Shown in pieces: positions 1-64,000 of a DNA stretch of 64,000 bases. The stretch covers positions 2,294,001 through 2,358,000 of the forward strand of contig NZ_CP019067.1 of NCBI RefSeq assembly GCF_001989615.1, read 5' to 3'. Both the position numbers and the translations under genes were made by a program. Numbering within the stretch: the first letter of the stretch is position 1; each line of letters starts with the position of its first letter. The notes beneath the pieces were generated by a model. That model was given only the letters and a program-made list of their open reading frames with translations. It was not told the DNA's origin and ran no database searches. Source of the DNA: Halorientalis sp. IM1011 (GTDB taxonomy: Archaea > Halobacteriota > Halobacteria > Halobacteriales > Haloarculaceae).

Positions 1-1190
1 ATGCTTAGGAGGAATGTTACCAACCCGATGATCCCGGTTTCGACGAGCAACCGCAGGTAGAAATTGTGCGCCTCGGCGGGTCCTATGACCGCTCCCGGAC
101 TCCCCTTCCCGAACCCTACAAGCATCGCTGGGACGGGGGGCGCGAGGAACTCGTTCCAAATCTCGAGCCGTGACACGATGCTCGAGAAAACCGACTGTGG
201 GAGGAACCGTCGGACGATCAGCGGGTTCAGGACGGTGAACGGAATCACTGCGAGGAGCGCTGCAACGAAATAGGCGACAACGTTCCTGTCTGTCGCCCTG
301 ACGGCGTATCCGAAAGTGAACACGGAGAGCACGAACAACGTTGCACCGATAGTCGCCCGGGAGACGGTGACCATCATGCTACCGAGGAAGGCCACCAATA
401 ACGCACAGCAGATGATCCTCACCCGGTGTCCAGTCCGGTACAGGAGCATCCCGAACGTGAGGAATACCGGCGGGAGGTAAAAGCCCGCGGACGCCAACAC
501 GCTCGGCTGGCCGAGCAGAGACGGGCCGTATCGCCATTTCGCGATGTCGACGGTGTGGAACAGCGGTCCGAGGTCGCCGGTGGCAAGTTGGACGGCCATC
601 CAAGTGGCGTTGAGGACGCCACCAAAAATGAACGCGGTGACGACCACTGATACGTCGGCCCGCGACTTGACGAGGTTTGCGACCAGGAGGGCGAACAGCA
701 GGAACTGCACCTCCTTGAGCAGGTAGAGGGCGGCCCGAGCGGCTGGGAGCGCGTATACACCGATACCCACGACCGTGACCACCAGGGCCACCGCGAGATA
801 CCCGGCGAAAGGCACCGCGAACGGTGGGAGGTACACGTGGTCACTCCGGTGTAGCGTAACCGTCCAGCCCAGCAGTACGACGAGTAACAGCAAGTCCTCG
901 AGCCGCAGGGTGAACGCACGGCTCACCGAGACCGGGATATCCACCGGGATTTCCGGAGACAGGGCCACGAACAGAACCAGGGTACCGAGTAGCGTCCATC
1001 TGGCGGCCCCCTCGTTGACGCCCCCTCGGACGACGATTGCCACCATTGCGGTGCAGACGACGACGCCAACGACAGCGACAGGGAGAGCTTCATCAAAATA
1101 AATACGACCGACGAGAATGAGTACCGTACTCACGACCGCAAAAACAGCGCCGATACTTCCGGCCGTTCTTGTGCGGTTGTGTAGCCACAT
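1..1190 (-). CDS. Wzy/O-antigen ligase-like polysaccharide polymerase, 3' end cut by window edge
   Basis: The reverse strand reads open from an ATG at 1190 to the window edge (about 396 codons, no stop). The product is a polytopic membrane protein with roughly ten hydrophobic segments. Near the truncated end is a motif of the form AEAHNFYLRLLVETGIIG, which resembles the HN-x-Y-L...E-x-G-x-x-G signature of the O-antigen ligase/Wzy polymerase family. These proteins polymerise or transfer lipid-linked glycans on the outer face of the membrane. The gene starts 27 bp after the stop of the phosphatase-superfamily gene at 1218-2147, so the two are probably co-transcribed. Family is inferred from topology and motif; the glycan substrate is unknown. 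Confidence 0.75.
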   Translation of the reverse strand, partial: MWLHNRTRTAGSIGAVFAVVSTVLILVGRIYFDEALPVAVVGVVVCTAMVAIVVRGGVNEGAARWTLLGTLVLFVALSPEIPVDIPVSVSRAFTLRLEDLLLLVVLLGWTVTLHRSDHVYLPPFAVPFAGYLAVALVVTVVGIGVYALPAARAALYLLKEVQFLLFALLVANLVKSRADVSVVVTAFIFGGVLNATWMAVQLATGDLGPLFHTVDIAKWRYGPSLLGQPSVLASAGFYLPPVFLTFGMLLYRTGHRVRIICCALLVAFLGSMMVTVSRATIGATLFVLSVFTFGYAVRATDRNVVAYFVAALLAVIPFTVLNPLIVRRFLPQSVFSSIVSRLEIWNEFLAPPVPAMLVGFGKGSPGAVIGPAEAHNFYLRLLVETGIIGLVTFLLS

Positions 1191-1217
1191 ATCCTTACTC
1201 CATGCCCGGTGACCGTG

Positions 1218-2147
1218 TCAGGGATCGGTGTATCCGAGATAGCGCAGTCGCTGCTTGACGACATCGTCGTCAGCAGTCGTCGTCGATTCGACCGGTGGCT
1301 CCGGGACAATCTCCCGACGTGAACTGGATTCGACTTCCAGCCACGGGACGGTTACGAGCTCCGGCGTATAGATACCGTACGGGTGCCCCCATTCTGTTAT
1401 CGGGACGGGGCGGGCACGCTCCCCGATCATGTTCCCGTGGTCGGAGGTGACGACTGTCTTGCCGTCGAGCGTGTCGAGGAGTTCCGCTACCACGGGGAGG
1501 ACCCGGTCGAGGTTCGCCTCGTAGGCGCTCCAGACCTCGGCGGCGGTAGTCTGCAGGTCGCCCGTCATGACTTGCCGCCAGCAGTTGGTGTCGTCGGGGT
1601 TCTCAAAACCGAGTTCGTCGGTGAATGGCTGCTCGTCGGAACCGATGAACGGGTAGTGAGGCTGGATGAAGTGTACCAGAAGGCGCTTTTCTGGGTACTT
1701 GGCGGCGGCCTCCCGGGCTTGGTCCGCCGTCGTCTCTGGGAGAACAGTCCTGCGATTGTCATCCCAACCGTCGTCGAGCCAGACGTTCAGTTCGGCATGG
1801 AACTCTACGTTGACGACCTCACTGTTTCGAGAGAGCATGGGGCTTGCCGTGACGTACACCGTATCGTGGAATGTCTTTCCATGAAAGTTCCCTAGGAGGA
1901 ACTCCCGCGTGTTTGACCCCCGTGACATCCGTGATGAGAGATTACCGGGGAGCGAGTGCCGGTCCGCGAACAGATCGTACCGACAGGCGTCGAGCAACAG
2001 TAGCGAGTCCCAGTCTTCGGACATGATATCACAGCCGTCGGTGTTGTACGAGCGTGAGTTTAGTCGGTTGTAGTAAATCCTGTTGAGTTCCCGACCGACG
2101 AGGGACGGCGTCGCGAGACCCCGACGTATTTGTTCTATAGAATACAT
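1218..2147 (-). CDS. alkaline phosphatase/sulfatase-superfamily protein of a polysaccharide cluster
   Basis: A 309-residue soluble-looking protein. An N-terminal LLLDACRYDLF motif (D53, C55, R56) sits where the metal-binding Asp and the nucleophile of alkaline-phosphatase-superfamily enzymes lie. PHYPF near residue 160 and VVTSDHGN plus WGHPYG near the C-terminus fit the second metal-binding cluster. Proteins of this haloarchaeal type usually lie among glycosyltransferase and polysaccharide genes, as here between the Wzy-like gene and the sugar transferase. It may add or remove a phosphate, sulfate or phosphoalcohol group on a surface glycan, but the substrate cannot be read from sequence. 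No signal peptide is evident. Confidence 0.7.
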   Translation of the reverse strand: MYSIEQIRRGLATPSLVGRELNRIYYNRLNSRSYNTDGCDIMSEDWDSLLLLDACRYDLFADRHSLPGNLSSRMSRGSNTREFLLGNFHGKTFHDTVYVTASPMLSRNSEVVNVEFHAELNVWLDDGWDDNRRTVLPETTADQAREAAAKYPEKRLLVHFIQPHYPFIGSDEQPFTDELGFENPDDTNCWRQVMTGDLQTTAAEVWSAYEANLDRVLPVVAELLDTLDGKTVVTSDHGNMIGERARPVPITEWGHPYGIYTPELVTVPWLEVESSSRREIVPEPPVESTTTADDDVVKQRLRYLGYTDP

Positions 2148-2297
2148 TTATGGACTGTCTTTCGTCGCTCGGTGCCCGGGTGTGAGGCGACCCTCGCCGG
2201 GCTACCGTTGGTCATTCGCTACGTCCTGATGAGTTGGTTCGTGGGGCATCAATGTATCGCCTGACGCTCACCTCGGTTTCGAGTCTGGGGCCAAGAG

Positions 2298-3746
2298 TCA
2301 CTTTTCGATCATCTCCACTAAATCATCGAGCACCTGCCAGATCTGTCGGATGACAATCTTCACGTCGAACCAGAACGATTGCCTGCGGATATACTTAATG
2401 TCGTACCGAAGTTTCTCCTGTGGGTCGTGGCCGGTCACGGCGTTGATTTGTGCGAGTCCGGTCAGTCCGGGCTTGACGAACCACCGGCGCCGCCAGTCCG
2501 CGGCTCCCGACTCCATGTTCGTGTCCAGTTCCGGTCGCTCCGGTCGCGGACCAACGACGCTCATGTCGCCGGTCAGGATTGACCACAGCTGTGGAATCTC
2601 GTCTAGATGTGTCTTCCTGAGGAACCGGCCGACACGTGTCACACGCGGATCGATATCGCCTCTGTCCTCCGCGGAGAGTTTCGCCCCCGTTTCGGCTTCA
2701 GCCTCGGGAATCATGCTCCGGAACTTGTACACAGTAAACGTATCACCGAACTCCGCAGTCCGTTCCTGGCTGTACAACACGGGACCGGGACTATCCAATT
2801 TAATAGCTACGGCGATTGCCAGAATCACTGGCGACAACACGACCAGTCCACAGGCGGAGAAACACACGTCGAACACTCGCTTGACCACGTAATCCTGCCA
2901 GTCCCATGGATTGAGATCCACCTCTACTAACTCGCCACCAGCCACACCAGCGGTCAACACGTCCTCAGCGTGATTCCGGTGGACCATCGCCGTCACACCG
3001 TGGTCGAAACAAGTGTCGAGCGTACCGAAAAACTCCGCGCGATCGGTATCTGCAAACGCCAATAGCGCCGTGTCGATCTCGTATTTCACCAACACTTCAT
3101 CTAGCCGCGACAACCCACCCAAATTCGAGAGTTCGTCCAGTCGCGTCGTGACGGCCCCGCCGTCGGACATCTCTGGCTTCCCGACCACGCCTCCCTCCGT
3201 GGCCTCGTAGGACGACGGCGGCGAGACGTACCCGATCACGGGCAGGTCGGTCTCCTCGAGAATCGCTTCCATCGCAGTCGGATCGTCACCGACGATGATC
3301 GCTCTGGACTGTTCGCTCGGGCGGCGTCGGATCGCGACCATCCAGGCGGGCAACCAGAGCAACAGGAAAGCCGTCCCGAGCATCAGCGTCGCCCGCGGCA
3401 TTCGATAGTTATAGTCGAAATATCCAAGCGCGGCCAGTCCAACCATCGCGAGGAACACCCGTTTCTGCGTGAGAATGATCGTGGCCAGTACGCGGCGCGG
3501 CCGGGGTTTGAACAACGGCCACATCGCACCGAGAACGACGACAAGTGCCGTCAGGATCACGAACACCAGCGCACCATTTGATAAGACGGCGGGCGCTGGC
3601 CGACCAAGGACCGGCACCTGACTGAACGCGTCCTGAATCAACGGGTAGTTGACGAACCAGACAGCGACGGCGGTGAGGCTGGCAGTCCCGAGGACGCTCG
3701 CGACCCGATACCGCCAGCCCGTTGCCATTGGAACTGATAACTCCAC
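2298..3746 (-). CDS. polyprenyl-phosphate glycosyl-1-phosphate transferase (bacterial sugar transferase family)
   Basis: 482 residues. The N-terminal half has about four to five membrane segments followed by a Rossmann-like region (residues about 145-270), the architecture of WbaP/EpsE-type initiating transferases. The C-terminal third (from about residue 285) is the sugar transferase domain: a hydrophobic hairpin after VKRVFDV, then PGPVLYSQERTA, YKFRSM, a KTHLDEIPQLW helix and the GDMSVVGPRPE signature. Such enzymes move a sugar-1-phosphate from a nucleotide sugar to a polyprenyl phosphate carrier and so start repeat-unit assembly. It is transcribed toward the phosphatase and polymerase genes and away from the membrane protein at 3887. 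Family assignment is firm; the sugar is unknown. Confidence 0.9.
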   Translation of the reverse strand: MELSVPMATGWRYRVASVLGTASLTAVAVWFVNYPLIQDAFSQVPVLGRPAPAVLSNGALVFVILTALVVVLGAMWPLFKPRPRRVLATIILTQKRVFLAMVGLAALGYFDYNYRMPRATLMLGTAFLLLWLPAWMVAIRRRPSEQSRAIIVGDDPTAMEAILEETDLPVIGYVSPPSSYEATEGGVVGKPEMSDGGAVTTRLDELSNLGGLSRLDEVLVKYEIDTALLAFADTDRAEFFGTLDTCFDHGVTAMVHRNHAEDVLTAGVAGGELVEVDLNPWDWQDYVVKRVFDVCFSACGLVVLSPVILAIAVAIKLDSPGPVLYSQERTAEFGDTFTVYKFRSMIPEAEAETGAKLSAEDRGDIDPRVTRVGRFLRKTHLDEIPQLWSILTGDMSVVGPRPERPELDTNMESGAADWRRRWFVKPGLTGLAQINAVTGHDPQEKLRYDIKYIRRQSFWFDVKIVIRQIWQVLDDLVEMIEK

Positions 3747-3886
3747 CGCCGGACATAAGGCCTGCGACAGCCGTCACACGAGCGTCTGACACCTCTCGAA
3801 CGCACGTTTCGGCATGTCGACTCGGGGACAAACTCTTGGTGTCGCCCTGCAGAGACAGGAACGTGACACGGCTGTCGGAACTCGCG

Positions 3887-5950
3887 ATGACCGAGAACGA
3901 AAACCTCGTCGACCTCGCCAACCAATGGCGGCGACGACTCGGACGCGCCCTCTTCGGCGACCGGTACGGCGTCGTCCTCTTTCTCGGGACGCTCGCCATC
4001 CTCGCGACCTACTGGCGGGTCGGGGTGTTCATCACCGACAGCTACGCCATCGCCAACGGACTGGTCAACGTCGCCGACGGCCACCTCGCGATCACGGAGA
4101 AAACCTACTCGCTCACGCTGGGCTCCCAGCCCGGCCTCTGGTACGCCGACGGCGCGGTCTACGCCCGCAACTACGCCCACATCTTCCTCTCACTCCCGGT
4201 CCTCTGGCTACTGGACGCCCTTGCCGGCCTCTTCGACCTGCGGCTCGTCCTCGCCGCGGCGTGGTCGGGACTACTCGTCCTCCTGTTCGACCGTCTCGGA
4301 CGCCTTCTCGATTACCATACCCAATTCGCCACCGCGGGAACGGCCCTCGGACTCCTGACGTTCCTCGGGAGCGCCCTCGTCGCTGCACCACTCCCCGACC
4401 GATGGACGGCCTTCCTCGCGCTCCAGGTGACGGGGATGATCGCCGTCGCGTTCGTCGGCGTGATACTCTACCGTGTCCTCGCACACGCCCACGGACGACG
4501 GGTCGGCCTCTGCTTCGGCGCGGCGGCCGCGATCGCCTCGCCCGTTGGCTTCTGGGCGACGATCCCGAAACGCCACGCGCTCTCGACGCTGGCCGTCGTC
4601 GCCATCCTGAGCGCGTTCTACTTCAGCCGCGCCGAAGACGCGAGACGACGAGCCCTCGGCCTCCGTGCCCTCGCGTACGCCGTCGTCGCACTGTTCGCGT
4701 GGCTGCACGCGCTCGAAGCCCTCGTGGTGTTCGCGGTCTTCGTGCCGCTCGACATCGCGACTGCACGCTCGAACCACCCGAAACACCTCGCCGTCGTCGG
4801 TGTCGTCTTCCTCGTCGCGCTCGCGCCCTTCCTCGCGACCAACGCGGCGATCAACGACAACCCGTTCCAGCCGCCCCGGTCGATGGATCAGTTCTCCGGC
4901 CAGGTCGACCCACTCGCGAGCGGTGGCCAAGACGGCAGGGACGGCCAGCGCGGTGGCGATAGCGGATCGACACCGACGCCGACACCCACCGAGTCACAAC
5001 CGACGACGACTGATGGAGCGGGACCACCAGCCAACGGGACGACCACGGAAGGTGGAACCGACGGGACGACAGCCCCCACATCACCCGGTTCCGAGCCCCC
5101 ATCCGATTCATCACCGGGACCGATCGCGACACTGGTCGCGGCGATCACGGCCGTCGCCGGCGTGGCGATCGAGGGGAGTTCCTGGGCCGTCGGCGAGGGC
5201 TGGTCCTACGTCGACACCGGACTCACGCTCGCCAAGGAGGATCCTGAGCGTCTCTACCACATCTTCGTCCGGAGCGGGCGCATCCCCGAATACGTCGCCT
5301 ACCATATGACCGATCAGGAGGCAGTCGACCTCGCACTGCTGGAAGTCGCGCCGTTACTCGGCGGTCTCCTCGGCGTGGTCGGAGCGGGACTCCACCGACT
5401 CCGAACCCGTTCGCTGGCCGGGATCCGGACTGCACTTGGACAACCAGCGCGCCAGACGGACCTGCTCGCGGTTGCGATGACGGTCGCGCTGGTGCTGATG
5501 AACGTCGAACGACTCCCGCTCCACACGCAGTTCACCGTCCGGTACCTCGTTCCGATCGTGCCGCTCGGGCTGTACGGACTCGCCCGACTGGACTGTGTCC
5601 ACCGCGTCGTTTGCGCCGACCTGCGCTGGATCACCGGCGCGTACGTCGGCGCTCTCCTCGTAGGCGGACTCGGGTTCTTGGCCGCCAATCTATGGCTCGG
5701 ACTCGCACTCGGTGAGGCGATGCAACTGCACGCGCTGGTCAATCTGACTAGCGCTGCACTCCTCGCGGGCTGGGCGGTCGCCGCGAGTCTCGTCGACCTC
5801 GACGAGCGGATCGGCGTCGTCGCGCTCGCGGTCCCCGCTGCACTGTCGACGCTGTTCCTGCTGTTCACCGGACTCGTCTATCTCCAGTACGCCGACTACG
5901 CACTGCCACTCGTTGAGGCACTCACCGAACTGTTGCCGATTGCCGTCTAG
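3887..5950 (+). CDS. large polytopic membrane protein with Thr/Pro-rich loop, possibly GT-C-like
   Basis: 687 residues from ATG 3887. An in-frame start at 3722 would run into the divergent sugar transferase gene and add an uncharacteristic extension, so I reject it. Hydrophobic segments cover residues about 25-320, followed by a long outside-type loop (about 330-420) rich in Gly, Asp, Thr and Pro (TPTPTPTESQP and similar), then more membrane segments. The early loop with FITDSYAIANGLV recalls the acidic first loop of GT-C glycosyltransferases, but no diagnostic DxD/DE motif is convincing. Position next to the sugar transferase suggests a role in surface glycan assembly. Function otherwise unrecognised. 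Confidence 0.65.
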   Translation: MTENENLVDLANQWRRRLGRALFGDRYGVVLFLGTLAILATYWRVGVFITDSYAIANGLVNVADGHLAITEKTYSLTLGSQPGLWYADGAVYARNYAHIFLSLPVLWLLDALAGLFDLRLVLAAAWSGLLVLLFDRLGRLLDYHTQFATAGTALGLLTFLGSALVAAPLPDRWTAFLALQVTGMIAVAFVGVILYRVLAHAHGRRVGLCFGAAAAIASPVGFWATIPKRHALSTLAVVAILSAFYFSRAEDARRRALGLRALAYAVVALFAWLHALEALVVFAVFVPLDIATARSNHPKHLAVVGVVFLVALAPFLATNAAINDNPFQPPRSMDQFSGQVDPLASGGQDGRDGQRGGDSGSTPTPTPTESQPTTTDGAGPPANGTTTEGGTDGTTAPTSPGSEPPSDSSPGPIATLVAAITAVAGVAIEGSSWAVGEGWSYVDTGLTLAKEDPERLYHIFVRSGRIPEYVAYHMTDQEAVDLALLEVAPLLGGLLGVVGAGLHRLRTRSLAGIRTALGQPARQTDLLAVAMTVALVLMNVERLPLHTQFTVRYLVPIVPLGLYGLARLDCVHRVVCADLRWITGAYVGALLVGGLGFLAANLWLGLALGEAMQLHALVNLTSAALLAGWAVAASLVDLDERIGVVALAVPAALSTLFLLFTGLVYLQYADYALPLVEALTELLPIAV

Positions 5951-6023
5951 ACTCCTCTGGGCGAACCAGTCGGATCATACTGGTACTCTTCTGTTCGAGC
6001 CGCTGAGACTGGAGCTACAACCT

Positions 6024-6054
6024 ATTATCGCGATAATCATTACCAGGATAATGA
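6024..6054. repeat. two adjacent inverted repeats in the 5951-6077 intergenic stretch
   Basis: ATTATCG/CGATAAT at 6024-6037 is a perfect 14-bp palindrome. It abuts TCATTA-CCAGGA-TAATGA at 6037-6054 (6-bp arms, 6-bp spacer). They lie just downstream of the stop of the truncated nucleotidyltransferase remnant. They could be an operator or a scar of the rearrangement that cut that gene. I see no gene between 5951 and 6077. Confidence 0.45.
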
Positions 6055-6077
6055 CCTTCTGCAACCGAGAGACAGAG

Positions 6078-6272
6078 CTACTGGCCGACCTTGTATCGAC
6101 AGCACGTAACTGATACGCCGAAATTCGGGACAGCACTTCGCGTTGCGAGTTGGCTTACGGTGTATTCCTCGTATGGCTCCTCGATGAGGAGCGCGAGAAC
6201 GTCTTCCATCGCCTGGTACCGAAAGACACGGTCGTCGGGGAACGGATACTCCAGTGCAATTGTAGTACTCAC
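6078..6272 (-). pseudogene. truncated N-terminus of an HTH-nucleotidyltransferase (MNT-type) gene
   Basis: From a GTG at 6272 the frame encodes about 64 residues beginning MSTTIALEYPFPDDR. This resembles the start of haloarchaeal proteins with an N-terminal winged HTH followed by a nucleotidyltransferase domain. The first part of the HTH is recognisable (LLIEEPYEEYTVSQLA), but from about residue 44 the sequence stops resembling a recognition helix and ends at a stop, with no catalytic GSx10DxD part. I therefore call it a decayed fragment. Its AT-rich promoter region with palindromes (6283-6305) is retained. Family recognition is from memory and should be tested by search. Confidence 0.55.
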
Positions 6273-6282
6273 TTTCCAATCG

Positions 6283-6305
6283 GGAATACTATTCCTATTA
6301 GGAAT
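6283..6305. promoter_or_regulatory. overlapping operator-like palindromes upstream of the remnant gene
   Basis: GGAATA-C-TATTCC (6283-6295) is a perfect 6-1-6 inverted repeat, and ATTCCTA-T-TAGGAAT (6291-6305) a perfect 7-1-7 repeat overlapping it. They lie 11-33 bp upstream of the GTG at 6272, within AT-rich DNA with TATA-like stretches (GGAATATATTGG at 6301-6312). The AATACTATT core also occurs in the palindrome at 7284-7296. This is the expected layout for a self-repressed toxin-antitoxin-type promoter; that reading is inference. Confidence 0.5.
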
Positions 6306-6368
6306 ATATTGGACAAATCTACTGGGGATATATTGACACTTGAAATGAGTAATGGGATTTGTGGTCAG

Positions 6369-7136
6369 TTATTCCGTCGCCGTCTCAGCACTCTCCTCGG
6401 ACCCAGCGTCGGCGCTTGCCTCACCCGTTTCCTGCAACCGACGCTCGGCCTCTTCTTGATCCTCGGGATAGCCAACGTCGATCCGCCAGCCGTCCATCCG
6501 GATGGCGTCGATGGTTCGGCCCGACTGGATTAGCAGGTCGATGGCTTCGCTGATCTCGTACTCACCCCGGTCCGAGGGCTGGACAAGGTGGCAGGCGTGG
6601 AAGATGGCCGGCGTGAAGGTGTAGAATCCGGTCATCACGAGATTCGACGGTGGCTCGTCGGGCTTCTCGACGACCTCGACGATCTCGCCGTAGTCGTTGG
6701 TGTCACAGACGCCATATCGGCTGGCATCTTCCCACGGCACTTCCTCGACGAGGAACGCCGCATCGGCGCGACTCTCCCGCTGGCGGTTGACCACGTCCGC
6801 GAGGTTCGCCTGGAAGACGTTGTCGCCCAGCATCAGCATGAAGTCGTCGTCGATATGCTCTTCTACGGTCAGCAGGGCGTGGGCCAGTCCCTGCTGTTCG
6901 CGCTGGTGGGTGTAGGTGATCGGGACGCCGTCGAACTCGTCGCCGTAGTGGTCGATGATGACCTCCTTCATGTAGCCGACGACGACGACCAGTTCGTCGG
7001 CTCCGAGATCGACCAGTTGCTCGAAACAGTGGGTCAGGATCGGTTTGTCATCGACCTCGACCATTCCCTTGGGCTTGTCCTCGGTGAGGGGCCGCAGCCG
7101 CGTTCCCTCGCCGGCGGCCAACACGACGGCTTTCAT
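6369..7136 (-). CDS. glucose-1-phosphate uridylyl/thymidylyltransferase-type sugar nucleotidyltransferase (AglF-like)
   Basis: 255 residues. The N-terminus is the classic nucleotidyltransferase signature LAAGEGTRLRPLTEDKPKGM (residues 6-25). It is followed by GYMKEVI, LMLGDNVF (the metal-binding Asp region), VVEKPDEP and a YEISEAIDLLI segment, all typical of the RmlA/GalU/AglF group. It activates a sugar-1-phosphate with UTP or dTTP. Length matches AglF of the Haloferax N-glycosylation pathway, and nearby glycan genes and the UDP-glucose dehydrogenase at 17355 fit that role. The short Glu/Ser-rich tail has no clear function. Nucleotide and sugar specificity cannot be fixed from sequence. Confidence 0.88.
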   Translation of the reverse strand: MKAVVLAAGEGTRLRPLTEDKPKGMVEVDDKPILTHCFEQLVDLGADELVVVVGYMKEVIIDHYGDEFDGVPITYTHQREQQGLAHALLTVEEHIDDDFMLMLGDNVFQANLADVVNRQRESRADAAFLVEEVPWEDASRYGVCDTNDYGEIVEVVEKPDEPPSNLVMTGFYTFTPAIFHACHLVQPSDRGEYEISEAIDLLIQSGRTIDAIRMDGWRIDVGYPEDQEEAERRLQETGEASADAGSEESAETATE

Positions 7137-7283
7137 GTCCGCTTACTCGACGGGTCAACTGCAAAACTCTTGTCCTCGCCTTCGCCTCGATACGGTCTCG
7201 TCTCAGGAAGTTCGTTGAGATGGGTTTGCCCGAGATATGGTATCGGTAGAAAGATAATTTTCCATAGTAAATGCGGGACAAGA

Positions 7284-7307
7284 CTAATACTATTAGATGC
7301 TATAGCA
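7284..7307. promoter_or_regulatory. operator-like palindromes at the promoter of the HTH/NTase pair
   Basis: CTAATA-C-TATTAG (7284-7296) is a perfect 6-1-6 palindrome. TGCTATAGCA (7298-7307) is a perfect 10-bp palindrome right after it. Both end within 34 bp of the ATG at 7318 and would overlap the transcription start of a short-leader haloarchaeal promoter. The central AATACTATT is identical to that at 6285-6293. Binding by the encoded HTH protein is an inference. Confidence 0.5.
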
Positions 7308-7317
7308 ATAACTAGCG

Positions 7318-7992
7318 ATGATGGAGTACGTCGACGGGATTGCGGCAAAAATCATGCTAGCGATCCGTCCCGGTGATTCGATTCGGCGGATCGCCCAGAA
7401 GATCGACGGCTCCTACTCGTGGGTCTACGACTGGGTCGAACGGTTGGAAGAAGCGGGCTTCATCCGGCGCGACGATGGCCTCTACATCGAGAGTTACGAT
7501 GTCAGAGACAGCTACTACGATATCGTCGCAGCAATATCCAGATCAGCTCCGCTCTCGATCGACGAGGGATACGTCATTCCGCATTTCGCAGGTATGCCGT
7601 TCGCGTACACGAAAATCGACGGAGTCTACGTTTGGACGCACGGGGGCTATCAGATCGCTCGCGGTCACGACGACTATCCGATCTTTATTCAGGTCGCTGA
7701 CCGGGATATCGAACGGTGGGCTGCCTTCTTCGACGAGTTCGGGATTCCAAACACGATCGAGGAGCGCCTGGATGCAACCGAGTACGAGGGAACAGTCGCG
7801 TACGTGTTATTCCCGACGAGCGAGGATATCACTCGCGAGTGGGTCGACGGCAACCCAGTCGTTCCGTTAGACGAAACGATCGACCACATGCTGGACTACC
7901 GTGTGAACTACGAACCGGCGTTGGAGATGATCGCTGACGAGTACGACCGTGACATCGACGCGTCCCACGCAGACCCGCACCTGAAAGCATGA
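7318..7992 (+). CDS. winged-HTH protein, AbiEi-like partner of the downstream nucleotidyltransferase
   Basis: 224 residues (a second Met follows the first). An N-terminal winged HTH is visible: RPGDSIRRIAQKI, a recognition helix around SYSWVYDWVERLEEAGFI and a wing RRDDGLYIES (residues about 18-60). The remaining 160 residues form an acidic domain that I do not recognise by motif. The stop overlaps the next start by 4 bp (ATGA), so the two genes are translationally coupled. HTH gene first and nucleotidyltransferase second is the arrangement of AbiEi/AbiEii type IV toxin-antitoxin and phage-defence pairs. The palindromes just upstream suggest self-regulation. Assignment to AbiEi is by analogy and context, not strong sequence identity. 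Confidence 0.6.
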   Translation: MMEYVDGIAAKIMLAIRPGDSIRRIAQKIDGSYSWVYDWVERLEEAGFIRRDDGLYIESYDVRDSYYDIVAAISRSAPLSIDEGYVIPHFAGMPFAYTKIDGVYVWTHGGYQIARGHDDYPIFIQVADRDIERWAAFFDEFGIPNTIEERLDATEYEGTVAYVLFPTSEDITREWVDGNPVVPLDETIDHMLDYRVNYEPALEMIADEYDRDIDASHADPHLKA

Positions 7993-8684
7993 GTCTTGGC
8001 GAACGCGAAGACGAGTTGCTAGATACGCTAGAGACGGTGATCGACGCCGATTTTCCGTACGTGCTTGTCGGTGGCTGGGCAATTGCGGCGTTCAACCAGC
8101 GATTTACGACAGATGTTGACGTCGTGATTCCGGGACAGGCTCTCGACGACTACACTGCGCTCCTCACTGGTCGTGGCTACGAGAAAACCGCTGATGTCGA
8201 GCGAAACGAATTGTACGAGGGTCGTACTGTCAGGTTCGAGAAAGACGTCGGGAACCCGGTTCAGTTCGATGTGATGGTCGATGCATTGGGGTGTCGACAA
8301 ACAGAAGCCGAGTGGTCGTATCGCTATCTGTCCGAACACTCCGTCACCGAAGAATTAGGCACATCCCGTCCAATTTCGGCTCGGATTCCGGAACCGGAGT
8401 TGCTGTTTGCGGTAAAACTCCACAGTGGCCGAAAAGCCGATACCCGCGACCTTGTGGTACTCGGGCGCGACGCCGATCTAGAACGAATCGCGATGCATCT
8501 CAACCGTGGGGACTCAGAGAAACTTGCACGGCGTATCGGAGTCGTCATGGATCGACTAACGTCACCCGGTTTTGCGGATTCGTTTAAAGGCGTCTTCGAA
8601 CAGCAGACAGTACCCGAGCAGGATATCGACGCTGTCAAGGAATTTCTTCTCAACCAGCGTGATCGTCTCGATACCGAACAGTGA
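7989..8684 (+). CDS. AbiEii-like nucleotidyltransferase
   Basis: 231 residues. The nucleotidyltransferase-fold signature is clear: YVLVGGWAIAAFNQRFTTDVDVVI, with the Gly-Gly at 28-29 and the metal-binding acidic pair D42/D44. A later IPEPELLFAVKLHSGRKADTRDLVVL segment matches the region where such proteins carry a conserved Lys and Asp. The R-x-T-x-D-V-D pattern is that of the AbiEii/MNT-like group rather than of DNA polymerase beta itself. It overlaps the HTH gene by 4 bp. In AbiE systems this subunit is the toxin and modifies tRNA or another RNA; that activity is family knowledge and is not shown here. Confidence 0.7.
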   Translation: MSLGEREDELLDTLETVIDADFPYVLVGGWAIAAFNQRFTTDVDVVIPGQALDDYTALLTGRGYEKTADVERNELYEGRTVRFEKDVGNPVQFDVMVDALGCRQTEAEWSYRYLSEHSVTEELGTSRPISARIPEPELLFAVKLHSGRKADTRDLVVLGRDADLERIAMHLNRGDSEKLARRIGVVMDRLTSPGFADSFKGVFEQQTVPEQDIDAVKEFLLNQRDRLDTEQ

Positions 8685-8704
8685 TGTAAAAGAACGATTG
8701 GCTG

Positions 8705-9136
8705 TCAGGTACGCAACCCCTCCTCCGCGATACGCCCTATCACGTCTCGATGTTGGCGGTGGATGTCATCTCGTTCGTTCTCAAAAGCCTCCGTGATTTC
8801 CCTCTTGAACTCCCCGACCGATCGCTCGTCACCGCAGAGGAAGTCTCCGCTCACGGCGTCGTGAGCCACTGCGATTGGAAGTTCCTCGATATCGGAAACA
8901 TCGACATATGGGGCGTCCTCGCGCTGGAGCATCCCGGAAAGATGGCAACGCTTCTGGAACCGTTCGCTCGATGAAAGCTTGTCGGTGAATTTGACGGCGA
9001 GGTCGAGGTCGGACGCGGCATGGTTTTCATCCGTGACGCGGGAACCGAAGGCCACTGCAAACACGATGTCGTCATCTCCACGGAGTGACTCTGCGAGGTC
9101 GGTCAGCACCGTCGATTGATCGTCACTCCCTGTCAT
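8705..9136 (-). CDS. MntA-like minimal nucleotidyltransferase without an adjacent HEPN partner
   Basis: 143 residues from ATG 9136 (an in-frame ATG at 9163 is possible). The MNT motif AFGSRVTDENHAASDLDLAV gives G31-S32 and D43/D45, the GSx10DxD signature. Antitoxins of the HEPN-MNT system (MntA) modify the HEPN toxin by adding AMP. No HEPN gene (Rx4-6H motif) is seen on either side: the gene converges on the AbiEii-like gene and is divergent from the MFS transporter. It may be an orphan or serve a partner elsewhere. The end is complete, with a charged C-terminal helix. Confidence 0.7.
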   Translation of the reverse strand: MTGSDDQSTVLTDLAESLRGDDDIVFAVAFGSRVTDENHAASDLDLAVKFTDKLSSSERFQKRCHLSGMLQREDAPYVDVSDIEELPIAVAHDAVSGDFLCGDERSVGEFKREITEAFENERDDIHRQHRDVIGRIAEEGLRT

Positions 9137-9237
9137 GTGGAGAACAACGCCGTATCCCACCAAAAGAATTGTCCTCCGCGGGGCCTGAGGGCCCGTCCTT
9201 CGAAACCGACTTTCCCGACCTCTCCCAACCTCTGAAA

Positions 9238-10410
9238 GTGAGTCGTCGGTACGCGTCGGTCGTCCTCGCGCTGTGTACGCTGGCCTTCTTCGCCACGATG
9301 GTCGCCCGGCTGGTGATCAGCCCCGTCGTCCCGAACCTCACGCTCGCGTTCGGGGTCAGCAACGGCACCATCGGGCTGGCGCTGTCGGGCATGTGGGTCG
9401 CCTACGCGACCACACAGTTCCCGAGCGGCGTCCTCGGCGACCGCCTCGGCGAACGAACGGTCATCCTCGCAGCCGTCGGCGGCACCGCGGTGACGAGCCT
9501 CCTCCTGACGACCGCACCGAACTTCCCGCTCTTTTTCGCCGGGACTGTCCTCCTGGGAGCGGTCGCCGGCCTCCACTACAGCGTCGCCACCACGCTGCTT
9601 GCCCGCTACTTCGACGACATCGGGTGGGCCATCGGTGTCCACGTCGCCGGGGGACCGCTCGCCGGTCTCCTTGCCCCCATCGCGGCGGCTGTGGTCGCCA
9701 CACAGTACGGCTGGCGGCCGGCCATCGGGATCGGCGCGGCCGTCGCTGTCCCCGTGTTCGTCGCCTTCTGGCTCTCCGTGGAGTCGACCGAGCCGCGCCG
9801 GCCGGAGCAACCCCTCAGAGAGCGCTTCGAGGTCGCCGCAGTGCGCGAGCTGCTTGCCCGGCCCCAGATCCGATACACGACCGCACTCTCCGTCCTTGGA
9901 GCCTTCTCCTGGCAGGCGACGGCCTCGTTCCTGCCGACCTTCTTCACGGCCCACCACGGCTTCTCGACGACGGTGGCGGGCGCGCTGTTCTCGGCGTACT
10001 TCGTGATTCACGGCCTGACCCAGCCGATGCTCGGGTCGCTCTCGGATCGGCTCTCCCGGGACGGCGTCGTCGCTGGCGCGCTCGCGTCGGCTGCGATCGG
10101 GTACGCGCTGCTGGTCGTGACCGAACAGTTCGTCGTCGTGATCGCCGGGATCGTGCTCGTCGGCGTCGGGATGAGTTGGGGCGCGCCGCTGCAGTCCCGG
10201 TTCATGGACATCCTCTCTGACGCCGAACGTGGGGCCGGGTTCGGGCTCGTCCGGACCGTCTACATGACCATCGGTGCATCGGGGAGCGTCGTCGTCGGTG
10301 TCCTCTCGGATACTATCAGCTGGACCGTCGCGTTCGGGCTGCTGGCCGTGTTGGCGAGCGTGGCCGTCATCGCTATCGTCGTGAACCGAGTGCTGGGGCT
10401 CGGTCTCTGA
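9238..10410 (+). CDS. MFS transporter
   Basis: 390 residues from GTG 9238, read as MSRRYASVVLALC. Longer in-frame starts would overlap the divergent MNT gene, and the codons before 9238 encode a hydrophilic stretch unlike MFS proteins. Twelve hydrophobic segments are visible. The GVLGDRLGER loop after TM2 is the MFS signature (G-x-L-[GA]-D-R-x-G-x-[RK]), with a weaker equivalent SLSDRLSRDG in the second half. It would be a proton- or ion-coupled transporter in the cytoplasmic membrane; the substrate is unknown. Whether it belongs with the nucleotidyltransferase genes is unclear. Confidence 0.85.
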   Translation: MSRRYASVVLALCTLAFFATMVARLVISPVVPNLTLAFGVSNGTIGLALSGMWVAYATTQFPSGVLGDRLGERTVILAAVGGTAVTSLLLTTAPNFPLFFAGTVLLGAVAGLHYSVATTLLARYFDDIGWAIGVHVAGGPLAGLLAPIAAAVVATQYGWRPAIGIGAAVAVPVFVAFWLSVESTEPRRPEQPLRERFEVAAVRELLARPQIRYTTALSVLGAFSWQATASFLPTFFTAHHGFSTTVAGALFSAYFVIHGLTQPMLGSLSDRLSRDGVVAGALASAAIGYALLVVTEQFVVVIAGIVLVGVGMSWGAPLQSRFMDILSDAERGAGFGLVRTVYMTIGASGSVVVGVLSDTISWTVAFGLLAVLASVAVIAIVVNRVLGLGL

Positions 10411-10522
10411 GAGCCGCGTGGTTCCCCTTCTCGATGCAGGACTTTGGACCGTCGTTGGAAATGTCGATACCGTCTTTCGGAGACGCGAAAAGTCTATACC
10501 GATACATCGTCTTTGTAATGGT

Positions 10523-10621
10523 ATGCCGGTGAACTGGGAAGCGCAGCGGGAGATGGACCGCGACGTTGAGGAAAACGCGGACCTGTATGAAGTGCTGGCC
10601 GACGAACCCGACGACGAATAA
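10523..10621 (+). CDS. very small acidic protein (32 residues)
   Basis: MPVNWEAQREMDRDVEENA... is a 32-residue, highly acidic protein. A BRE/TATA-like stretch (CGAAAAG-TCTATACC, about 10486-10500) lies roughly 25 bp upstream of the likely start point, which supports a real short-leader gene. Longer in-frame starts exist but read through that promoter. Its stop abuts the stop of the convergent broken Doc gene with no spacer. I do not recognise a family. An antitoxin-like or regulatory role is conceivable but unsupported. Confidence 0.45.
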   Translation: MPVNWEAQREMDRDVEENADLYEVLADEPDDE

Positions 10622-11125
10622 CTACCTGTCGCCCGGTTCGACAACCCGTAGTTCGTCATCGAAAAACCGCCACCAAACATCGTAGAGGTCGTCCTTTCGA
10701 TAGAGCGTATCCAGCCGCACTGTTTCGATCTCTCTCCGGACAGTGTGTGACTCTTGCCGGGCTTCTCCCAGCCGATCCAGCGACCATTTGCTATACTCGA
10801 TACCGTTTTCGTCCAACAGCCGCCGGAGTAGTGCAACTGCAGTCCGGTGGTTTGCGTCAGGAAAGAAATGTTTACCGACGACCGCGTGCATCCAGCCCGC
10901 ACATTGTTCTTCGAGCGACCACTACATCGGGAACTGGGAGAGGACACGTCGGAGATCACCATTCCGGGTGGCCCAGATCTGATGCCGGAGACTCTCGAAC
11001 GACTCGCCTCCGGTCTGTTCGTATTCAGTGTCTCCTTTGAGGAATTTGGTATTCCGGAGCTTGAAGTCCTCAGCATTGAGGGAAGATAGATCCGTGATCC
11101 GGAGATGGTCGTCCGCTTGTGACAC
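10622..11125 (-). pseudogene. Doc/Fic-family toxin gene interrupted by an in-frame TAG
   Basis: One frame encodes a Fic/Doc protein. The C-terminal half has the Fic core HFFPDANHRTA (H-x-F-x-D-A-N-x-R) and a WWRFFDD tail. The N-terminal half has TGGESFESLRHQIWATRNGDLRRVLSQFPM. A single TAG at 10924-10922 separates them, and the same frame resumes at once with WSLEEQCAGW, so no frameshift is involved. Doc proteins transfer phosphate or AMP to targets such as EF-Tu. The likely start is GTG 11125; the frame is open to ATG 11221. No Phd-type antitoxin gene is visible upstream. An internal ATG (10891) could give only the C-terminal piece. Sequencing error cannot be excluded. Confidence 0.75.
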
Positions 11126-11241
11126 GGCAGGGTCAACGTCTGGGTGCGGTTTATACCTCTGGGATGGTCTGAAACCAAATTGGATGGGGTACGGAAATTC
11201 TTGTTTCCCTTGACGAAGCATTCACTCTCTTCGTCATTACG

Positions 11242-11323
<82 letters not shown>

Positions 11324-11332
11324 AGGACGGGG

Positions 11333-11376
<44 letters not shown>

Positions 11377-11425
11377 CGGGTTCCAACGCAATCATTAAGC
11401 CGTCCGACCGTGATAGTATGCATAG

Positions 11426-13129
<1,704 letters not shown>

Positions 13130-13161
13130 GTCAGCTGAAAACTGAAAGTCAGATCAGAAGA

Positions 13162-13980
13162 TCAGAGATCGGACTCCCGAAACCGGTGGTAGCCTACCGC
13201 AAGCGGAACGACTACCCACGCCACCAACAACACGAGCGCAGCCGGCGCACTCACGTAGACGGGGGCACCCTCGGCCACGTACAGCCCTGCCAGGTCCACG
13301 TCGAACCCGGCGCGGACGAGTCGGGCGTAGGACTCGCCGGGTTCGATCAGCCGGAAGAGCAGCGCCCAGTCGGGCATATCGCGAAGCACCTCGAATTCGA
13401 AGCGGTGGAGGACGAGGAGCACGGTCGACTGGAGGCTTCCCCAGAACGTGACCAGCAGCAGGTACCCGCCGAGGCCGCCGAGGGTGATCCAGCGGTCGGC
13501 GGTCGTCGACATCGAGAGGCCGACGGCAAAGCCGACGAACGCGGCCCCGAAGAGCGCGGTCGCGACGAGGAACCACGGGAACCACAGCACCCCCTCGGTA
13601 CCGAAGCGGACGGCACCGACCACGCCTGCGACGACGAGCGCGAGCAGGGCCGGGACGAGCACCACGACCGCACGGCCGACGAACGTCCCGATCGCCAGGT
13701 CGCGCCGGGAGTGCGGCAAGGAGAGCGTGAGGGCGAGTCGGCCGCTCGTGCGGTCCTCGACGATCGACTTGTAGCCGACGAGGATCGCGATCGCCGGGAG
13801 GAGCACGCCCACGACGCTGGCGAGCCCCCCGACGAATGCCGGGAAGGTCGGCTCGCCGACGTAGTCGTGGGCGACCGCGTACCCGAGGAACGCGATCGGG
13901 AAGAGACCGACCGCGAGCCAGGTCGTCTTCGACAGGATCGTGCCGCGCACGTCCTCCCGGGCGATCACACGCCAGCTCAC
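13162..13980 (-). CDS. ABC-2-type transporter permease (second of two paralogues)
   Basis: 272 residues with about six membrane segments. It has the N-terminal signature of its upstream neighbour (MSWRVIARED, compare MSWDVIARQD), a VGYKSIVEDRTSGRLALTLSLPHSRRDL segment typical of NosY/ABC-2 permeases, and a charged C-terminus ending YHRFRESDL. Its start overlaps the stop of the preceding permease gene by 4 bp. The two permeases plus the ATPase probably form one exporter with a heterodimeric membrane part. The substrate is unknown. Confidence 0.85.
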   Translation of the reverse strand: MSWRVIAREDVRGTILSKTTWLAVGLFPIAFLGYAVAHDYVGEPTFPAFVGGLASVVGVLLPAIAILVGYKSIVEDRTSGRLALTLSLPHSRRDLAIGTFVGRAVVVLVPALLALVVAGVVGAVRFGTEGVLWFPWFLVATALFGAAFVGFAVGLSMSTTADRWITLGGLGGYLLLVTFWGSLQSTVLLVLHRFEFEVLRDMPDWALLFRLIEPGESYARLVRAGFDVDLAGLYVAEGAPVYVSAPAALVLLVAWVVVPLAVGYHRFRESDL

Positions 13981-14786
13981 GCCAGATCACCCCGCGCGAA
14001 ACGCCGATAGGCGAGCCCCAGCGGTCCCGCGAGCCACAGCGCGAACAGGACGAGCGCGACCCACTCGCTCAGGTACCAGGCACCCTCGACGGTGGCGCTG
14101 GGGTCGACGAATCCGTCGGTGAGCCGTCCGAAGACCCGGCCCGGTTCGAGACCGAAGACGAACTGCAACGGGTCGGGCAACTCCCCATCGACGAGGCCGG
14201 CGAAGGAGAGCGCCAGCGTGACCCCGTCGGCGACCGTGTCCCAGACCATCACGAACAGGAAAAAGAAGAAGAGCGCGAGGACGAGTGCGCGCCGTTTGGT
14301 GGTTGCGGCGATGGAGGCTGCGATCCCGATACCCGTCCAGATCCCGCCGAACCACACAGTGAAACCGACGAAGGCGAGATACCGGAGCGGTTCGAGTTCG
14401 CCGAACGGATAGACGACGAGGAATCCGGCGACGGCCAGCGAGGCGACCAGCGTCGCCGTGACCACGCCGGCCCGGCCGAGGAACTTCCCGAACACGACGT
14501 CGGCCCGGCTGTGGGGCAGCGACAGCGTGAGCCGGAGCGCGCCCGACTCGCGCTCGCTGACGACCGCGTTGTACCCCAGCAGGACGCCGACGATGGGGAC
14601 CAGCGTCGTCAGGCTCCCGTGGACGACGCCGGCGAACCGTCCTGTCGTGTACGTCCCCGACCCGCCGAGCGGGTAGGCATACGCTGTGACGACGATCACG
14701 AACGCGAGCAGGCCCAGCAGGTACTTCGTCGAGCGCTCGCCGACCGTCAGCGCCCAGTCCTGGCGGGCGATCACGTCCCAGCTCAT
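13977..14786 (-). CDS. ABC-2-type transporter permease (first of two paralogues)
   Basis: 269 residues, about six membrane segments, clearly paralogous to the following gene: shared N-terminus, LLGYNAVVSERESGALRLTLSLPHSRADV in the first cytoplasmic loop, and a similar C-terminal YRRFARGDLA. That loop couples NosY-type permeases to the ATPase. It overlaps both neighbours by 4 bp (ATGA), giving a tightly coupled ATPase-permease-permease operon. The transported molecule is not indicated. Confidence 0.85.
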   Translation of the reverse strand: MSWDVIARQDWALTVGERSTKYLLGLLAFVIVVTAYAYPLGGSGTYTTGRFAGVVHGSLTTLVPIVGVLLGYNAVVSERESGALRLTLSLPHSRADVVFGKFLGRAGVVTATLVASLAVAGFLVVYPFGELEPLRYLAFVGFTVWFGGIWTGIGIAASIAATTKRRALVLALFFFFLFVMVWDTVADGVTLALSFAGLVDGELPDPLQFVFGLEPGRVFGRLTDGFVDPSATVEGAWYLSEWVALVLFALWLAGPLGLAYRRFARGDLA

Positions 14787-15697
14787 CGGCCCGTCCCGGT
14801 GTACTCGATGAACATATCTTCCAGCGAGGCCTCCTCGGTCCGGAAGTTCACCACGTCGACGCCCGCGTCGTGCAACTGCACGAGGATGTCCATCTTCGCG
14901 TCGTTCGTGCAGGTCACCTCCAGCGTCGAGTCCTCGCGCTCGACGGCCGTCTCGACGCCCTGAACTCCGCGAACAGTCTCCAGCGTCCCGTTCTGCAGGG
15001 TGTCGACCGTGATGACGAGCTTCGTCCCCCCTCCGAGTGACTCCCGGAGCCCCTCGATGGTGTCGACGGCCACGAGTTCGCCGTTCTGGAGGATGCCCAC
15101 GCGGTCACAGACCGCCTCGACCTGTTCGAGGATGTGGCTGGAGAAAAAGACCGTCGCACCCCGCTCGTTCTCCTCGCGGATGATATCCCGCATTTCGGCG
15201 GCCCCGTTGGGGTCCAGCCCCGTCGTTGGCTCGTCGAGCAAGAGGAGGTCCGGCTCGCCGACCAGTGCCATCCCGAGGACGAGTCGCTGGGCCATCCCTT
15301 TCGAGTAGTCGCTGGCTTCCCGTTCGGCGTCGGCGGGATCGAGCCCCACCCGATCCAGAATCTCGGCGGGGTCGTCGTCGGCGTCTTTCGACTCGATGGC
15401 GTACTCGATGTGCTGGCGGCCGGTGCGGCGCTCGAACACCGAGTACCCCTCCGGGAGGACGCCGATCCGTTCGCGAGCCGTAACGCCCTCCGCGTGACAG
15501 TCGTGGCCGAAGATTTCGACCGATCCGTCGCTGGGCGACACGAAGTCGAGCAGGACGTTGATGAACGTGGATTTCCCCGCGCCGTTGGGGCCGAGAAAGC
15601 CGAAAATCTCCCCCTCGGGGACGGTGAGATCGACCCGATCGAGGGCGATCACCGTCCCGTAGCGTTTCGACACCTCGGTGGCTTCGATGGCGGCCAT
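14783..15697 (-). CDS. ABC transporter ATP-binding protein
   Basis: 304 residues. Walker A FLGPNGAGKSTF (from about residue 33), a signature motif in the form YSKGMAQR, Walker B LLLLDEPTTGLDP, and the switch His in FFSSHILEQ. The C-terminal 80 residues form the extra domain common in NosF/CcmA-type exporters. It is the first gene of the operon with two ABC-2 permeases. An AT-rich stretch (about 15715-15735) upstream can serve as promoter. It powers export across the cytoplasmic membrane. Confidence 0.92.
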   Translation of the reverse strand: MAAIEATEVSKRYGTVIALDRVDLTVPEGEIFGFLGPNGAGKSTFINVLLDFVSPSDGSVEIFGHDCHAEGVTARERIGVLPEGYSVFERRTGRQHIEYAIESKDADDDPAEILDRVGLDPADAEREASDYSKGMAQRLVLGMALVGEPDLLLLDEPTTGLDPNGAAEMRDIIREENERGATVFFSSHILEQVEAVCDRVGILQNGELVAVDTIEGLRESLGGGTKLVITVDTLQNGTLETVRGVQGVETAVEREDSTLEVTCTNDAKMDILVQLHDAGVDVVNFRTEEASLEDMFIEYTGTGR

Positions 15698-15851
15698 ATG
15701 TCAATTGGCGGACGGCACTAAAATAAAAGCGCGCGGTGATTTTCCGACTCGGAAACAGTGTCTGGCCACGACAGCCGCTGGGCGGACATGAACCTAGTGT
15801 CGTGGGCTGGAGCGTTTGATCGACCGAGTGTTGGATCCCGGACTCTGACGG

Positions 15852-16265
15852 TCACTCGCCGCTCGAACTGTTGTACATCTCGTCGAAGGCCTGCTCACCG
15901 CGGATCAACTCGTCGACACCGTCGGTGAGAGTGACCTCACCAAACACGGTCGCGCGATAGTACGTGTAGAGCCCGCCCTGTTCTCGTTCCGTGCGCTGAC
16001 GCTTTTCGACCAGTCCGCTCTCGAGGAGTTCGTTCAGGTGATAGTGGAGTGTGCTGTCGTCGATGTCCATCATATCCGCAAGCTCTGTCGGACTCATCTC
16101 ACCGGCGTGAACCAGTCGATAGAGAATTTCGTATCGCGTTCGGTTCCCGACGGCAGCGTGCATATCCAGATACTCGCCGAGACTGAGAACGCTGTCCTCT
16201 GGCAGCAGATCCTCTGGATCGTCCGGCGCTTCCTTCTCCGCTGTCCGTCTCTGATCGGTCGCCAT
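15852..16265 (-). CDS. ArsR-like winged-HTH transcription regulator
   Basis: 137 residues. A winged HTH spans about residues 30-95: YLDMHAAVGNRTRYEILYRLVHAGEMSPTELADMM, then the recognition helix DDSTLHYHLNELLESGLVEKRQ and a wing. The N-terminus is acidic and the C-terminal tail is short. It is probably a homodimeric repressor. It lies upstream of and co-directional with the ABC operon (154-bp gap), so it may control it, though no operator is evident. No metal-binding cysteines are present, so it is not a classical metal sensor. Confidence 0.82.
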   Translation of the reverse strand: MATDQRRTAEKEAPDDPEDLLPEDSVLSLGEYLDMHAAVGNRTRYEILYRLVHAGEMSPTELADMMDIDDSTLHYHLNELLESGLVEKRQRTEREQGGLYTYYRATVFGEVTLTDGVDELIRGEQAFDEMYNSSSGE

Positions 16266-16512
16266 CTCGATTCGAAGTCGAATGAAACGCGTTTAGTCTT
16301 TGTCGCGCCAGTAATCACAAAAAACAGCGTCTTTTATACCGTTCTCTCGGGAATCGAATCTGGTACGAACATTGTCGGGGTCAATCGTGGTGACGATGCG
16401 GTTCGACCGCTGACTGGCACTGAGTACCCAGGAGGGGAAGAGACATCTCGATATTCCGATTAGAACAACAGTTATGTGTGTCAGTACAATAGTGGGTAAT
16501 AGGTGGTGTGAA

Positions 16513-16797
16513 ATGGGAAATACATCTGCCGATGGCAATCAAAGCGAGGAACTGACGCTCACAGTAGACGATAGAGGGCGGGTAACCCTACCGAAGGAGG
16601 TCCGGGATCGGTTGGGCATCGAGTCGAACGACGAGATCTCCGCGACCCTCGTCGGTTCGGTCCTCGAGGTTAACCCGAAACCGAGCACGAAACTGAAGAC
16701 AGCAAGAGCGGACCGGGACAACTGGGAGAACACGACGACAACCGATGCGGGAGAGGCGCTCTTCGGACCGATGGAGCAGTGGTCCGATAGCAGATGA
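16513..16797 (+). CDS. AbrB/SpoVT-type antitoxin of a PIN toxin
   Basis: 94 residues from ATG 16513; an in-frame ATG at 16474 is less likely. The swapped-hairpin AbrB domain is seen as LTVDDRGRVTLPKEVRDRLGIESNDEISATLVGSVLEVNP (residues about 17-58). The C-terminal third is acidic and would wrap the toxin. It overlaps the PIN gene by 4 bp. Such antitoxins bind their own promoter and neutralise VapC-like RNases. Classification as VapB-type rests on the pair structure. Confidence 0.8.
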   Translation: MGNTSADGNQSEELTLTVDDRGRVTLPKEVRDRLGIESNDEISATLVGSVLEVNPKPSTKLKTARADRDNWENTTTTDAGEALFGPMEQWSDSR

Positions 16798-17273
16798 CTG
16801 AGTCGCTCCCGACCGAAGTGACGGTTCTCACGGACGTGAACGTACTCGCGATCGGGTTGACCGAAGATCATCCGGCCCACGACGATGTGTATCCCTGGAT
16901 CGAGAATGCCCTCGATGGACCGAACGTCTTGCTCGTCTTCGATTATTACCCGCTCCGAGCGCAGTATATCATGACGAGCAACTTCGGAGTGGGTCCGGCG
17001 GCTGCTCGCAACGCGGTCCAGTCCCTCGTTCGCAGTCCCGCACGAATCGTCGGTGCGACCGAAACCACTCTTCTGGAGGCTTACGAGATCAGCGCCGAGA
17101 AAAACCACGACGTCTACGATTCGTTCATCCTCGCGCTGGCACGAGCATACGACGCTGACTACCTTATCACCACCGATGCCGATTTCGAGGACCTCTGTGA
17201 CGGTGAAGACACGACCTACACCAATCCGATCCCGGGCGAAAAACGCGAGAAATTGGCGTTCATCGATGGGTAG
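16794..17273 (+). CDS. PIN-domain ribonuclease toxin (VapC-like)
   Basis: 159 residues. PIN acidic residues are visible: D14 in VLTDVNVLAIG, D109 in HDVYDSFILALA and D128/D130 in ITTDADFEDL; the second-motif acidic residue lies in the less certain region around 46-60. PIN toxins cut tRNA, rRNA or mRNA. The 4-bp overlap with the AbrB-type gene marks a toxin-antitoxin operon. The protein is longer than typical VapC because of the 20-residue C-terminal tail. The active site looks complete enough for function. Confidence 0.82.
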   Translation: MTESLPTEVTVLTDVNVLAIGLTEDHPAHDDVYPWIENALDGPNVLLVFDYYPLRAQYIMTSNFGVGPAAARNAVQSLVRSPARIVGATETTLLEAYEISAEKNHDVYDSFILALARAYDADYLITTDADFEDLCDGEDTTYTNPIPGEKREKLAFIDG

Positions 17274-17354
17274 CCAAGCCAATGTGGTACCGCAGTGAGC
17301 TACAACCGCGCTCCCAACCGAACTCTCAAGGCCGGTGACGTGGACCCATCCTGT

Positions 17355-18650
17355 ATGCACGTAAGCGTCGTCGGCAGCGGCTACGTCGGGACGACCATCG
17401 CGGCCTGTTTCGCCGACCTCGGCCACGATGTCACCAGCGTCGACATCGACGAGGACATCGTCGCGGCCGTCAACGACGGCGAAGCGCCGATCCACGAACC
17501 CGGACTGGACCCGCTGGTCTCGATCTACGGCGGTGACCAACTCCGGGCGACGACCGACTACGACGCCATCCGCGAGGCCGACGTGACCTTCCTCGCGCTC
17601 CCGACGCCGAAAAACGACGACGGGAGCATCGACACCTCGATCATGGAGGCCGGTGCCGAATCCGTCGGCGAGGCCATCGCCGAGAAGGACGGCTACCACC
17701 TCGTCGTCGTCAAGAGCACCGTCGTTCCCGGCACCACCGAGGACACCCTGACGCCGATCATCGAAGACGCGTCGGGCAAGACCGCGGGCGAGGACTTCGG
17801 CGTCGCCGTCAACCCCGAGTTCCTCCGGGAGGGAACCGCGGTGGACGACTTCATGGAACCGGACAAGATCGTCGTCGGAACCGACGGCGACGGGCGCGCT
17901 CTCGATCTGCTCGCCGAGGTCTACGAACCGCTGGTCCTCCAGTGGGACGTGCCGGTCTTCGAGACTGGCCCCCGAGAGGCCGAGATGATCAAGTACGCCA
18001 ACAACGCATTCCTCGCGAGCAAGGTCAGCCTCATCAACGACATCGCGAACATCTGCAAGGAGTACGGCGTCGACGCCTACGAGGTCGCCGAGGCCATTGG
18101 CCTTGACGACCGTATCGGCGAGCGATTCCTACGGAGCGGAGTCGGATGGGGGGGAAGCTGCTTTCCGAAGGACACCGCGGCGATCATCCAGCACGCCCAC
18201 GACGCGGGCTACGAGCCCCGGATGCTCGAAGCGGCGGTCGAGGTCAACGACCGCCAGCCCGAACGCCTCCTCGACCTGCTCGACGACCACGTCGACGCCG
18301 ACGGGAAACGGATCGCCGTACTCGGTCTCGCCTTCAAGCCCGGGACTGACGATATCCGGAACTCGCGGGCGATCCCGGTGATCGAGGGATTGCAGGAACG
18401 CGGCGCGGAGGTCGTCGCGTACGATCCGGTCGCAGTGGGGGAGATGGCCGAGCGATTCCCCGAGATCGAGTATGCCGAGTCGGCGGCCGACGCACTCGAC
18501 GACGCTCACGGCGCGGTCGCGGTCACCGACTGGGACGAGTTCGGGACCCTGGACGAGGAGTTCGACGCGATGGCCGACTCAGTGGTCGTCGACGGCCGGC
18601 GGATAATCGAGCGCCGCGAGGGGATTACCTACGAGGGGCTGACGTGGTGA
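17355..18650 (+). CDS. aglM: UDP-glucose 6-dehydrogenase (AglM-like)
   Basis: 431 residues from ATG 17355; a GTG at 17295 only adds a non-homologous stretch. An N-terminal Rossmann GSGYVG (about 7-12), [13 protein letters not shown], the central [18 protein letters not shown] helix and the catalytic cysteine C269 in [10 protein letters not shown] define the UDP-glucose/GDP-mannose dehydrogenase family. A second Rossmann domain starts near [20 protein letters not shown]. It oxidises UDP-glucose to UDP-glucuronate with two NAD+. Haloferax AglM supplies glucuronate for N-glycosylation of the S-layer. Here it lies between a toxin-antitoxin pair and secreted-protein genes. The exact sugar specificity is inferred. 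Confidence 0.88.
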
Positions 18651-18683
18651 GGCGGGCCTCCACAGCGCGAATCCAGCAGTCGG

Positions 18684-19226
18684 TCAGCAATCGAACGATC
18701 GCGACCCGTTCAGGACGGGTGTTCGTCGCGTCGCGTTCGCCACCGTGGCGTCGTCCGCCTGGACGCGGATCTGCACCGTCGCGGTGTCGCCCACGGCGAG
18801 CGTCTCGTCGTCTTCGAAGACCCAGAACACGTCGCTCGTCGTGCGCCCACGCTCGGTTATCGATCTCGTGGTCGTCTCGTCGGTGTGGGCCAGGCTCACC
18901 ACGACGCGAACCCGATCGCCGCTGCTGACGTTCTCAGATTCAGCCGGGATGTCCACGGTGACGTCGCCGAGCACGGTGACGCTGTCGCTCGGCGTGCCGC
19001 TCGCGAGACACGTCTCGACGGTGCCGTTCGTGTCCGGGAGGTCGCGCTCGTCGTTCAAGCGGACGGTGAGGTCAGTCGACGCGACCGTGACGTTCTCCGA
19101 GGAGGCGTCGTCGGTCACGCCGCCGAACGCCACCAGCGTGCCCACGCTGATCGCGGTCAGGAGGAGGAAAGCGACGACCGTCGACCGACGTGGGGGCCAG
19201 TCCAGCAGCCAGGGGAGGACGTTCAT
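18684..19226 (-). CDS. hypothetical membrane-anchored exported protein
   Basis: 180 residues. One N-terminal hydrophobic segment (about 13-35, TVVAFLLLTAISVGTLVAFGG) is followed by a beta-rich, Thr/Asp-rich exposed domain with several N-x-S/T sequons. Two cysteines (C68 and the C-terminal residue C180) could form a disulfide outside the cell. No recognisable enzymatic motif. Likely a haloarchaeal surface protein anchored by its N-terminal helix. It ends 33 bp from the convergent dehydrogenase stop. Confidence 0.65.
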   Translation of the reverse strand: MNVLPWLLDWPPRRSTVVAFLLLTAISVGTLVAFGGVTDDASSENVTVASTDLTVRLNDERDLPDTNGTVETCLASGTPSDSVTVLGDVTVDIPAESENVSSGDRVRVVVSLAHTDETTTRSITERGRTTSDVFWVFEDDETLAVGDTATVQIRVQADDATVANATRRTPVLNGSRSFDC

Positions 19227-19301
19227 CGGCCAGACCTGTCGGCAGCTAGTAGTAAACTGTTGTGTATCTCGGTTCCGGGGCTGACGATAGGTCGGGGCGA
19301 G

Positions 19302-19868
19302 TTACGATTCCGGGCGCTCTTCGGGCGCCGGCCGTCCATCGCCGGGCAGTAGCACCCACAGCCCGGGACAGCCGTGGTGGTACCAGAGCCCGACTGCGAC
19401 GACGGTGAGGCCCAACTCGAAGAGCGCGAGCGAACCGAGATCGAGCGCGAACAGGTGGTCGAGGAAGCCACCGCTCGACAGGTCGTACTCGATGGCGGGA
19501 ATCAGCGGCCAGCCGAGGAAGCCGACGTAGTGGAAATCCCCGGCCAGCGCGGGGTAGAGCGCGTCGCCGAACAGGTGGCCGACGTAGCCGATACCGAACG
19601 CGACCACGCTCTCGCGGGCGTCGAAACGCCTCGCGACGACCCAGACCACTGCGAGGAGCACGGCAGCGACGAGTAGCGAGTGTCCGAACGATCGGCCGTT
19701 CGGCAGGAGGGCGAACTGCCAGGCCAGTGGCTTGTCGATCAGGTCCGGAAACTGCGTGCCGACCGCGAGCGCGACGACGGCGACGCCGTGCGGTCGGAGG
19801 TCGAACCGGAACCAGCGATAGGCGGTGTACAGGAGGTAGCCGACGGCGGCGTGTCCCCAGGGCCACAT
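19302..19868 (-). CDS. YdjM/DUF457-like membrane-bound metal-dependent hydrolase
   Basis: 188 residues with four to five hydrophobic segments. The N-terminus WPWGHAAVGYLLY and the later FPDLIDKP, GRSFGHSLL and YVGHLFGDALYP motifs carry conserved His/Asp pairs typical of the DUF457/YdjM membrane hydrolase family (related to phospholipase C-like zinc enzymes). The substrate is unknown. Its start is 58 bp after the end of the STT3-like gene in the same direction, so it may be co-transcribed. Family recognition is good; activity is inferred. Confidence 0.75.
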   Translation of the reverse strand: MWPWGHAAVGYLLYTAYRWFRFDLRPHGVAVVALAVGTQFPDLIDKPLAWQFALLPNGRSFGHSLLVAAVLLAVVWVVARRFDARESVVAFGIGYVGHLFGDALYPALAGDFHYVGFLGWPLIPAIEYDLSSGGFLDHLFALDLGSLALFELGLTVVAVGLWYHHGCPGLWVLLPGDGRPAPEERPES

Positions 19869-19926
19869 CGTGTGGGTGGACGACGGCGACGGTCATACGC
19901 GCTTTGGCTTCGGTTGACCGGTCCGG

Positions 19927-22269
19927 TCACCGAACCCGATTCCCAGCTGTGACGTTGCGCTCGCTCACGCTGACCGTCTCGTTCCAGAGGCTGTACTCGC
20001 CTGGATACGGAACGGTGACGGCGTACTCGCCGTCGGCGTCCGTCCGGACCTGGCGCTCGTAGGTGAACGACGCGCCGGATACCTCGACCGACTGGGTGAG
20101 TGTCGTCGTCGAGCTTGCCGGCCCGGTTCCGGTAATAGTCGCGCCGGGAACCATCCGGAACGCCTTGTAGGTCCCACCCTCGGAGGCGTAGATAGCGCGG
20201 AAGTGGGCCAGCCCGCCGACGGTCGACTGGCGGGAACCGAACCCGTCGTGCAGGCGAGCGAACAGTGACCGGGCACTCGTGTTCGCGTCCGGTGTCGACT
20301 CGGTGACGAGGTAGCCCACCCGGTTGCGGTGGCTCCGGTACCACTGCGACTCGTTGGCGGAGGTGTACAGCGTCCGGTACTCGTTCTGGGCGTAGCCGTA
20401 CGAGTGAGACTCGCCACTGACGAAGTAGTTGTACATCCGGTTGCGGCCCCACTGACTGAGGACGTAGTTCTCGGGGTGGCTCAGATTGGCGGCGGTCGCG
20501 TGGTCGTCGATCGCTGCTGCCGACTGGTAGGCTCCGTCCTCGATGGTGAGCTGGCTCGTCTTGATCGGCGTCTGGAGGACACCCACGCCACCGACCAGCA
20601 GGAAGAGCGCGAGGAGCAATCCGGCCTCGCGCGCGGTCGGGAGTCGGAGCGTCCGGGTACCGCCGTCGGTCGTTTCGTCGCCACGCGGGCCCGGTGTCGC
20701 CGTCTCCGCGGCGAACGGGCGCGGGATCGCGGCGAGGTCGACCCAGTGGGCCAGCCAGACGAACCCCAGGCCGCCGAAGAGGGCCGTGAAGGCGGCGAGC
20801 TCGCCGACGAACCGAACCTGTACCGCCGCGAGCGCGAGCAGGTACCACGTGTAGACGCCAGCGACGAGCCAGGGTTTCGATCCATCCGTAGCGCGCCGAC
20901 TCGCCCAGATCAGCGGCGGGATCGCGAGGACGAGTACCAGCCCGAGCAACAGGAACCAGGTGAAGTCACCGCTGATCAGTGGTTGCGTCTCGACGATGTT
21001 CCGGGTCGCGAAGAACCGATCGGCCCGGTCGCCGGCCCGTGCCCAGAAGTCGGTGACCAACACCGGGACCAGGAAGACGGCCGCGACCACCCCGAGGACC
21101 TCTGCACCGGCCATCGCGAGGGCCGGGAGGTCGAGACGGTGGACGACCTCGCCGACGGCGAGTACGGCCGCGACCCCGCCCACGAGCAACAGGGGCACTG
21201 CCGTCACGAAGTCCGTGTGCCAGCCCGTCTCGCCGTGGACGAACTGGACGGCCAGCGCAGCCAGTGCCAGTCCACCGAGCAGCGGTGCGTTCGACTGGAG
21301 CGGCGAGCGGTCGGCGTCGACGTCCAGCAGGACGGCGAGCGCAATCACGAGCGCGACGGGAACCACCAGCGCGGTTCCGTAGTCCCAGGCGAGGATCTGG
21401 CCGGCGACACCGGCTCCGAGTCCGAGGCCGGCGAGCCAGGCCCGTGGGTCGCGGTAGGCGCGTTCGTCCCGACCCGCGAGGACGACCAGCGCGAGCGCCG
21501 TGAGGACGAGCCACGGGTAGTCGAAGGCGTGGTGGTCGGCGAAGCCCAGACTCGTCCGGATCGCGTGGGCCGGCGTCGTCGCGAGGAACGCGACCGCGGC
21601 CAGTCCGACCCGTCGGTCGTCGGTGAGTTTCACTGCGAGGACGTACAGCAGGAGTCCCGTGAGTAGCGCCGAAACGACTGGATACCAGGCCAGCACCGTG
21701 CCGGCCGCGGACGCCGTCCCGCCGAACAGCCCCGCGAGCCAGTACAGCGTCGCGACCATGAGCGGCTCGCCGTGCGGTATCGGAAGCTCACTCAGTAGTG
21801 CGGCGTCGAATCCCCCGCCTTGTGCCAGTAACTGTTCGACGTGATACCGATAGAAGTACGGGTCGTTCCCCGACAGGACGACCGCGCCGTCCCGGAACAC
21901 CGAACCGAACGAAAACACCGTCCGGAAGAGGACGACCAGCGCGAGCGCACCGACGAGTGCGCCCGCTGCCCGCCTGTCCACGTCGAACGCGGGCATCGTC
22001 AGATCGAGGTCCGTCTCCTCCTGATCGGTGGTTCCGCTCACCTCCTCGCCGTCGAGCGCGCGTCGGGTCGCGTCGGGGAGGCGATACTCGCCGTCGACCT
22101 TCTCGACGAGCCCGGCAGAAACGAGTTCGCCGAACGTCCCCGAGTCGATCGGCACGTCCTCGAAGGTCCAGGTCTCCGAATCGTCGTCGACGGGGCGAAC
22201 GGATTCGAGTGCGGACGCCAGTTCGGGGCGCTCGGAAAGCGTCTCGGCGGCGTCCCGATCCTCGGCCAT
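19927..22269 (-). CDS. STT3/AglB-like membrane glycosyltransferase with N-terminal HTH-like domain
   Basis: 780 residues. Residues 95-555 contain about twelve membrane segments. D136 in GNDPYFYRYH occupies the place of the first-loop catalytic Asp of oligosaccharyltransferases, and FADHHAFDYPW resembles the DHHAFE segment of archaeal AglB. In the soluble part QWGRNRMYNYF (606-616) sits where AglB has WWDYG. The C-terminal 60 residues look like a beta-sandwich. Unlike classical AglB, the first 75 residues are soluble and look like a winged helix (FGELVSAGLVEKVDGEYRL). It may be a divergent oligosaccharyltransferase or another GT-C enzyme, as the WWDYG motif is not intact. Confidence 0.7.
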   Translation of the reverse strand: MAEDRDAAETLSERPELASALESVRPVDDDSETWTFEDVPIDSGTFGELVSAGLVEKVDGEYRLPDATRRALDGEEVSGTTDQEETDLDLTMPAFDVDRRAAGALVGALALVVLFRTVFSFGSVFRDGAVVLSGNDPYFYRYHVEQLLAQGGGFDAALLSELPIPHGEPLMVATLYWLAGLFGGTASAAGTVLAWYPVVSALLTGLLLYVLAVKLTDDRRVGLAAVAFLATTPAHAIRTSLGFADHHAFDYPWLVLTALALVVLAGRDERAYRDPRAWLAGLGLGAGVAGQILAWDYGTALVVPVALVIALAVLLDVDADRSPLQSNAPLLGGLALAALAVQFVHGETGWHTDFVTAVPLLLVGGVAAVLAVGEVVHRLDLPALAMAGAEVLGVVAAVFLVPVLVTDFWARAGDRADRFFATRNIVETQPLISGDFTWFLLLGLVLVLAIPPLIWASRRATDGSKPWLVAGVYTWYLLALAAVQVRFVGELAAFTALFGGLGFVWLAHWVDLAAIPRPFAAETATPGPRGDETTDGGTRTLRLPTAREAGLLLALFLLVGGVGVLQTPIKTSQLTIEDGAYQSAAAIDDHATAANLSHPENYVLSQWGRNRMYNYFVSGESHSYGYAQNEYRTLYTSANESQWYRSHRNRVGYLVTESTPDANTSARSLFARLHDGFGSRQSTVGGLAHFRAIYASEGGTYKAFRMVPGATITGTGPASSTTTLTQSVEVSGASFTYERQVRTDADGEYAVTVPYPGEYSLWNETVSVSERNVTAGNRVR

Positions 22270-22371
22270 GTCTCGGCCATCCCCCGTCGACCGAATAAAC
22301 CCATCGACACCCCTCCCTCGCGCTGTCCGGGACTATAGAACGGCGAGAAAACGCAGCCGGGTTGCGGTAGA

Positions 22372-23886
22372 TCAGTACACAGCCGACTCGATATCGTCGT
22401 CCAGGTCCGCGAACTGCGCCAGATACTCCCGGCGTTCCGCGCGCAGGTCCGCGACCCGATCGTCGGCGTCGTCCAGATTCCCGGCCACGTCGAACGCCGA
22501 GACGTCCATCCCGGGGACCTCACTCGGGACGGTCAGGCCGGTCGTCTCGTCGTCGCGCCACGCGACGGTGCCGCGGGAGATGCCCTCCAGCAGCGTCACC
22601 GTGTCGTCGACGCCCACGTCGCGACCGCCGACGGAGCCGGTGTTCAGGACGAAACAGTCCACGTCCAGATCCTCGATGAGGTCGCGGAACCGGTTGCCCT
22701 CCTCGCCTTCCGAGCCCATGATGAAGGGGTTGGTTCCGACGACGCGGATCCGCTCGCCGGCCGCGGAGGGGTCGCCGGCACTGGTCTGGACGGACTCGCC
22801 GAGCATGAACGCCGCGGCGGCCTCGTCCGGATCCAGTTTGGCGACCGGCGGCATCACGGGGTTACGCGTGATGAAGAAGATCTGGTCCAGCGCCGGGAGG
22901 TCGATCTCCTCGCCCGCGGAGTCGAGTTCCGAGCGCTGGATCACGGCGCGGCCGTTCGTGGTGTGGTGGTCACTGTCGAAGTCGACCGCCCCCTCCTCGG
23001 CCACGTCGACGTTCTCCAGTACTGCGGACTCGTCGGTCGCGGCATCGTAGAGTTCCGGCTGTTCCTCGCGTTCGAGGCCGATGGTCTTGATGTACAGGCC
23101 CTGACCCTCGCTGCCGGCGACCGAGCCGTCGGACAGGAGCGCACACACGTCGTCCTGCAACATCGTCGCGTCCTCGGGGTCCTCGAGACCGAGCCCGTGC
23201 GCGGTCAGCGTGGACTTGCCGGTCCCGGAGAGGCCGAGGAACAACTGGCCGACCGTCTTCAGGTCGTCCCCGTCGTCCTGTTTCAGCTGGACGCGCTTGC
23301 TTCCGGCGTGGAGGCCCAGACCACCTGCCTCTTTCGTGCGGAGCATGAACAGGCGGAGGAAGGACTTCTTGGCTTCGCCGGTGTAATCGCTGCCCAGTAC
23401 CGCCGTGAAGCCTTCCTCGGGGAGGATACGGATGGCGGTCTCGTCCCATTCGGGAACCTGGACGGTGACGAAGTCGGGGTCGGCGTCCGGGTCGTCGACC
23501 GGTTCGAACAGCTTGGCCACCGACAGCGCGATGCGGCCGTACGCCTTTGGGACGTAGTACCGGCAGACGTAGGCGTGGTCGGGGTGGCGACCAACCTGCC
23601 GGTCGAGACAGATCATCTCGTTCGACGCCGCGAACTCGATGGCGTCCTCGAAGTACGCGAGGTCCTCGGCGTCGAATTCGTGGTCGATCGCGTTTCGCGT
23701 CTTGTCCGCGTTGCGCGACTGGTGGTCGCTGACGTAGGCGGGCGAGCCGAACTCCGTGGTCGTCTCCATCTCGCGGGAGAACTCCCGGAGCTGGTCGAGC
23801 GACGGGTTGTAGACGACGGTCTCGGACTCGACCGGGTCGGGTAAGGCTGTGACGGGCTCTCGCACCGTGATTCCGGACTCGGACAT
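22372..23886 (-). CDS. pckA: phosphoenolpyruvate carboxykinase (ATP)
   Basis: 504 residues from ATG 23886; an upstream in-frame ATG (23958) is disfavoured because it adds a non-homologous stretch. The P-loop GLSGTGKSTLT and the downstream DDVCALLSDGSV, YIKTIGL and FITRNPVMPP blocks are typical of ATP-type PEPCK. The enzyme converts oxaloacetate and ATP to PEP and CO2 for gluconeogenesis, in the cytosol. It is divergent from trmY with about 130 bp between. It appears complete. Confidence 0.92.
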   Translation of the reverse strand: MSESGITVREPVTALPDPVESETVVYNPSLDQLREFSREMETTTEFGSPAYVSDHQSRNADKTRNAIDHEFDAEDLAYFEDAIEFAASNEMICLDRQVGRHPDHAYVCRYYVPKAYGRIALSVAKLFEPVDDPDADPDFVTVQVPEWDETAIRILPEEGFTAVLGSDYTGEAKKSFLRLFMLRTKEAGGLGLHAGSKRVQLKQDDGDDLKTVGQLFLGLSGTGKSTLTAHGLGLEDPEDATMLQDDVCALLSDGSVAGSEGQGLYIKTIGLEREEQPELYDAATDESAVLENVDVAEEGAVDFDSDHHTTNGRAVIQRSELDSAGEEIDLPALDQIFFITRNPVMPPVAKLDPDEAAAAFMLGESVQTSAGDPSAAGERIRVVGTNPFIMGSEGEEGNRFRDLIEDLDVDCFVLNTGSVGGRDVGVDDTVTLLEGISRGTVAWRDDETTGLTVPSEVPGMDVSAFDVAGNLDDADDRVADLRAERREYLAQFADLDDDIESAVY

Positions 23887-24020
23887 CACGCGTGCATACC
23901 ACGGGCCGAGTAATAAGGTCGGGCCATTCAATCGCGCATTGGTTCGGTATACCGTCACGCTACCTCTCGACGGAGGTCGAGACGGACACGTTCTTCTCCC
24001 CGCGGTTCGACACCAGTCGT

Positions 24021-24617
24021 ATGCGCCAGTTTCTCCTGCTGGGCCACCGCGTGCCGACGACTCCCGACTTCTCGCTCGACGCGCTCCCGAGCGAGGCCGG
24101 CCGCCTCGATATCCTCTGTCGCGCGATCAGCGCCGCGTTCGTCCTCTCCCACGACATCCGCGGGGACGTGCGCGTCTCCCTGGTCCTGCAGGACGAGTTC
24201 ACCATCCAGTTCGAAGGGTCCGAGTTGCGCAACCTCAACCCCGACGAGCGCAGCACCGCGGCCCTCGTCCGTACCGCGCTGGACCACCGCGAGGACGCCA
24301 TCGGTCACATGCCGGCGGAAAGCTCACCCGGTGTCTCGATCTCCCGGAAGGGGTTCGAGACCACGCTCGACGAAGCCGCTGCCGACAGTACCGTCGTCCA
24401 CCTCCACGAGGACGGCGATCCGATCGTCGACGTCGAACCGCCCGAGAACCCACTGTTCGTCCTCTCGGACCACGAATCGTTCACCGACGCCGAGTCCGAC
24501 CTACTCGCCGAGTACGCGGACCATCGCGTCAGCCTCTCGCCACGCGCCCTGCACGCCGACCACGCCATCACTGTCGCGCACAACTACCTCGACACCGCCG
24601 GATTCCAGACGTACTGA
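24021..24617 (+). CDS. trmY: tRNA (pseudouridine(54)-N1)-methyltransferase TrmY
   Basis: 198 residues from ATG 24021, MRQFLLLGHRVPTTPDFSLDALPS. The conserved blocks GRLDILCRAISAAFVLSHDIR, FEGSELRNLNPDERSTAALVR and FVLSDHESFTDAESDLL are those of the archaeal TrmY/DUF358 SPOUT family. It methylates N1 of pseudouridine 54 in the tRNA T-loop, forming m1-pseudouridine in place of bacterial ribothymidine. The length is normal. A longer in-frame start at 23892 reads into the pckA promoter region and is rejected. Confidence 0.93.
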   Translation: MRQFLLLGHRVPTTPDFSLDALPSEAGRLDILCRAISAAFVLSHDIRGDVRVSLVLQDEFTIQFEGSELRNLNPDERSTAALVRTALDHREDAIGHMPAESSPGVSISRKGFETTLDEAAADSTVVHLHEDGDPIVDVEPPENPLFVLSDHESFTDAESDLLAEYADHRVSLSPRALHADHAITVAHNYLDTAGFQTY

Positions 24618-24691
24618 AGCCTTCGACTCCCGGACCTGTTCACCATCCTGAAGTTTAAATACCAGACCGAGGCAAACCCCGGATACGGGAC

Positions 24692-25744
24692 ATGGATCGG
24701 GTTATACGGGGTGGGATCGCCCTCTCACTGGTGGTAGCACTCCTCGCGCTGTCGGGTGTCGCCGCCGGCGATGGGAACGAGCCACCGCTGGCGGACGCCG
24801 GACTGGATCAACACGTTGCGGCGGGTGAAACCGTCCGACTGGACGCGACCGGATCGCGGGATCCCGACGGCAACGTCTCGGGGTACAACTGGTCGATCGA
24901 GACGCCCAGCGGCGGAACGATCACACCCGATTGTCGGACCTGTGGGACGACCGCGTTCAGTCCGGACACGCCAGGTCAGTACAACGTGACCGTCACCGTG
25001 ACGGACGACGACGGTGCGACGCGGGCGGACACGCTGTACGTCGATGTCGATCCCGCACCGGGACCGTCGGTGTCGCTGTCCGGCCCCACGGAACCGACCG
25101 TCGAGCAGGCGGGCGGTGATCCGTCAGGGGAGGCGAACTACGTCGCGAACTTCTCCCGCGGCGGCCATCCGGTCGGCTACGTCGAGTGGCAAGTCGACGG
25201 CGAGCAGACAGTTCAGCGATCGGTCAACGCCTCCGAGACGGATTCGATCAGCTACGTCCACAGCATGGAATCGGCCGCGAACCACACGCTGACCGTTCGT
25301 GTCGTCGACACTGCCGGTCGCGAAGGGACTGACTCTATGTCTGTCTCGCCGCAGGTCCGAAACGTGGGCGGTGGTTACGACGGCGACGACGGATACGATG
25401 GTGTCATGCAGACTGAATGGGGTGGTAGAACGATTACGTTCGAGGCGCCGACGATCGATACGAGTACCGGTGAGGTCGTTCAGCAGTCGGGTCCGAACCT
25501 TGAGCAGTTGAATGCTGTTGTAACAGCCGATCCGGGAGAAGAGGTACAGACTGACTTTTTTGAGGATGATGAAGAGAACGATAATCAGAGGGGCACAAAT
25601 GATGATCCTGAAGAATCATATGACGACGATGAGTCAACAACGGATGAAACATCATCTGATCCAGAGGCCCCATTTAGTGGGGGAGGTTCACCAATTGGTC
25701 TCGGAAGCGGTGTTTCCTTTGGCGAGGTTTGCTCAATATGTTGA
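24692..25744 (+). CDS. secreted PKD-domain protein with acidic C-terminal linker
   Basis: 350 residues. A Sec-type signal peptide (residues 1-25) is followed by a PKD domain (about 31-118; LDATGSRDPDG and YNVTVTVTDDDG are diagnostic), an Ig-like domain (about 125-222) and an Asp/Glu/Ser-rich linker ending in Gly-rich sequence and CSIC. PKD domains mediate binding at the cell surface. No PGF-type sorting motif is seen. GC content falls to about 40% in the last 200 bp, unlike the rest. The stop overlaps the start of the following lipoprotein gene by 7 bp. Confidence 0.8.
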   Translation: MDRVIRGGIALSLVVALLALSGVAAGDGNEPPLADAGLDQHVAAGETVRLDATGSRDPDGNVSGYNWSIETPSGGTITPDCRTCGTTAFSPDTPGQYNVTVTVTDDDGATRADTLYVDVDPAPGPSVSLSGPTEPTVEQAGGDPSGEANYVANFSRGGHPVGYVEWQVDGEQTVQRSVNASETDSISYVHSMESAANHTLTVRVVDTAGREGTDSMSVSPQVRNVGGGYDGDDGYDGVMQTEWGGRTITFEAPTIDTSTGEVVQQSGPNLEQLNAVVTADPGEEVQTDFFEDDEENDNQRGTNDDPEESYDDDESTTDETSSDPEAPFSGGGSPIGLGSGVSFGEVCSIC

Positions 25745-26733
25745 AATCTAAAGCACTTACAATTACCATATGTATAGTGATTCTCACCTCTGGGTGTAGT
25801 GGGATTCTAGAGGATCAACAGAGTCACACACCGAATAACAATCCAATAACCCTAACCGAAACAGAGGGAGATATTACAGAAACAGGCGGCAATAATAGTA
25901 AAAATAACAAGAACATATCGAATAATGGGTCAAATGCATCCAAGAACCCCAACTATACTGCAATATTCAGATCAGCAATTAATCAATTATCAATAAATAC
26001 AACTAAAATTTCGAAGGAGGGCGACACACTTCAGTTAAATTACACAGGGGATTTCACCAATGAAGCACGAACAATATCTGAGTTAAAGTATATAACGGCA
26101 ATATTCTCTGGTGTAGTGAACAGAAGTTATCATAACCAATCATCATGGGGTGTATCCCGGCTAAATGTAGTTGGAATTAGCTCAAATGGATCCAAAGTAT
26201 GGGATTTCAGAACAGAAGACTGGTGGGCAATGAATTATGCCCTCGGAAAGTGGGATTTAGATTCTTACCTTAATGCCACTTTAGATAGTGGACATCACTG
26301 GAATGTAACCGCACAAAGACCAGAACCTGGTGGGGTTAACTATCTTATAAAAATCCGTAGTAACATTCAGCACCAAACTGATATTGAAGTGGCTTCATTA
26401 GACAAACACGGTGCGGAAGCATTCCTCACCTACGAAACCGACCACGAACTCAACTCCAGCCAGTACTTCGACGAGGTTGCTAACGTCGTCGATGTCTACA
26501 AGAACCTGACCCTACCGCGTTCACTCAACCGTACCGAGGGCTGGTACGCTGGCGTACTCAACATGGAGGTCCGCAACGGCAACGACACGCTGGAGTGGTA
26601 CCGCTACCGGATTCGGTGGGCGGAAGAACGGGTCAAAGGCGAGATGAGCCGAGAGGAGGAAGCCGGACGACTGCGTCTCTCCCGATTCCTCGAAAAAGAC
26701 AAACTCCGCGACAATCCCAACACGGACGAGTAA
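25738..26733 (+). CDS. lipoprotein, mosaic gene with AT-rich 5' two-thirds
   Basis: 331 residues from ATG 25738. A lipobox is evident: ILTSGCSG, so the Cys near residue 20 would be lipidated and the protein anchored outside. A short Asn/Ser-rich linker (NNSKNNKNISNNGSN) follows. No enzyme motif was recognised. Composition is odd: one sampled line (25861-25920) has 35% G+C whereas another (26521-26580) has 62%. The shift falls near position 26400, in mid-gene, suggesting recombination with a foreign or relaxed-selection copy. It overlaps the PKD gene and is probably co-expressed with it. Confidence 0.72.
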   Translation: MLKSKALTITICIVILTSGCSGILEDQQSHTPNNNPITLTETEGDITETGGNNSKNNKNISNNGSNASKNPNYTAIFRSAINQLSINTTKISKEGDTLQLNYTGDFTNEARTISELKYITAIFSGVVNRSYHNQSSWGVSRLNVVGISSNGSKVWDFRTEDWWAMNYALGKWDLDSYLNATLDSGHHWNVTAQRPEPGGVNYLIKIRSNIQHQTDIEVASLDKHGAEAFLTYETDHELNSSQYFDEVANVVDVYKNLTLPRSLNRTEGWYAGVLNMEVRNGNDTLEWYRYRIRWAEERVKGEMSREEEAGRLRLSRFLEKDKLRDNPNTDE

Positions 26734-26739
26734 ATCCTC

Positions 26740-27198
26740 TCAGTCCAGAACTCCAGCGTCGTCGAGATACGCCTCGACGTAGGGGTGCAGATCGAACTCG
26801 AACGGGGGCTCGAACGTCCGTAACGAACTGTGCTGGTCGTCGGGTTCGAATTCCTCGCCGTCTGTGGGCGTCACGTGGTAGCCGATCGGGACGTAGTGCT
26901 TGCCGTCCGTATCGTCGAACTCCGACGTGTCGTAGAAGTGTTCGTAGACGCCGAGCTGGCGCTCGATCGCCACGCTACAGCCGAGTTCGGTGGTCGCGAC
27001 CCGCTCTACGGCGTCGCGCAACCCCTCGTGTTTGCGGACGGTGCCGCCGGGGACGAACCACTCGCCTTTCGCGGGTTCGTTCTCACGCTTGCCGAGGACG
27101 ACGCCGTCGTCGGTCTCGACGACGAGATCGACCGACACCAGCGGCACGTTGCTGACGATCGTCTCCCACTCGGCCGCCGGAACCGGACCGTCGCTCAT
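26740..27198 (-). CDS. NUDIX hydrolase, GDP-mannose mannosyl hydrolase-like
   Basis: 152 residues from ATG 27198. The NUDIX box reads G52-x5-E58-x7-R66-V-A-T-T-E71-L-G73, with RV in place of the canonical RE. That variant is typical of the GDP-mannose mannosyl hydrolase (GDPMH) subgroup, where one glutamate is replaced. Such enzymes hydrolyse GDP-mannose to GDP and mannose. The neighbours give no clue. Substrate specificity is inferred only from the box variant. Longer in-frame starts cross a divergent promoter. Confidence 0.78.
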   Translation of the reverse strand: MSDGPVPAAEWETIVSNVPLVSVDLVVETDDGVVLGKRENEPAKGEWFVPGGTVRKHEGLRDAVERVATTELGCSVAIERQLGVYEHFYDTSEFDDTDGKHYVPIGYHVTPTDGEEFEPDDQHSSLRTFEPPFEFDLHPYVEAYLDDAGVLD

Positions 27199-27319
27199 AC
27201 TGCCGCTGGCGGGCCGGTCCCCTTTTCTGTTGCCATCCACGCCGACACACGAACGACCGTGATAATTATAGACCGTGATGTTTATGTACGTCCCTCTCTC
27301 AGGATGTGTTGAAGACAAA

Positions 27320-27475
27320 ATGACCGAACGGCCTCAGATCGAAACGACGGCTCCGCTCGTTCCCGAGATGCCCAAAAAGCGTGTCCGCACCGACGGTGGT
27401 CGCGCGGCACCGAAAGCGTCCGGTAACGAGAGTGTAGACGAGGCCGACGCGCCGCTCGTTCCCGATCTCTCCTGA
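27320..27475 (+). CDS. small hypothetical protein with two APLVP repeats
   Basis: 51 residues, MTERPQIETTAPLVPEM... ending DAPLVPDLS. The APLVP-[ED] motif occurs twice, near residues 11 and 45, around a basic middle (MPKKRVRTDGGR). A TATA-like GTTTATGT about 40 bp upstream could drive it. It is short and unrecognised, so its coding nature is uncertain; the internal repeat and an intact frame are the main support. Confidence 0.4.
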   Translation: MTERPQIETTAPLVPEMPKKRVRTDGGRAAPKASGNESVDEADAPLVPDLS

Positions 27476-27524
27476 TCGGCGCGGTCACTTTTCCAGCTAA
27501 TCGAACCGAGCAGCCACAGCCCTG

Positions 27525-28037
27525 TCACCCGTCGATATCGACGAATTCGATCTCGTCGGTCTCGGTGTCGAGAACGGCGATACTCCGGTGTTCGTCGGGG
27601 ACGGTGGGGAAGTGGGCGCCGGGGTTGACGACGGTCGTGTCGCCGACGGAACGCTTTTCGGCGACGTGGAAGTGCCCGTAGCAGACGTAGTCGTAGTCGC
27701 CGGACTCGGCGCGGTCGGTGACGGTCTCGATGCCCTGGTCGCCGTGGAGGACGTGGACCGAGGTGCCGTCGAAGGTGAGGTCGGCCTCGCGGCCGTGGAG
27801 GTGGCTCCCCTCGCTGAAGCCGTCGATGGTCGCTTCCAGTCCCTCGCGCTCGCCGTCGTTGTTTCCGAGGACGCCGTGGATGTCGAAGCCGTGGCCCTCG
27901 AAGGCCGCGAGGAGCGGCGGCGCGATGAAGTCGCCGCAGTGGACGAGGGTGTCGATCCCGCGGTCGTCGAGGACGGCGGCGATGGCCTCGGCGGCGCTGT
28001 AGTTGTCGTGCGTGTCGGAGACGATTCCCACCTGCAT
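27525..28037 (-). CDS. YfcE/MJ0936-type metallophosphoesterase
   Basis: 170 residues from ATG 28037, starting MQVGIVSDTHDN. Metal-binding motifs of the calcineurin-like fold occur in order: SDTHDN, VHCGDF, LGNNDGE, VLHGDQG and YGHFHVAE. The archaeal prototype MJ0936 hydrolyses phosphodiesters in vitro. Longer in-frame starts overlap the divergent ABC ATPase gene and are rejected. Cytosolic; the physiological substrate is unknown. Confidence 0.88.
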   Translation of the reverse strand: MQVGIVSDTHDNYSAAEAIAAVLDDRGIDTLVHCGDFIAPPLLAAFEGHGFDIHGVLGNNDGEREGLEATIDGFSEGSHLHGREADLTFDGTSVHVLHGDQGIETVTDRAESGDYDYVCYGHFHVAEKRSVGDTTVVNPGAHFPTVPDEHRSIAVLDTETDEIEFVDIDG

Positions 28038-28139
28038 GTGTCGGGCGTCGACCGGCCGGACAATGAAGGTTTTCAGGGTCGGAAAACGCGACACTACCTT
28101 CATACGTTCGCCGTCGGGAGTGTTCGACGACTGGTCCCC

Positions 28140-28931
28140 ATGACAGCGATCGAAACGACCGACCTCACGAAACGCTACGGATCGACGACTGCGGTCGCAG
28201 ACCTGAACCTCGAAGTCCCCGAGGGCGTCGTCTACGGCTTCCTCGGCCCGAACGGAGCGGGAAAGACGACGACGATGCGAATGCTCACGTCGCTGACCCG
28301 CCCGTCGAGCGGCAACGCACGCGTCGCTGGCGTCCCGGTCGACGACCGCGATCGACTCATCGATCACATCGGCTACCTCCCCGAGGAACCGCCGCTGTAC
28401 AACGAGTTGACGGCGCGCGAGCAGTTGAGCTACATCGCCGGACTGCGCGATCTCCCGGAGGAACGGACGCGGGAACGGGTCGAGGATTATCTCGAACGGC
28501 TGGACCTCGCCGAGGACGCCGACCGGCGCATCGACACCTACTCGAAGGGGATGCGGCAGAAGACGGCGTTCGTCCAGTCGCTGCTACACGATCCCGACGT
28601 GCTCTTTCTGGACGAACCGACGAGCGGCCTCGATCCGCGGGCCGCCCGGACGATCCGGGACATGATCGACGGCCTCGCCGACGAGGGCGCTACGATCTTC
28701 CTGTCGACGCACATCCTGCCGGTCGTCGACGAACACGCAGACACCGTCGGCGTCCTCTCGGACGGCGAACTCGTCGCCGAGGGGCCGCCAGCGGACCTGA
28801 AACAGCGGGCGAAGGCCAGTGACGACGCCGGCTCCGGTCGGACGCTCGAAGAGGTGTTCCTCGACGTGACCAGCGAGGACCCTGCGACGGAGCGGAGCGA
28901 GGCGATAACGGGGGAGCGGCCGGATGCCTGA
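28140..28931 (+). CDS. ABC transporter ATP-binding protein (second system)
   Basis: 263 residues. Walker A GFLGPNGAGKTTT, a signature in the form YSKGMRQK, Walker B VLFLDEPTSGLDP and the switch His in LSTHILPVV. The C-terminal 40 residues contain the regulatory tail (EEVFLDVTSE). It overlaps the permease start by 8 bp. Together they form an ABC-2 exporter distinct from the 13-15.7 kb system. The gene starts about 100 bp from the divergent phosphoesterase. Confidence 0.92.
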   Translation: MTAIETTDLTKRYGSTTAVADLNLEVPEGVVYGFLGPNGAGKTTTMRMLTSLTRPSSGNARVAGVPVDDRDRLIDHIGYLPEEPPLYNELTAREQLSYIAGLRDLPEERTRERVEDYLERLDLAEDADRRIDTYSKGMRQKTAFVQSLLHDPDVLFLDEPTSGLDPRAARTIRDMIDGLADEGATIFLSTHILPVVDEHADTVGVLSDGELVAEGPPADLKQRAKASDDAGSGRTLEEVFLDVTSEDPATERSEAITGERPDA

Positions 28932-30669
28932 AGCGGGCTGGCCGCGACACGGACTCGCCATCGGCCGGCAGGAGTTCCGACGGACGCTCCGGGCACTCAG
29001 AGGCGACTCCGCGCGACTCGTCTTCATGGCCTTCGGCGGGCTCTTCCTCTCGATTTTCGCACTGGTCGGCACGTGGCTCGTCCTCCGGTTCGGCGGGGAA
29101 CTCGCCGCCCGGCCGCTCACGGACGGGATACGGGGTGCCGTCACGATCCAGTGGCTGTTCATGGTGTACATCTTCGCCCAGCGGGCCGGCTCGCGTCACG
29201 ACCGCCTCGACAACGAGTCGCTGCTGTTGCTGACCGTCTCGACCCGGACGGCCGTGCTGGGACTGCTCAGCGCGGACCTGTTCCGCGCCCTCTCGTACGT
29301 GGCCATCCCGGCGGCGCTGATCGGCGGGGCGTTCGTCTACGCGACGGCGTCGCCGCTGATGGTTCCGTTCTTCCTGCTCGCGGGCCTCCTGCTCGTGCTC
29401 ACCGCGCTGGTCGCCGGGTACGCGATCGGCCTGTCGACTCAGTTGCTGGTGGCGCGCGTTCGATTCGTCGCTCGCTACAAGACTGCCCTCGGCATCGCCG
29501 CCGTCGCCGCCGTCTTCGGCTGTTACTTTCTCGTGATGAACGTCGGGGACGGGGGCGTGACGGCCCTCTTGGGACTCTGGCCGCTGAGCTGGCTCGTCGA
29601 TCTGGCTGTCGTCGGCTCGCCGGTCGTGGAGTCGTCGACGCGGGCGGCCGTCGCGGCGGTCGGGAGCGTCGTCTGGATACTCGGCTGGGCGGTCCTCCTC
29701 GAACGGGTCGCGACGGCGCTGTGGTTCGGCGACACCGTCGAGAACGAAGTCGCCGAACAGAAGGCGACCGTCGACGCCGACACGGGGGACGATCCGCTGG
29801 CCGCGGCCGTGCGACCCCTCGCGCTCCCGTCGATGAGCCGTCCCGTCCTGCGCGTCGCTCAGCGGGCGGTCGTCGTCGCCCGCAGGAATCCAAGCCGGCT
29901 CTCCTTCCTCATGATCCCGGTCCTCGTCGTGGGGTCGTCGATGATCAACCTCGCCCAGAGCGGGGGGCTGTTCGCCGCGTTGCCACCAGTCCTCGCACTC
30001 TTGCTCCCCTGGCTGGCCGGCGGCACCTTCGGTCTCAACCCGTTCGGCGACGAGGGGCCGGTCCTGCCCGCGACGCTCACAGCACTGGCGTCGGGGCGGC
30101 AGTACGCGACCGGCCTCGCCGTTCCCGGACTGGTCTTCGGCCTGCCGCTGTCCGTCCTCGGTACGGTTGCAACCGGTGTCTACGGCCCCTTCGAGCCCGT
30201 CGAGGTCGCCCTCCTCCTCGCGGTGGCGGTCGTGTTCTGCCTGCTGGCGGTCACGCTCGCACCGGCGGTCGGTACGATCTTCCCGCGCTTCGATCCGATG
30301 ACGGTCGGGAGCGACCGGGAAGTCGTCCCGCCGAGTCTGAGTGCAGGGATCGTCTACTCCCTGGTGTTCGTCGTCCTCGGCGGGACCGCGGTGGGCTGTG
30401 CGCTGGCTCCTGGCGGAACCCGGGGCGTCTACGCCGTCCTCGTCGGCGGACTGCTGGCGTTCCCGTTCGCCTGGCTGGCTGGGAACGGCGTGCCGCTCGC
30501 CGACGCCGTCGCGACGTGGCTGGGCGGGGCCGGTGACGCGATCGCATCCCTTCCGGTGGCCGGCGTTCACTGGGGCGGATACGGTGTGTCGCTGGCTGTG
30601 GCACTCGCGCTCTGCTGGTGGTCCGTCCGGACCGTCTCGCGACGCTACGAGGCGTACGCTATTGAGTAG
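28924..30669 (+). CDS. large ABC-2-type permease, partner of the preceding ATPase
   Basis: 581 residues with about fourteen hydrophobic segments, roughly twice the size of a usual ABC-2 permease, consistent with an internal duplication. The N-terminus (LAIGRQEFRRTLRALRGDSARLVFMAF) and a mid-protein repeat of that theme (VLRVAQRAVVVARRNPSRLSFLMIP, about residues 308-335) mark the starts of two permease-like halves. It likely exports a substrate with the ATPase overlapping its start. Substrate not known. Confidence 0.85.
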   Translation: MPEAGWPRHGLAIGRQEFRRTLRALRGDSARLVFMAFGGLFLSIFALVGTWLVLRFGGELAARPLTDGIRGAVTIQWLFMVYIFAQRAGSRHDRLDNESLLLLTVSTRTAVLGLLSADLFRALSYVAIPAALIGGAFVYATASPLMVPFFLLAGLLLVLTALVAGYAIGLSTQLLVARVRFVARYKTALGIAAVAAVFGCYFLVMNVGDGGVTALLGLWPLSWLVDLAVVGSPVVESSTRAAVAAVGSVVWILGWAVLLERVATALWFGDTVENEVAEQKATVDADTGDDPLAAAVRPLALPSMSRPVLRVAQRAVVVARRNPSRLSFLMIPVLVVGSSMINLAQSGGLFAALPPVLALLLPWLAGGTFGLNPFGDEGPVLPATLTALASGRQYATGLAVPGLVFGLPLSVLGTVATGVYGPFEPVEVALLLAVAVVFCLLAVTLAPAVGTIFPRFDPMTVGSDREVVPPSLSAGIVYSLVFVVLGGTAVGCALAPGGTRGVYAVLVGGLLAFPFAWLAGNGVPLADAVATWLGGAGDAIASLPVAGVHWGGYGVSLAVALALCWWSVRTVSRRYEAYAIE

Positions 30670-30691
30670 GTGGCGACTCGGTTTTCGCAAC

Positions 30692-30699
30692 CGTTAAAA
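30692..30699 (+). promoter_or_regulatory. TATA-type promoter of the tRNA-Pro gene
   Basis: GTTAAAAC at about 30692-30699, preceded by CGCAACC as a BRE-like element, lies 34-41 bp upstream of the tRNA 5' end, a suitable distance for an archaeal promoter with a short leader. Confidence 0.45.
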
Positions 30700-30732
30700 C
30701 TGCCCCGTGCCATCTTCGTATTGCTACTGCAC

Positions 30733-30805
30733 GGGCCGGTGGGGTAGCTTGGTATCCTTCGGCCTTCGGGTGGCCGTAACCGCGATTCGAATTCGCGCCG
30801 GCCCA
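30733..30805 (+). tRNA. tRNA-Pro (anticodon CGG)
   Basis: 73 nt fold as a full cloverleaf. The acceptor stem GGGCCGG (30733-30739) pairs with CCGGCCC (30798-30804), with discriminator A 30805. The anticodon stem CGGCC/GGCCG (30760-30764, 30772-30776) encloses loop TTCGGGT, anticodon CGG (30767-30769), reading CCG. The T stem is CGCGA/TCGCG with loop TTCGAAT. No intron, no encoded CCA. Two partial copies of the 3' part lie downstream, so this gene was probably an integration target. Confidence 0.93.
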
Positions 30806-30831
30806 CTTTCCATTTTCTCACAGGCTAGCGA

Positions 30832-30933
30832 CGGCCTTCGGGTGGCCGTAACCGCGTTCTCGCGAGCGAAGCGAGCGAGAGCCAGCGAGACTGGAGGTCT
30901 CGCGTGATTCGAATTCGCGCCGGCCCACTTTTG
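30832..30933 (+). repeat. second partial copy of the tRNA-Pro 3' end, split by about 50 bp
   Basis: 25 bp identical to the tRNA anticodon arm and following bases (30760-30784) recur at 30832-30856. After an unrelated, hairpin-rich 50-bp insert (30857-30906) the T-arm/acceptor end (25 bp, 30785-30809) recurs at 30907-30931. The 5' half of a tRNA is absent, so it is not a gene. Its terminal A (30927) is 122 bp after that of the real tRNA. It looks like an attachment-site scar. Confidence 0.75.
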
Positions 30934-31036
30934 TGCCGCGAACAAATCCGTGAGCGGCGCACACGTGACAGGGGCGAATTCGAGCAGGGAAGTCGCAGCG
31001 CGAACGAAGTGAGCGACCGTCTTCCCGTGTTCGATG

Positions 31037-31056
31037 TTCGCGCCGGCCCACTTTTG
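31037..31056 (+). repeat. third partial copy of the tRNA-Pro 3' end
   Basis: 20 bp identical to 30914-30933 (T-stem 3' side, acceptor end and CTTTTG). Its terminal A (31050) is 123 bp after that of copy 2. Beyond the 20 bp both copies run into similar sequence with CGTGAGCGG about 22 bp later, so they share downstream flank as well. The rest of 30670-31216 has no gene that I can support. Confidence 0.7.
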
Positions 31057-31216
31057 CGCTGCCAACACACTCGTGAGCGGTGCGCGAGCGTATTCGGAGA
31101 TATCCAGCAAACGGATTCAGTCTGGAGTGTAGGGTAGCTCACTAGTGTCTGACGCCCGTCGGCGGGCCTCGTAGCAAATCACCAATTATTTCTTAATCAC
31201 TGACTCACTCCGGGTT

Positions 31217-32704
31217 ATGAAGGTAGAGACAGCGGAGAGTCAATCGTTCTCCTACGGGGAAGCTCTCCGCTATATCGCCGTCGCCGTCGGTGTGATGGGG
31301 GCGCTGTACCTCCCGGCGATCCTGCTGCCCAACACGTGGTTTCGGGTACTCACGACCGTCATGCTGGTCGCGCTGCTCGGGCTGACCGGCCGAGCACTCG
31401 TGTCGGCACTGTTTTCGTTCAAACGGCCGAAGACACCCGAACTGACGCTATCGGACGCCGAACTGCCGGAAGTCAGCGTGGTCATTCCCGCGTACAACGA
31501 GGCCGCGGTGCTGCCCGGGACGATCGAGGCGTGTCGGAACCTCGACTACCCGGCCGAGAAGCTCGAGGTCGTCCTCTGTTACGAGCGCGATTCCGTCGAC
31601 GACACGGCGGCCATCTGTGAGGAGGCTGCCGCCGACGACGAGCGGTTCGTCGCGGTCGAGCGGGACGAACCCGGCGGCGGGAAGGCCAAGGCGACGAACT
31701 ACGCCCTCCAGTACGCGACCGGCGACATCATCGCGAGCATCGACGCGGACCACCGGTTCGAGTCCGACGCGATCCGCAAGGCGGTCGCGTGGTTCGAGTC
31801 CGACGAGGACATCTGGTGTGTCAAAGGGCGGTGCTACGGGGACAACCCGCGAGACTCGATTCTGGCCCTGCACGCCACCGTCGAGCGCCACATCGCCGAG
31901 AAGGCCGACCTGTTCGCACGTGACGTCTTCGGCGGGTTCACCATCTTCGGCGGCGGGCAGGCGTTCTTCCGCGCCGAGATGTTCGAGGAACTCGGCGAGT
32001 TCGACGAGAGCGTCCTCGTCGAGGACATCGACATGTCCTCGAAGATCCACGACTTCGGCAAACAGCTCCGGGTCGATCCCTCCATCGTCACGTACGAGGA
32101 GAATCCGGGCACGATCCAGTCGTGGTGGAGCCAGCGCAAACGCTGGGCACGCGGCTGGATGCAGGTCGCCTTCCGCTACCTGTTCCGACTCCCGCGCAGT
32201 CGAAACCTGTCGACCCGCGAGCGCCTCGACGCCGTCTTCACCTTCGCCTACGCGCTCATGCCGGTGTACGTCGCCTTTACGTTCCCGCTCCTGCTGTTCG
32301 ACATGGTGCGTGACTTCGCGGTCGGAAATCCCTACACCGCGTCCATCCTCGCCGACATGGGCATCGGGGCGACCCTCGAACACGGTATTCCGACCGCGAC
32401 GTACTTCTCCGAGTTCGTCCGGAACGCGCTCTGGACCCTGCTCGCGGTCGCGCCGGCCCTCGCGGCGGGCATGGTGTTCGTCCAGGACTACCGCGACGGG
32501 TACTCCCACGACCCGCTTGAGTTCGCGGCCTCGTTCACGCTGTGGATCTACCTGGCGCTCCAGAGCGTCGTCTACGTGGTGTCCTTCCTCGACGAGGTCA
32601 TCTTCGAGCGCCCGAGCATCTACGTGACGACCGCACGGGTCAACTCCCAGGCCAAATCGGGGTCGGGCTCGAAGACGAGCGGCACCGAGACCAAGTCCGA
32701 CTGA
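31217..32704 (+). CDS. membrane-bound processive glycosyltransferase (GT2, cellulose/hyaluronan synthase-like)
   Basis: 495 residues. Two N-terminal membrane segments (about 18-68) precede a cytosolic GT2 domain: VVIPAYNEA (88-96), the nucleotide-binding DAD (D176/D178), VEDID with catalytic acid D270, and Q306-RKR-W310 (the QxxRW motif of processive enzymes). Three or four membrane segments follow in the C-terminal third. Processive GT2 enzymes polymerise and export a glycan through one membrane protein. The promoter lies just after the tRNA repeat array. The product polysaccharide is not known. Confidence 0.9.
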   Translation: MKVETAESQSFSYGEALRYIAVAVGVMGALYLPAILLPNTWFRVLTTVMLVALLGLTGRALVSALFSFKRPKTPELTLSDAELPEVSVVIPAYNEAAVLPGTIEACRNLDYPAEKLEVVLCYERDSVDDTAAICEEAAADDERFVAVERDEPGGGKAKATNYALQYATGDIIASIDADHRFESDAIRKAVAWFESDEDIWCVKGRCYGDNPRDSILALHATVERHIAEKADLFARDVFGGFTIFGGGQAFFRAEMFEELGEFDESVLVEDIDMSSKIHDFGKQLRVDPSIVTYEENPGTIQSWWSQRKRWARGWMQVAFRYLFRLPRSRNLSTRERLDAVFTFAYALMPVYVAFTFPLLLFDMVRDFAVGNPYTASILADMGIGATLEHGIPTATYFSEFVRNALWTLLAVAPALAAGMVFVQDYRDGYSHDPLEFAASFTLWIYLALQSVVYVVSFLDEVIFERPSIYVTTARVNSQAKSGSGSKTSGTETKSD

Positions 32705-32743
32705 CCGGCCGATTCTTTACCTCGCCGCCGCTGTCCCGTACGT

Positions 32744-33133
32744 ATGGGCTATCATCACGTCGATCCCGACGAGCTAGCACCGTCGTCGGACCACCCCTGT
32801 GACCGCCGATCACTGGCCGAGGTCGCCGAACTCACCCAGCTCGCGGCGGCCGTCTACGACCTCGAACCGGGCGAGGACCTCGCGACGACCTATCACTACC
32901 ACGACCAGCGTGAGGAACTGTTCTACGTCCTCGACGGTGACCTCCACGTCGAGACGCCCGACGAGGAGTTCGTTATCGGGGCCGACGAGACGTTCGTGGT
33001 CGAGCCCGAGAGTCCGATCCGACCGTACAACCCGACCGACGCCGACGCGTCCGTCCGGGTTCTCGGCGTCGGCGCGCCCAAGTTCGACATCGGGCGGCCG
33101 TACGACTCCGAGGCGGACGGTGAGGACGCGTAG
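32744..33133 (+). CDS. cupin-domain protein
   Basis: 129 residues. A single cupin barrel: TTYHYHDQREELFYVLDGDLHVETPDEE (cupin motif 1, G(X)5HXH(X)3,4E(X)6G, with H52, H54 and E59) and motif 2 around the later VEPESPIRPYNPTDAD, where the His is replaced. A metal-binding role is possible with three ligands. No enzyme family can be named. Genes on both sides are unrelated. Confidence 0.78.
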   Translation: MGYHHVDPDELAPSSDHPCDRRSLAEVAELTQLAAAVYDLEPGEDLATTYHYHDQREELFYVLDGDLHVETPDEEFVIGADETFVVEPESPIRPYNPTDADASVRVLGVGAPKFDIGRPYDSEADGEDA

Positions 33134-33241
33134 CGGTCCCGCCGGCAGTCGGCCGGAAAGAAACTCTCCCGGGGTACAAACCGACGGTCGATTGTCCGGT
33201 GTTTTACGGGTGCTTTTGCACTCTGAACTGCTGGAGACGGT

Positions 33242-33802
33242 ATGACCGACGACGCCACCCACGACGACGAGCTGGCCTGGGAGACGCTGTACGGCGAGAC
33301 GGCCTACATCTGTCCGGGGTTCGACATCCAGCGCGAGCGCGTCCGGTTGCCCGACGGCACCGAGACGGACTTCGACTACCTCTCGGACAGCGAGAGCGTC
33401 GTCGTCCTTCCCTTTACTGCAGAGGGTGAAGTGGTGGTCATCGACGAGTGGCGACAGGCGGTCAAGCGAGTCAACCGCGGGTTCCCGGCCGGCGGCGTCG
33501 AGGGCGAGGACGCCGACCTCGCGGCGACGGCCCGCCGCGAACTCGAAGAGGAGACGGGCTACGTCGCCGACGGGATCGAACACCTCACCACGATGGAACC
33601 CTCGAACGGCGTCGCAGACGCCGTGTTCCACTACTTCGTCGCCACTGACTGTGAGCCAGCGGGGGAGCAGGCACTGGACCACAACGAGTCGATCAGCGTC
33701 GAGACGACGGAGTTCGACGAGTTGCTCGGGGCGGTCGAGGACGGTGAACTCCGGGACGGTCGCACCGCATTCGGAGTCTGTTACTACGAACTGTTCGGGT
33801 AA
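33242..33802 (+). CDS. NUDIX hydrolase, ADP-ribose pyrophosphatase-like
   Basis: 186 residues. GGFPAGG-type entry followed by the NUDIX helix R99-E-L-E-E-E-T-G106 (REUXEEXGU intact); the loop before it is slightly altered from the canonical spacing. VVVIDEWRQAVKR precedes it and an acidic C-terminal region follows, as in ADP-ribose/nucleoside-diphosphate-linked hydrolases (NudF type). It likely splits ADP-ribose or a related nucleotide sugar. Substrate not determined by sequence. Confidence 0.82.
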   Translation: MTDDATHDDELAWETLYGETAYICPGFDIQRERVRLPDGTETDFDYLSDSESVVVLPFTAEGEVVVIDEWRQAVKRVNRGFPAGGVEGEDADLAATARRELEEETGYVADGIEHLTTMEPSNGVADAVFHYFVATDCEPAGEQALDHNESISVETTEFDELLGAVEDGELRDGRTAFGVCYYELFG

Positions 33803-33847
33803 GTTTGCAGTAGAAAGAGTTACTGAGTTTCGGACGTAATTTGATAT

Positions 33848-34123
33848 ATGGCGACCGCAGTGAAAGTCGACGAGGATGCGAAATCTCGTCTCGAAGAGCT
33901 ACAGGCGGAGATCAAACTCGCGACGGGCAAAAAGGTGACACAACAGACGATCCTGACTCGGTTGATCGAGGATGCCCACGAGTCAAAATCAGAATTCGTC
34001 GATTCGTTCCGTGAGACTACAGTTCCGCTCTCGGACGGGGAGATTCAGCGACTCAACGAAGCCCGGATCGAATCGGGAAAGGAAACGGACGAGGACGACA
34101 TCGACGACATCCTGTACGGATGA
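33848..34123 (+). CDS. VapB-like antitoxin of a PIN toxin
   Basis: 91 residues. The N-terminal segment KVDEDAKSRLEELQAEIKLATGKKVTQQTILTRLIED looks like a ribbon-helix-helix DNA-binding domain, and the acidic C-terminus (KETDEDDIDDILYG) would bind the toxin. Its stop overlaps the PIN start by 4 bp. It is different in kind from the AbrB-type antitoxin at 16513, so the two pairs are unrelated. Confidence 0.8.
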   Translation: MATAVKVDEDAKSRLEELQAEIKLATGKKVTQQTILTRLIEDAHESKSEFVDSFRETTVPLSDGEIQRLNEARIESGKETDEDDIDDILYG

Positions 34124-34551
34124 CTGTTTTCGTAGACACGGGTGTTCTCTACGCCGAGTTCGACGGGTCGGCGAACCGGAATGAAACGGCCGTCCGAGCC
34201 ATGGATACGGTTTATGAGGGGGAGTTCGGACAGCCGTTCACGAGTGATTACGTATACGACGAAGTCGTAACACTGACCCACAAACGAACCGGTCGCTTCG
34301 AGGCAGCACGGACCGTCGGGGAGAAGGTACGGGGCGCGAAAGACTTCCCTGACGTATACTCGTTCGCGTACGTCGATCCGACCGTCTTCGAGGCTGCAAT
34401 CGACGTGTTCGAGCGATTCGACGATCAGGGTTTGAGCTTTACCGACGCGACGACAGTTGCGCTGGTAAATCACAAAGATATCGACGCTGTGCTGAGCTTC
34501 GACGACGATTTCGATGGGCTCGTCGAACGGATCGATCCCGCTACCGTGTGA
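34120..34551 (+). CDS. PIN-domain ribonuclease toxin (VapC)
   Basis: 143 residues with all PIN acidic positions: D6 (VFVDTGVL), E48 (DEVVTLTH), D109 (SFTDATTVAL) and D128-D130 (LSFDDDF). It is the toxin of the pair whose antitoxin overlaps it by 4 bp. VapC toxins cleave specific tRNA or rRNA sites. The C-terminal end is short and canonical. The tgtA gene starts 42 bp later in the same direction, so read-through could couple them. Confidence 0.86.
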   Translation: MTVFVDTGVLYAEFDGSANRNETAVRAMDTVYEGEFGQPFTSDYVYDEVVTLTHKRTGRFEAARTVGEKVRGAKDFPDVYSFAYVDPTVFEAAIDVFERFDDQGLSFTDATTVALVNHKDIDAVLSFDDDFDGLVERIDPATV

Positions 34552-34593
34552 GGAACGCAACCCTTAGGCCCGCGCCAGCGAAAGCCGGGGCAA

Positions 34594-36081
34594 ATGGGCG
34601 ACTGGTTCGAGGTACGCGACCACGACGCCGCCGGCCGGATCGGGGAGCTGACTGTCCCCCGTGCGGACGTGACCGTCGAGACGCCGGCACTCCTCCCCGT
34701 GGTCAACCCCCACGTCAGGACGGTCGAGCCGGCCCGCATGGAATCCGAATTCGGCGCGGAGATCCTCATCACGAACGGTTACATCCTCTATGGCTCTGAG
34801 GACGCCCGCGAGAGCGCCCTCGCCGACGGCCTGCACGACCTCTACGACTTCTCCGGCGCGATCATGACCGATTCGGGCTCCTTCCAGCTCTCGGAGTACG
34901 GCGAGATCGACGTGGATACCCGCGAGATCCTCGAATTCCAGCACGACATCGGCTCCGACATCGGCACGCCGGTCGACATCCCGACGCCGCCGGACGTGAG
35001 CCGCGAGCAGGCCGCCGAGGAACTGGCGACGACACAGGAGCGACTCGAACTCGCAGCGGAGGTGGAAACGGGCGACATGCTCGTCAACGCGCCGGTCCAG
35101 GGGTCGACCTACCCCGACCTCCGGGAGCGGGCCGGACGCGAGGCCTACGCGACCGACCTCGACGTGTTCCCGGTCGGCGCGATGGTCCCGCTGCTGAACG
35201 ACTACCGCTTCGACGACGTGGTGGACATGGTGGCGGCGGCCAAGCGCGGGCTGGGCGCGGACGCGCCGGTCCACCTGTTCGGCGCGGGCCACCCGATGAT
35301 GTTCGCGCTGGCGGTGGCGATGGGCTGTGACCTGTTCGACTCGGCGGCCTACGCGCTGTACGCCCGCGACGACCGCTACCTCACGGTCCGAGGGACCGAA
35401 CACCTCGAAGACCTCGACTACTTCCCCTGTGAGTGCCCGATCTGTACGAGTCACACGCCCGACGAACTGGAGTCCTGCGGCAACCGCGAACGCGAGCGTC
35501 TGCTGGCCGAGCACAACCTCCACGTCACGTTCGGCGAGATCCGGCGGATCAAACAGGCGATCCGGCAGGGGAACCTGCTGGAACTGGTCGAGGCTCGCGC
35601 TCGCGGGCACTCGACGATGCTCGACGGCTATCGCGCGCTGGGGGATCACGCCGCACAACTCGAACGGAGCGATCCCGTCTCGAAGGACGCCTTCTTCTAC
35701 GTCTCGGGGGAGAGTGCGGCTCGGCCGGAGGTATTGCGCCACCACGAGCGACTCGACCGGCTGGACGTGGCTGGTGACGTGCTCTTGACCGAGGGCGACC
35801 CCAACGAGGCCTACGACGAGAGCTGGCGGGTCGTCCCGCCCTTCGGCCCGTTCCCGCGCGACCTCTCGGAGGTGTACCCGCTGAACGCCGAGATTCCCGA
35901 GCGCCTCGACCGCCGGGCCTACGAGCGGGCCGCGGACGGTGTGGCGCGGCTGGTCGAGACCAATCCCGACGTGACGTTCACGCTCGCTCACACTGGCTGG
36001 CCGGAGACGGCGCTGGACCGGGTGCCAGAGGACGTGGATACCTACGAACTGGGCGTCGACGACGCGTACGGCGACAGTTAG
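34594..36081 (+). CDS. tgtA: tRNA-guanine(15) transglycosylase (archaeosine TGT)
   Basis: 495 residues. The catalytic region is [10 protein letters not shown] and [15 protein letters not shown]; the second catalytic block is [15 protein letters not shown]. The zinc site starts C279-E-C281-P-I-C284. A C-terminal domain (about 370-495) is present but no separate PUA repeat is obvious. The enzyme replaces guanine-15 in tRNA with preQ0, the first step of archaeosine synthesis. arcS (37472) and raSEA (46903) complete the pathway. The stop overlaps the convergent membrane-protein stop by 4 bp. Confidence 0.93.
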
Positions 36082-37337
36082 GGCCGATCACGGAACAGCG
36101 CCAGGTGGCGCACGAGCGTCCGGTTCTCCAGCCCACCGGCCAGCGCGCCGGAGAGGACGCCGACCGTGCTGATGAAGGCCCCGGTCCGGACGAGGTCCAC
36201 GACGCCGATCTGTGGGTCCTCGAGGCTCGGCCAGTTGGTCATCAGGTTCGGCGGGAACACGGCGAACTCGATGACGAGCATGACCACCCCGACGAGGACG
36301 AACAGGCCGACCATCGCCGACAGGAGAATGAGGAAGGCCGTGACGTTGATCAGCGCTGTGTGTTCCGTGACGATACGACTGCGCTCGCGCGGGAAGAACA
36401 GATTCTGTGCGAACAGCACGTGAACGGCGGCCGCGAAGACGCTCGCGGCCGCGAACAGCGCCGCGGTCCCGTTGGACAGGTTGATCCCCACGTCCCACGT
36501 CTCGGCGCTGAACACGAGGATGAGCGCCGGCATCAGCGCCGCCGTCGAGAGTTTCGGCAGGGAGAGCGGGAGGAACGGGCCGCCGCTGTGGGCCAGCGCC
36601 CCGAGCACCTGGTCCGGGTTCCGGGCGGCACTCCGGAGGTGGAAGGCGAACCGGCCGAGCGGGCCCCGGACGGTTGACTCCGTCTCGGGGATGTCCGCGG
36701 CGACCCGGCGGAGGTACCGCTCCGCGTAGGCGTCGAACGCGGGGAGGCTCCGGCGGTCGGGGTCGAACCGGAACGGTGCCATCGCGCTGTCCTCCGCGGC
36801 TCCGGCGTCGTGTTCGGCCCCGAGGACGTGGCCGAGCAGGTGCAAGAGCAGGGCTGCGCCGTTCCAGCGGACCGGCGGCGCGTCGAGGCCGGCGGTGGGT
36901 TCTGTCCGCGGGCCCACCCGGAGCCGCCACGTCGAGAGGACGACGACGCGGGCGAGCGGCGAGGCCAGCCCCGGGACCTGGGTCTCCCGCCGGGAGACCA
37001 GCGGTGCGTCGGTGACGACGACCAGCAGGTCGTAGGGTCCTTCGACCATCCGGAGTGCGGCCTCGTCGAGGAACTCCGAGGGTCTGCGTGAGGTGGCGTC
37101 CGGGAGTCTGTCGATCTCACCCCCGAAGAACCGCCAGGTCGACCCGGTCGCCGACGCGAGTTCGGGACCGACGTCCCCCGCGAGTCGGTCGGCGAACGCC
37201 CGGAGGTCCTCGGCGTCCTCCCGGGGCGAGTGGGCGATCAGGAGGCCGACGTCGACGGCTAACTCGCTCTCGGCGTCCGGTTCGGCCGTCGCGACCGTCG
37301 ATCCGGTCCCCGGTCGGGGCATGTCCACCCAGTCCAC
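36078..37337 (-). CDS. membrane protein with degenerate metzincin-like motif
   Basis: 419 residues. The N-terminal half is soluble and the C-terminal half (about 270-405) has four to five membrane segments. At 166-176 the sequence is [11 protein letters not shown], with the three metal-ligand histidines of metzincin proteases (HExxHxxGxxH) but Leu at the position of the catalytic Glu. A Met follows ten residues later (SAMAPFR), comparable to the Met-turn. It is thus an archaemetzincin-like fold that may have lost proteolysis and become a metal-binding or sensor protein. It lies between tgtA and arcS but on the other strand. No other family recognised. Confidence 0.65.
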
Positions 37338-37471
37338 GGCGAGGCGGAAAAACCCGGTCCGAGCGTGCGGATTCCTTGCTACTCGGTTGCGTGCCGGCGG
37401 GCGACCCCGACCAGCCGGGCCGGGCCGCCCGGAAGGAAAGATAATTGGCCGCGCTCGCCCGAGACGGTGCC

Positions 37472-39223
37472 ATGACCGACTACTTCGAGGTCCACGAGCG
37501 GGACGGGGCCGCCCGCATCGGGGAACTCCGGCTCGCGGACCCCCTCACCACGCCCGCCGTCGCGGACGAGGTCGTCACCGACGCGGGCAGCCTCTGGCCC
37601 GAAGAGCGCGAGGTGCCCGACGGCGACGAGTCGACGCTCACCGTCCTCCCCCATCGTGGCCTGCCCGCTGGCACGCCCGAGGAAGTCGAGGACGCGTTCG
37701 CGGTCGACTACCCGGACGTGGATTACCCGAGCGCCGCGGTCGTCACGCCCGCGACCGCGGCTGACCACGGGACCGACGCCTACGTCCTCTCGAACGCCAG
37801 CGGCTACGCCGGCCACGCGGCTGCCTTCGTCGACGCCGTGGTCTCGGTGCGGGAGGCCACACCCGCAGACACCGCCCTCTATCTGCCCGGCGTCGCCACG
37901 CCCGCCAACGTCGCGACGCTCGTCTACGCCGGCGTCGACCTCGTGGACACGGACCGGGCGGTCCTGCGGGGAACGCAGGGGTTCTACCAGACGACCGACG
38001 GCGAGTACTTCCTCGAAGACCTCGACGAACTCCCCTGTGCCTGTCCCGCCTGCCAGCAACCTGCCTCGGAGTTCGACCGCGAGGACTGCGCCGAACACAA
38101 CCAGCGTGCCCTCGCGGCCGAACTCGCGCGGGTCCGCCGTCGGGTTCGGGACGGCACGCTCCGCGATTATATCGAGGGCCAGGCCCGTCACGAGCAGTGG
38201 CTCACGGCCACGTTCCGCCGCCTGGACCAGCAGTACAGCTACCTCGAACAGCGGACGCCGGTCGTCCGCCGGAACGAGATCACGGCCGCGACCGACGACA
38301 CCATCCGGCGCGTCGAGATCCAGCGCTTCGCCGAGCGCGTAACGAACCGCTACCGCAGTCGCTTCTCGAACCCCCTCGTACTGGTGCCTTGCTCGGCGAA
38401 GAAACCCTACAGCGAGTCACAGAGCCACGGCCAGTACCACGACGTGATCCAGTGGCGCGCCCACGTCGCCTCGATGACCTCGCCCATCGGCGTCGTGCCC
38501 CAGGAACTGGAGCTCACCTACCCCGCCCAGCACTACGACTCCGTCGTAACGGGGGAGTGGACCGCCACCGAGATCGAGTTCGTCAGCGACGTGCTGGAAG
38601 CGTACCTCCGGCGCAACGACTACCCCAAAGTCGTCGCCCACGTCCCGCCGGAGGGCTACCGCGAGATAGTCGAACGCGCCACTGCCGACCTCGACGTGGA
38701 GCCCGTCTTCACCGTCGAGGATCACCCGACGACGGGCGACTCCCTCTCGAACCTCGCGGCGGAACTCGAGGGCGAACTGAAATATCCCAAGCGCGAGCGC
38801 GAACACAACACGATCCGGGCGATCGCCGACTACCAGTTCGGCGACGGTGCGGGTGACGAACTGTTCGACGACCTGCACACCGAGTCCCGCTATCCGAAAC
38901 TCCGGGTGACCGACGGCGACGGCGAGCAACTGGCGGCGATGGTCCCCGAGTACGGCGTCCTCTCGCTGACGGTCGCGGGCGCTCGCCGCTGGGTCGACAG
39001 CGACGCGCCGGTCGCGCGGGTCGAGATCGACGACTTCGTCCCCCACGGGAGCGTCCTCGCGCCGGGCGTGGTCGACGCGAGCGACTCGATCCGGCCGGGC
39101 GACGAGGTCGTGATCGAGGGGCCGTCGGCGTTCGGCGTCGGCCGCGCGGCGATGAGCGGACCCGAGATGGTCGAGTCGACGCGAGGCATCGCCAGCGAGG
39201 TCCGGCACGTCGACGAGCGCTGA
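37472..39223 (+). CDS. arcS: archaeosine synthase ArcS
   Basis: 583 residues from ATG 37472. The N-terminal part is a paralogue of TgtA (IGELRLADPLTTPA and so on) and keeps a CACPAC cluster. The ArcS-specific PCSAKKPY motif contains C307, the residue expected to attack preQ0-tRNA. The C-terminal 90 residues form a PUA domain (DSDAPVARVEIDDFVPHGSVLAPGV). ArcS adds lysine to preQ0 at tRNA position 15; RaSEA then cuts the lysine adduct to yield archaeosine. The neighbouring tgtA confirms the pathway. Confidence 0.93.
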   Translation: MTDYFEVHERDGAARIGELRLADPLTTPAVADEVVTDAGSLWPEEREVPDGDESTLTVLPHRGLPAGTPEEVEDAFAVDYPDVDYPSAAVVTPATAADHGTDAYVLSNASGYAGHAAAFVDAVVSVREATPADTALYLPGVATPANVATLVYAGVDLVDTDRAVLRGTQGFYQTTDGEYFLEDLDELPCACPACQQPASEFDREDCAEHNQRALAAELARVRRRVRDGTLRDYIEGQARHEQWLTATFRRLDQQYSYLEQRTPVVRRNEITAATDDTIRRVEIQRFAERVTNRYRSRFSNPLVLVPCSAKKPYSESQSHGQYHDVIQWRAHVASMTSPIGVVPQELELTYPAQHYDSVVTGEWTATEIEFVSDVLEAYLRRNDYPKVVAHVPPEGYREIVERATADLDVEPVFTVEDHPTTGDSLSNLAAELEGELKYPKREREHNTIRAIADYQFGDGAGDELFDDLHTESRYPKLRVTDGDGEQLAAMVPEYGVLSLTVAGARRWVDSDAPVARVEIDDFVPHGSVLAPGVVDASDSIRPGDEVVIEGPSAFGVGRAAMSGPEMVESTRGIASEVRHVDER

Positions 39224-39288
39224 CGCGACTCGACGGCACTGTCAGCAATCGGAAATCTATTTGTGGCCTACGCAGGATGACACGATAG

Positions 39289-40473
39289 ATGAAACGCGTA
39301 TTGGTGACTGTCGCGGTCGCCGCGATGCTCGTGCTGGCGGGCTGTAACGGCGGCGGGCAGGGGACGCCGACGGCGACGAACGGGACCGAATCGACGACGG
39401 AGAGCGAGTTCTCGGCCGACGTGTCGACACCGACCGATCTGGACGTCTCGGTGTCGCGGGCTGGTCCCGGTGCGGGCGGCGCGGCGTCGGCGGACCTGTA
39501 CCCGCCCGGCGTCGACGAGTCGGGCGTCTACAACGCATCGGCGCTCGTGACCCGGCACTTCGAGACAGCGGGGGCGAACGCCGTGATGCGCGCCGAGTTC
39601 ATCACGGGCGGCGGGACGACGCGGCTCGTCCATCGGAACGGATCGAGCGGCGAGCGGTTCACGATGGTCAACGAGACGAGAGGCACCGCCGAAACGTGGT
39701 GGGCGTCGAACGCGACCGTCGTGCGCTGGAACGGATCGGCGTCACCGTCGCTCACCTACTCGCAGGGTGATACCAATACCTACACGACCTACCAGTTCAC
39801 CGGGCTGTTCCGGGCGGTCCCGTTCCTGATTCTGAACACGACGGACCTGGCGGTCGACGGGACGACCAGCGTCGACGGCCAGGAGGTCCTGCGCCTGTCT
39901 ATCGAGGGCGTCCGGAACACGTCGGGTGGCTTCGTGGTCGACGAGAACATCTCCGACCTTCGGGGCTACGTCCTCGTCACGCCGGACGGAGTCGTCCGCG
40001 AAATGCACTACCAGTCGACCGACGACCGGACCGGCGCGACCGAATCCGTGACCGTCACCGTCTCGGGCGTCGGTTCGACGACGGTCGACCGCCCCTCCTG
40101 GGCCAGCGGCTATCCCGACCTGACGGTCTCGACGGGCAAGGACAGTTCGGTCCTCGCGCTCGAACACCGCGCGGGCGGTTCGATCCCGGTCGACACGCGG
40201 CTTCGGGTCGGCTCGGACTTCGTCGCCTACGGGAACGTGACCCTCTCGGAGTCGCTGGAGGCCGGCGAGACGCTCTACGTCGTCGCGTCCGGTCGGTTCG
40301 GGGACTACAACGTCACCGGCAGCGTCGGGACCCAGCCCGACACTCCCGAGAACGCCGTCTCGTTCGACCGGCTCCCGTCGATCTCCGTGTTCGCCGACGG
40401 TGTCGAGTTGCAGTACGCCCCCGAAGTCGGGCGCGAGACGGGTACGACCGGCGGCTTCGGCTCCGGTACGTAG
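39289..40473 (+). CDS. lipoprotein, large exported protein of unknown function
   Basis: 394 residues. The lipobox VLAGCNGGG gives a lipidated Cys near residue 19, followed by a Thr-rich linker. The rest is beta-rich with many N-x-T/S sequons and repeated phrases such as VDGTTSVDGQEVLRLSIEG, as in haloarchaeal surface lipoproteins of the DUF7537 kind. No catalytic motif is seen. It starts 65 bp after arcS and has its own AT-rich upstream region. Confidence 0.78.
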   Translation: MKRVLVTVAVAAMLVLAGCNGGGQGTPTATNGTESTTESEFSADVSTPTDLDVSVSRAGPGAGGAASADLYPPGVDESGVYNASALVTRHFETAGANAVMRAEFITGGGTTRLVHRNGSSGERFTMVNETRGTAETWWASNATVVRWNGSASPSLTYSQGDTNTYTTYQFTGLFRAVPFLILNTTDLAVDGTTSVDGQEVLRLSIEGVRNTSGGFVVDENISDLRGYVLVTPDGVVREMHYQSTDDRTGATESVTVTVSGVGSTTVDRPSWASGYPDLTVSTGKDSSVLALEHRAGGSIPVDTRLRVGSDFVAYGNVTLSESLEAGETLYVVASGRFGDYNVTGSVGTQPDTPENAVSFDRLPSISVFADGVELQYAPEVGRETGTTGGFGSGT

Positions 40474-40517
40474 TCCCCGCCGGGAGGCTTTAGTTCGCGC
40501 CAGCCCTCTCCCGGACC

Positions 40518-40901
40518 ATGGACGAAATAACGCTGGCCGTTCCCGAGCCAATTCTGGACTCGCTACCGGACGACGACGGCGCGGCCGAACAGGACATGAA
40601 ACGGGCCGTCGAGGGCTGGGAACGGCGGATCAACCGCGCGATCCGCGACGAGTCCGCAGAGGACGCGGCCGGCTACGTCCTCGACGCGATCGAACTGTTC
40701 GAAGAGCGGATGGACACCTACGACGCGTTCGTCCCCGAGTTGCGGGCCTGGGGACAGTCACCGATCTACGCCATCTGCTGGCGCAACCTGATGGCCGACC
40801 TGATCGGGCAACTGTACGAACACGAGGAACTGGCCGATAGGCTGGATCGGGAGCGCAACCAGCGCGTCGTCGAGGACGGCATCCGGATGCGGGATCTCTG
40901 A
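40518..40901 (+). CDS. conserved hypothetical protein
   Basis: 127 residues, acidic, predicted mainly helical, with no membrane segment. I do not recognise the family. Distinctive parts are MDEITLAVPEPILDSLPDDD, a Trp-containing helix EGWERRINRAIRDES and RAWGQSPIYAICWRNLMADLIGQLYEHEELADRL. It precedes the MoaD-like gene by 49 bp on the same strand and could be transcribed with it. Confidence 0.6.
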   Translation: MDEITLAVPEPILDSLPDDDGAAEQDMKRAVEGWERRINRAIRDESAEDAAGYVLDAIELFEERMDTYDAFVPELRAWGQSPIYAICWRNLMADLIGQLYEHEELADRLDRERNQRVVEDGIRMRDL

Positions 40902-40950
40902 GTCACTGGCCGCCCGTTGCTTTATGCCGTCGCCGTCCCTGCACAGCGGT

Positions 40951-41238
40951 ATGCACCTCGAATGCAGGTTCTTCGCGACCTATCGGGCGGTCGTCGGGCA
41001 GAAGTCCCTCGAACGGGAGTTCCCCGACGGCGCGACCGTCGCCGAGGTCCTCTCGGAACTGGAGGCGGAGTACCCCGACCTCGACCGGCAGTTGCTCGAC
41101 GAGGACGGGGCGATCCGGCCACAGCTCTCGATCCTCAAGAACGGTCGGGACGTGACCCACATGGAGGGCAGCGAGACGGTGCTCGAAGACGGCGACTCCC
41201 TGTCGGTGTTCCCGCCGGTCGCTGGCGGGGTGGTCTGA
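40951..41238 (+). CDS. MoaD/ThiS-like small archaeal modifier protein
   Basis: 95 residues from ATG 40951 (a TATA-like TTTATG lies about 30 bp upstream). A ubiquitin-like beta-grasp fold is supported by FFATYRAVVGQKSLEREFPDGATVAEVL, LSILKNGRDV and a C-terminal VFPPVAGGVV. The Gly-Gly that is adenylated in MoaD and SAMP proteins is followed by Val-Val here instead of ending the chain. These proteins deliver sulfur for molybdo/tungstopterin or tag other proteins. The next start overlaps the stop (TGATG). An AOR tungstoenzyme gene lies 3 kb on. Confidence 0.85.
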   Translation: MHLECRFFATYRAVVGQKSLEREFPDGATVAEVLSELEAEYPDLDRQLLDEDGAIRPQLSILKNGRDVTHMEGSETVLEDGDSLSVFPPVAGGVV

Positions 41239-41513
41239 TGCGCCGCGAGAAAGCGTTCCGGGGCATCTCCAAGCGGCTGGCGGTCCACTACCTCGAAAAT
41301 CTGGGCGGGGAACTCGTCGCGGGCGAGCGTGAGGACGACGCCGAGGCCGAGGTGGCGGGCGAGGACTGGACCGTGAAGCTGTCGGCGGAGAAGGTGTCGG
41401 TCGGCGGATCGCTACAGCTGACGGAGGTGTCGGTCGTCTTCGAGGGCGAGGACGACGCCGTGGAGGAACTGGTCGAGAAGTTCACCCAGAAAGCGATGCG
41501 GGCGGGCGGCTGA
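41238..41513 (+). CDS. small protein coupled to the MoaD-like gene
   Basis: 91 residues starting MRREKAFRGISKRLAVHYLENLGGELV. A mixed alpha/beta domain with no cysteines and a C-terminal helix VEELVEKFTQKAMRAGG. Its start overlaps the MoaD-like stop (TGATG) and its own stop overlaps the next start, so all three are translated together. Similar small partners are known beside MoaD-like genes near AOR genes, sometimes as a fused domain of the DUF1952 type. I cannot assign a biochemical role. Confidence 0.65.
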   Translation: MRREKAFRGISKRLAVHYLENLGGELVAGEREDDAEAEVAGEDWTVKLSAEKVSVGGSLQLTEVSVVFEGEDDAVEELVEKFTQKAMRAGG

Positions 41514-41869
41514 TGACGGGCGATCCGATCGAGGGGGACGTGCTCGTCCTCGTGGCGGCCAAGGCCAGCGTCGGCCCCCAGCGCCTGCCGGAACTGGTCG
41601 ACCGCGTGGCTGCCGACCTCGATTCCCGACGGGACGCCTACGCTCGCGAGTACGAACTGGCCTACGAGACCGACGAGCGGACGGCCTTCTTCGTCGAGGA
41701 CGGCCACTGGGAGGAGATCGGCGGGCGACTGGACCTCGGAACCCGCGAGATCGACGCCGTCCGCCGCTCCCACGAGGAACAGATGACTCGCGACGGTCGG
41801 CGACTGAACCGGACGGACGAGTTCGAGACGGCTCTCGAGATCAGGGATTGCGTGGTGGTCAGGACCTGA
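41513..41869 (+). CDS. conserved hypothetical protein, third gene of the MoaD-like operon
   Basis: 118 residues. Features: GDVLVLVAAKASVGPQRLPELVDRVAADLDSRRDAYAREYELAYE then FFVEDGHWEEIGGRLDLGTREIDAVRRSHEEQM. No membrane segments, no cysteine pairs, mixed charge. The start overlaps the preceding stop (TGATG). The 3' end overlaps the convergent lipoprotein gene by 11 bp. Not recognised. Confidence 0.6.
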   Translation: MTGDPIEGDVLVLVAAKASVGPQRLPELVDRVAADLDSRRDAYAREYELAYETDERTAFFVEDGHWEEIGGRLDLGTREIDAVRRSHEEQMTRDGRRLNRTDEFETALEIRDCVVVRT

Positions 41870-42473
41870 CGGACGAGGGTGTCGCCCCGCCGTCCACGAG
41901 GTCGAAGGCGACGGCGAGCGCGGGGTCGGTCCCCCAGTAGACGAACCGGTAGCGGCCTTCGGGGAAGCCGGGACAGACGGTGAACCGGTCGTCGGTCTGC
42001 TCCGGGAAGCCCTCGGGCGTGAGCGGGAACGTCCACTCGAACCCCTCGCCGGGCGGGTGTTCGATCCCGATTGCGGTGTACCCTACCGGACGATCACCGT
42101 CCCAGACCCTGACGTCCTGCCAACCGCCTTCGGTGTTCAGTTCGAGGTTGAACTTCCGCTCGTTTCCCGTGAGCGCTGCCTCGTCGCCATCGTTGCGCAT
42201 CGTGATCGTCACTTCGTCGCCGCGTTCGTATTCGAGAGCGTCGACGCGGAGGGTGAACGGCGTGTCGTCGCCACCACCCCAGACCACAGTCTCGTAGTAC
42301 GGACTATCGAGTCGCTCCACGCCTTCCCGGTCACAATCGAGCGTTGCGGTAACGGTCGACGGATCGCCCTTCGGACTGACCTGTCGGTCGGCGCCGCCGA
42401 TACAACCCACGACGCCCGCCGCGACGCTGGCGACTGCCAGCCGGATCGCCTGCCGTCGCGTGTGCGGAGCCAT
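41859..42473 (-). CDS. Tat-exported lipoprotein of unknown function
   Basis: 204 residues. The signal TRRQAIRLAVASVAAGVVGCIGG has a twin-arginine pair and a lipobox Cys near residue 24, the usual haloarchaeal route for lipoproteins. The mature part looks like a beta-sandwich (VDALEYERGDEVTITMRNDGDEAALTGNERKFNLEL, FPEGRYRFVYWGT), comparable to BsuPI/proteinase-inhibitor-like immunoglobulin folds. Function unknown. Confidence 0.75.
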   Translation of the reverse strand: MAPHTRRQAIRLAVASVAAGVVGCIGGADRQVSPKGDPSTVTATLDCDREGVERLDSPYYETVVWGGGDDTPFTLRVDALEYERGDEVTITMRNDGDEAALTGNERKFNLELNTEGGWQDVRVWDGDRPVGYTAIGIEHPPGEGFEWTFPLTPEGFPEQTDDRFTVCPGFPEGRYRFVYWGTDPALAVAFDLVDGGATPSSVRS

Positions 42474-42523
42474 ACCGGCGATTCAGCAAACGCCGATAAG
42501 TGTCTTCTGTGGTGAACGATCGC

Positions 42524-43441
42524 TCAGTCCAGAAACGCCAGCAGTTCCTCGCTGACCGCCTCGGGCACGTCGCACTGCACCCAGTGGCTGGCCTCGGGGT
42601 ATCGCTCGACCCGGAGGTCGGGGATCCACTCGTCGAGTCCTTCTGAGATGCCGACGCCCAGCGCCGCGTCCTGCTCGCCCCACAGCACCAGCGTCGGCAC
42701 CGTAATCTCGGTGTCGCCCGGCGGATCGAAGACGCGCCGGAGGCCGGGCAGCGTGGCTTTGGCCATCGGTTTCCCGATCCCACGGACGTACGCCCGGTAG
42801 TAGTTGACCGCGGCGCGGGCCGCGCCCGGTCGGGCGAACGCCTCCCGGTACCGCTCGACGTCCGCATCGTCGAAGGCGTCGGGGTTCGCCGGCTGGTCGC
42901 GGAACATCGCGCCGACGGCGCGGGCGTTCCCGAACGAGAGCAACCGCTCGGGGAGCCACGGGAGCTGGAAGAAGAGGACGTACCACGACCGTTTCAGCTG
43001 CGCGAGGTCGAACTCGCGGGCGAACGCGGCCGGGTGGGGTGCGTTCATCACGGTCAGACTGTCCAGCGCGTCGGGGCGTTGCATGCCGACGGCCCAGGCG
43101 ATCGCGCCGCCCCAGTCGTGGCCGACGAGGTGGGCGGTCTCGCGGCCCCGGTCATCGACGAGTCCGACGACGTCGCCGACCAGATGTTCGATGGCGTAGC
43201 TGTCGACGCCGTGGGGTTTCTCCGAGCGGTTGTACCCGCGGAGGTCGGGCGCGACGACCCGATAGCCCGCCTCGGCGAGCGGGCCGATCTGGTAGCGCCA
43301 GGAGTACCAGAACTCCGGGAAGCCGTGCAAGAGGACGACGAGATCGCCGTCCTCGGGGCCAGCGGCGACGTAGTGGAGGCGCACGTCGTCGACGACGGCG
43401 TTGCGGTGTTCGAGATCGACGCCGGCGAGTGGGTCGGGCAT
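42524..43441 (-). CDS. alpha/beta hydrolase, epoxide hydrolase-like
   Basis: 305 residues from ATG 43441. HGFPEFW (39-45) provides the oxyanion hole, GHDWGG (108-113) holds the nucleophile D109, and D258 (GEQDAA) and H286 (EASHWVQ) complete the Asp-Asp-His triad of epoxide hydrolases and haloalkane dehalogenases. Tyrosines around 154-158 fit a lid role. It probably hydrates epoxides or detoxifies alkyl compounds in the cytosol. It is divergent from DoxX with 128 bp between the starts. Substrate unknown. Confidence 0.85.
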   Translation of the reverse strand: MPDPLAGVDLEHRNAVVDDVRLHYVAAGPEDGDLVVLLHGFPEFWYSWRYQIGPLAEAGYRVVAPDLRGYNRSEKPHGVDSYAIEHLVGDVVGLVDDRGRETAHLVGHDWGGAIAWAVGMQRPDALDSLTVMNAPHPAAFAREFDLAQLKRSWYVLFFQLPWLPERLLSFGNARAVGAMFRDQPANPDAFDDADVERYREAFARPGAARAAVNYYRAYVRGIGKPMAKATLPGLRRVFDPPGDTEITVPTLVLWGEQDAALGVGISEGLDEWIPDLRVERYPEASHWVQCDVPEAVSEELLAFLD

Positions 43442-43501
43442 ACGCGCTACCGTGGTGGCCGAGCCACTAAGCGGCACCGGCAGCGTCCCACTACAGTTCC
43501 A

Positions 43502-43531
43502 CAATTCGAGAATTGCCCATAGATTATATAA
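43502..43531. promoter_or_regulatory. palindrome plus TATA box in the DoxX/hydrolase intergenic region
   Basis: CAATTC-GA-GAATTG (43502-43515, perfect) is followed by a TATA-like TTATATAA (43524-43531). Transcription would start near 43554, giving the DoxX gene a leader of about 16 nt and supporting its start at 43570. The palindrome lies where an operator would compete with TFB or TBP. Confidence 0.5.
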
Positions 43532-43569
43532 CGGAAGTTAACATATCTATGGTTGGAGCGAAAGCACAC

Positions 43570-44118
43570 ATGTCAACGCGCACCCTCGAAGCGGAACTGT
43601 TCGGCCGTGAAACGCGATTCGAATACTCCGATCACTGGATCGGATACGCCCTGCTGGGACTCCGGGTCGTAATGGCCTGGGTGTTCCTGCAGGCCGGGAT
43701 CGCGAAGCTACTCGATCCCGACTGGACCGCCGCCGGATTCCTCGCGAACGCCGTCCCGGCAGGCAACCCCTTCGGCGATCTGTGGGTGTCGATGGCCGGG
43801 TCGCCCATGGTCGACATGCTGGTCCTGTGGGGACAGGTCCTCATCGGACTGGCCCTGCTCGTCGGTGCGTTCGTCCGACTGGCCGCGTTCTTCGGTGCGC
43901 TCCAGATGCTCATGTTCTGGGCGGCTCACCTCGAAGGTGGTCTGATGGCGGGGTTCCCGATCGAACACGGCTTCTTCGTCAGCAGCCACATCGTCTACGC
44001 GCTGTTGCTGTTCGGTCTCGGTGCGATCGGTGCGGGTCGGATCCTCGGCGTGGACGCGTGGCTCGAACAGCAGGAGTTCGTCGAGTCGACGCCCGTTCTT
44101 CGGGTGTTCCTCGGCTAG
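43570..44118 (+). CDS. DoxX-family membrane protein
   Basis: 182 residues from ATG 43570; an in-frame ATG at 43549 lies before the predicted transcription start. Four membrane segments are visible, with GYALLGLRVVMAWVFLQAGIAKLLDPDW and the WGQVLIGLALLVGAFVRLAAFFGALQMLMFW core of the DoxX family. Archaeal DoxX relatives form part of thiosulfate:quinone oxidoreductases or act as small redox-linked membrane proteins; no DoxA-like partner is nearby, so the role is unclear. It is divergent from the epoxide hydrolase. Confidence 0.82.
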   Translation: MSTRTLEAELFGRETRFEYSDHWIGYALLGLRVVMAWVFLQAGIAKLLDPDWTAAGFLANAVPAGNPFGDLWVSMAGSPMVDMLVLWGQVLIGLALLVGAFVRLAAFFGALQMLMFWAAHLEGGLMAGFPIEHGFFVSSHIVYALLLFGLGAIGAGRILGVDAWLEQQEFVESTPVLRVFLG

Positions 44119-44212
44119 GTCGGACAGTGGGGGTTCGCGGTCGGTCGGTGCCGTCGCGGTGACGGTGCTGACAGTCGTTTTTTGTTTTGCGGTCAGTCAC
44201 CGAGTCGTCGTA

Positions 44213-44293
44213 CCGAACTCGCGGCGGAGCCGCGAGTTCGGCTTTTTCGCCCACGTTTTTCGACGAGTGGTTGCGCGCCACTGGCGCGCAACC
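44213..44293. terminator. two perfect hairpins between DoxX and convergent AOR genes
   Basis: A 13-bp perfect stem CCGAACTCGCGGC (44213-44225), loop GGA, complement to 44241, followed by CTTTTT on the + strand. A second 11-bp perfect stem GGTTGCGCGCC (44269-44279), loop ACT, ends at 44293. They lie between converging stops at 44118 and 44311. The T-run suits a + strand terminator; archaeal termination is mainly U-tract driven, so the stem role is uncertain. Confidence 0.6.
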
Positions 44294-44310
44294 CGAGGAG
44301 AAAAAGGTGG

Positions 44311-46257
44311 TTAGTCGTCGCCGGGCGCAGCAGCGCCGGAGTCGCCCATCGAGACGCCGGTGCCGGGGCCGACGTCGATGCCGAGTTCGTCGAGTTTCTC
44401 GTCGGGGACGACGCCGTCGACCCAGTCGCGAACCTCGTAGTACTCGGCCTTGAGCTGGTCGAGTTCGGCGAGTTCGCCCTCGCTGGCCCCCTGGGCGGGG
44501 ATGGCGTTCTCGTTGCCCTCGACGAAGCGGTCGGGGAGATCGTCGTCTGCGCCGTCGAAGCCGACGAGGTTGTTGTAGTAGCGCTCCAGGTTGTAGATGC
44601 GCTCGCCGGCCTGCATCAGTTCCTCCTCGCTCACGTCGCGGCCGGTCATGCCGTTGTACTGGAGGACGTACTCTTCGATGCCCTCCGCGAAGGCGTTGAA
44701 CTTGCAGATGTCGAACGAATCGGAGATGGCGTGCATGTCCTGGAAGGTCGCACAGAGTTCGCCCTTCCCCTCGGGCTCGTAGGGATCGACCTTCTCGGGG
44801 ACGCCCAGGATCTCTGCGGCGGGGGTGTACCCGCGCAGGTGGCAGGCACCGCGATTGCTCGTGGCGTAGCCGATGGCCATCCCCTTCATGCAGCGGGGGT
44901 CGTAGGCCGCCATGGTCTGGCCCTTGACGGCCAGGGAGTTCTCGTGGGCGTCGAACTCCTCGGCGAGGTGGTTCGGGCCCTCGGCCATGTGGTCGGCGAG
45001 GTCGGTCTCGCGGTGGCCGATTCGCTCGATGAGGTCGATCATCTCGTCTGAGTCGCCCCAGTCGATGGAGTCCTCGAAGTCGAGTTTCCCCTCCTCGATC
45101 ATCTCCATCGCCATCGCGATGGTGTTGCCGGTGTCGATGGTGTCCATCCCGAGGTCGTTACAGACGTCGAGCATGACCGCGATCCGGTCGCGGTCGTGGT
45201 GCCCGGAGTTCGGCCCGAGCGCCCACGCCGACTCGTACTCGTAGGACTCCATCCGGACGTTCATCTCCTCGCCCTTGTGCATCGCCTGTACCTCGACTTC
45301 CTTCTTGCAGGCGACCGGACAGGAGTGACAGGTCGGTTCGTCCACGAGGATGTTCTCCCGGACGTTCTCCCCCGAGACCTTCTCGGAGTCGATGATGCGC
45401 TCGCCGTCGCCCTCGGCGTCGGACATGGCCTTCGTCGAGGAGTAGCGGCCGTTCTTCGTCGGGAGGCCGTCCATCTCCTCGGTGACGTTCATCAGGACGT
45501 TCGTCCCGTACATCGAGAGGCCGCCCTCGTTGGGGGCGGTCACGTCCGACTCCTGGATGACCTGCATGGCCTGCTGGTGGCCCTTCTTGAAGGTCTCCGG
45601 GTCCTCCGGTTTGGGCATCTGGGTCTTGGCCTTGACGACGACTGCCTTGAGGTTCTTCGAGCCCATCACGCAGCCGGTGCCGCCCCGGCCCGAGGCGCGG
45701 TCGTCCTCGTTGATGATGCAGGCGTACTTGACCTCGTTCTCGGCGGCCGGCCCGACGGCCATCATCGAGAGGTTCTTGCCGTAGGACCCCTCGACTTCCT
45801 CCTCCAGCTGATCGCGTGTCGCGTGGATGCCCTCACCCCAGAGGTGAGAGGCGTCCCGGAGTTCGACCTCGCCGTCCTCGACGACGGCGTAGACCGGCTC
45901 GTCGGCCTTGCCCTCGAACAGCAGGCCGTCGAAGCCGGCCCACTTGAGGCGCGCGCCCGACCACCCGCCGTGATGGGAGTCGGTCACCTGGCCGGCGATG
46001 GGTGATTTCGTGCAGATAGCGATTCGGCCGCTCATCGTGGTCTGAGTGCCCGTGAGCGGCCCGTTCATGAACGCGAGCAGGTTGTCCTCGCCCAGGGGAT
46101 CCACGTCGGGGCCCTGGTCGAAGACGTACTTGACGCCGAGGCCGCGCGCGCCGATGTACTTCTCCGCGTCCTCGTCGTCGATGCCCTCGTACTGTACGTC
46201 CCCCGCGCTCAGATCGACGCGAGCGACGTTGTCGTGGAATCCTCCGAGGTCTGTCAT
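44311..46257 (-). CDS. aldehyde ferredoxin oxidoreductase family tungstoenzyme
   Basis: 648 residues. The iron-sulfur ligands of the family are present: C310-x2-C313-x3-C317 and C518 (DSFDICKF), matching the Pyrococcus AOR pattern. The N-terminal domain has KYIGARGLGVKYVF and GPLTGT, with glycine-rich pterin-binding stretches (RASGRGGTG). The enzyme oxidises aldehydes to acids with ferredoxin as acceptor, using W-bispyranopterin. A palindrome lies just upstream (46269-46284). The MoaD-like operon lies 3 kb away. Function of haloarchaeal AORs is not settled. Confidence 0.9.
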   Translation of the reverse strand: MTDLGGFHDNVARVDLSAGDVQYEGIDDEDAEKYIGARGLGVKYVFDQGPDVDPLGEDNLLAFMNGPLTGTQTTMSGRIAICTKSPIAGQVTDSHHGGWSGARLKWAGFDGLLFEGKADEPVYAVVEDGEVELRDASHLWGEGIHATRDQLEEEVEGSYGKNLSMMAVGPAAENEVKYACIINEDDRASGRGGTGCVMGSKNLKAVVVKAKTQMPKPEDPETFKKGHQQAMQVIQESDVTAPNEGGLSMYGTNVLMNVTEEMDGLPTKNGRYSSTKAMSDAEGDGERIIDSEKVSGENVRENILVDEPTCHSCPVACKKEVEVQAMHKGEEMNVRMESYEYESAWALGPNSGHHDRDRIAVMLDVCNDLGMDTIDTGNTIAMAMEMIEEGKLDFEDSIDWGDSDEMIDLIERIGHRETDLADHMAEGPNHLAEEFDAHENSLAVKGQTMAAYDPRCMKGMAIGYATSNRGACHLRGYTPAAEILGVPEKVDPYEPEGKGELCATFQDMHAISDSFDICKFNAFAEGIEEYVLQYNGMTGRDVSEEELMQAGERIYNLERYYNNLVGFDGADDDLPDRFVEGNENAIPAQGASEGELAELDQLKAEYYEVRDWVDGVVPDEKLDELGIDVGPGTGVSMGDSGAAAPGDD

Positions 46258-46268
46258 AAGTTAACGTA

Positions 46269-46284
46269 CCGTACTAGAGTACGG
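46269..46284. promoter_or_regulatory. 16-bp palindrome upstream of the AOR gene
   Basis: CCGTACT-AG-AGTACGG is a perfect 7-2-7 inverted repeat ending 12 bp before the AOR ATG (46257). Given the short leaders of this group it would cover or closely flank the transcription start. It resembles an operator for a dimeric repressor. No regulator gene is adjacent. Confidence 0.5.
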
Positions 46285-46439
46285 GCCGAACCGTGTTATG
46301 CGTTGTTCGCCCCCCGTAACTGATACCAGTTACGCGACGAGTGATAAATTACCGTCAATATCCGGTTGAACTGGCCTCGCGGATCGTGACGTGACGGCGA
46401 ACCCCGGTCGACTTGTCCCCGGAGCGAAGAGGGGTGCAT

Positions 46440-46859
46440 ATGCGCCCCCGCCGCTCCACTGCTCGACTGGCCCGCGTCGGGCCTGCGGTCCTCTACGGCG
46501 TATCTCTGTTCGCGGTCTCGGTCGCGGACCCGCCGGCTGGCGGACTGGCACCGACCGGCCCCCTCGGACTCGTCGCTGTGGACAAGTGGTTGCACGTCCT
46601 CGGGTACGCGGCGCTGACTCTCCTGATCGCGTACGCAGTCTGGCCGTCGACGACGCGGTGGCTCGCGCTCGCCGGCGCGCTCGCGCTCGGCTACGGTGTG
46701 GTGATCGAGGTCGTGCAGGCGTTCGTGCCATCCCGGTCGTTCAGCGTCGCGGATCTGGGAGCCAACGTCGTCGGAATCACGCTGGCCGCCGCGCTCCTGT
46801 GGGCGTGGCACCGGCGTCGAGAACGCGGGCTCGACGGGGGTCTCTCGAACCCGGAGTGA
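46440..46859 (+). CDS. VanZ-like membrane protein
   Basis: 139 residues from ATG 46440. Three to four membrane segments with the VanZ features DKWLHVLGYAALTLLIAYAV, GVVIEVVQAFVPSRSFSVADLGANVVGITLAAALLW (the conserved E-x3-Q-x6-R-x-F-x3-D-x2-A-N motif). Family members link to antibiotic resistance or membrane biology, but the archaeal role is unknown. It precedes raSEA by 43 bp on the same strand. Confidence 0.82.
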   Translation: MRPRRSTARLARVGPAVLYGVSLFAVSVADPPAGGLAPTGPLGLVAVDKWLHVLGYAALTLLIAYAVWPSTTRWLALAGALALGYGVVIEVVQAFVPSRSFSVADLGANVVGITLAAALLWAWHRRRERGLDGGLSNPE

Positions 46860-46902
46860 CCGGTCGAAGGCGATTTACGCCCGGAACGGCTCCCCTGAGG
46901 TA

Positions 46903-47979
46903 ATGAGCAAGCCGAGCCCCGAGGTCTACGAGCAGGGCAAGGGGATGGACGCCCACAATCAGGCGATGCGGGAGATCCGGTCCCGCAAGGACGAGACCTA
47001 CGACCCCCGCGAGCCCACGCGGGTCTGGATCGACGAGGACAACACGCCCGACGGCGTCTACCAGTCGCTGACGATCATCCTCAACACCGGCGGCTGTCGG
47101 TGGGCCCGCGCCGGCGGCTGTACGATGTGTGGCTACGTCGCCGAGTCCGTCGAGGGCGGCTCCGTCGCCCACGAGGACCTCATGGCCCAGATCGACGCCT
47201 GTCTGGAGCACGAGGCTGAAAACGCAGACGACGAATCCGGCCTCATCAAGATCTACACCTCCGGCTCGTTCCTCGACGAGCGCGAGGTTCCTGCCGAGAC
47301 CCGGCAGGCTATCGCTTCTGAGTTCGCCGACCGCGACCGCATCGTCGTCGAGTCCCTCCCGGACTTCGTCGACCGGGAGAAGATCGAGGACTTCACCGCC
47401 CACGACTTGGAGACCGACATCGCCGTCGGCCTCGAAACGGCGACCGACCGTGTGCGCCGGGATTGCGTGAACAAGTACTTCGAGTTCAGCGAGTTCGAGC
47501 GCGCCGCCGCCGACGCCCGCGAGGCCGGCGCAGGGATCAAGGCCTACCTGCTGATGAAGCCCCCCTTCCTCTCGGAACCGGACGCAGTCGAGGACATGAA
47601 ACGCTCCGTCCGGAAATGCGCCGCCGTCGAGGGCTGTCACACCGTCTCGATGAACCCGACGAACGTCCAGCGCCACACGATGGTCGAGGACCTGTATCAC
47701 GACGGAGGCTACCGCCCGCCGTGGCTCTGGTCGGTCGCCGAGGTCCTCGAATCAACGGCCGAGGAGGACGTGATCGTCGTCTCAGACCCGGTCGGCCACG
47801 GCAGCGACCGCGGCGCGCACAACTGCGGCGAGTGCGACGACCGCGTCCAGAAGGCGATCAAGGACTTCGACCTCCGACAGGATCCCTCTGTGTTCCAGCA
47901 GGTCTCCTGTGAGTGCGAGCGGACCTGGGAGATCGTACTCGACCGCGAGACGGGCTACAACCAGCCGCTCGTGCGGTGA
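46903..47979 (+). CDS. archaeosine-forming radical SAM protein RaSEA
   Basis: 358 residues. Radical SAM cysteines C65-x7-C73-x2-C76 in GGCRWARAGGCTMCGY, an enlarged spacing characteristic of this subfamily (earlier annotated as Elp3/MiaB-like). Later blocks are LMKPPFLSEPDAVEDM and NPTNVQRHTMVEDLY, and a C-terminal part with CGECDDR and CECERTW. RaSEA works with ArcS to split the lysine-preQ0 adduct and release archaeosine at tRNA G15. It lies 7.7 kb from arcS, so the pathway is not one operon. Confidence 0.9.
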   Translation: MSKPSPEVYEQGKGMDAHNQAMREIRSRKDETYDPREPTRVWIDEDNTPDGVYQSLTIILNTGGCRWARAGGCTMCGYVAESVEGGSVAHEDLMAQIDACLEHEAENADDESGLIKIYTSGSFLDEREVPAETRQAIASEFADRDRIVVESLPDFVDREKIEDFTAHDLETDIAVGLETATDRVRRDCVNKYFEFSEFERAAADAREAGAGIKAYLLMKPPFLSEPDAVEDMKRSVRKCAAVEGCHTVSMNPTNVQRHTMVEDLYHDGGYRPPWLWSVAEVLESTAEEDVIVVSDPVGHGSDRGAHNCGECDDRVQKAIKDFDLRQDPSVFQQVSCECERTWEIVLDRETGYNQPLVR

Positions 47980-48042
47980 GCGACACGAAACACTGCCGCG
48001 ACCGTCTCGACGGGTCGTCTGTGCCGCCCGGCTGACGGCGGA

Positions 48043-48813
48043 TTAGCTGTCCGGCACCGTCACGACGCCGAGCGGGTCCGCGAGTTCAGTCCCGTTTTCG
48101 GCGTACGAAACTGTGGCCCTGAAGGTCCTGTTCTCGTCTACCTCACTGAAGTTCATCGTCCCGACGAAGGTTCCCTCCGCGTCGACGGTCGTCTCGAACT
48201 CCTTCAGGAACGGGGTCAGGCCGCTCCGACGCGCCTCGACTTCGAGGACCGTACCCTGGGGCAAGTCGGTCGTGCCGACGACGGACTCGTTCGATGTCGC
48301 GTCGACGCGCACGACGGCCTCTCGCATCGGCCCGATGGCGACGGCCGGGTTCGTCGACGCGTACTCGTCAGCGACGATGGCTCCCGTCACGTTCGCCAGT
48401 TCCGTGCCGTTCTCGGCGTAGACCACCGATGTCTGGAAGGTCTCGTTCCACGCCGCCGGAGACAGGTTCACGGTCGCCGCGAACGTGCCGTTTTCGCGCA
48501 CGGTCACTGTCTCGGCCCGTGCCCACGGTTGTGAGCCCGTCGACGTGACGCGGACCTCGACTTCCGTTCCCGGGGGAAGGTCGGACTCTCCGCGGATGGA
48601 CTGATTGTCGGTCGCGACGGCCTGTACCCGATTGTCGTCACCGGTGACGAGCGCGACGGTCCGTTCGGTGCCGTCGCCGACTGCCGACTCGTTCGGGCTG
48701 GTGTCGTCGGCCGGACTGCCGTCGAAGACGCCGACGACTGACGCACCGGCGACGACGGCGACCACGGCGACGACCACGACCGCGACGGCCGCGACGAGGC
48801 GTCGGTCCGTCAC
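48043..48813 (-). CDS. exported surface protein with two BGTF-like repeats
   Basis: 256 residues from GTG 48813, giving MTDRRLVAAVAVVVVAVV. One N-terminal hydrophobic segment is followed by a Thr/Asn-rich linker and two similar domains of about 90 residues each: SDLPPGTEVEVRVTSTG...VYAENGTELANVTG and TDLPQGTVLEVEARRSG...SYAENGTELADPLG. The repeat (A-E-N-G-T-E-L) fits BGTF surface-domain proteins of haloarchaea. Probably anchored in the membrane and facing outward. No catalytic site visible. Confidence 0.75.
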   Translation of the reverse strand: MTDRRLVAAVAVVVVAVVAVVAGASVVGVFDGSPADDTSPNESAVGDGTERTVALVTGDDNRVQAVATDNQSIRGESDLPPGTEVEVRVTSTGSQPWARAETVTVRENGTFAATVNLSPAAWNETFQTSVVYAENGTELANVTGAIVADEYASTNPAVAIGPMREAVVRVDATSNESVVGTTDLPQGTVLEVEARRSGLTPFLKEFETTVDAEGTFVGTMNFSEVDENRTFRATVSYAENGTELADPLGVVTVPDS

Positions 48814-48972
48814 GGTCGCACCTCCGGGGCAGCGACGGTCGACTGTCGATGCTCGACGGGGGCGGAACCACACCGGACGGGCCGTTCAGGACGACGAGTC
48901 ATTCGACCGAACGTTCGCGCTGGGTGAGAAAAGCCCTTCCGTAAGCTTCGAAACGTCTTGAACCGTACCGTG

Positions 48973-49614
48973 TCAGAGGCCGCCTTCGGGTTGACCGCTA
49001 CCGCCGGAGCCACGGCCCAGCACATCCCTGACTTTCGCCTTGAGTTCGTCGTCGTCGTAGTGGCGAAGCAGCGCCCAGGTGGCGATCTGGACGATGACGC
49101 CGACGGCGATCAGCGCGCCGGTCCAGCTCGGTGGCGTCGGTACCGTGAGGTTGGCCAGCGGTTCGACGATCGCGTCGGCGTCCAGCCCGGCCCAGATCAG
49201 CACCGCGCCCCAGGCCGCGCTGACGAACACGACGACGACCTTCTGGAGCAACACGGCCAGTACCGCGCCGATGACCGGCCCCGCGAGGATCACGGGATCG
49301 AGCAGGTTCGTCAGCGGGTCCATCGACGTGCCCGTCAGCGCGAGCGCCGCGCCAAAGCCCGTCACTGCGCCGGGGACGACCAGCATGATGAGGTACACCT
49401 TGTTGGCGATGGCGAGGCCGACGAAGCCCAGCAGGAGGATCACGGCGATGGTCGGGATCGGCCCCAGACTGGCGGTACTGGCCGCGAAGAAGCCAGCGCC
49501 GCCGCCGACGAGGAACCCGAACAGTTTCAGCCCGGTTCGGTAGAAGAAGACGCCGCCGACTGTCAGTGCGATTCCGACGAGCAACAGGACGGCCGTGAGT
49601 GCGATGTTCGACAC
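48973..49614 (-). CDS. polytopic membrane protein of unknown function (TMEM198/DUF4203-like)
   Basis: 213 residues with six to seven membrane segments, glycine- and alanine-rich, e.g. LLLVGIALTVGGVFFYRTGLKLFGFLVGGGAGFF. The pattern of paired helices with GxxxG-like stretches resembles DUF4203/TMEM198-type proteins. The C-terminus is a charged cytosolic tail ending GGSGQPEGGL. No substrate-binding motif. Transcribed on its own. Confidence 0.65.
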   Translation of the reverse strand: MSNIALTAVLLLVGIALTVGGVFFYRTGLKLFGFLVGGGAGFFAASTASLGPIPTIAVILLLGFVGLAIANKVYLIMLVVPGAVTGFGAALALTGTSMDPLTNLLDPVILAGPVIGAVLAVLLQKVVVVFVSAAWGAVLIWAGLDADAIVEPLANLTVPTPPSWTGALIAVGVIVQIATWALLRHYDDDELKAKVRDVLGRGSGGSGQPEGGL

Positions 49615-49793
49615 GGGGAGTCACCTGTCGGTGTGTCGGACAGCCGAAATATAAGTTTGCTGGGCGGGCGACGTGAGCGTAGCGAACGTCGCCGGACGTG
49701 TGAGCGGGGAATGCGAGACTCTCCTTTCGGTCGAGCCTCGAAACGCGACCGGGCGAAGCCCGTGAGCAGCGACGGATGGAGCCACGACCAGCG

Positions 49794-50087
49794 CTACAGC
49801 GTGTCGTCGGGGTCGTGCTTCTCGATCATTCGGTCGACTTCGTTGGCGTAGCGCTCCCGGGTGTCGGGGTCGTCGACGGTCCCGAGGTTGCTTCGCTCCA
49901 TCTCCAGTGACACGTTCGTCTCCCGTCCCGGGCCGGTGAAACTCGGCAGCGCGCGTTCCTTCCGGTAGTCGCGCCGGCCGTCCGGCGTCGCGTAGGTCAG
50001 GATGATCATGTTCTGCTCGTCGTCGCCGTAGGTGCGTTCGACCAGCCAGACGCGCTCGGTTTCGACGGCCTCGTCTGTCGTCGCCAT
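49794..50087 (-). CDS. conserved hypothetical small protein
   Basis: 97 residues, hydrophilic. Beta-rich start VETERVWLVERTYGDDEQNMIILTYATPDGRRDYRKERAL and an acidic helix ERYANEVDRMIEKHDPDDTL at the end. No family recognised. It lies 88 bp downstream of purQ's stop in the same direction and could be read through from the purSQ operon. Between 49615 and 49793 I see only a GC-rich, repeat-like stretch. Confidence 0.6.
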   Translation of the reverse strand: MATTDEAVETERVWLVERTYGDDEQNMIILTYATPDGRRDYRKERALPSFTGPGRETNVSLEMERSNLGTVDDPDTRERYANEVDRMIEKHDPDDTL

Positions 50088-50175
50088 ACCCGAACTAGGG
50101 GCCGACGGAATTTCAGTGCTCTGTCGATTCCCGGCGGAAGAAAACGAACGACGGGTTCTCGGTTGGTCAGACTGC

Positions 50176-50853
50176 CTATTCGGCGAAGCCTTCCAGCACG
50201 CCCTGCCCCTCGGTGGGGCCGATATCGGGCAGTGCGGCCCGCTCGGGGTGGGGCATCAACACGGCGACCGAATCGCGCTCGCCCAGCACGCCCGCGACGT
50301 TGTGTTTCGAGCCGTTGGGATTGGCCTCGTCGGTGACGTTCCCGGCGTCGTCGCAGTACCGGAACAGGACCCGATCCTCGCGTTCGAGTTCGTCGAGGCG
50401 TTCCTCGCTGATCTCGAAACGACCCTCACCGTGGGCGATGGGGAGTTCGATCACGTCGCCTTCCTCGTAGGCCTCGGTCCAGGGGGTGTCGGCGTTCTCG
50501 ACGCGGAGATGGACGTGTTCACACTGGAAGCGAGCGCTCCGGTTGGTGGTGAACGCTCCGGGGGTGAGTCCGGACTCCGAACCGATCTGTGCGCCGTTAC
50601 AGACGCCGAGGACGGGCGTGCCCTCGTCGGCGGCCTCGCGGACTTCTTCGACGATAGGCGAGCGGGCGGCCATCGCGCCGGCCCGGAGGTAGTCGCCGTA
50701 GGAGAAGCCGCCGGGGAAGACGACGCCGGTGGTGTCCGCGGGGAGACCGTCCTCGTGCCAGACGAGTTCGGCGTCGACCCCGATTTCGTCGAGCGCGCGG
50801 ACGGCGTCCCGATCGCAGTTCGACCCGCCGAACTGGATCACCGAGACCGTCAT
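50176..50853 (-). CDS. purQ: phosphoribosylformylglycinamidine synthase glutaminase subunit PurQ
   Basis: 225 residues, a class I glutamine amidotransferase: the nucleophile C85 in LGVCNGAQIG and the H202/E204 pair in MPHPERA. GGSNCDRD at the start and GGFSYGDYLRAGA are PurQ-specific. It supplies ammonia to PurL for the FGAR-to-FGAM step of purine synthesis, with PurS. It overlaps purS by 4 bp. purL is not in the window. Confidence 0.94.
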   Translation of the reverse strand: MTVSVIQFGGSNCDRDAVRALDEIGVDAELVWHEDGLPADTTGVVFPGGFSYGDYLRAGAMAARSPIVEEVREAADEGTPVLGVCNGAQIGSESGLTPGAFTTNRSARFQCEHVHLRVENADTPWTEAYEEGDVIELPIAHGEGRFEISEERLDELEREDRVLFRYCDDAGNVTDEANPNGSKHNVAGVLGERDSVAVLMPHPERAALPDIGPTEGQGVLEGFAE

Positions 50854-51107
50854 GTGTCTCGTTCGTCGACCGCCACGGTGTAGTCGTGGATGGTCGGGTT
50901 GGCAAGCAGGCGCTCGGCCATCTCGTCGGCTCGCTCGGCGGCCGCGTCGGCGTCGGTCGCGTCCACGTCGATCTCGAACTGGTCGGCCGATCGGAGATCC
51001 TCCAGATCGAAGCCGAGCCGTTCGAGCTGGCGCTGAGTCGTCTCGGCCTCCGGATCGAGCACCCCGCGTTTCAGCCGGACCGTCACGGTCGCGGTGTAGG
51101 CAGTCAT
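50850..51107 (-). CDS. purS: phosphoribosylformylglycinamidine synthase subunit PurS
   Basis: 85 residues from ATG 51107. VTVRLKRGVLDPEAETTQRQLERLGF and the acidic linking segment are typical PurS. It bridges PurQ and PurL in the synthase complex. The ATGA overlap with purQ ensures equal synthesis. Start ATG 51128 would lengthen it by seven unrelated residues. Confidence 0.92.
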   Translation of the reverse strand: MTAYTATVTVRLKRGVLDPEAETTQRQLERLGFDLEDLRSADQFEIDVDATDADAAAERADEMAERLLANPTIHDYTVAVDERDT

Positions 51108-51266
51108 TGTCGGGAGTGCCGTGACCACCGACGTTAACGCTTGTTATCTCCGGCCGCCCGCGTAGCCACAGACTCGAAAACTCACCGACCGTCGTATCGT
51201 TTAAAACACCCTCTCTACAGGGGCACCAGTGTTAACACCGAGTGTCGTGTGGACACGTACCATCCC

Positions 51267-52214
51267 ATGACACAGATCAGGGACACCAGTCGTGACATGC
51301 GCATCGATCCGGATTCGTTCGCCGGTGGCTACTTCCGCAACGCCGTCTACCGCCACTGGGACCCACACGAGGACATCCCGCAGGAACTGCTCGAACAGGA
51401 CCGCGAGCGCCTGCTCGAATTCGACGGCGACGAGGAGGGATTCGAGGCGCTGCGGACGACGCTCGCGCTGTTTGGCGCGGGCGAGGAAGCGGTGACGGAG
51501 GACCTGATGCCCCTGGGGATGGTGCTCGAAGACATCGACGACCAGATGTTTCTCTCCACGCAGATCTACGAGGAGGCCAAACACACGCAGTTTTTCGACC
51601 GCTACTGGCGGGAAGTCATCAACCCCGTCGCCGAACAGGAGGAAGACGCCGAGGTCACCGAACCCACCGACCAGCGCTACTTCCCCGAGGGGTACGTCGA
51701 ACTGTTCGACCGGACCGAGGAGGCGATGGAGCGCCTGCTGGAGGACGATACGCCCGAGAACCGCGCGAAGGCGTACTGTCACTACCACCTCACCGTCGAG
51801 AGCGTGCTGGCACAGACCGGCTACTACGGCATCTCCGCCCGGTTCAGCGAGGACGGGCCGGACGTGTACGACGACGGCGTCGACACGCCCGAACTGGAGG
51901 GACTGGTCGAGGGCATCAACTACATCCGGAGCGACGAGGGTCGCCACGTCGGGTTCGGGATGCACAAGGTCCGGGGCCTGATCCACGAGGAGGGCGTCGA
52001 CGAGGCCGTCGTGCAGGACACGCTGATGGACCTGCTGCCGTTCGTCTCCGAGGCCGTCGAGGCGACCCGGACCGAGGAGGTGGACCCGACGCCGCTGATC
52101 GAGTACGCCACCGACAAGGTGCGCCGACGCATCGACGTGCTGACCGAGGAGGATGCGGAGCTACCCCCGGTCGAACAGCTGGTGACGCTGGAAGAGGACC
52201 GCGGCGAGGCCTAA
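51267..52214 (+). CDS. R2-like ligand-binding oxidase (R2lox-like) or ribonucleotide reductase R2 homologue
   Basis: 315 residues from ATG 51267. The ferritin-like four-helix-bundle ligands are present: E103-x2-H106 (YEEAKHTQFF), E178 (TVESVLAQ) and E224-x2-H227 (SDEGRHVGF), with the first glutamate in GAGEEAVTEDL. That motif set resembles R2lox (Mn/Fe) more than canonical R2, and no large-subunit gene lies next to it. Such proteins oxidise an unknown ligand with O2. In haloarchaea the gene is often labelled as ribonucleotide reductase beta. Metal type cannot be told. Confidence 0.78.
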   Translation: MTQIRDTSRDMRIDPDSFAGGYFRNAVYRHWDPHEDIPQELLEQDRERLLEFDGDEEGFEALRTTLALFGAGEEAVTEDLMPLGMVLEDIDDQMFLSTQIYEEAKHTQFFDRYWREVINPVAEQEEDAEVTEPTDQRYFPEGYVELFDRTEEAMERLLEDDTPENRAKAYCHYHLTVESVLAQTGYYGISARFSEDGPDVYDDGVDTPELEGLVEGINYIRSDEGRHVGFGMHKVRGLIHEEGVDEAVVQDTLMDLLPFVSEAVEATRTEEVDPTPLIEYATDKVRRRIDVLTEEDAELPPVEQLVTLEEDRGEA

Positions 52215-52411
52215 CGACGTCTCTCGGCGGTCCGACTGGTACGTACCACCCTTCCCCAGCGAGGTCGGGAGGGGCTGTTGCCGGACGGTCCGAACGTTCC
52301 ATTTCGGGTAGGATTTCCACGGCCGGGGTTCTGGTCGCGGTGGGATCCTGTCCCCGCGACGACAGTACCGCGAAAAACAACTTTTTTCGCCGGGCGTTGC
52401 CGAGAGGGACC

Positions 52412-52453
52412 ATGATTGCAGTCGCCGACAGCGCCAGCGGGTGGTCACCGTGA
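52412..52453 (+). CDS. possible 13-codon leader peptide overlapping the purU start
   Basis: ATG 52412 begins a frame MIAVADSASGWSP ending with TGA 52451-52453, which overlaps the GTG start of purU at 52441. A TATA-like AACTTTTTTC (about 52379-52388) lies about 26-30 bp upstream of this ATG, so the ATG would be almost leaderless. Translation of the short frame would end after the purU start and could couple or attenuate it. No homologue evidence is available. Confidence 0.35.
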   Translation: MIAVADSASGWSP

Positions 52454-53433
52454 AAAAACACAAACTGACAGAGATTACCGTCGTCGGCGAGGACGACACC
52501 GGTCTCATCGCGAACGTCACCTCGCTGCTGTTCGAGCGGGGCATCAACATCGAGGACCTCGACCAGGCCGTCCGGGAGGGCGTCTTCCGGATGACGATGC
52601 ACGTCGACACCTCCGAGATGGTCTGCACCGAGGAGAAACTCCGCGAGGACGTCGACGACCTGAGCGAGGAACTCGGCGTCGACATTCAGGTCCGGTTCCC
52701 CGCCGAACGGGAGACCCAGACCATGGCCGTGCTGGTCACCAAGGAGTCACACTGTCTGGAGGCCATCTTCGAGGCCTGGGCCAACGGTGACCTCGGAGCT
52801 GACGTGAGCGTCGTCATCGGCAATCACCCCGATCTGCGCCCGCTGGCCGAGAAGTACGACGTCCCCTTCCACGACATCGGCGACGAGAAGGGCAACCCGG
52901 ACGAGGACCACATGCTCGACCTCCTCCAGGAGTACGAGGTCGACCTCGTGGTGCTGGCCCGCTACATGCGCATCCTCAGCCCGGACGTGGTCTTCCGGTA
53001 CGAGAACAGGATCATCAACGTCCACCCCTCCCTGCTGCCGGCTTTCCCCGGCGCGTCGGCGTACATGCAGGCCATCGAGGAGGGCGTCCGCATCGCGGGC
53101 GTCACCGCCCACTACGTCACCACCGACCTCGATCAGGGCCCCATCATCACCCAGCGGGCGTTCAACGTGCCCGACGACGCCAGCGAGGAGGACCTCCAGC
53201 GCATCGGTCAGCCGCTGGAAGCCGAAGCCCTCATCGAGGCGATCAAACTCCACCTCAACGATGCCGTCTCGGTCCACCGCGGCCGGACGAAACTTCGGGA
53301 CGATCTGGAGAGCGAGGACGTGCAACTCGGGTCGCCGGAGGTGCTGGACGACGCGAATCCCGACCGGCCGATCGACGGACTCGGCGAGATCGTGGCGAAT
53401 CGGGGTGGAGAGGAAAGCGAGGCTGACGACTGA
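52441..53433 (+). CDS. purU: formyltetrahydrofolate deformylase (PurU)-like protein
   Basis: 330 residues from GTG 52441. An N-terminal ACT domain (ITVVGEDDTGLIANVTSLLFERGINIEDL) is followed by the formyltransferase domain with catalytic N193 and H195 (INVHPSLLPAFPG) and D231 (DLDQGPIIT). PurU hydrolyses 10-formyl-tetrahydrofolate to formate, which can feed formate-dependent purine steps. The C-terminal 40 acidic residues (SEDVQLGSPEVLDD...) are longer than in bacteria. Possible leader frame upstream. Confidence 0.88.
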   Translation: MVTVKKHKLTEITVVGEDDTGLIANVTSLLFERGINIEDLDQAVREGVFRMTMHVDTSEMVCTEEKLREDVDDLSEELGVDIQVRFPAERETQTMAVLVTKESHCLEAIFEAWANGDLGADVSVVIGNHPDLRPLAEKYDVPFHDIGDEKGNPDEDHMLDLLQEYEVDLVVLARYMRILSPDVVFRYENRIINVHPSLLPAFPGASAYMQAIEEGVRIAGVTAHYVTTDLDQGPIITQRAFNVPDDASEEDLQRIGQPLEAEALIEAIKLHLNDAVSVHRGRTKLRDDLESEDVQLGSPEVLDDANPDRPIDGLGEIVANRGGEESEADD

Positions 53434-53684
53434 CGGGAGGACGAGCGCAGGGAGGCCGATGAATGTGCGAGCGGCGACGAAAGGAGCCGCGAGCAAGCAT
53501 AGCGCAGGAGGAGGCCTCGTGGTGGAACGGCGAGCGGTAGCGAGCCGTGGAACAGAGCCAGTCCTCCGATCGAGTGAAACGCCGAACTGTAAACCGCCCG
53601 ACGCCGAGCAGGCCTCGCTCGGTACCCAAGAACCGCAGTTTTTCGGGTGCATTTATTACGTCCGGCGAGTAAACTACACGGACG

Positions 53685-54038
53685 ATGGTGTCGAACAAAC
53701 TTACCGAACTGGGGGGTATCGTCCTCATCTTCGCCGGCATGCTGACGGTCGGCTATCTGACACAGGACGAACGATTCGGGTTCATCGTTCCGCTCTTACT
53801 CGTGATGAACATGGGGATCGGCATCTCCGGGATGGGGCTGCTCGCGCTCTCGAGGCCGAAACTCGCGCCGATCGGGGGGATCGTCGCGATGGCGCTCTCG
53901 TTCACGACGTTCTACGTGATCTGGAGCGCACCAATGTGGATAATTCCGACGGTGATCGGCGGGGTCCTCTGTATCGTCGGGCCGATCTCGGCGCGGCTCT
54001 TCCAGCCCCGGCTGTCGGGGTCCGGATCGCGCTCCTAG
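53685..54038 (+). CDS. small polytopic membrane protein
   Basis: 117 residues with four hydrophobic segments: [58 protein letters not shown] and [19 protein letters not shown]. No conserved charged pair in the membrane. A TATA-like TTTATTAC lies about 35 bp upstream. Unknown function. Its stop overlaps the purC stop region on the opposite strand by 4 bp. The 53434-53684 stretch upstream holds only GC-rich repeat-like DNA without a gene that I can support. Confidence 0.7.
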
Positions 54039-55057
54039 AGGTCCTGGACTGTTTCGACGGCCTCTGACAGGGACGGCGCGTCGAACAGATCCCGACCGAC
54101 GTAGGCGTTCGTCCCGGCCGTGTAGAGATCTCTGGCGGCGTCGACGACGTGATCCGGCAGCGGCTCGGGGTCGCGCTCACAGAGCGCCTTCCAGTCGGCC
54201 ACGTCCTCGGCCTTGGCCCGTTCCTTCGCGTCCGAGACGGCCTCGACCCACTCGGGCTGGGTGCGCTTGTGGTACTGCCGGATGACCTCCTTGGAGACCT
54301 CCTGTCCGTCGAAGGAGAAGCGGTTCTCGTCGAAGGTGCCGACCACGTCGGCGACCCGGATCTCGCCGTCGTAGTGGAAACACTCGATCTTGCCGTCCTC
54401 GTGGACCAGCCCGACCTCGTCGGCCCGGTCGGTGACGATCTCGTTCACCGAGAGCGCGAGGTCTTCCAGTCGGTCGATGTCGACGGGACCGGCGATCCGG
54501 TCGGCCTCGCTCCGATCCAGATACCTGTCCGATTCTTCGAGTTTCGTCGAGAACTCGACGACCGGTTCGGGCAGGTCGACGACCTCGTCGGGCCACTCTG
54601 CGAAGTCGAGGTCGAAGTCGGCGGGGTCGGCGCGGGACCGCAGACTCGATCCGACGGGGACGGTGTTGCGGAAGACGATCTCCAGGGGAATCAGGTGGTT
54701 CTCGCCGGCGTCGGCGTAGTAGGCGTCGTAGTCGTACTCGCGGCCGTCGTGGGGCAGGTCCGGGACCTGCGTGAGTTCGATGGCCATCTCGCGGGGCGGG
54801 TCGGCGACCTCGCTGAGCGGGACCGCTTCGCCGCTCCCGCCGACCACGCCATCGTAGTGGGTCGGGATGCCGGCGTCTTCGAGCAACTCGAAGTTGTACG
54901 CGCCCATCGCACAGAGGCTGGCTCCCTTGTTCGGGATCGCGTCGGGCATCTTCCCCCAGTCGAACACCGAGTAATCGTCGGTGAACACGAACGCGCCCCG
55001 CCCCAGTTCGGTGGCCGTGGCCGCCCGCTCGACGCGGAAGTCCTTGACGCTCGTCAT
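54035..55057 (-). CDS. purC: phosphoribosylaminoimidazole-succinocarboxamide synthase PurC
   Basis: 340 residues from ATG 55057. [45 protein letters not shown] is the ATP-grasp-like SAICAR synthetase start; [14 protein letters not shown] and [21 protein letters not shown] follow. It joins aspartate to CAIR in purine synthesis. It is longer than the 230-residue bacterial enzyme, as in haloarchaea. Longer in-frame starts reach into a spacer and are rejected. Confidence 0.9.
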
Positions 55058-55276
55058 CGGTCCCACCCCGCCGATTCGCGGCCGATCGCGGGCGTGGCTG
55101 GTACAGCAGTCATTACCGGGTGGTCCCCGCGGCGTCACTAAGGGGTTACTATCGTCGGCCTCGTACCCGCTCGCCAACCGACCGGCCAGTCGTCGTTTGC
55201 AGGCAGTTCGGAGTGGAATCAAATCTGAAAATGCGGTGCGAACCTACAAGGTGGTTTGTCGGCGACCACAGCACGG

Positions 55277-57070
55277 ATGCTGGCGAACGCGCTGTGGGCG
55301 GGGTCGTACCTGTTCAGTACGGTTGTGTTGGCGACGTTCGCGTACGTCTACTGGACGAATCGGAACGTGCGGGGGCTGGAGTACTTGCTCGCCGCCGCGG
55401 TGCTCGGCAGTCTGCAGTCGATCCTGTACCTGCTGTCGCTGGTCGCGCCGTCGGTCGCGACGAAGGTGATCTTCTGGAAGCTGTTCGGCGTCCTCGCGGC
55501 GGTCGTGGTATTCCTCTGGTACCTGTTCGCGGTCGTCTGGACCGGGCGGGCCGTGCTCGCCCGTCGGGTGACGCTCGCGCTGGCCGGCGGACCGCTGGCT
55601 ATCTGTGTCGCCCTGCTCGTCACCAACACGGCGCCGTCGGTGCCGGGGCTACACTCGCTGTACTGGTCGTCGGTGTCGGTCGCCACCCCCGACGCCGTGC
55701 TCTCGCCGCTCGTCTTCGAGGGCGGTCCGGCCGCACTCGGTCAGCGTCTCTACTCCCTCTGCCTGTTGCTCGGGAGCGTCGGCCTGCTCGTCGCCTTCAC
55801 GGCGCGCTCCGATCAACGACTCTACCGCTGGCGAAACGCGATGCTGGTGCTGGGCGGCGTGGCCGGCCTCTGCTTCGCCGTCGGGTTCGCCTTCTTGAAT
55901 CTCCCCTACGAGCCCCACCCGCTGGTCTACGTGCTGGCCCACGGCTTCGTCGTCCTCGGCGTGGCCCGTTTCGGCGACTACGACGTGGTCTCCCTGCCCG
56001 AGAACAGCCTCATCGAGGCCATCGACGGGGCCATCCTCGTCTACACCGTCGACGGGACGGTCATCGAGTTGAACGAGGCGGCGAAACTCGTTCTCGGCCT
56101 CACCGACGAGGCTGTCGGGCGCGGCATCGTCGGCGTGGTCGAACTCTCCGAATCACTGCCGGGGGTCCGCGGCGGCGAGGCCGGCAGCGTGGCGTCCCCT
56201 GCGGGGATCGCCGACCTGCTCGACGGCCACGAGTTTACCACGGTCATCAACGGCGTCTCCCGAACCTTCGTGGTCCGGGTGTCCCGTCTCGACGACGGCG
56301 GTGACCATCTGGGGTGGACGGTGCTGTGTTACGACGTGACCGACCTCCGGCAGAAACAGCAGGAACTCGACCTGCTCAAGCAGGTGCTCAGTCGCGTCCT
56401 CCGGCACAACGTCCGCAACGACCTCTCGGTGGTCAAGTCCAACGCGAAGATGCTCGCCGAGGAGTCCTCCGGCCTGCAGGCCGAACGCCTCCGGACGATC
56501 ATGGACAAGAGCGACAACCTGCTCGACGCGAGCGAGAAGGCCCGAACCGTCGAAAAACTCCTCTCGAGCGAACGCACCCGCAGCGAGTTCGACGTGGCCG
56601 AGATGGCGACCGAGGCCGTCGAGACCACCCGCCGGGAGTTCCCCGGCGTCGCCGTCGAGACCGATCTCCCCGATTCGTGTCCGGTCAACGCCCACTGGGC
56701 CCTCTCTCACGCGGTCGAGAACGTGATCGAGAACGCCGCCATGCACAACGACGCCGACGATCCACAGGTGGCCGTCACCGCCGAGTGTGGCGACGAGCGC
56801 GCGACCCTCCGGGTCGCCGACAACGGCCCTGGCATCCCCTACAAGGAACTCGAAGTGCTGGAGCGCCGCGAGGAGACCCAGCTCGAACACGGCTCCAGCA
56901 TCGGCCTCTGGCTGGTCGACTGGATCGTCGACCTCTCGGGTGGCGACATCGCGTTCGAGAACACCGATCGGGGCTGTACCGTCACCATCGAACTCGACGC
57001 CGCGATCCCCGAGGCCGGAGAGGACGACGAAGCGACCGACCTGAACCTCGGGATCGGGGCCGACGACTGA
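55277..57070 (+). CDS. membrane sensor histidine kinase with 7TM input region and PAS domain
   Basis: 597 residues from ATG 55277 (a TTG at 55256 is also possible). Seven N-terminal membrane helices (to about residue 220) match the 7TMR histidine-kinase input region. A PAS-like domain follows (LIEAIDGAILVYTVDGTVIELNEAAKLVLG), then the phosphoacceptor H377 in RVLRHNVRND, and an ATPase domain with ENVIENAAMHN, DNGPGIP and GSSIGLWLVDWIV. No response-regulator gene is adjacent, as usual in haloarchaea. The signal sensed is unknown. Confidence 0.88.
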   Translation: MLANALWAGSYLFSTVVLATFAYVYWTNRNVRGLEYLLAAAVLGSLQSILYLLSLVAPSVATKVIFWKLFGVLAAVVVFLWYLFAVVWTGRAVLARRVTLALAGGPLAICVALLVTNTAPSVPGLHSLYWSSVSVATPDAVLSPLVFEGGPAALGQRLYSLCLLLGSVGLLVAFTARSDQRLYRWRNAMLVLGGVAGLCFAVGFAFLNLPYEPHPLVYVLAHGFVVLGVARFGDYDVVSLPENSLIEAIDGAILVYTVDGTVIELNEAAKLVLGLTDEAVGRGIVGVVELSESLPGVRGGEAGSVASPAGIADLLDGHEFTTVINGVSRTFVVRVSRLDDGGDHLGWTVLCYDVTDLRQKQQELDLLKQVLSRVLRHNVRNDLSVVKSNAKMLAEESSGLQAERLRTIMDKSDNLLDASEKARTVEKLLSSERTRSEFDVAEMATEAVETTRREFPGVAVETDLPDSCPVNAHWALSHAVENVIENAAMHNDADDPQVAVTAECGDERATLRVADNGPGIPYKELEVLERREETQLEHGSSIGLWLVDWIVDLSGGDIAFENTDRGCTVTIELDAAIPEAGEDDEATDLNLGIGADD

Positions 57071-57077
57071 TACCCAT

Positions 57078-57914
57078 TCAGTCTGCCGCCTGTCCGCCGT
57101 CGACCGGGATGGTGTGGCCGGTGATGTAGGAGGCGTCCGAGGAACAGAGGAAGGCGACTACACCGGCGATCTCCTCCGGATCGGCGATGCGATCCATCGG
57201 TACGTCCCGCATCGCCGACGTGTCGAAATCGGCCCGGAGCGTCCGGATCGCCGTCCGGACCAGTGAGACGGCACGCTCGATCCGGTCCCTGAGCGACGAC
57301 GACGCACCCGGCCCGCCGCCCAGCAGACCGGACTGGATGTTCGTCTTCGTCGGCCCCGGCGCGACCGCGTTGACCCGGATATCACGGCTGGCGTACTCCA
57401 GGGCGACCGATTTCGTCAGGCCGACGACGCCGTGTTTGCTGGCCGAGTAACTGGAGAGCCCACCCATCCCGACGAGGCCGGCCTCCGACGCGGTGTTGAC
57501 GATGACGCCCTCGCCCTGTGCTTCCATCACCGCGAGCTCTGCCTTCATGCACGCCCAGACGCCCTTCAGGTTGATGTCTACGATCCTGTCCCACTGGGCC
57601 TCGGCGATACCGGTCACCTCCACGAAGTCGGTGAGGATACCGGCGTTGTTGTGTGCGAAGTCGAGGGACCCGTAGGTCTCGACCGCGGTCTCGACCATGT
57701 GCTCGACGGAGTCGAGGTCGGACACGTCCACCTCGACGAAGATCGCGTCACCCCCCGCGTCCTCGATGCGATCGACCGTCTCGCGGGCGGTGTCCTCGAC
57801 GATGTCGGCCACGACGACGTTCGCTCCCTCCTCGGCGAAGCGGTACGCTGTCGCGCGACCGATCCCCGACCCCGCCCCCGTCACGAGCGCCGTCTTGCCA
57901 GTGAGTCCGTCCAT
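57078..57914 (-). CDS. short-chain dehydrogenase/reductase
   Basis: 278 residues. The NAD(P)-binding motif is TGAGSGIG (12-19), NNAG about residue 89, and the catalytic Y-S-A-S-K around 155. The aspartate in VVVADIVED suggests NAD preference. Typical classical SDR with a C-terminal insertion ([16 protein letters not shown]) before the end. The alcohol or ketone substrate is unknown. It converges with the histidine kinase gene with a 7-bp gap. Confidence 0.88.
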
Positions 57915-58071
57915 GATTGTCCACCGGTGACTCTCTCGGGGCCGACATAACTGTTAGTCTGTGCCCACGAGGGAATCGGATCGAGACTGCCGGGTCCCGA
58001 GTACCGGCCACTACCGACGAGCGGTGCCGCTCCCGCCACGTATATGACGGTACCACCCATGCCATGTAGCA

Positions 58072-59427
58072 ATGTCTGATGCGGCCACGCCGTCGGTTCC
58101 GCGGGGCGAATTCGACTTCCAGCACCGCCCCGAGACCGACCAGTCGTTCGAGAACGCGCTCGCGAAGGCCCGGGCCGGCGACCGCCTCACGGTCGCCGAC
58201 GGCATCGAGTTGCTCACGACCGGCACCGACCGACCCGGGATCGACCGGGAGCGCAAAGAGCGCGTCCTCGAAGCCGCCGACCGCCGGCGCGCCGAGGTGG
58301 TCGGCGAGGAAGTCACCTTCGTCGCCAACCTCAACAACAACGTCACCACCGCCTGTAACACCGGCTGTCTGTTCTGTAACTTCAAGGACCGCTCCGAGCA
58401 GTTCCGCACGTCCCACGAGGGCGACCACGGTGGGTTCACCAAGACGCCCGCCGAATCCCGCGAGATCGTCGCCGACGCCGTCGAGCGCGGGATCTACGAG
58501 GTCACCTCCGTCTCGGGACTCCACCCCGCGTTCGCGCTGGATTCGGAACACCGCGAGATACTCGAAACCAGCGAGCGCGAGGACCTGAACTACCGCCCGC
58601 CCGCGGAGTACGAGAAAAATCCGGGGAACTACGTCGATCAGATCGAGGCGATGAGCGTCGGCGGCGTCCACGTCCACTCGATGACGCCCGAGGAGGCCTA
58701 CCACGCCCGCCGCGGGACCGACTGGTCCTACGAGGAGGTGTTCCGCCGGCTGAAGGACGCAGGGCTGGATTCGGTCCCGGGCACGGCCGCCGAGATTCTC
58801 GTCGACGAGGTGCGCGAGGTCATCTGTCCGGGCAAGATCGGCACCGACGAGTGGCTCGAAGCGATGGCGGCGGCCGCGACCGTCGGCCTCGACACGACAG
58901 CGACCATCATGTACGGCCACGTCGAGAACGAGGCCCATCGCGTGCGCCACCTCGACCGGATCCGAGACCTTCAGGAGCGGACCGGTGCGATCACGGAGTT
59001 CGTCCCGCTCTCCTTCGTCCACGAGGAGACGCCGCTGGCCGACCGCGGGATGGTGAACTCGGGCGCGACCACCCACGAGGACGAACTGATGATCGCCGTC
59101 TCGCGGCTCTACCTCGACAACGTCGAGCACGTCCAGTCCTCGTGGGTGAAGTACGGCGACGCCCAGGGGCTGAAGATGCTCACCTGCGGGGCCGACGACT
59201 TCATGGGGACGATCCTCTCCGAGGAGATCACCAAACGCGCCGGCGGGGGGTTCGGCGAGTGCCGATCCGTTCGTGAGTACGCCGACATGATCTCGGCCAT
59301 CGGCCGCGTCCCCGTCGAGCGCTCGACCGATTACACCGAGCGCCGGCGCGTCGACCCGAGCGCCGAGCAGCTCGGTCCCAAACTCGGCCCGCAGGCCGAC
59401 GGCACGCCGCTCGTCCCGGATCGCTGA
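58072..59427 (+). CDS. cofH: F420 biosynthesis radical SAM protein CofH
   Basis: 451 residues. The radical SAM cluster is C95-x3-C99-x2-C102 (CNTGCLFCNF). Further CofH-type blocks: EVTSVSGLHPAFALD, YVDQIEAMSVGGVHVHSMTPEEA, TATIMYGHVENEAHRVRHL and FVPLSFVHEETPLA. CofH attaches a tyrosine-derived fragment to 5-amino-6-ribitylamino-uracil; CofG completes FO, the F420 chromophore. cofG and cofC lie 1 kb further on the other strand, with an HTH gene between. It is somewhat longer than some homologues. Confidence 0.93.
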   Translation: MSDAATPSVPRGEFDFQHRPETDQSFENALAKARAGDRLTVADGIELLTTGTDRPGIDRERKERVLEAADRRRAEVVGEEVTFVANLNNNVTTACNTGCLFCNFKDRSEQFRTSHEGDHGGFTKTPAESREIVADAVERGIYEVTSVSGLHPAFALDSEHREILETSEREDLNYRPPAEYEKNPGNYVDQIEAMSVGGVHVHSMTPEEAYHARRGTDWSYEEVFRRLKDAGLDSVPGTAAEILVDEVREVICPGKIGTDEWLEAMAAAATVGLDTTATIMYGHVENEAHRVRHLDRIRDLQERTGAITEFVPLSFVHEETPLADRGMVNSGATTHEDELMIAVSRLYLDNVEHVQSSWVKYGDAQGLKMLTCGADDFMGTILSEEITKRAGGGFGECRSVREYADMISAIGRVPVERSTDYTERRRVDPSAEQLGPKLGPQADGTPLVPDR

Positions 59428-59480
59428 GACAGTGGCAGCGACTCGGCCCTGACCGACTGGCCGCTGGTGATCCGCCTGTC

Positions 59481-59550
59481 TTTTTATAAGAGGATCCATT
59501 CAACTTCGGATGTTTATAAATCCACTTTGGATGGGCGGGTAAAAATCCAT
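59481..59550. promoter_or_regulatory. iterated ATCCA motifs with TATA-like stretches downstream of cofH
   Basis: ATCCA occurs at 59494, 59520 and 59545, spaced 26 and 25 bp. The middle one is a palindrome ATCCA-CTT-TGGAT (59520-59532). TATA-like TTTTTATAAG (59481-59490) and TTTATAAA (59513-59520) precede the first two. The region is 160-230 bp upstream of the HTH gene at 59712. Function unknown; a multi-site operator is one reading. Confidence 0.35.
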
Positions 59551-59711
59551 TACCGGTCGCCCGCAAATCCGGGACTGCGGCGGGCCAATTGGAGTGTACG
59601 GCCCGGGAATCCCTGCTTCGGTGGCTGACGCCGCCGAACGATTCCCCATCCCCCCTTCTCCACTTCACACCGGCAAAAGAAATATATCCTAGTTGTCAGA
59701 ACGATCGGACG

Positions 59712-60407
59712 ATGCGGCACGTGACGGTTCGACTCTCGCTGGATGCGCCCCGGTTCCACCCCTTCGTGGGTGAGGTGCTGGTCGAGCCCGCGGTGACGAT
59801 CCGGGCGATCCACCGGGCCGAACTCTTAGACGACGGGACGCTGGTCGCCCTGGCGGAGGGCCGGGGCGACCGGGACCGGTTCGAGTCGCTCGTCAGGGCC
59901 GCCGACCCGGTCCGGGAGTGCAGTCTCTCGGGGGAGCGGACGTGGTACGCCTACCTCTCGATCGAACCGACGGAGTTCGCCCGGGCGTTACTGGAGACGC
60001 GACGCTCCTCGGACGTGTTCGTGAAGTGGCCGATCAGGATCGTCGACGAGACGACCGTGGAGGCGACCTACGTGGGACACGAGGGCGGGTTCCGCGAGAA
60101 ACTCGCAGCTCTGCCCGAGGCGATCGACGTCCGGATCGTCCGGACCGGCACGTCCTACCCCGACGCCGCCCAGTTGATGGAGAAACTGACCGACCGACAG
60201 CGGGAAATTTTCACCGTCGCAGTCGAGGAGGGGTACTACGCCGATCCGCGCCGGGTGACCCACCGGGAACTGGCCGACGAACTCGGCTGTTCGGCCGCCA
60301 ACGTCGGCGAACACCTCCGGAAGATCGAGGCGACCGTGTTCCGCGAACTCCACGCTCTCGACGGGTACCCAGATCCCGAGTCCGGAACCGAGAGCCCGAA
60401 TCAGTGA
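59712..60407 (+). CDS. Bat/HTH-10-family transcription regulator
   Basis: 231 residues from ATG 59712. The C-terminal 55 residues are the bacterio-opsin-activator HTH: LTDRQREIFTVAVEEGYYADPRRVTHRELADELGCSAANVGEHLRKIEATVFRELHAL. The N-terminal 160 residues are a haloarchaeal sensor-like domain of the Bat type without GAF or PAS motifs that I can name. It lies between cofH and the convergent cofG, so it may control F420 genes, but no target is proven. A TATA box (AAATATATC, about 59687) precedes it. Confidence 0.87.
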   Translation: MRHVTVRLSLDAPRFHPFVGEVLVEPAVTIRAIHRAELLDDGTLVALAEGRGDRDRFESLVRAADPVRECSLSGERTWYAYLSIEPTEFARALLETRRSSDVFVKWPIRIVDETTVEATYVGHEGGFREKLAALPEAIDVRIVRTGTSYPDAAQLMEKLTDRQREIFTVAVEEGYYADPRRVTHRELADELGCSAANVGEHLRKIEATVFRELHALDGYPDPESGTESPNQ

Positions 60408-61546
60408 GACGGTGGACTCGTCGGGTTCGTCCCGCGGTCCCGGACGGCCCGGTACCGCTCGCCGGCCGCGTCGGGGGCGGCGATCGCCGCCCCTATCGGC
60501 TCAGAGAGCCACTCGTCGGTCGCGTAGCGGTCGTACACCGGCAGGCGCTCGCGGAGCGGGACGCCCGCGTGATCGGCGACCGCACGTAGTTCGTCCAGCC
60601 CCGGCCACTCGTACTCGGGATTGACGTGGTCGACGGTGACCGGCGACACGCCGCCGAGGTCGTCGATCCCGCAGTCGACCACCTCGCGGGCCGGCGCGAG
60701 GTTCGGCGGCACCTGCACGCTCACGCTCTCGGGCAGACAGTACCGGGCCATCGCGACCGTCCGCCGGAGCGTCTCCACGCTCGGGGACCCGCCGCGCCAG
60801 CGCTCGTTGTCCACGACCGGCTGGACGATCACCTCCTGCACGTGGCCGTGGCGTTCGTCCAGTTCCCGGATCGCCAGCAGCGACTCGGCCCGATCCGCCC
60901 AGTCCTCGCCGATGCCGACGAGAATGCCCGTCGTGAACGGGACGCCGAGTTCACCCGCCGTCTCGATCGTCCGGAGCCGCTGGCCAGGGTTCTTGGCGCG
61001 GGGGCCGCCGTGAGCCTGTACTTCGGCGGTGGTCTCTAGCATCACGCCCATCGAAGCGTTCAGGTCCGCGACCTCGGCCATCTGCTCGCGTGTCTGATCA
61101 CCGGGATTGGCGTGGGGGAGCAGCCCTTCCTCCAGGGCGATCTCGCAGGCCTCTCGCAAATACGAGTGGATGGAGTCGTGGCCCCACTCGTCCAGTTGGT
61201 CGTGGATCTCGCCGTAGCGGTCGTCGGGGTCGTCCCCGAAGGTGAAGAGGGCCTCCGTACAGCCGGCGTCGGCCCCGCGGCGAACCGTCTCCCGGATCTC
61301 GTCGGGACTCATCAGGTCGGCCTGTCCCGGCGGGTCGTAGTAGGTGCAGTAGGTGCAGGTGTACCGGCAGGCCGTCGTCAGCGGGACGAACACGTTCCGG
61401 CAGAAGGAGAGGTGGTCGGCCGGGTCAACGTCCGCGGGCGTCACGGAGCGCAACTGCTCGATATCGTCCTCGGCGACGGTCACGTCGACGCCGTACTCGT
61501 CGGTCCCCGGAATCACAGGTCCCGGTCGGAGTGCCCCGGACTTCAC
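60401..61546 (-). CDS. cofG: F420 biosynthesis radical SAM protein CofG
   Basis: 381 residues from GTG 61546, overlapping the cofC stop by 4 bp (GTGA). The radical SAM cluster is C60-x3-C64-x2-C67 (ACRYTCTYCTYY). EALFTFGDDPDDRY, LPHANPGDQTREQM and VIVQPVVDNERW are CofG blocks. CofG forms FO together with CofH. Longer in-frame starts reach deep into cofC and are rejected. The 3' end overlaps the convergent regulator gene by 7 bp. Confidence 0.93.
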   Translation of the reverse strand: MKSGALRPGPVIPGTDEYGVDVTVAEDDIEQLRSVTPADVDPADHLSFCRNVFVPLTTACRYTCTYCTYYDPPGQADLMSPDEIRETVRRGADAGCTEALFTFGDDPDDRYGEIHDQLDEWGHDSIHSYLREACEIALEEGLLPHANPGDQTREQMAEVADLNASMGVMLETTAEVQAHGGPRAKNPGQRLRTIETAGELGVPFTTGILVGIGEDWADRAESLLAIRELDERHGHVQEVIVQPVVDNERWRGGSPSVETLRRTVAMARYCLPESVSVQVPPNLAPAREVVDCGIDDLGGVSPVTVDHVNPEYEWPGLDELRAVADHAGVPLRERLPVYDRYATDEWLSEPIGAAIAAPDAAGERYRAVRDRGTNPTSPPSH

Positions 61547-62172
61547 TCTTGTGCGCGCGTCACGGTCGCGCGGCCGTCTGCGGTCGTGATCTCGAACCCG
61601 GCCTCGACCAGCCACTCACGGGCTCGGCCCTCGCCGTGCAACAGGACCTCCACCAGATCTTCGGGCTCGTCCACGTCGGTCGCGAGCCGGACGCTGTCGA
61701 TCTCGGTTACGTCGGCATCGACGGCGCGGGCCGCCGCCCGGTGGTCGCGGATCGACGCGCCGTGGTAGTCCGTCCGGAATTCGGGGTGGCGGACGACGAT
61801 CGCGTTGGTCCCGCCACCGCGACCCGGTGCCAACACCACGTCGCCGTCGGCCTCGAACAACCGATCGAGCGCGGCCGGCGTCGCCAGCGCGAGATCGGCC
61901 ATGACGACCCCGACTGCGTCGGCCCCATCCGAAAAGGCCTCGGCCAGCGCGGCGTTCACGGCCTCGGTCAGGGGTCGGGCGTCGATTCTGACCGGCGCGT
62001 CCACGTCGACGGCCGCCGTGGCGAGCACCTCGGGAGAGTGGCGGCTCTCACGAATCGCGTCGAGAACGTCGGCACACATCGTGCGGGCGAAATCCGCCCG
62101 TTCAGACGAAGCAAGTGTCCCCGCGAGCCGGGTCTTGGGCTCGTCGACGGCCAGGGGGACGAGAACGTCCAT
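61543..62172 (-). CDS. cofC: 2-phospho-L-lactate guanylyltransferase CofC
   Basis: 209 residues. Opening MDVLVPLAVDEPKTRLAGTL is a nucleotidyltransferase fold with the Lys-Thr-Arg-Leu loop of CofC, followed by VMADLALATPAALDRLF, GGGTNAIVVRHP and the late ARAVDADVTEIDSVRLATDVDEPEDL. It transfers GMP to 2-phospholactate (or a related acid) to make the activated side chain for F420-0. cofD, cofE are not here. The start overlaps the previous stop by 1 bp. Confidence 0.92.
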   Translation of the reverse strand: MDVLVPLAVDEPKTRLAGTLASSERADFARTMCADVLDAIRESRHSPEVLATAAVDVDAPVRIDARPLTEAVNAALAEAFSDGADAVGVVMADLALATPAALDRLFEADGDVVLAPGRGGGTNAIVVRHPEFRTDYHGASIRDHRAAARAVDADVTEIDSVRLATDVDEPEDLVEVLLHGEGRAREWLVEAGFEITTADGRATVTRAQE

Positions 62173-62942
62173 CAGCGCAGTTTGTCGTAGTCGTCGCCGC
62201 GGTTGCGCCAGTAGTAGACACCGCCGCCGATCACTGCGATGGCGACGACGGCGACCGCACCGAAGAGCACGAGCTGACTCGTCTGCTGTGACGAGGTAGC
62301 CTTCTGTTCGGCCTCGTTGGCCAGGTCCATCGCGTTCTCGAAGTTCCCGCTGTTGTACGAGGAGATAGCGTTGTCGATGGTGCTCTCGACACCGTCCGGG
62401 TTGCCGGCGGAGTCGCTGGCTGCTCTGGCGGCGTCGATGGCCTCCCGGGCGTTCTTGCTCTCGTTGGTGTAGACGTGGACGGAGTAGGTCTCGAGCGTCT
62501 GGGTGTTGTCGCCGGACGTGCTCGTGACTGCGACGAAGGTCACGTTCTCGGCTGCGGGGTTGCTGTAGTTGTACTCCGGAACCGCGGGGACTTCACCGCG
62601 GATCTGGAGGCGGAGTTCGTCACCCGAGGGGTCGCTGGAGACGTCCTGACTGATCGACTGGCCGCCCAGGTCGCTCCACTGCTCGACCCGGGAGCCCTGG
62701 TCGTACTCCTCGAGTGTCCAGCTGACGTTGTTCAGCTCCGTCTCCGCGCCGACGGTCCACTGGCTGTTCTCGGTAAACGCGTCGTCGATCGTGACCGTGG
62801 TGTTGATCTCGGAACCCGCCTGGGCCTCACGAGCCGGGTCGTCGGCGGTAACGGTCAGCGCCGCGGCTGTCCCGACGGCCCCGAGACAGACCACGAACAG
62901 TGCGACTACGATCGTGCCCTTAGAAGAGCGGATCCAGTTCAT
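62172..62942 (-). CDS. exported membrane-anchored protein following cetZ
   Basis: 256 residues (three consecutive Met codons; 62942 is the last). An N-terminal hydrophobic segment, an exposed beta-rich domain (DDAFTENSQWTVGAETELNNVSWTLEEYDQGSRV), a helical segment rich in Ala/Ser/Asn (SYNSGNFENAMDLANEAEQKATSS), and a C-terminal membrane helix followed by YYWRNRGDDYDKLR in the cytosol. The start overlaps the 3' end of the cetZ gene by about 23 bp, so it is co-expressed with that cytoskeletal gene. No family name. Confidence 0.78.
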   Translation of the reverse strand: MNWIRSSKGTIVVALFVVCLGAVGTAAALTVTADDPAREAQAGSEINTTVTIDDAFTENSQWTVGAETELNNVSWTLEEYDQGSRVEQWSDLGGQSISQDVSSDPSGDELRLQIRGEVPAVPEYNYSNPAAENVTFVAVTSTSGDNTQTLETYSVHVYTNESKNAREAIDAARAASDSAGNPDGVESTIDNAISSYNSGNFENAMDLANEAEQKATSSQQTSQLVLFGAVAVVAIAVIGGGVYYWRNRGDDYDKLR

Positions 62943-64000
62943 CATCATCGTCCTCGACTAACTCCTCTAAATTCTCTTTGCTTTCCTGTCGAATCTCGTC
63001 GATGTTGTCCTGTGCCTCGATGGCGACCTGCTGGAGCTCCTTGATCCGGGGCACGTTGTGGACGCCCGACAGGAGGATGACGCTCGCGACGTATCCCGAC
63101 TCGGGGACGGGGTAGTCGCCACCGCGAACCTCCATGCTGCCGGTCTGCTCTTCGAGCCACTTCCGACCGCGTTCGATACCTTTCCGGTTGAGGTGTTTCG
63201 GCGGGCCGCTCAACACGAGCAGCGCCCGCTCGGCCCCGTCGATCTCACAGGGGAGGGTCAACCGGCCAAGCGCCGCCTTGCGGACGAGGCTGGTGATGCG
63301 GTTGGTCGTGTTGGCGGTGTCCATGCCGTCGTCGCTGTCGTCGCCTTTGAACCGCGAGAGCAACCCGCCACCGCCCTCCTCGGGTTCGACCTCCTCGGCG
63401 GCGTAGCCGACCGTCGAGACGCCGCCGCCCGCGAGCGTGTTGATGATCTCGCTGGAGTCGACGACGCTCTCGGCGACCGCGCCGCCCTGATCGACCTCGC
63501 CCGCGCCGAAGAGGATGCCGAAGCGCTTGACGATCTCGTCGTTGATCTCGTCGTAGCCGCCCTGGACGCTCTCCCCGGATTTCCGCCAGGCGTCGTTGTC
63601 GAACACGAGCAGGTTGTCGACCTCCCGGACGAACGTCTGGAAGGAGCGAGCGGCGTTCAGGGTGTAGATACCCCCCTCGTCGCCGCCGGGCAGGACGCCC
63701 AGCCCGTACACCGGCTCGGTGTAGATGCGTTTCAGATGCTTCGCCAGGACGGGGGAGCCCCCCGACCCGGTCCCGCCGCCGAGACCGGCGACGATGAGGA
63801 AGGCGTCGACTTCGTGGACGGGGATGTTGTCGATCGCCCCCTGCACTTCGTCGATGTCTTCCTCGGCGATCTCGGCACCGAGTTCGTTGTCGGCACCGAC
63901 ACCGTGTCCTTTCACTCGTGCCTGTCCGATCAGCACGCGGTTGTCTTCCGGTACGCGTTCGAGGCCCAGTAGGTCGGCTTTGGCGGTGTTGACGGCGACC
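62920..64000 (-). CDS. cetZ: CetZ/FtsZ-type tubulin-superfamily protein, 5' end cut by window edge
   Basis: At least 360 codons, open at the right edge (upstream frame reads VAVNTAKADLLGLERV). The tubulin signature is GGGTGSGGSPVLAKHL (residues just after the first 130 visible), followed by VYGLGVLPGGDEGGIYTLNAARSFQTFVREVDNLLVFDNDAWRKSGES. That sequence is of the haloarchaeal CetZ type rather than FtsZ. CetZ proteins polymerise with GTP and shape cells. The C-terminus is acidic (EDDDDELDPLF). The gene overlaps its downstream partner. Confidence 0.9.
   Translation of the reverse strand, partial: VAVNTAKADLLGLERVPEDNRVLIGQARVKGHGVGADNELGAEIAEEDIDEVQGAIDNIPVHEVDAFLIVAGLGGGTGSGGSPVLAKHLKRIYTEPVYGLGVLPGGDEGGIYTLNAARSFQTFVREVDNLLVFDNDAWRKSGESVQGGYDEINDEIVKRFGILFGAGEVDQGGAVAESVVDSSEIINTLAGGGVSTVGYAAEEVEPEEGGGGLLSRFKGDDSDDGMDTANTTNRITSLVRKAALGRLTLPCEIDGAERALLVLSGPPKHLNRKGIERGRKWLEEQTGSMEVRGGDYPVPESGYVASVILLSGVHNVPRIKELQQVAIEAQDNIDEIRQESKENLEELVEDDDDELDPLF

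What the first reader, a model, noticed from the sequence alone, without database searches (positions are those of the whole stretch)
7318..8684. Candidate haloarchaeal AbiE-like HTH/nucleotidyltransferase system
A winged-HTH protein with a long unrecognised C-terminal domain overlaps by 4 bp a nucleotidyltransferase with intact GG and DVD motifs. Gene order, coupling and operator-like palindromes fit a type IV toxin-antitoxin or phage defence pair, but the HTH protein has little resemblance to bacterial AbiEi beyond the HTH. It may be a distinct archaeal branch.
Basis: inference. Interest (0 to 1): 0.6.

Follow-up and report, generated by a model that had tools for sequence, protein, structure and literature searches.

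The report
Haloarchaeal HTH–nucleotidyltransferase toxin–antitoxin candidate
A two-gene operon that travels on plasmids of salt-loving archaea looks like a toxin-antitoxin module: a self-regulating DNA-binding protein made together with a nucleotide-adding enzyme of the kind that poisons translation in bacteria, but with an antitoxin whose main domain matches no described family.

Summary
Two intact genes, HTH (7318-7992) and nucleotidyltransferase (NTase, 7989-8684), overlap by ATGA. Both are under purifying selection (dN/dS about 0.1).

They form a fixed module. Of 79 NTase loci in public genomes, 78 have the HTH gene directly upstream; the exception is a truncated NTase. Identical operons occur in different genera, and many sit on plasmids near orc1/cdc6 or ParA.

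The predicted NTase fold (pLDDT 87) is closest to the MenT1 and MenT3 toxins, with catalytic residues invariant in at least 77 of 78 sequences. Position 40 is always Ser/Thr, matching the MenT1 residue that antitoxin-induced phosphorylation blocks. The HTH protein very probably autorepresses: a 20-bp palindrome (GTTAYC-N8-GRTAAC; window 7239-7258) precedes most copies. NTases are repeatedly lost or broken while the HTH stays intact; no intact NTase without its HTH was found.

The AbiE label is only partly right. The HTH protein's C-terminal domain (about residues 83-224) matches no AbiEi, Pfam or solved structure. Canonical AbiE exists separately in haloarchaea. A MenT/AbiEii-type toxin with an unclassified antitoxin is most likely, probably stabilising plasmids. 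Toxicity, tRNA targeting and neutralisation are inferred, not shown.

The parts
7318..7992 (+). HTH gene (224 aa): candidate autorepressor and antitoxin
   Evidence: ORF; HTH_23 E 1.2e-5; homologues in 52 of 116 genomes of the family; dN/dS about 0.1
7339..7488 (+). Winged-HTH DNA-binding domain (about residues 8-57)
   Evidence: Pfam matches to residues 10-58; model pLDDT 75-90 here, structural matches to MarR/IclR-type wHTH
7564..7989 (+). C-terminal domain of unknown family (about residues 83-224; core motif FAYTxIDxVYVWTxGGYQ), candidate NTase-neutralising domain
   Evidence: No Pfam, PDB or AbiEi match; it is the only part of the HTH protein that the family profile matches in distant genome G460, next to its NTase
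7989..8684 (+). Nucleotidyltransferase gene (231 aa): candidate MenT/AbiEii-type toxin
   Evidence: ORF; model pLDDT 87, pTM 0.86; best PDB fold MenT1 8an4/8an5, E 5e-8; profile match to MenT1, E 5.8e-7
7989..7992 (+). ATGA stop/start overlap (translational coupling)
   Evidence: Sequence; kept in 55 of 78 pairs
8070..8075 (+). NTase motif I, G28-G29
   Evidence: G28 in 77 of 78 and G29 in 78 of 78 NTases
8100..8120 (+). NTase motif II, R38-F-T40-T-D42-V-D44; T40 aligns with the MenT1 phosphoacceptor T39
   Evidence: R38, D42, D44 in 78 of 78; position 40 Ser or Thr in 78 of 78; alignment to MenT1; PMC11375011
8415..8450 (+). NTase motifs III/IV, K143, R148, D151-x2-D154
   Evidence: K143, R148, D151, R153, D154 in 78 of 78
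7239..7258 (.). Operator-like inverted repeat GGTATC-N8-GATAAT, position -79 to -60 from the HTH start
   Evidence: 11 of 12 match to family operator GTTAYC-N8-GRTAAC
7299..7306 (.). 8-bp palindrome GCTATAGC just upstream of the start codon; in most relatives this place holds tandem half-sites GATACC/GATAAC
   Evidence: Sequence and upstream comparison; tentative second site

Best explanation
A bicistronic toxin-antitoxin module. (1) The HTH protein binds 20-bp palindromes upstream of its own gene and represses the operon. (2) Its C-terminal domain binds and neutralises the NTase. (3) The freed NTase uses its Pol-beta-type active site to transfer nucleotides to an essential RNA, most likely the 3' end of tRNAs as MenT1 and MenT3 do, and halts translation. 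(4) Because the genes are translationally coupled and the module often sits by plasmid replication and partition genes, losing the plasmid or the antitoxin frees the toxin. The main role is probably stabilising plasmids and islands, with abortive infection possible. Step 1 is strongly supported by sequence. The fold and intact active site behind step 3 are supported by prediction. Step 2, the substrate in step 3, toxicity and step 4 are inferred.
For: Obligate pairing: 55 of 59 NTase hits in 116 genomes have the HTH directly upstream, and the 4 others are fragments. In public genomes it is 78 of 79, the exception being truncated. In the phylum sample 22 of 22 intact NTases are paired. Decay is one-sided: intact HTH genes with broken or missing NTases are frequent (24 full-length HTH hits without an NTase; broken remnants; L118), while no intact NTase lacks its HTH. 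Fold and active site: MenT1/MenT3 are the top toxin matches, and catalytic residues plus Ser/Thr40 are conserved in 78 NTases. Operator. The half-site changes from GATAAC to GGTAAC together with the recognition helix (YSWVYDW to YETVRQA). Mobility: 59 and 81 plasmid records carry NTase and HTH homologues, with 100% identical operons in Haloarcula, Halorubrum and Halobacterium; HTH and NTase distances correlate at r = 0.96. orc1/cdc6 lies within 7 kb in 31 of 78 loci and ParA in 14.
Against: No toxicity or neutralisation data exist. The HTH model is poor beyond the wHTH (mean pLDDT 56), so the antitoxin fold is unknown. The NTase score stays below the Pfam cut-off for AbiEii (17.8 against 22.5) and the best single-sequence Pfam match is the aminoglycoside-2''-adenylyltransferase family. 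The phosphoacceptor argument rests on aligning a Ser/Thr in a short motif. Some HTH paralogues without NTase have their own conserved neighbours, so part of the orphan count may be independent regulators. Loci are related, so counts are not independent. The window copy is chromosomal, where plasmid addiction does not apply directly.
Confidence: 0.72

Rival explanations
1. A regulated small-molecule-modifying NTase (like ANT(2'') or Lnu) with its local repressor, giving resistance to some haloarchaeal antimicrobial.
For: Pfam Aminoglyc_resit is the best single-sequence match (20.3 bits, cut-off 21); ANT(2'') and LnuA structures appear in the fold list.
Against: MenT1 and MenT3 rank above them by fold, and MenT1 by profile. 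A resistance gene would be expected to occur sometimes without its regulator, yet no intact NTase without its HTH was found.
Confidence: 0.1
2. The roles are reversed, as in HEPN/MNT (type VII): the NTase is the antitoxin or modifier and the HTH protein is its target or the toxic partner.
For: MNT-type NTases can be antitoxins (PMC7641770, abstract seen); an orphan MntA homologue lies next door.
Against: The HTH protein is repeatedly kept alone, intact, after NTase loss, which a toxic HTH partner would not allow; the NTase is of the MenT type, not the MNT type.
Confidence: 0.07
3. A plasmid replication or partition accessory: the HTH protein regulates plasmid functions and the NTase modifies a replication factor or RNA, without addiction.
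For: Neighbouring orc1/cdc6 and ParA genes.
Against: Chromosomal copies with conserved synteny in three Halorientalis genomes and several copies per genome; neighbours vary while the pair stays fixed.
Confidence: 0.08

Closest known systems
MenAT1 / MenT1 (Rv0078A-Rv0078B), PDB 8an4/8an5
   Same: NTase: best profile (E 5.8e-7) and fold match (E 5e-8); shared R-F-[ST]-x-D-h-D motif, K and DxxD.
   Different: About 20% identity in the structural alignment; partner MenA1 is a small protein without HTH (PMC11375011), here a 224-aa HTH plus unknown domain.
AbiE (AbiEi/AbiEii, type IV TA), including canonical haloarchaeal AbiE
   Same: Gene order HTH antitoxin then NTase, inverted-repeat operators, NTase motifs I-II, mobile distribution.
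   Different: NTase below the PF08843 cut-off, spacing GG-x12-DhD instead of x15, motifs III/IV altered; HTH C-terminal domain not AbiEi. Canonical AbiE occurs separately in the class.
MenAT3 (Rv1044-Rv1045; MenT3/TglT)
   Same: NTase fold match (6j7q, 7c46); two-domain wHTH antitoxin; conserved active-site Ser/Thr (S78 in MenT3, PMC11375011).
   Different: MenA3 is AbiEi-like; the haloarchaeal C-terminal domain is not recognisably so; the toxin is smaller (231 aa against about 290).
HEPN/MNT (HepT/MntA, type VII TA)
   Same: Pol-beta NTase in a two-gene module.
   Different: There the NTase is the antitoxin and the partner is an RNase; here no HEPN domain was found and the decay pattern is the opposite.

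Membership tests
AbiEii / DUF1814 (PF08843) | Motif I hG[G/S] and motif II DhD with an Arg four residues before | tested here: met
   V27-G28-G29; R38, D42, D44 in 78 of 78 NTases; motif definitions from PMC3985639
AbiEii / DUF1814 (PF08843) | Motif III KLxAaxxR and motif IV +DxxD | tested here: inconclusive
   K143 and R148 invariant but 5 apart, not 7; D151xxD154 invariant but without a directly preceding Lys/Arg
AbiEii / DUF1814 (PF08843) | Score above Pfam gathering threshold | tested here: not met
   17.8 bits against 22.5; only 10 of 30 family members reach E 0.1
AbiEii/MenT structural superfamily | NTase fold closest to MenT/AbiEii toxins | tested here: met
   Foldseek ranks MenT1 1-4 and MenT3/TglT 6-7; model pLDDT 87
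AbiEi antitoxin | wHTH N-terminal domain with inverted-repeat operators | tested here: met
   HTH_23; operators
AbiEi antitoxin | AbiEi-type C-terminal antitoxicity domain (PF09407 and relatives) | tested here: not met
   No such Pfam match in 30 members; hhalign to canonical haloarchaeal AbiEi no better than decoys. Profiles are shallow and the fold is not resolved, so distant homology is not excluded
Toxin-antitoxin system (functional) | NTase toxic alone, neutralised by partner | not testable with these tools
   Indirect only: one-sided decay and obligate pairing
MenT toxin | Adds nucleotides to tRNA 3' ends; active-site Ser/Thr phosphorylated through the antitoxin | not testable with these tools
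   Residues in place; activity unknown
Phage-defence system | Enrichment in defence islands or protection against virus | tested here: inconclusive
   No PADLOC match for the window NTase; 6 of 30 relatives match AbiEii models weakly; neighbours are mostly plasmid genes; no formal enrichment test made

The most novel reading that the evidence does not exclude
The C-terminal domain of the HTH protein is a new antitoxin family, unrelated to MenA1 and AbiEi, that controls a MenT-like tRNA-modifying toxin and has been joined to different DNA-binding domains. It would define an archaeal NTase toxin-antitoxin type that is a major stabiliser of haloarchaeal megaplasmids.
Probability: 0.45. Interest if true: 0.68.

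Novelty: new variant of a known kind. Interest (0 to 1): 0.52.

Why it matters
To my knowledge few archaeal toxin-antitoxin systems have been characterised by experiment, and how haloarchaea keep their large plasmids is poorly understood. This module is common (52 of 116 genomes in the family carry the HTH gene, 46 the NTase gene), mobile between genera, and has a predicted operator, active site and toxin and antitoxin roles that can be tested at once in Haloferax. It would also show that MenT-like toxins recruited yet another unrelated antitoxin, testing whether antitoxin-induced auto-phosphorylation of the active site is a general way to control these enzymes.

Tried and rejected
Virus origin: no homologues in viral contigs or in the phage collection. 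AbiEi homology of the C-terminal domain: by eye a motif VDGxPVIPLxETI resembles the AbiEi_1 stretch IEGxxVxVxDLEKTLVD, but profile comparison did not support it, so it is not claimed. Structure of the HTH C-terminal domain: AlphaFold model too poor (pLDDT 56, pTM 0.40) and its fold search matched mainly wHTH regions. Solved-structure search with the HTH profiles: only wHTH hits of note. Orphan HTH genes paired with another toxin: downstream ORFs differ, with two recurrent small proteins, not pursued. A script comparing operators at orphan HTH genes printed wrong positions because of a scoring slip; only the raw sequences in that output were used. Literature searches in the held library found no paper describing this pair; most subscription journals are not held.

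Full report
What is there. The window lies in the main chromosome of a Halorientalis-like haloarchaeon (G000:C1:2294001-2358000; the best named relatives of the NTase are H. persicus and H. regularis at 97%). Two ORFs at 7318-7992 and 7989-8684 overlap by ATGA. The first encodes a winged HTH (HTH_23) followed by about 140 residues without any database match. The second has a Pol-beta nucleotidyltransferase signature, weakly matching Aminoglyc_resit, AbiEii and DUF6036, all below the curated cut-offs. Both genes evolve under purifying selection (dN/dS about 0.1). The block 6366-10412 is syntenic in H. persicus and H. regularis at 90%. Another congener (G035) has the neighbouring transporter gene but no pair.

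It is an obligate pair. In 116 genomes of the same family the HTH gene is found in 52 and the NTase in 46. Of 59 NTase hits examined, 55 have the HTH gene immediately upstream on the same strand, and the other 4 are fragments of 285-540 bases. Among 79 NTase loci from the GTDB contigs, 78 have the HTH upstream and the one exception is truncated; 55 of 78 keep the exact 4-bp overlap. In a phylum-wide sample 22 of 22 intact NTases are paired (read). HTH and NTase sequence distances correlate at r = 0.96. Outside haloarchaea the pair was seen in two Thermoplasmatota assemblies (L149, L158) and in one other genome of the phylum (G460).

Decay is one-sided. 35 of 90 HTH hits lack an NTase hit downstream, and 24 of these are full length. 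Among close relatives, intact HTH genes sit in front of NTases with several stops (G057), internal deletions (G068), short remnants (G106, G064) or in-frame stops (G009). L118 has lost the NTase N-terminus with its catalytic motifs. The phylum sample adds remnants at G116, G130, G131, G140 and G147. No intact NTase without its HTH was found. This is what is expected if the NTase is harmful without the HTH protein. Two cautions apply: the searches were seeded with these proteins, and some distant HTH paralogues have recurrent neighbours of their own and may be independent regulators.

Autoregulation. Upstream regions carry a palindrome GTTAYC-N8-GRTAAC. 54 of 65 distinct regions match at 10 or more of 12 positions, against about 2 in shuffled sequence and 2 of 153 control stretches (the pattern was derived from the same set). 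In several lineages it is a perfect 20-bp palindrome (GTTATCTCTATAGAGATAAC, L133). In the more distant lineage the half-site becomes GTTACC/GGTAAC, just downstream of an A/T-rich element, and the recognition helix of the HTH changes in parallel (YSWVYDW to YETVRQA). The window copy is at 7239-7258.

The NTase. AlphaFold with 30 relatives gives pLDDT 87 and pTM 0.86. Foldseek against the PDB ranks MenT1 first (E 5e-8), then a Helicobacter NTase and MenT3/TglT, with ANT(2'') and LnuA behind. A profile search of PDB sequences agrees (MenT1, E 5.8e-7). Residues R38, D42, D44, K143, R148, D151, R153 and D154 are invariant in 78 NTases, G28 is kept in 77, and position 40 is always Ser or Thr. Position 40 aligns with T39 of MenT1, the residue auto-phosphorylated when the antitoxin binds (PMC11375011). 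Against the AbiEii motifs of PMC3985639, motifs I and II are met while III and IV are only partly met.

The HTH protein. Its wHTH is well predicted, its C-terminal domain is not (pLDDT about 30-60). The domain matches no Pfam family convincingly in 30 members, no PDB sequence of note, and no canonical haloarchaeal AbiEi beyond the HTH. In a test against 37 unrelated families AbiEi did not rank above the background. In G460 the C-terminal half is the part that the family profile recognises (E 1.2e-30, residues 76-221) while the N-terminal HTH is different and weakly resembles AbiEi_4 (E 0.057). The domain shared with the NTase through evolution is therefore the C-terminal one, not the HTH, which suggests it is the neutralising part.

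Mobility and context. 59 plasmid records carry NTase homologues and 81 carry HTH homologues. Operons identical over their whole coding length occur in Haloarcula, Halorubrum and Halobacterium, so recent transfer is near certain. An Orc1/Cdc6 gene lies within 7 kb in 31 of 78 loci, ParA in 14 and an ArdC-like gene in 25 (annotated examples L066, L068 and L247). These loci are partly clonal, so the counts are not independent. No virus or phage record searched carries the pair.

Interpretation. The best account is a toxin-antitoxin module with a MenT/AbiEii-type NTase toxin and a self-regulating antitoxin of a kind not recognised by any library used. It works like AbiE and MenAT. It is not filed as AbiE, because the AbiEi C-terminal domain was tested and not found and the NTase fails the AbiEii threshold. 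Plasmid stabilisation is the likelier selected effect; abortive infection cannot be excluded. Toxicity, the RNA target and neutralisation remain inferences.

Canonical AbiE. In 194 genomes of the class, AbiEi_1 was found in 39 and AbiEii in 38. So haloarchaea hold both systems, and the finding is not simply the local form of AbiE.

Noticed in passing
window 8705-9163 (-): An MntA-type antitoxin gene (NCBIfam NF047752, 60.8 bits over a cut-off of 60) convergent with the NTase and without an evident HEPN partner beside it; conserved in two other Halorientalis genomes.
   Followed up: partly
window 10622-10891 (-): Short ORF starting inside a Fic/Doc-like motif (HFFPDANHRTA; Pfam Fic E 0.06), apparently the truncated end of a Doc-type toxin gene.
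   Followed up: no
window 10413-13161: Stretch absent from the syntenic region of H. regularis (L089), holding the Fic/Doc remnant and an IS200/IS605-like TnpA-TnpB pair (11426-13077).
   Followed up: partly
G000:C1:2265892-2266302 and G000:C2:183886-184302: The window's own genome has two AbiEi_1 (PF09407) genes but no AbiEii match.
   Followed up: no
L073, L074, L076, L078, L079: A subfamily of orphan HTH homologues has its own palindrome (TTGCACAGAATTGTGTAA) before the start and a conserved small protein of about 80 aa downstream in place of an NTase.
   Followed up: partly
L083, L085, L081, L088: Another orphan HTH subfamily is followed by a conserved protein of about 126 aa holding KATITIKEINDNRYYYWQWREG; a related protein is also a frequent neighbour upstream of the intact pair.
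   Followed up: no
L242 (G460:C91): A divergent pair whose HTH protein has a different, weakly AbiEi_4-like N-terminal domain joined to the same C-terminal domain.
   Followed up: yes

Follow-up and report, generated by a model that had tools for sequence, protein, structure and literature searches.

The main finding of this study is that the tandem copies of a tRNA 3' end lying behind the tRNA-Pro(CGG) gene of Halorientalis sp. IM1011 are one case of a phenomenon that extends across the haloarchaeal class, in which tRNA genes are followed by arrays of short, hairpin-bearing units that each close with the 3' end of their own tRNA. We give an even chance to the reading that these units are small (~120 bp), non-coding and probably non-autonomous cassettes inserted at the T-loop by site-specific recombination. 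The openly available journal papers that we searched hold no description of such units, and the class of element is apparently undescribed.

The tRNA-Pro(CGG) locus and the anatomy of its units

In the window—the whole 64,000-nucleotide stretch that was analysed—the tRNA-Pro(CGG) gene and its units are flanked by a glycosyltransferase gene (31217-32704) on one side and, on the other, by an ORF (28924-30669) that has no Pfam match; both units fall between these genes. ARAGORN calls the tRNA at 30733-30806, its discriminator A being 30805. The parts of the locus are as follows.

30733-30805, + strand: tRNA-Pro(CGG) gene, intact (ARAGORN and sequence; nt 54-73 at 30786-30805)
30806-30927, + strand: unit 1, 122 bp, type A, consisting of a short trailer, a copy of nt 28-52, a double-hairpin insert and a copy of nt 54-73
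30832-30856, + strand: unit 1 copy of the anticodon arm, variable loop and 5' strand of the T-stem (nt 28-52), 25/25 identical
30857-30907, + strand: unit 1 core, two hairpins placed just 5' of the T-loop
30908-30927, + strand: unit 1 copy of tRNA nt 54-73, 20/20 identical
30928-31050, + strand: unit 2, 123 bp, type B
30932-30961, + strand: unit 2 trailer hairpin (hairpin 1), 3' of a T run (-17 kcal/mol, z = -3.7)
30971-30984, + strand: unit 2 left arm, a T-stem strand and inverted T-loop complementary to the T-arm copy
30985-31029, + strand: unit 2 core hairpin
31030-31050, + strand: displaced tRNA 3' end, nt 54-73, with a one-base indel in the T-loop
31051-31084, + strand: trailer T-run and hairpin 3' of the last copy

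An earlier note on this DNA had described a complete tRNA followed by a split copy and a short copy of its 3' end, and these are indeed present (30733-30805; 30832-30856 with 30908-30927; 31030-31050), with terminal A residues at 30805, 30927 and 31050 that confirm the proposed spacings of 122 and 123 bp. Its observation that the two copies are alike beyond the tRNA piece was likewise borne out, as they have 47 nt in common at 85% identity, CGTGAGCGG included. It had also held that its reading would be refuted by relatives with a single unbroken tRNA-Pro 3' end and no homology between units outside the tRNA piece, or by units that match a simple unrelated tandem repeat; neither applies, as relatives have homologous units. 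Unit 1 has homologues in a congener (G002) and in G054, which belongs to another family, and 38 bp of the unit 2 core (30988-31025) are found again, exactly, behind tRNA-Glu(CTC), with close relatives behind tRNA-Ser and tRNA-Leu.

The two units differ in construction. In unit 1, a double hairpin is inserted, just before the T-loop, into a pseudo-tRNA piece (nt 28-52), and the fold of the whole unit is unexceptional (z = -0.9). Unit 2, as the earlier note had not noticed, is a long hairpin (z = -3.1), more stable than 200/200 shuffles, with a T-arm copy on its right side and the reverse complement of that arm on its left; the copy that closes it, at 31030-31050, is probably the original end of the tRNA-Pro(CGG) gene.

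Two further features of the window are recorded here in their own right. Overlapping ORFs at 33848-34551, the first for a 91-amino-acid protein with no Pfam match and the second for a PIN-domain protein (E = 4e-10), look like a VapBC-type toxin-antitoxin pair. Two tRNA-guanine transglycosylase-family genes lie near each other at 34594-36081 and 37445-39223, the second with the TGT, DUF5591, TGT_C2 and PUA domains expected of the archaeosine pathway.

The same anatomy is seen across 219 units at 139 tRNA loci, some of which were picked via the pattern of one recurrent core, type 2. At nt 52/53, identity to the cognate tRNA climbs from its background level to ~0.9; it drops after nt 73, and this tRNA-identical block with sharp ends, nt 52/53 to 73, is a first piece of evidence for the serial use of an attachment site that the earlier note had proposed. 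Units follow one another at a median spacing of 118 bp (quartiles 108-134), and their length, about 50-280 bp, is too short for an integrase gene; no recombinase is encoded by or adjoins a unit. Each begins with a T-rich start and trailer hairpin, continues with a cognate T-stem strand and inverted T-loop, then a hairpin core, and ends in nt 54-73. In the left arm, cognate sequence covers exactly the five T-stem positions and stops there; as its source, a direct copy of nt 42-53 and an inverted copy of nt 61-72 fit alike, both at these five positions only. Between the two T-loops, the core belongs to a small set of recurrent types, among them TCAGGGA...GACCGTGG, CCCTGGAAG...CTTCCTCCGG and GTAG...GCGTGG.

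The trailer hairpin is typical of its own tRNA, whereas the core is modular and in some cases common to different tRNAs. In 28% of scored units, a core at least 85% identical is found behind a different tRNA of the same genome, against 0% for hairpin 1, which indicates that trailer and ends are local while cores can be shared. The excess of same-tRNA over other-tRNA identity is about equal for hairpin 1 and core, so that the two are told apart only by the tail of near-identical cores behind other tRNAs.

Distribution of the units

A search of this genome with the window region returned matches behind tRNA-Glu(CTC), tRNA-Ser(TGA), tRNA-Ser(CGA) and tRNA-Leu(TAA), where arrays of 2-4 units each end in the 3' end of their own tRNA. 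Downstream 3'-end copies follow 24 of the 45 scored tRNA genes, a set from which a dense virus-like tRNA cluster was left out. That cluster (C1:2240734-2244715; L043, L050 and L069), in which about 30 tRNA genes lie on one strand, is an observation in its own right: unlike the host tRNA genes, its members have almost no 3'-end copies. Among tRNA loci of other genomes, either returned by search or individually retrieved, units are present at 45/95 genes in four Halorientalis congeners and at 16/33 in five other haloarchaeal genera, and copies at 0/33 in five non-haloarchaeal genera of the same phylum. Haloarchaeal arrays comprise one to five units. Upstream 3'-end copies number zero at every scored tRNA in all genome groups, and the same search of shuffled downstream DNA, run on all tRNAs, gave essentially no matches. 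With the shuffled, upstream and other-archaea controls empty, chance or simple repeats were rejected as a source of the copies.

The type-2 core gives the broadest view of this distribution. Its pattern matches at least 120 stretches in the genome collection and occurs in 123/292 genomes and 51/77 genera of the class; the phylum sample holds no match outside the class, and a reversed-pattern control gave 0 matches. All 80 listed records are haloarchaea or archaeal MAGs. Among the matches listed, 80/86 sit 33-377 bp downstream of a same-strand tRNA, and 14 tRNA isotypes are represented. Three of the six exceptions lie at the edge of stored DNA and a fourth, L199, is parted from its tRNA by a ~3-kb element; the remaining two (L216:7890-8000 and L255:1850-2000) have no tRNA nearby and are preceded by a truncated tRNA 3' end; in both, an integrated element has probably moved the array away from its tRNA.

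Carriage of the units by viruses and an origin from plasmids were both considered and rejected. None of three core patterns matched a viral contig of the collection, which may or may not be rich in haloviruses, and phage records yielded nothing similar except a 32-bp chance match. A double hairpin similar to the unit 1 core also occurs between genes on haloarchaeal plasmids, but likeness to plasmids is limited to this double hairpin and short hairpin pieces, which are intergenic and lie beside hypothetical genes. Separately, contig C2 of this genome carries, twice, a larger intergenic-looking stretch with a unit 1-like double hairpin, and small GAACGAAGTGAGC- or GAGCGAAGCGAGC-based hairpins occupy intergenic positions in chromosomes and plasmids of haloarchaea, including sites that are not near a tRNA.

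This distribution bears directly on one of the earlier note's two proposals, that the copies are serial attachment-site scars of lost tRNA-targeting elements, taken here as large elements removed by independent deletions; its other proposal was a mini-array built by repeated integration. The 20-22-nt block is the same as that of integrated elements, both at L199 and in a Haloquadratum prophage (PMC3119063), and the copies do behave as products of serial attachment. They are not, however, scars of lost large elements: about half of the haloarchaeal tRNA genes examined have units, spacing is uniform at ~118 bp, left arms are cognate, and hairpin cores are conserved across tRNAs, genera and families. 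The presence of homologous cores behind unlike tRNAs, in over 50 genera, already refutes most of the proposal, which we regard as very improbable, and these properties identify the units as elements in their own right.

Array dynamics, integrase elements and folding

Comparison of species reveals that arrays differ by whole units next to the tRNA. The tRNA-Cys gene has two units in this genome and none in the congener G004, and when the two loci are aligned, the G004 flank from the tRNA's own 3' end (position 1) corresponds to that of this genome from the last copy (position 213), an offset of exactly two whole units (213 = 1 + 112 + 100). An exact whole-unit offset on the tRNA-proximal side is also found at Leu(TAA), Pro(CGG), Met(CAT), Lys(TTT) and Lys(CTT). 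At Pro(CGG), unit 2 is the only unit in G004, so that unit 1 of the window is the extra one. In multi-copy arrays, the sequence of the first copy resembles the tRNA more than that of the last does in 27 cases and less in 4, with 25 ties (sign test 3e-5), a pattern that fits insertion beside the tRNA with ageing of distal copies. This gain or loss of whole units adjoining the tRNA, with distal copies the more decayed, is further evidence for serial attachment. Insertion is probably the usual direction, but exact loss of proximal units may instead produce the proximal-side differences. Mixed arrays and alternating repeats occur, and some arrays contain identical tandem units (e.g., three of 108 bp at Lys(CTT) of G002), which implies that ordinary recombination also alters copy number.

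The identical tandem units and alternating repeats also suit an explanation that dispenses with a dedicated enzyme, in which template switching during replication or repair, at the short homology of the T-loops, copies cores from locus to locus and unequal recombination between 20-nt copies resizes the arrays. The exchange boundaries coincide with the T-loop, the sole stretch common to all tRNAs, and the inverted T-loop is consistent with a foldback intermediate. We nevertheless judge this explanation unlikely: the non-haloarchaeal archaea have the same T-loop, yet none of the 33 tRNAs examined there has copies; copies are downstream only and differences proximal; and conserved core types with fixed internal loops would be unexpected from random switching.

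A gene-bearing element at tRNA-Val(CAC) of Haloterrigena salina (L199) offers a natural comparison for the units. Behind this tRNA lies a ~3-kb element whose integrase gene is broken; its far end is a displaced copy of nt 54-73 that carries two mismatches, and a hairpin unit comes next. Gene-bearing element and units thus use the same block, and the integrase element leaves it in the same place, in line with serial attachment. Identification of the integrase remnant rests on tblastn (39-48% identity to haloarchaeal tyrosine recombinases, among the matches listed), as it has no Pfam match and its PHROGs match is weak. Similarly, 22 nt duplicated from its tRNA mark the limits of a Haloquadratum prophage (PMC3119063). 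As a separate observation, three loci (L021, L026 and L029 in G027, G008 and G021) have in common a stretch starting CTACGTATAT, which comes right behind tRNA-Pro itself or behind the last of its copies and may be a gene-bearing element integrated at this tRNA.

The sense strand folds better than the antisense strand in 154 units against 20, cases that are not independent, the units being akin. This bias holds with DNA parameters and without G-U pairs, the CCCTGG type being an exception to it. The apical stem of the type-2 core carries compensatory changes—19 cells changed on both sides versus 5.1 in shuffles, with 98.7% paired—and fixed asymmetric internal loops are conserved, as are possible tandem G-A pairs. 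Strand bias and covariation show that the sense strand was either selected to fold or passed down in folded form. Such evidence, together with the tRNA-like 3' end of each unit, is what recommends the view that the units are structured RNA genes or 3' extensions, transcribed by read-through from the promoter of the tRNA and freed by its 3' processing, in outline like the rtT RNA repeats behind E. coli tyrT. We nonetheless consider it unlikely. A T-rich stretch resembling an archaeal terminator stands after the tRNA and after each copy and, as far as sequence can tell, argues against routine read-through; unit number and type vary among species of one genus; and no Rfam family matched the units, only tRNAs reaching threshold. 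RNA-specific selection, sought as a preference for G-U over A-C in the outer helix, was rejected for want of any excess (100:96; at nt 55, some of the A-C count stems from Thr units whose register is off by one base). Because the bias survives a change to DNA parameters and the removal of G-U pairs, and because G-U is not in excess in the outer helix, RNA and single-stranded DNA are indistinguishable here, and a folded DNA strand explains the bias equally well.

A proposed cassette model and its relation to known systems

Under the cassette reading, which is the one that we prefer, a cassette would insert at the T-loop of a tRNA gene, at nt 53/54, bringing or regenerating nt 54-73 so that the tRNA is kept intact, while the earlier 3' end and its trailer would be displaced downstream. 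Repeated events would yield a polarised array with the newest cassette beside the tRNA. The inner hairpin core would be a module passing between different tRNA genes, while trailer hairpin, T-stem strand and acceptor end would stay with their own tRNA; the T-loop, near-identical in all tRNAs, would be the natural exchange point. The most likely enzyme would be a tyrosine recombinase of the haloarchaeal provirus or plasmid kind, acting in trans and perhaps on the folded sense strand, and the cassettes would presumably have no function for the host. A normal attP x attB reaction alone cannot place one core behind tRNAs with different 3' ends, and the model therefore needs a further exchange at the T-loop. 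A more ambitious version, in which the units form a mobile array with the T-loop as universal dock, core exchange, probably folded single strands and proximal growth as in integrons or CRISPR, is tentative, and we lean against it.

The 3' part of tRNA genes is the target of archaeal and bacterial proviruses, plasmids and genomic islands with tyrosine integrases (reviewed in PMC8371274). The units resemble these elements in that the tRNA is restored, the 3' block being regenerated at the gene while a ~20-22-nt fragment is displaced downstream, and in serial insertion at one tRNA. Unlike them, the units are ~120 bp long, non-coding and hairpin-structured, encode no integrase, have cores common to several tRNAs and occur behind roughly one in two scored tRNA genes.

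In the tyrT locus of E. coli, tandem 178-bp repeats each contain the last ~19 bp of tRNA-Tyr and are associated with rtT RNA. The likeness is one of architecture, namely tandem repeats of similar length 3' of a tRNA, each with its 3' end; instead of one repeat type at a single tRNA gene, the haloarchaeal units occur at dozens of tRNA genes per genome, in mixed arrays with shared cores, and the type-2 core alone is found behind 14 isotypes. As the units lack an integrase and have cores common to several tRNAs, we place them neither with the tyrT repeats nor with tRNA-targeted integration.

Integron cassette arrays, in which attC hairpins mediate insertion at attI, offer another parallel: a polarised array that changes at a fixed end, imperfect hairpins with extrahelical bases, and one favoured strand. 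The units differ in that they have no integron integrase or cassette genes and that their hairpin arms are tRNA sequence. MITEs and REP/BIME palindromes are small non-coding palindromic repeats without their own enzyme, as the units are. However, type-2 cores are not dispersed genome-wide but lie behind tRNA genes on one strand, and unit ends are cognate tRNA sequence rather than the fixed terminal inverted repeats of MITEs, the arms varying with the cognate tRNA.

What emerges is a class-wide system in which incoming cassettes seem to rebuild, time and again, the 3' end of an essential gene, and each array keeps a history that can be read. It makes concrete, in a tractable host (Haloferax), the question of which recombinase, if any, moves ~120-bp non-coding hairpins, and it affects the annotation of haloarchaeal tRNAs, maps of integration sites and the reading of tRNA-derived small RNAs.
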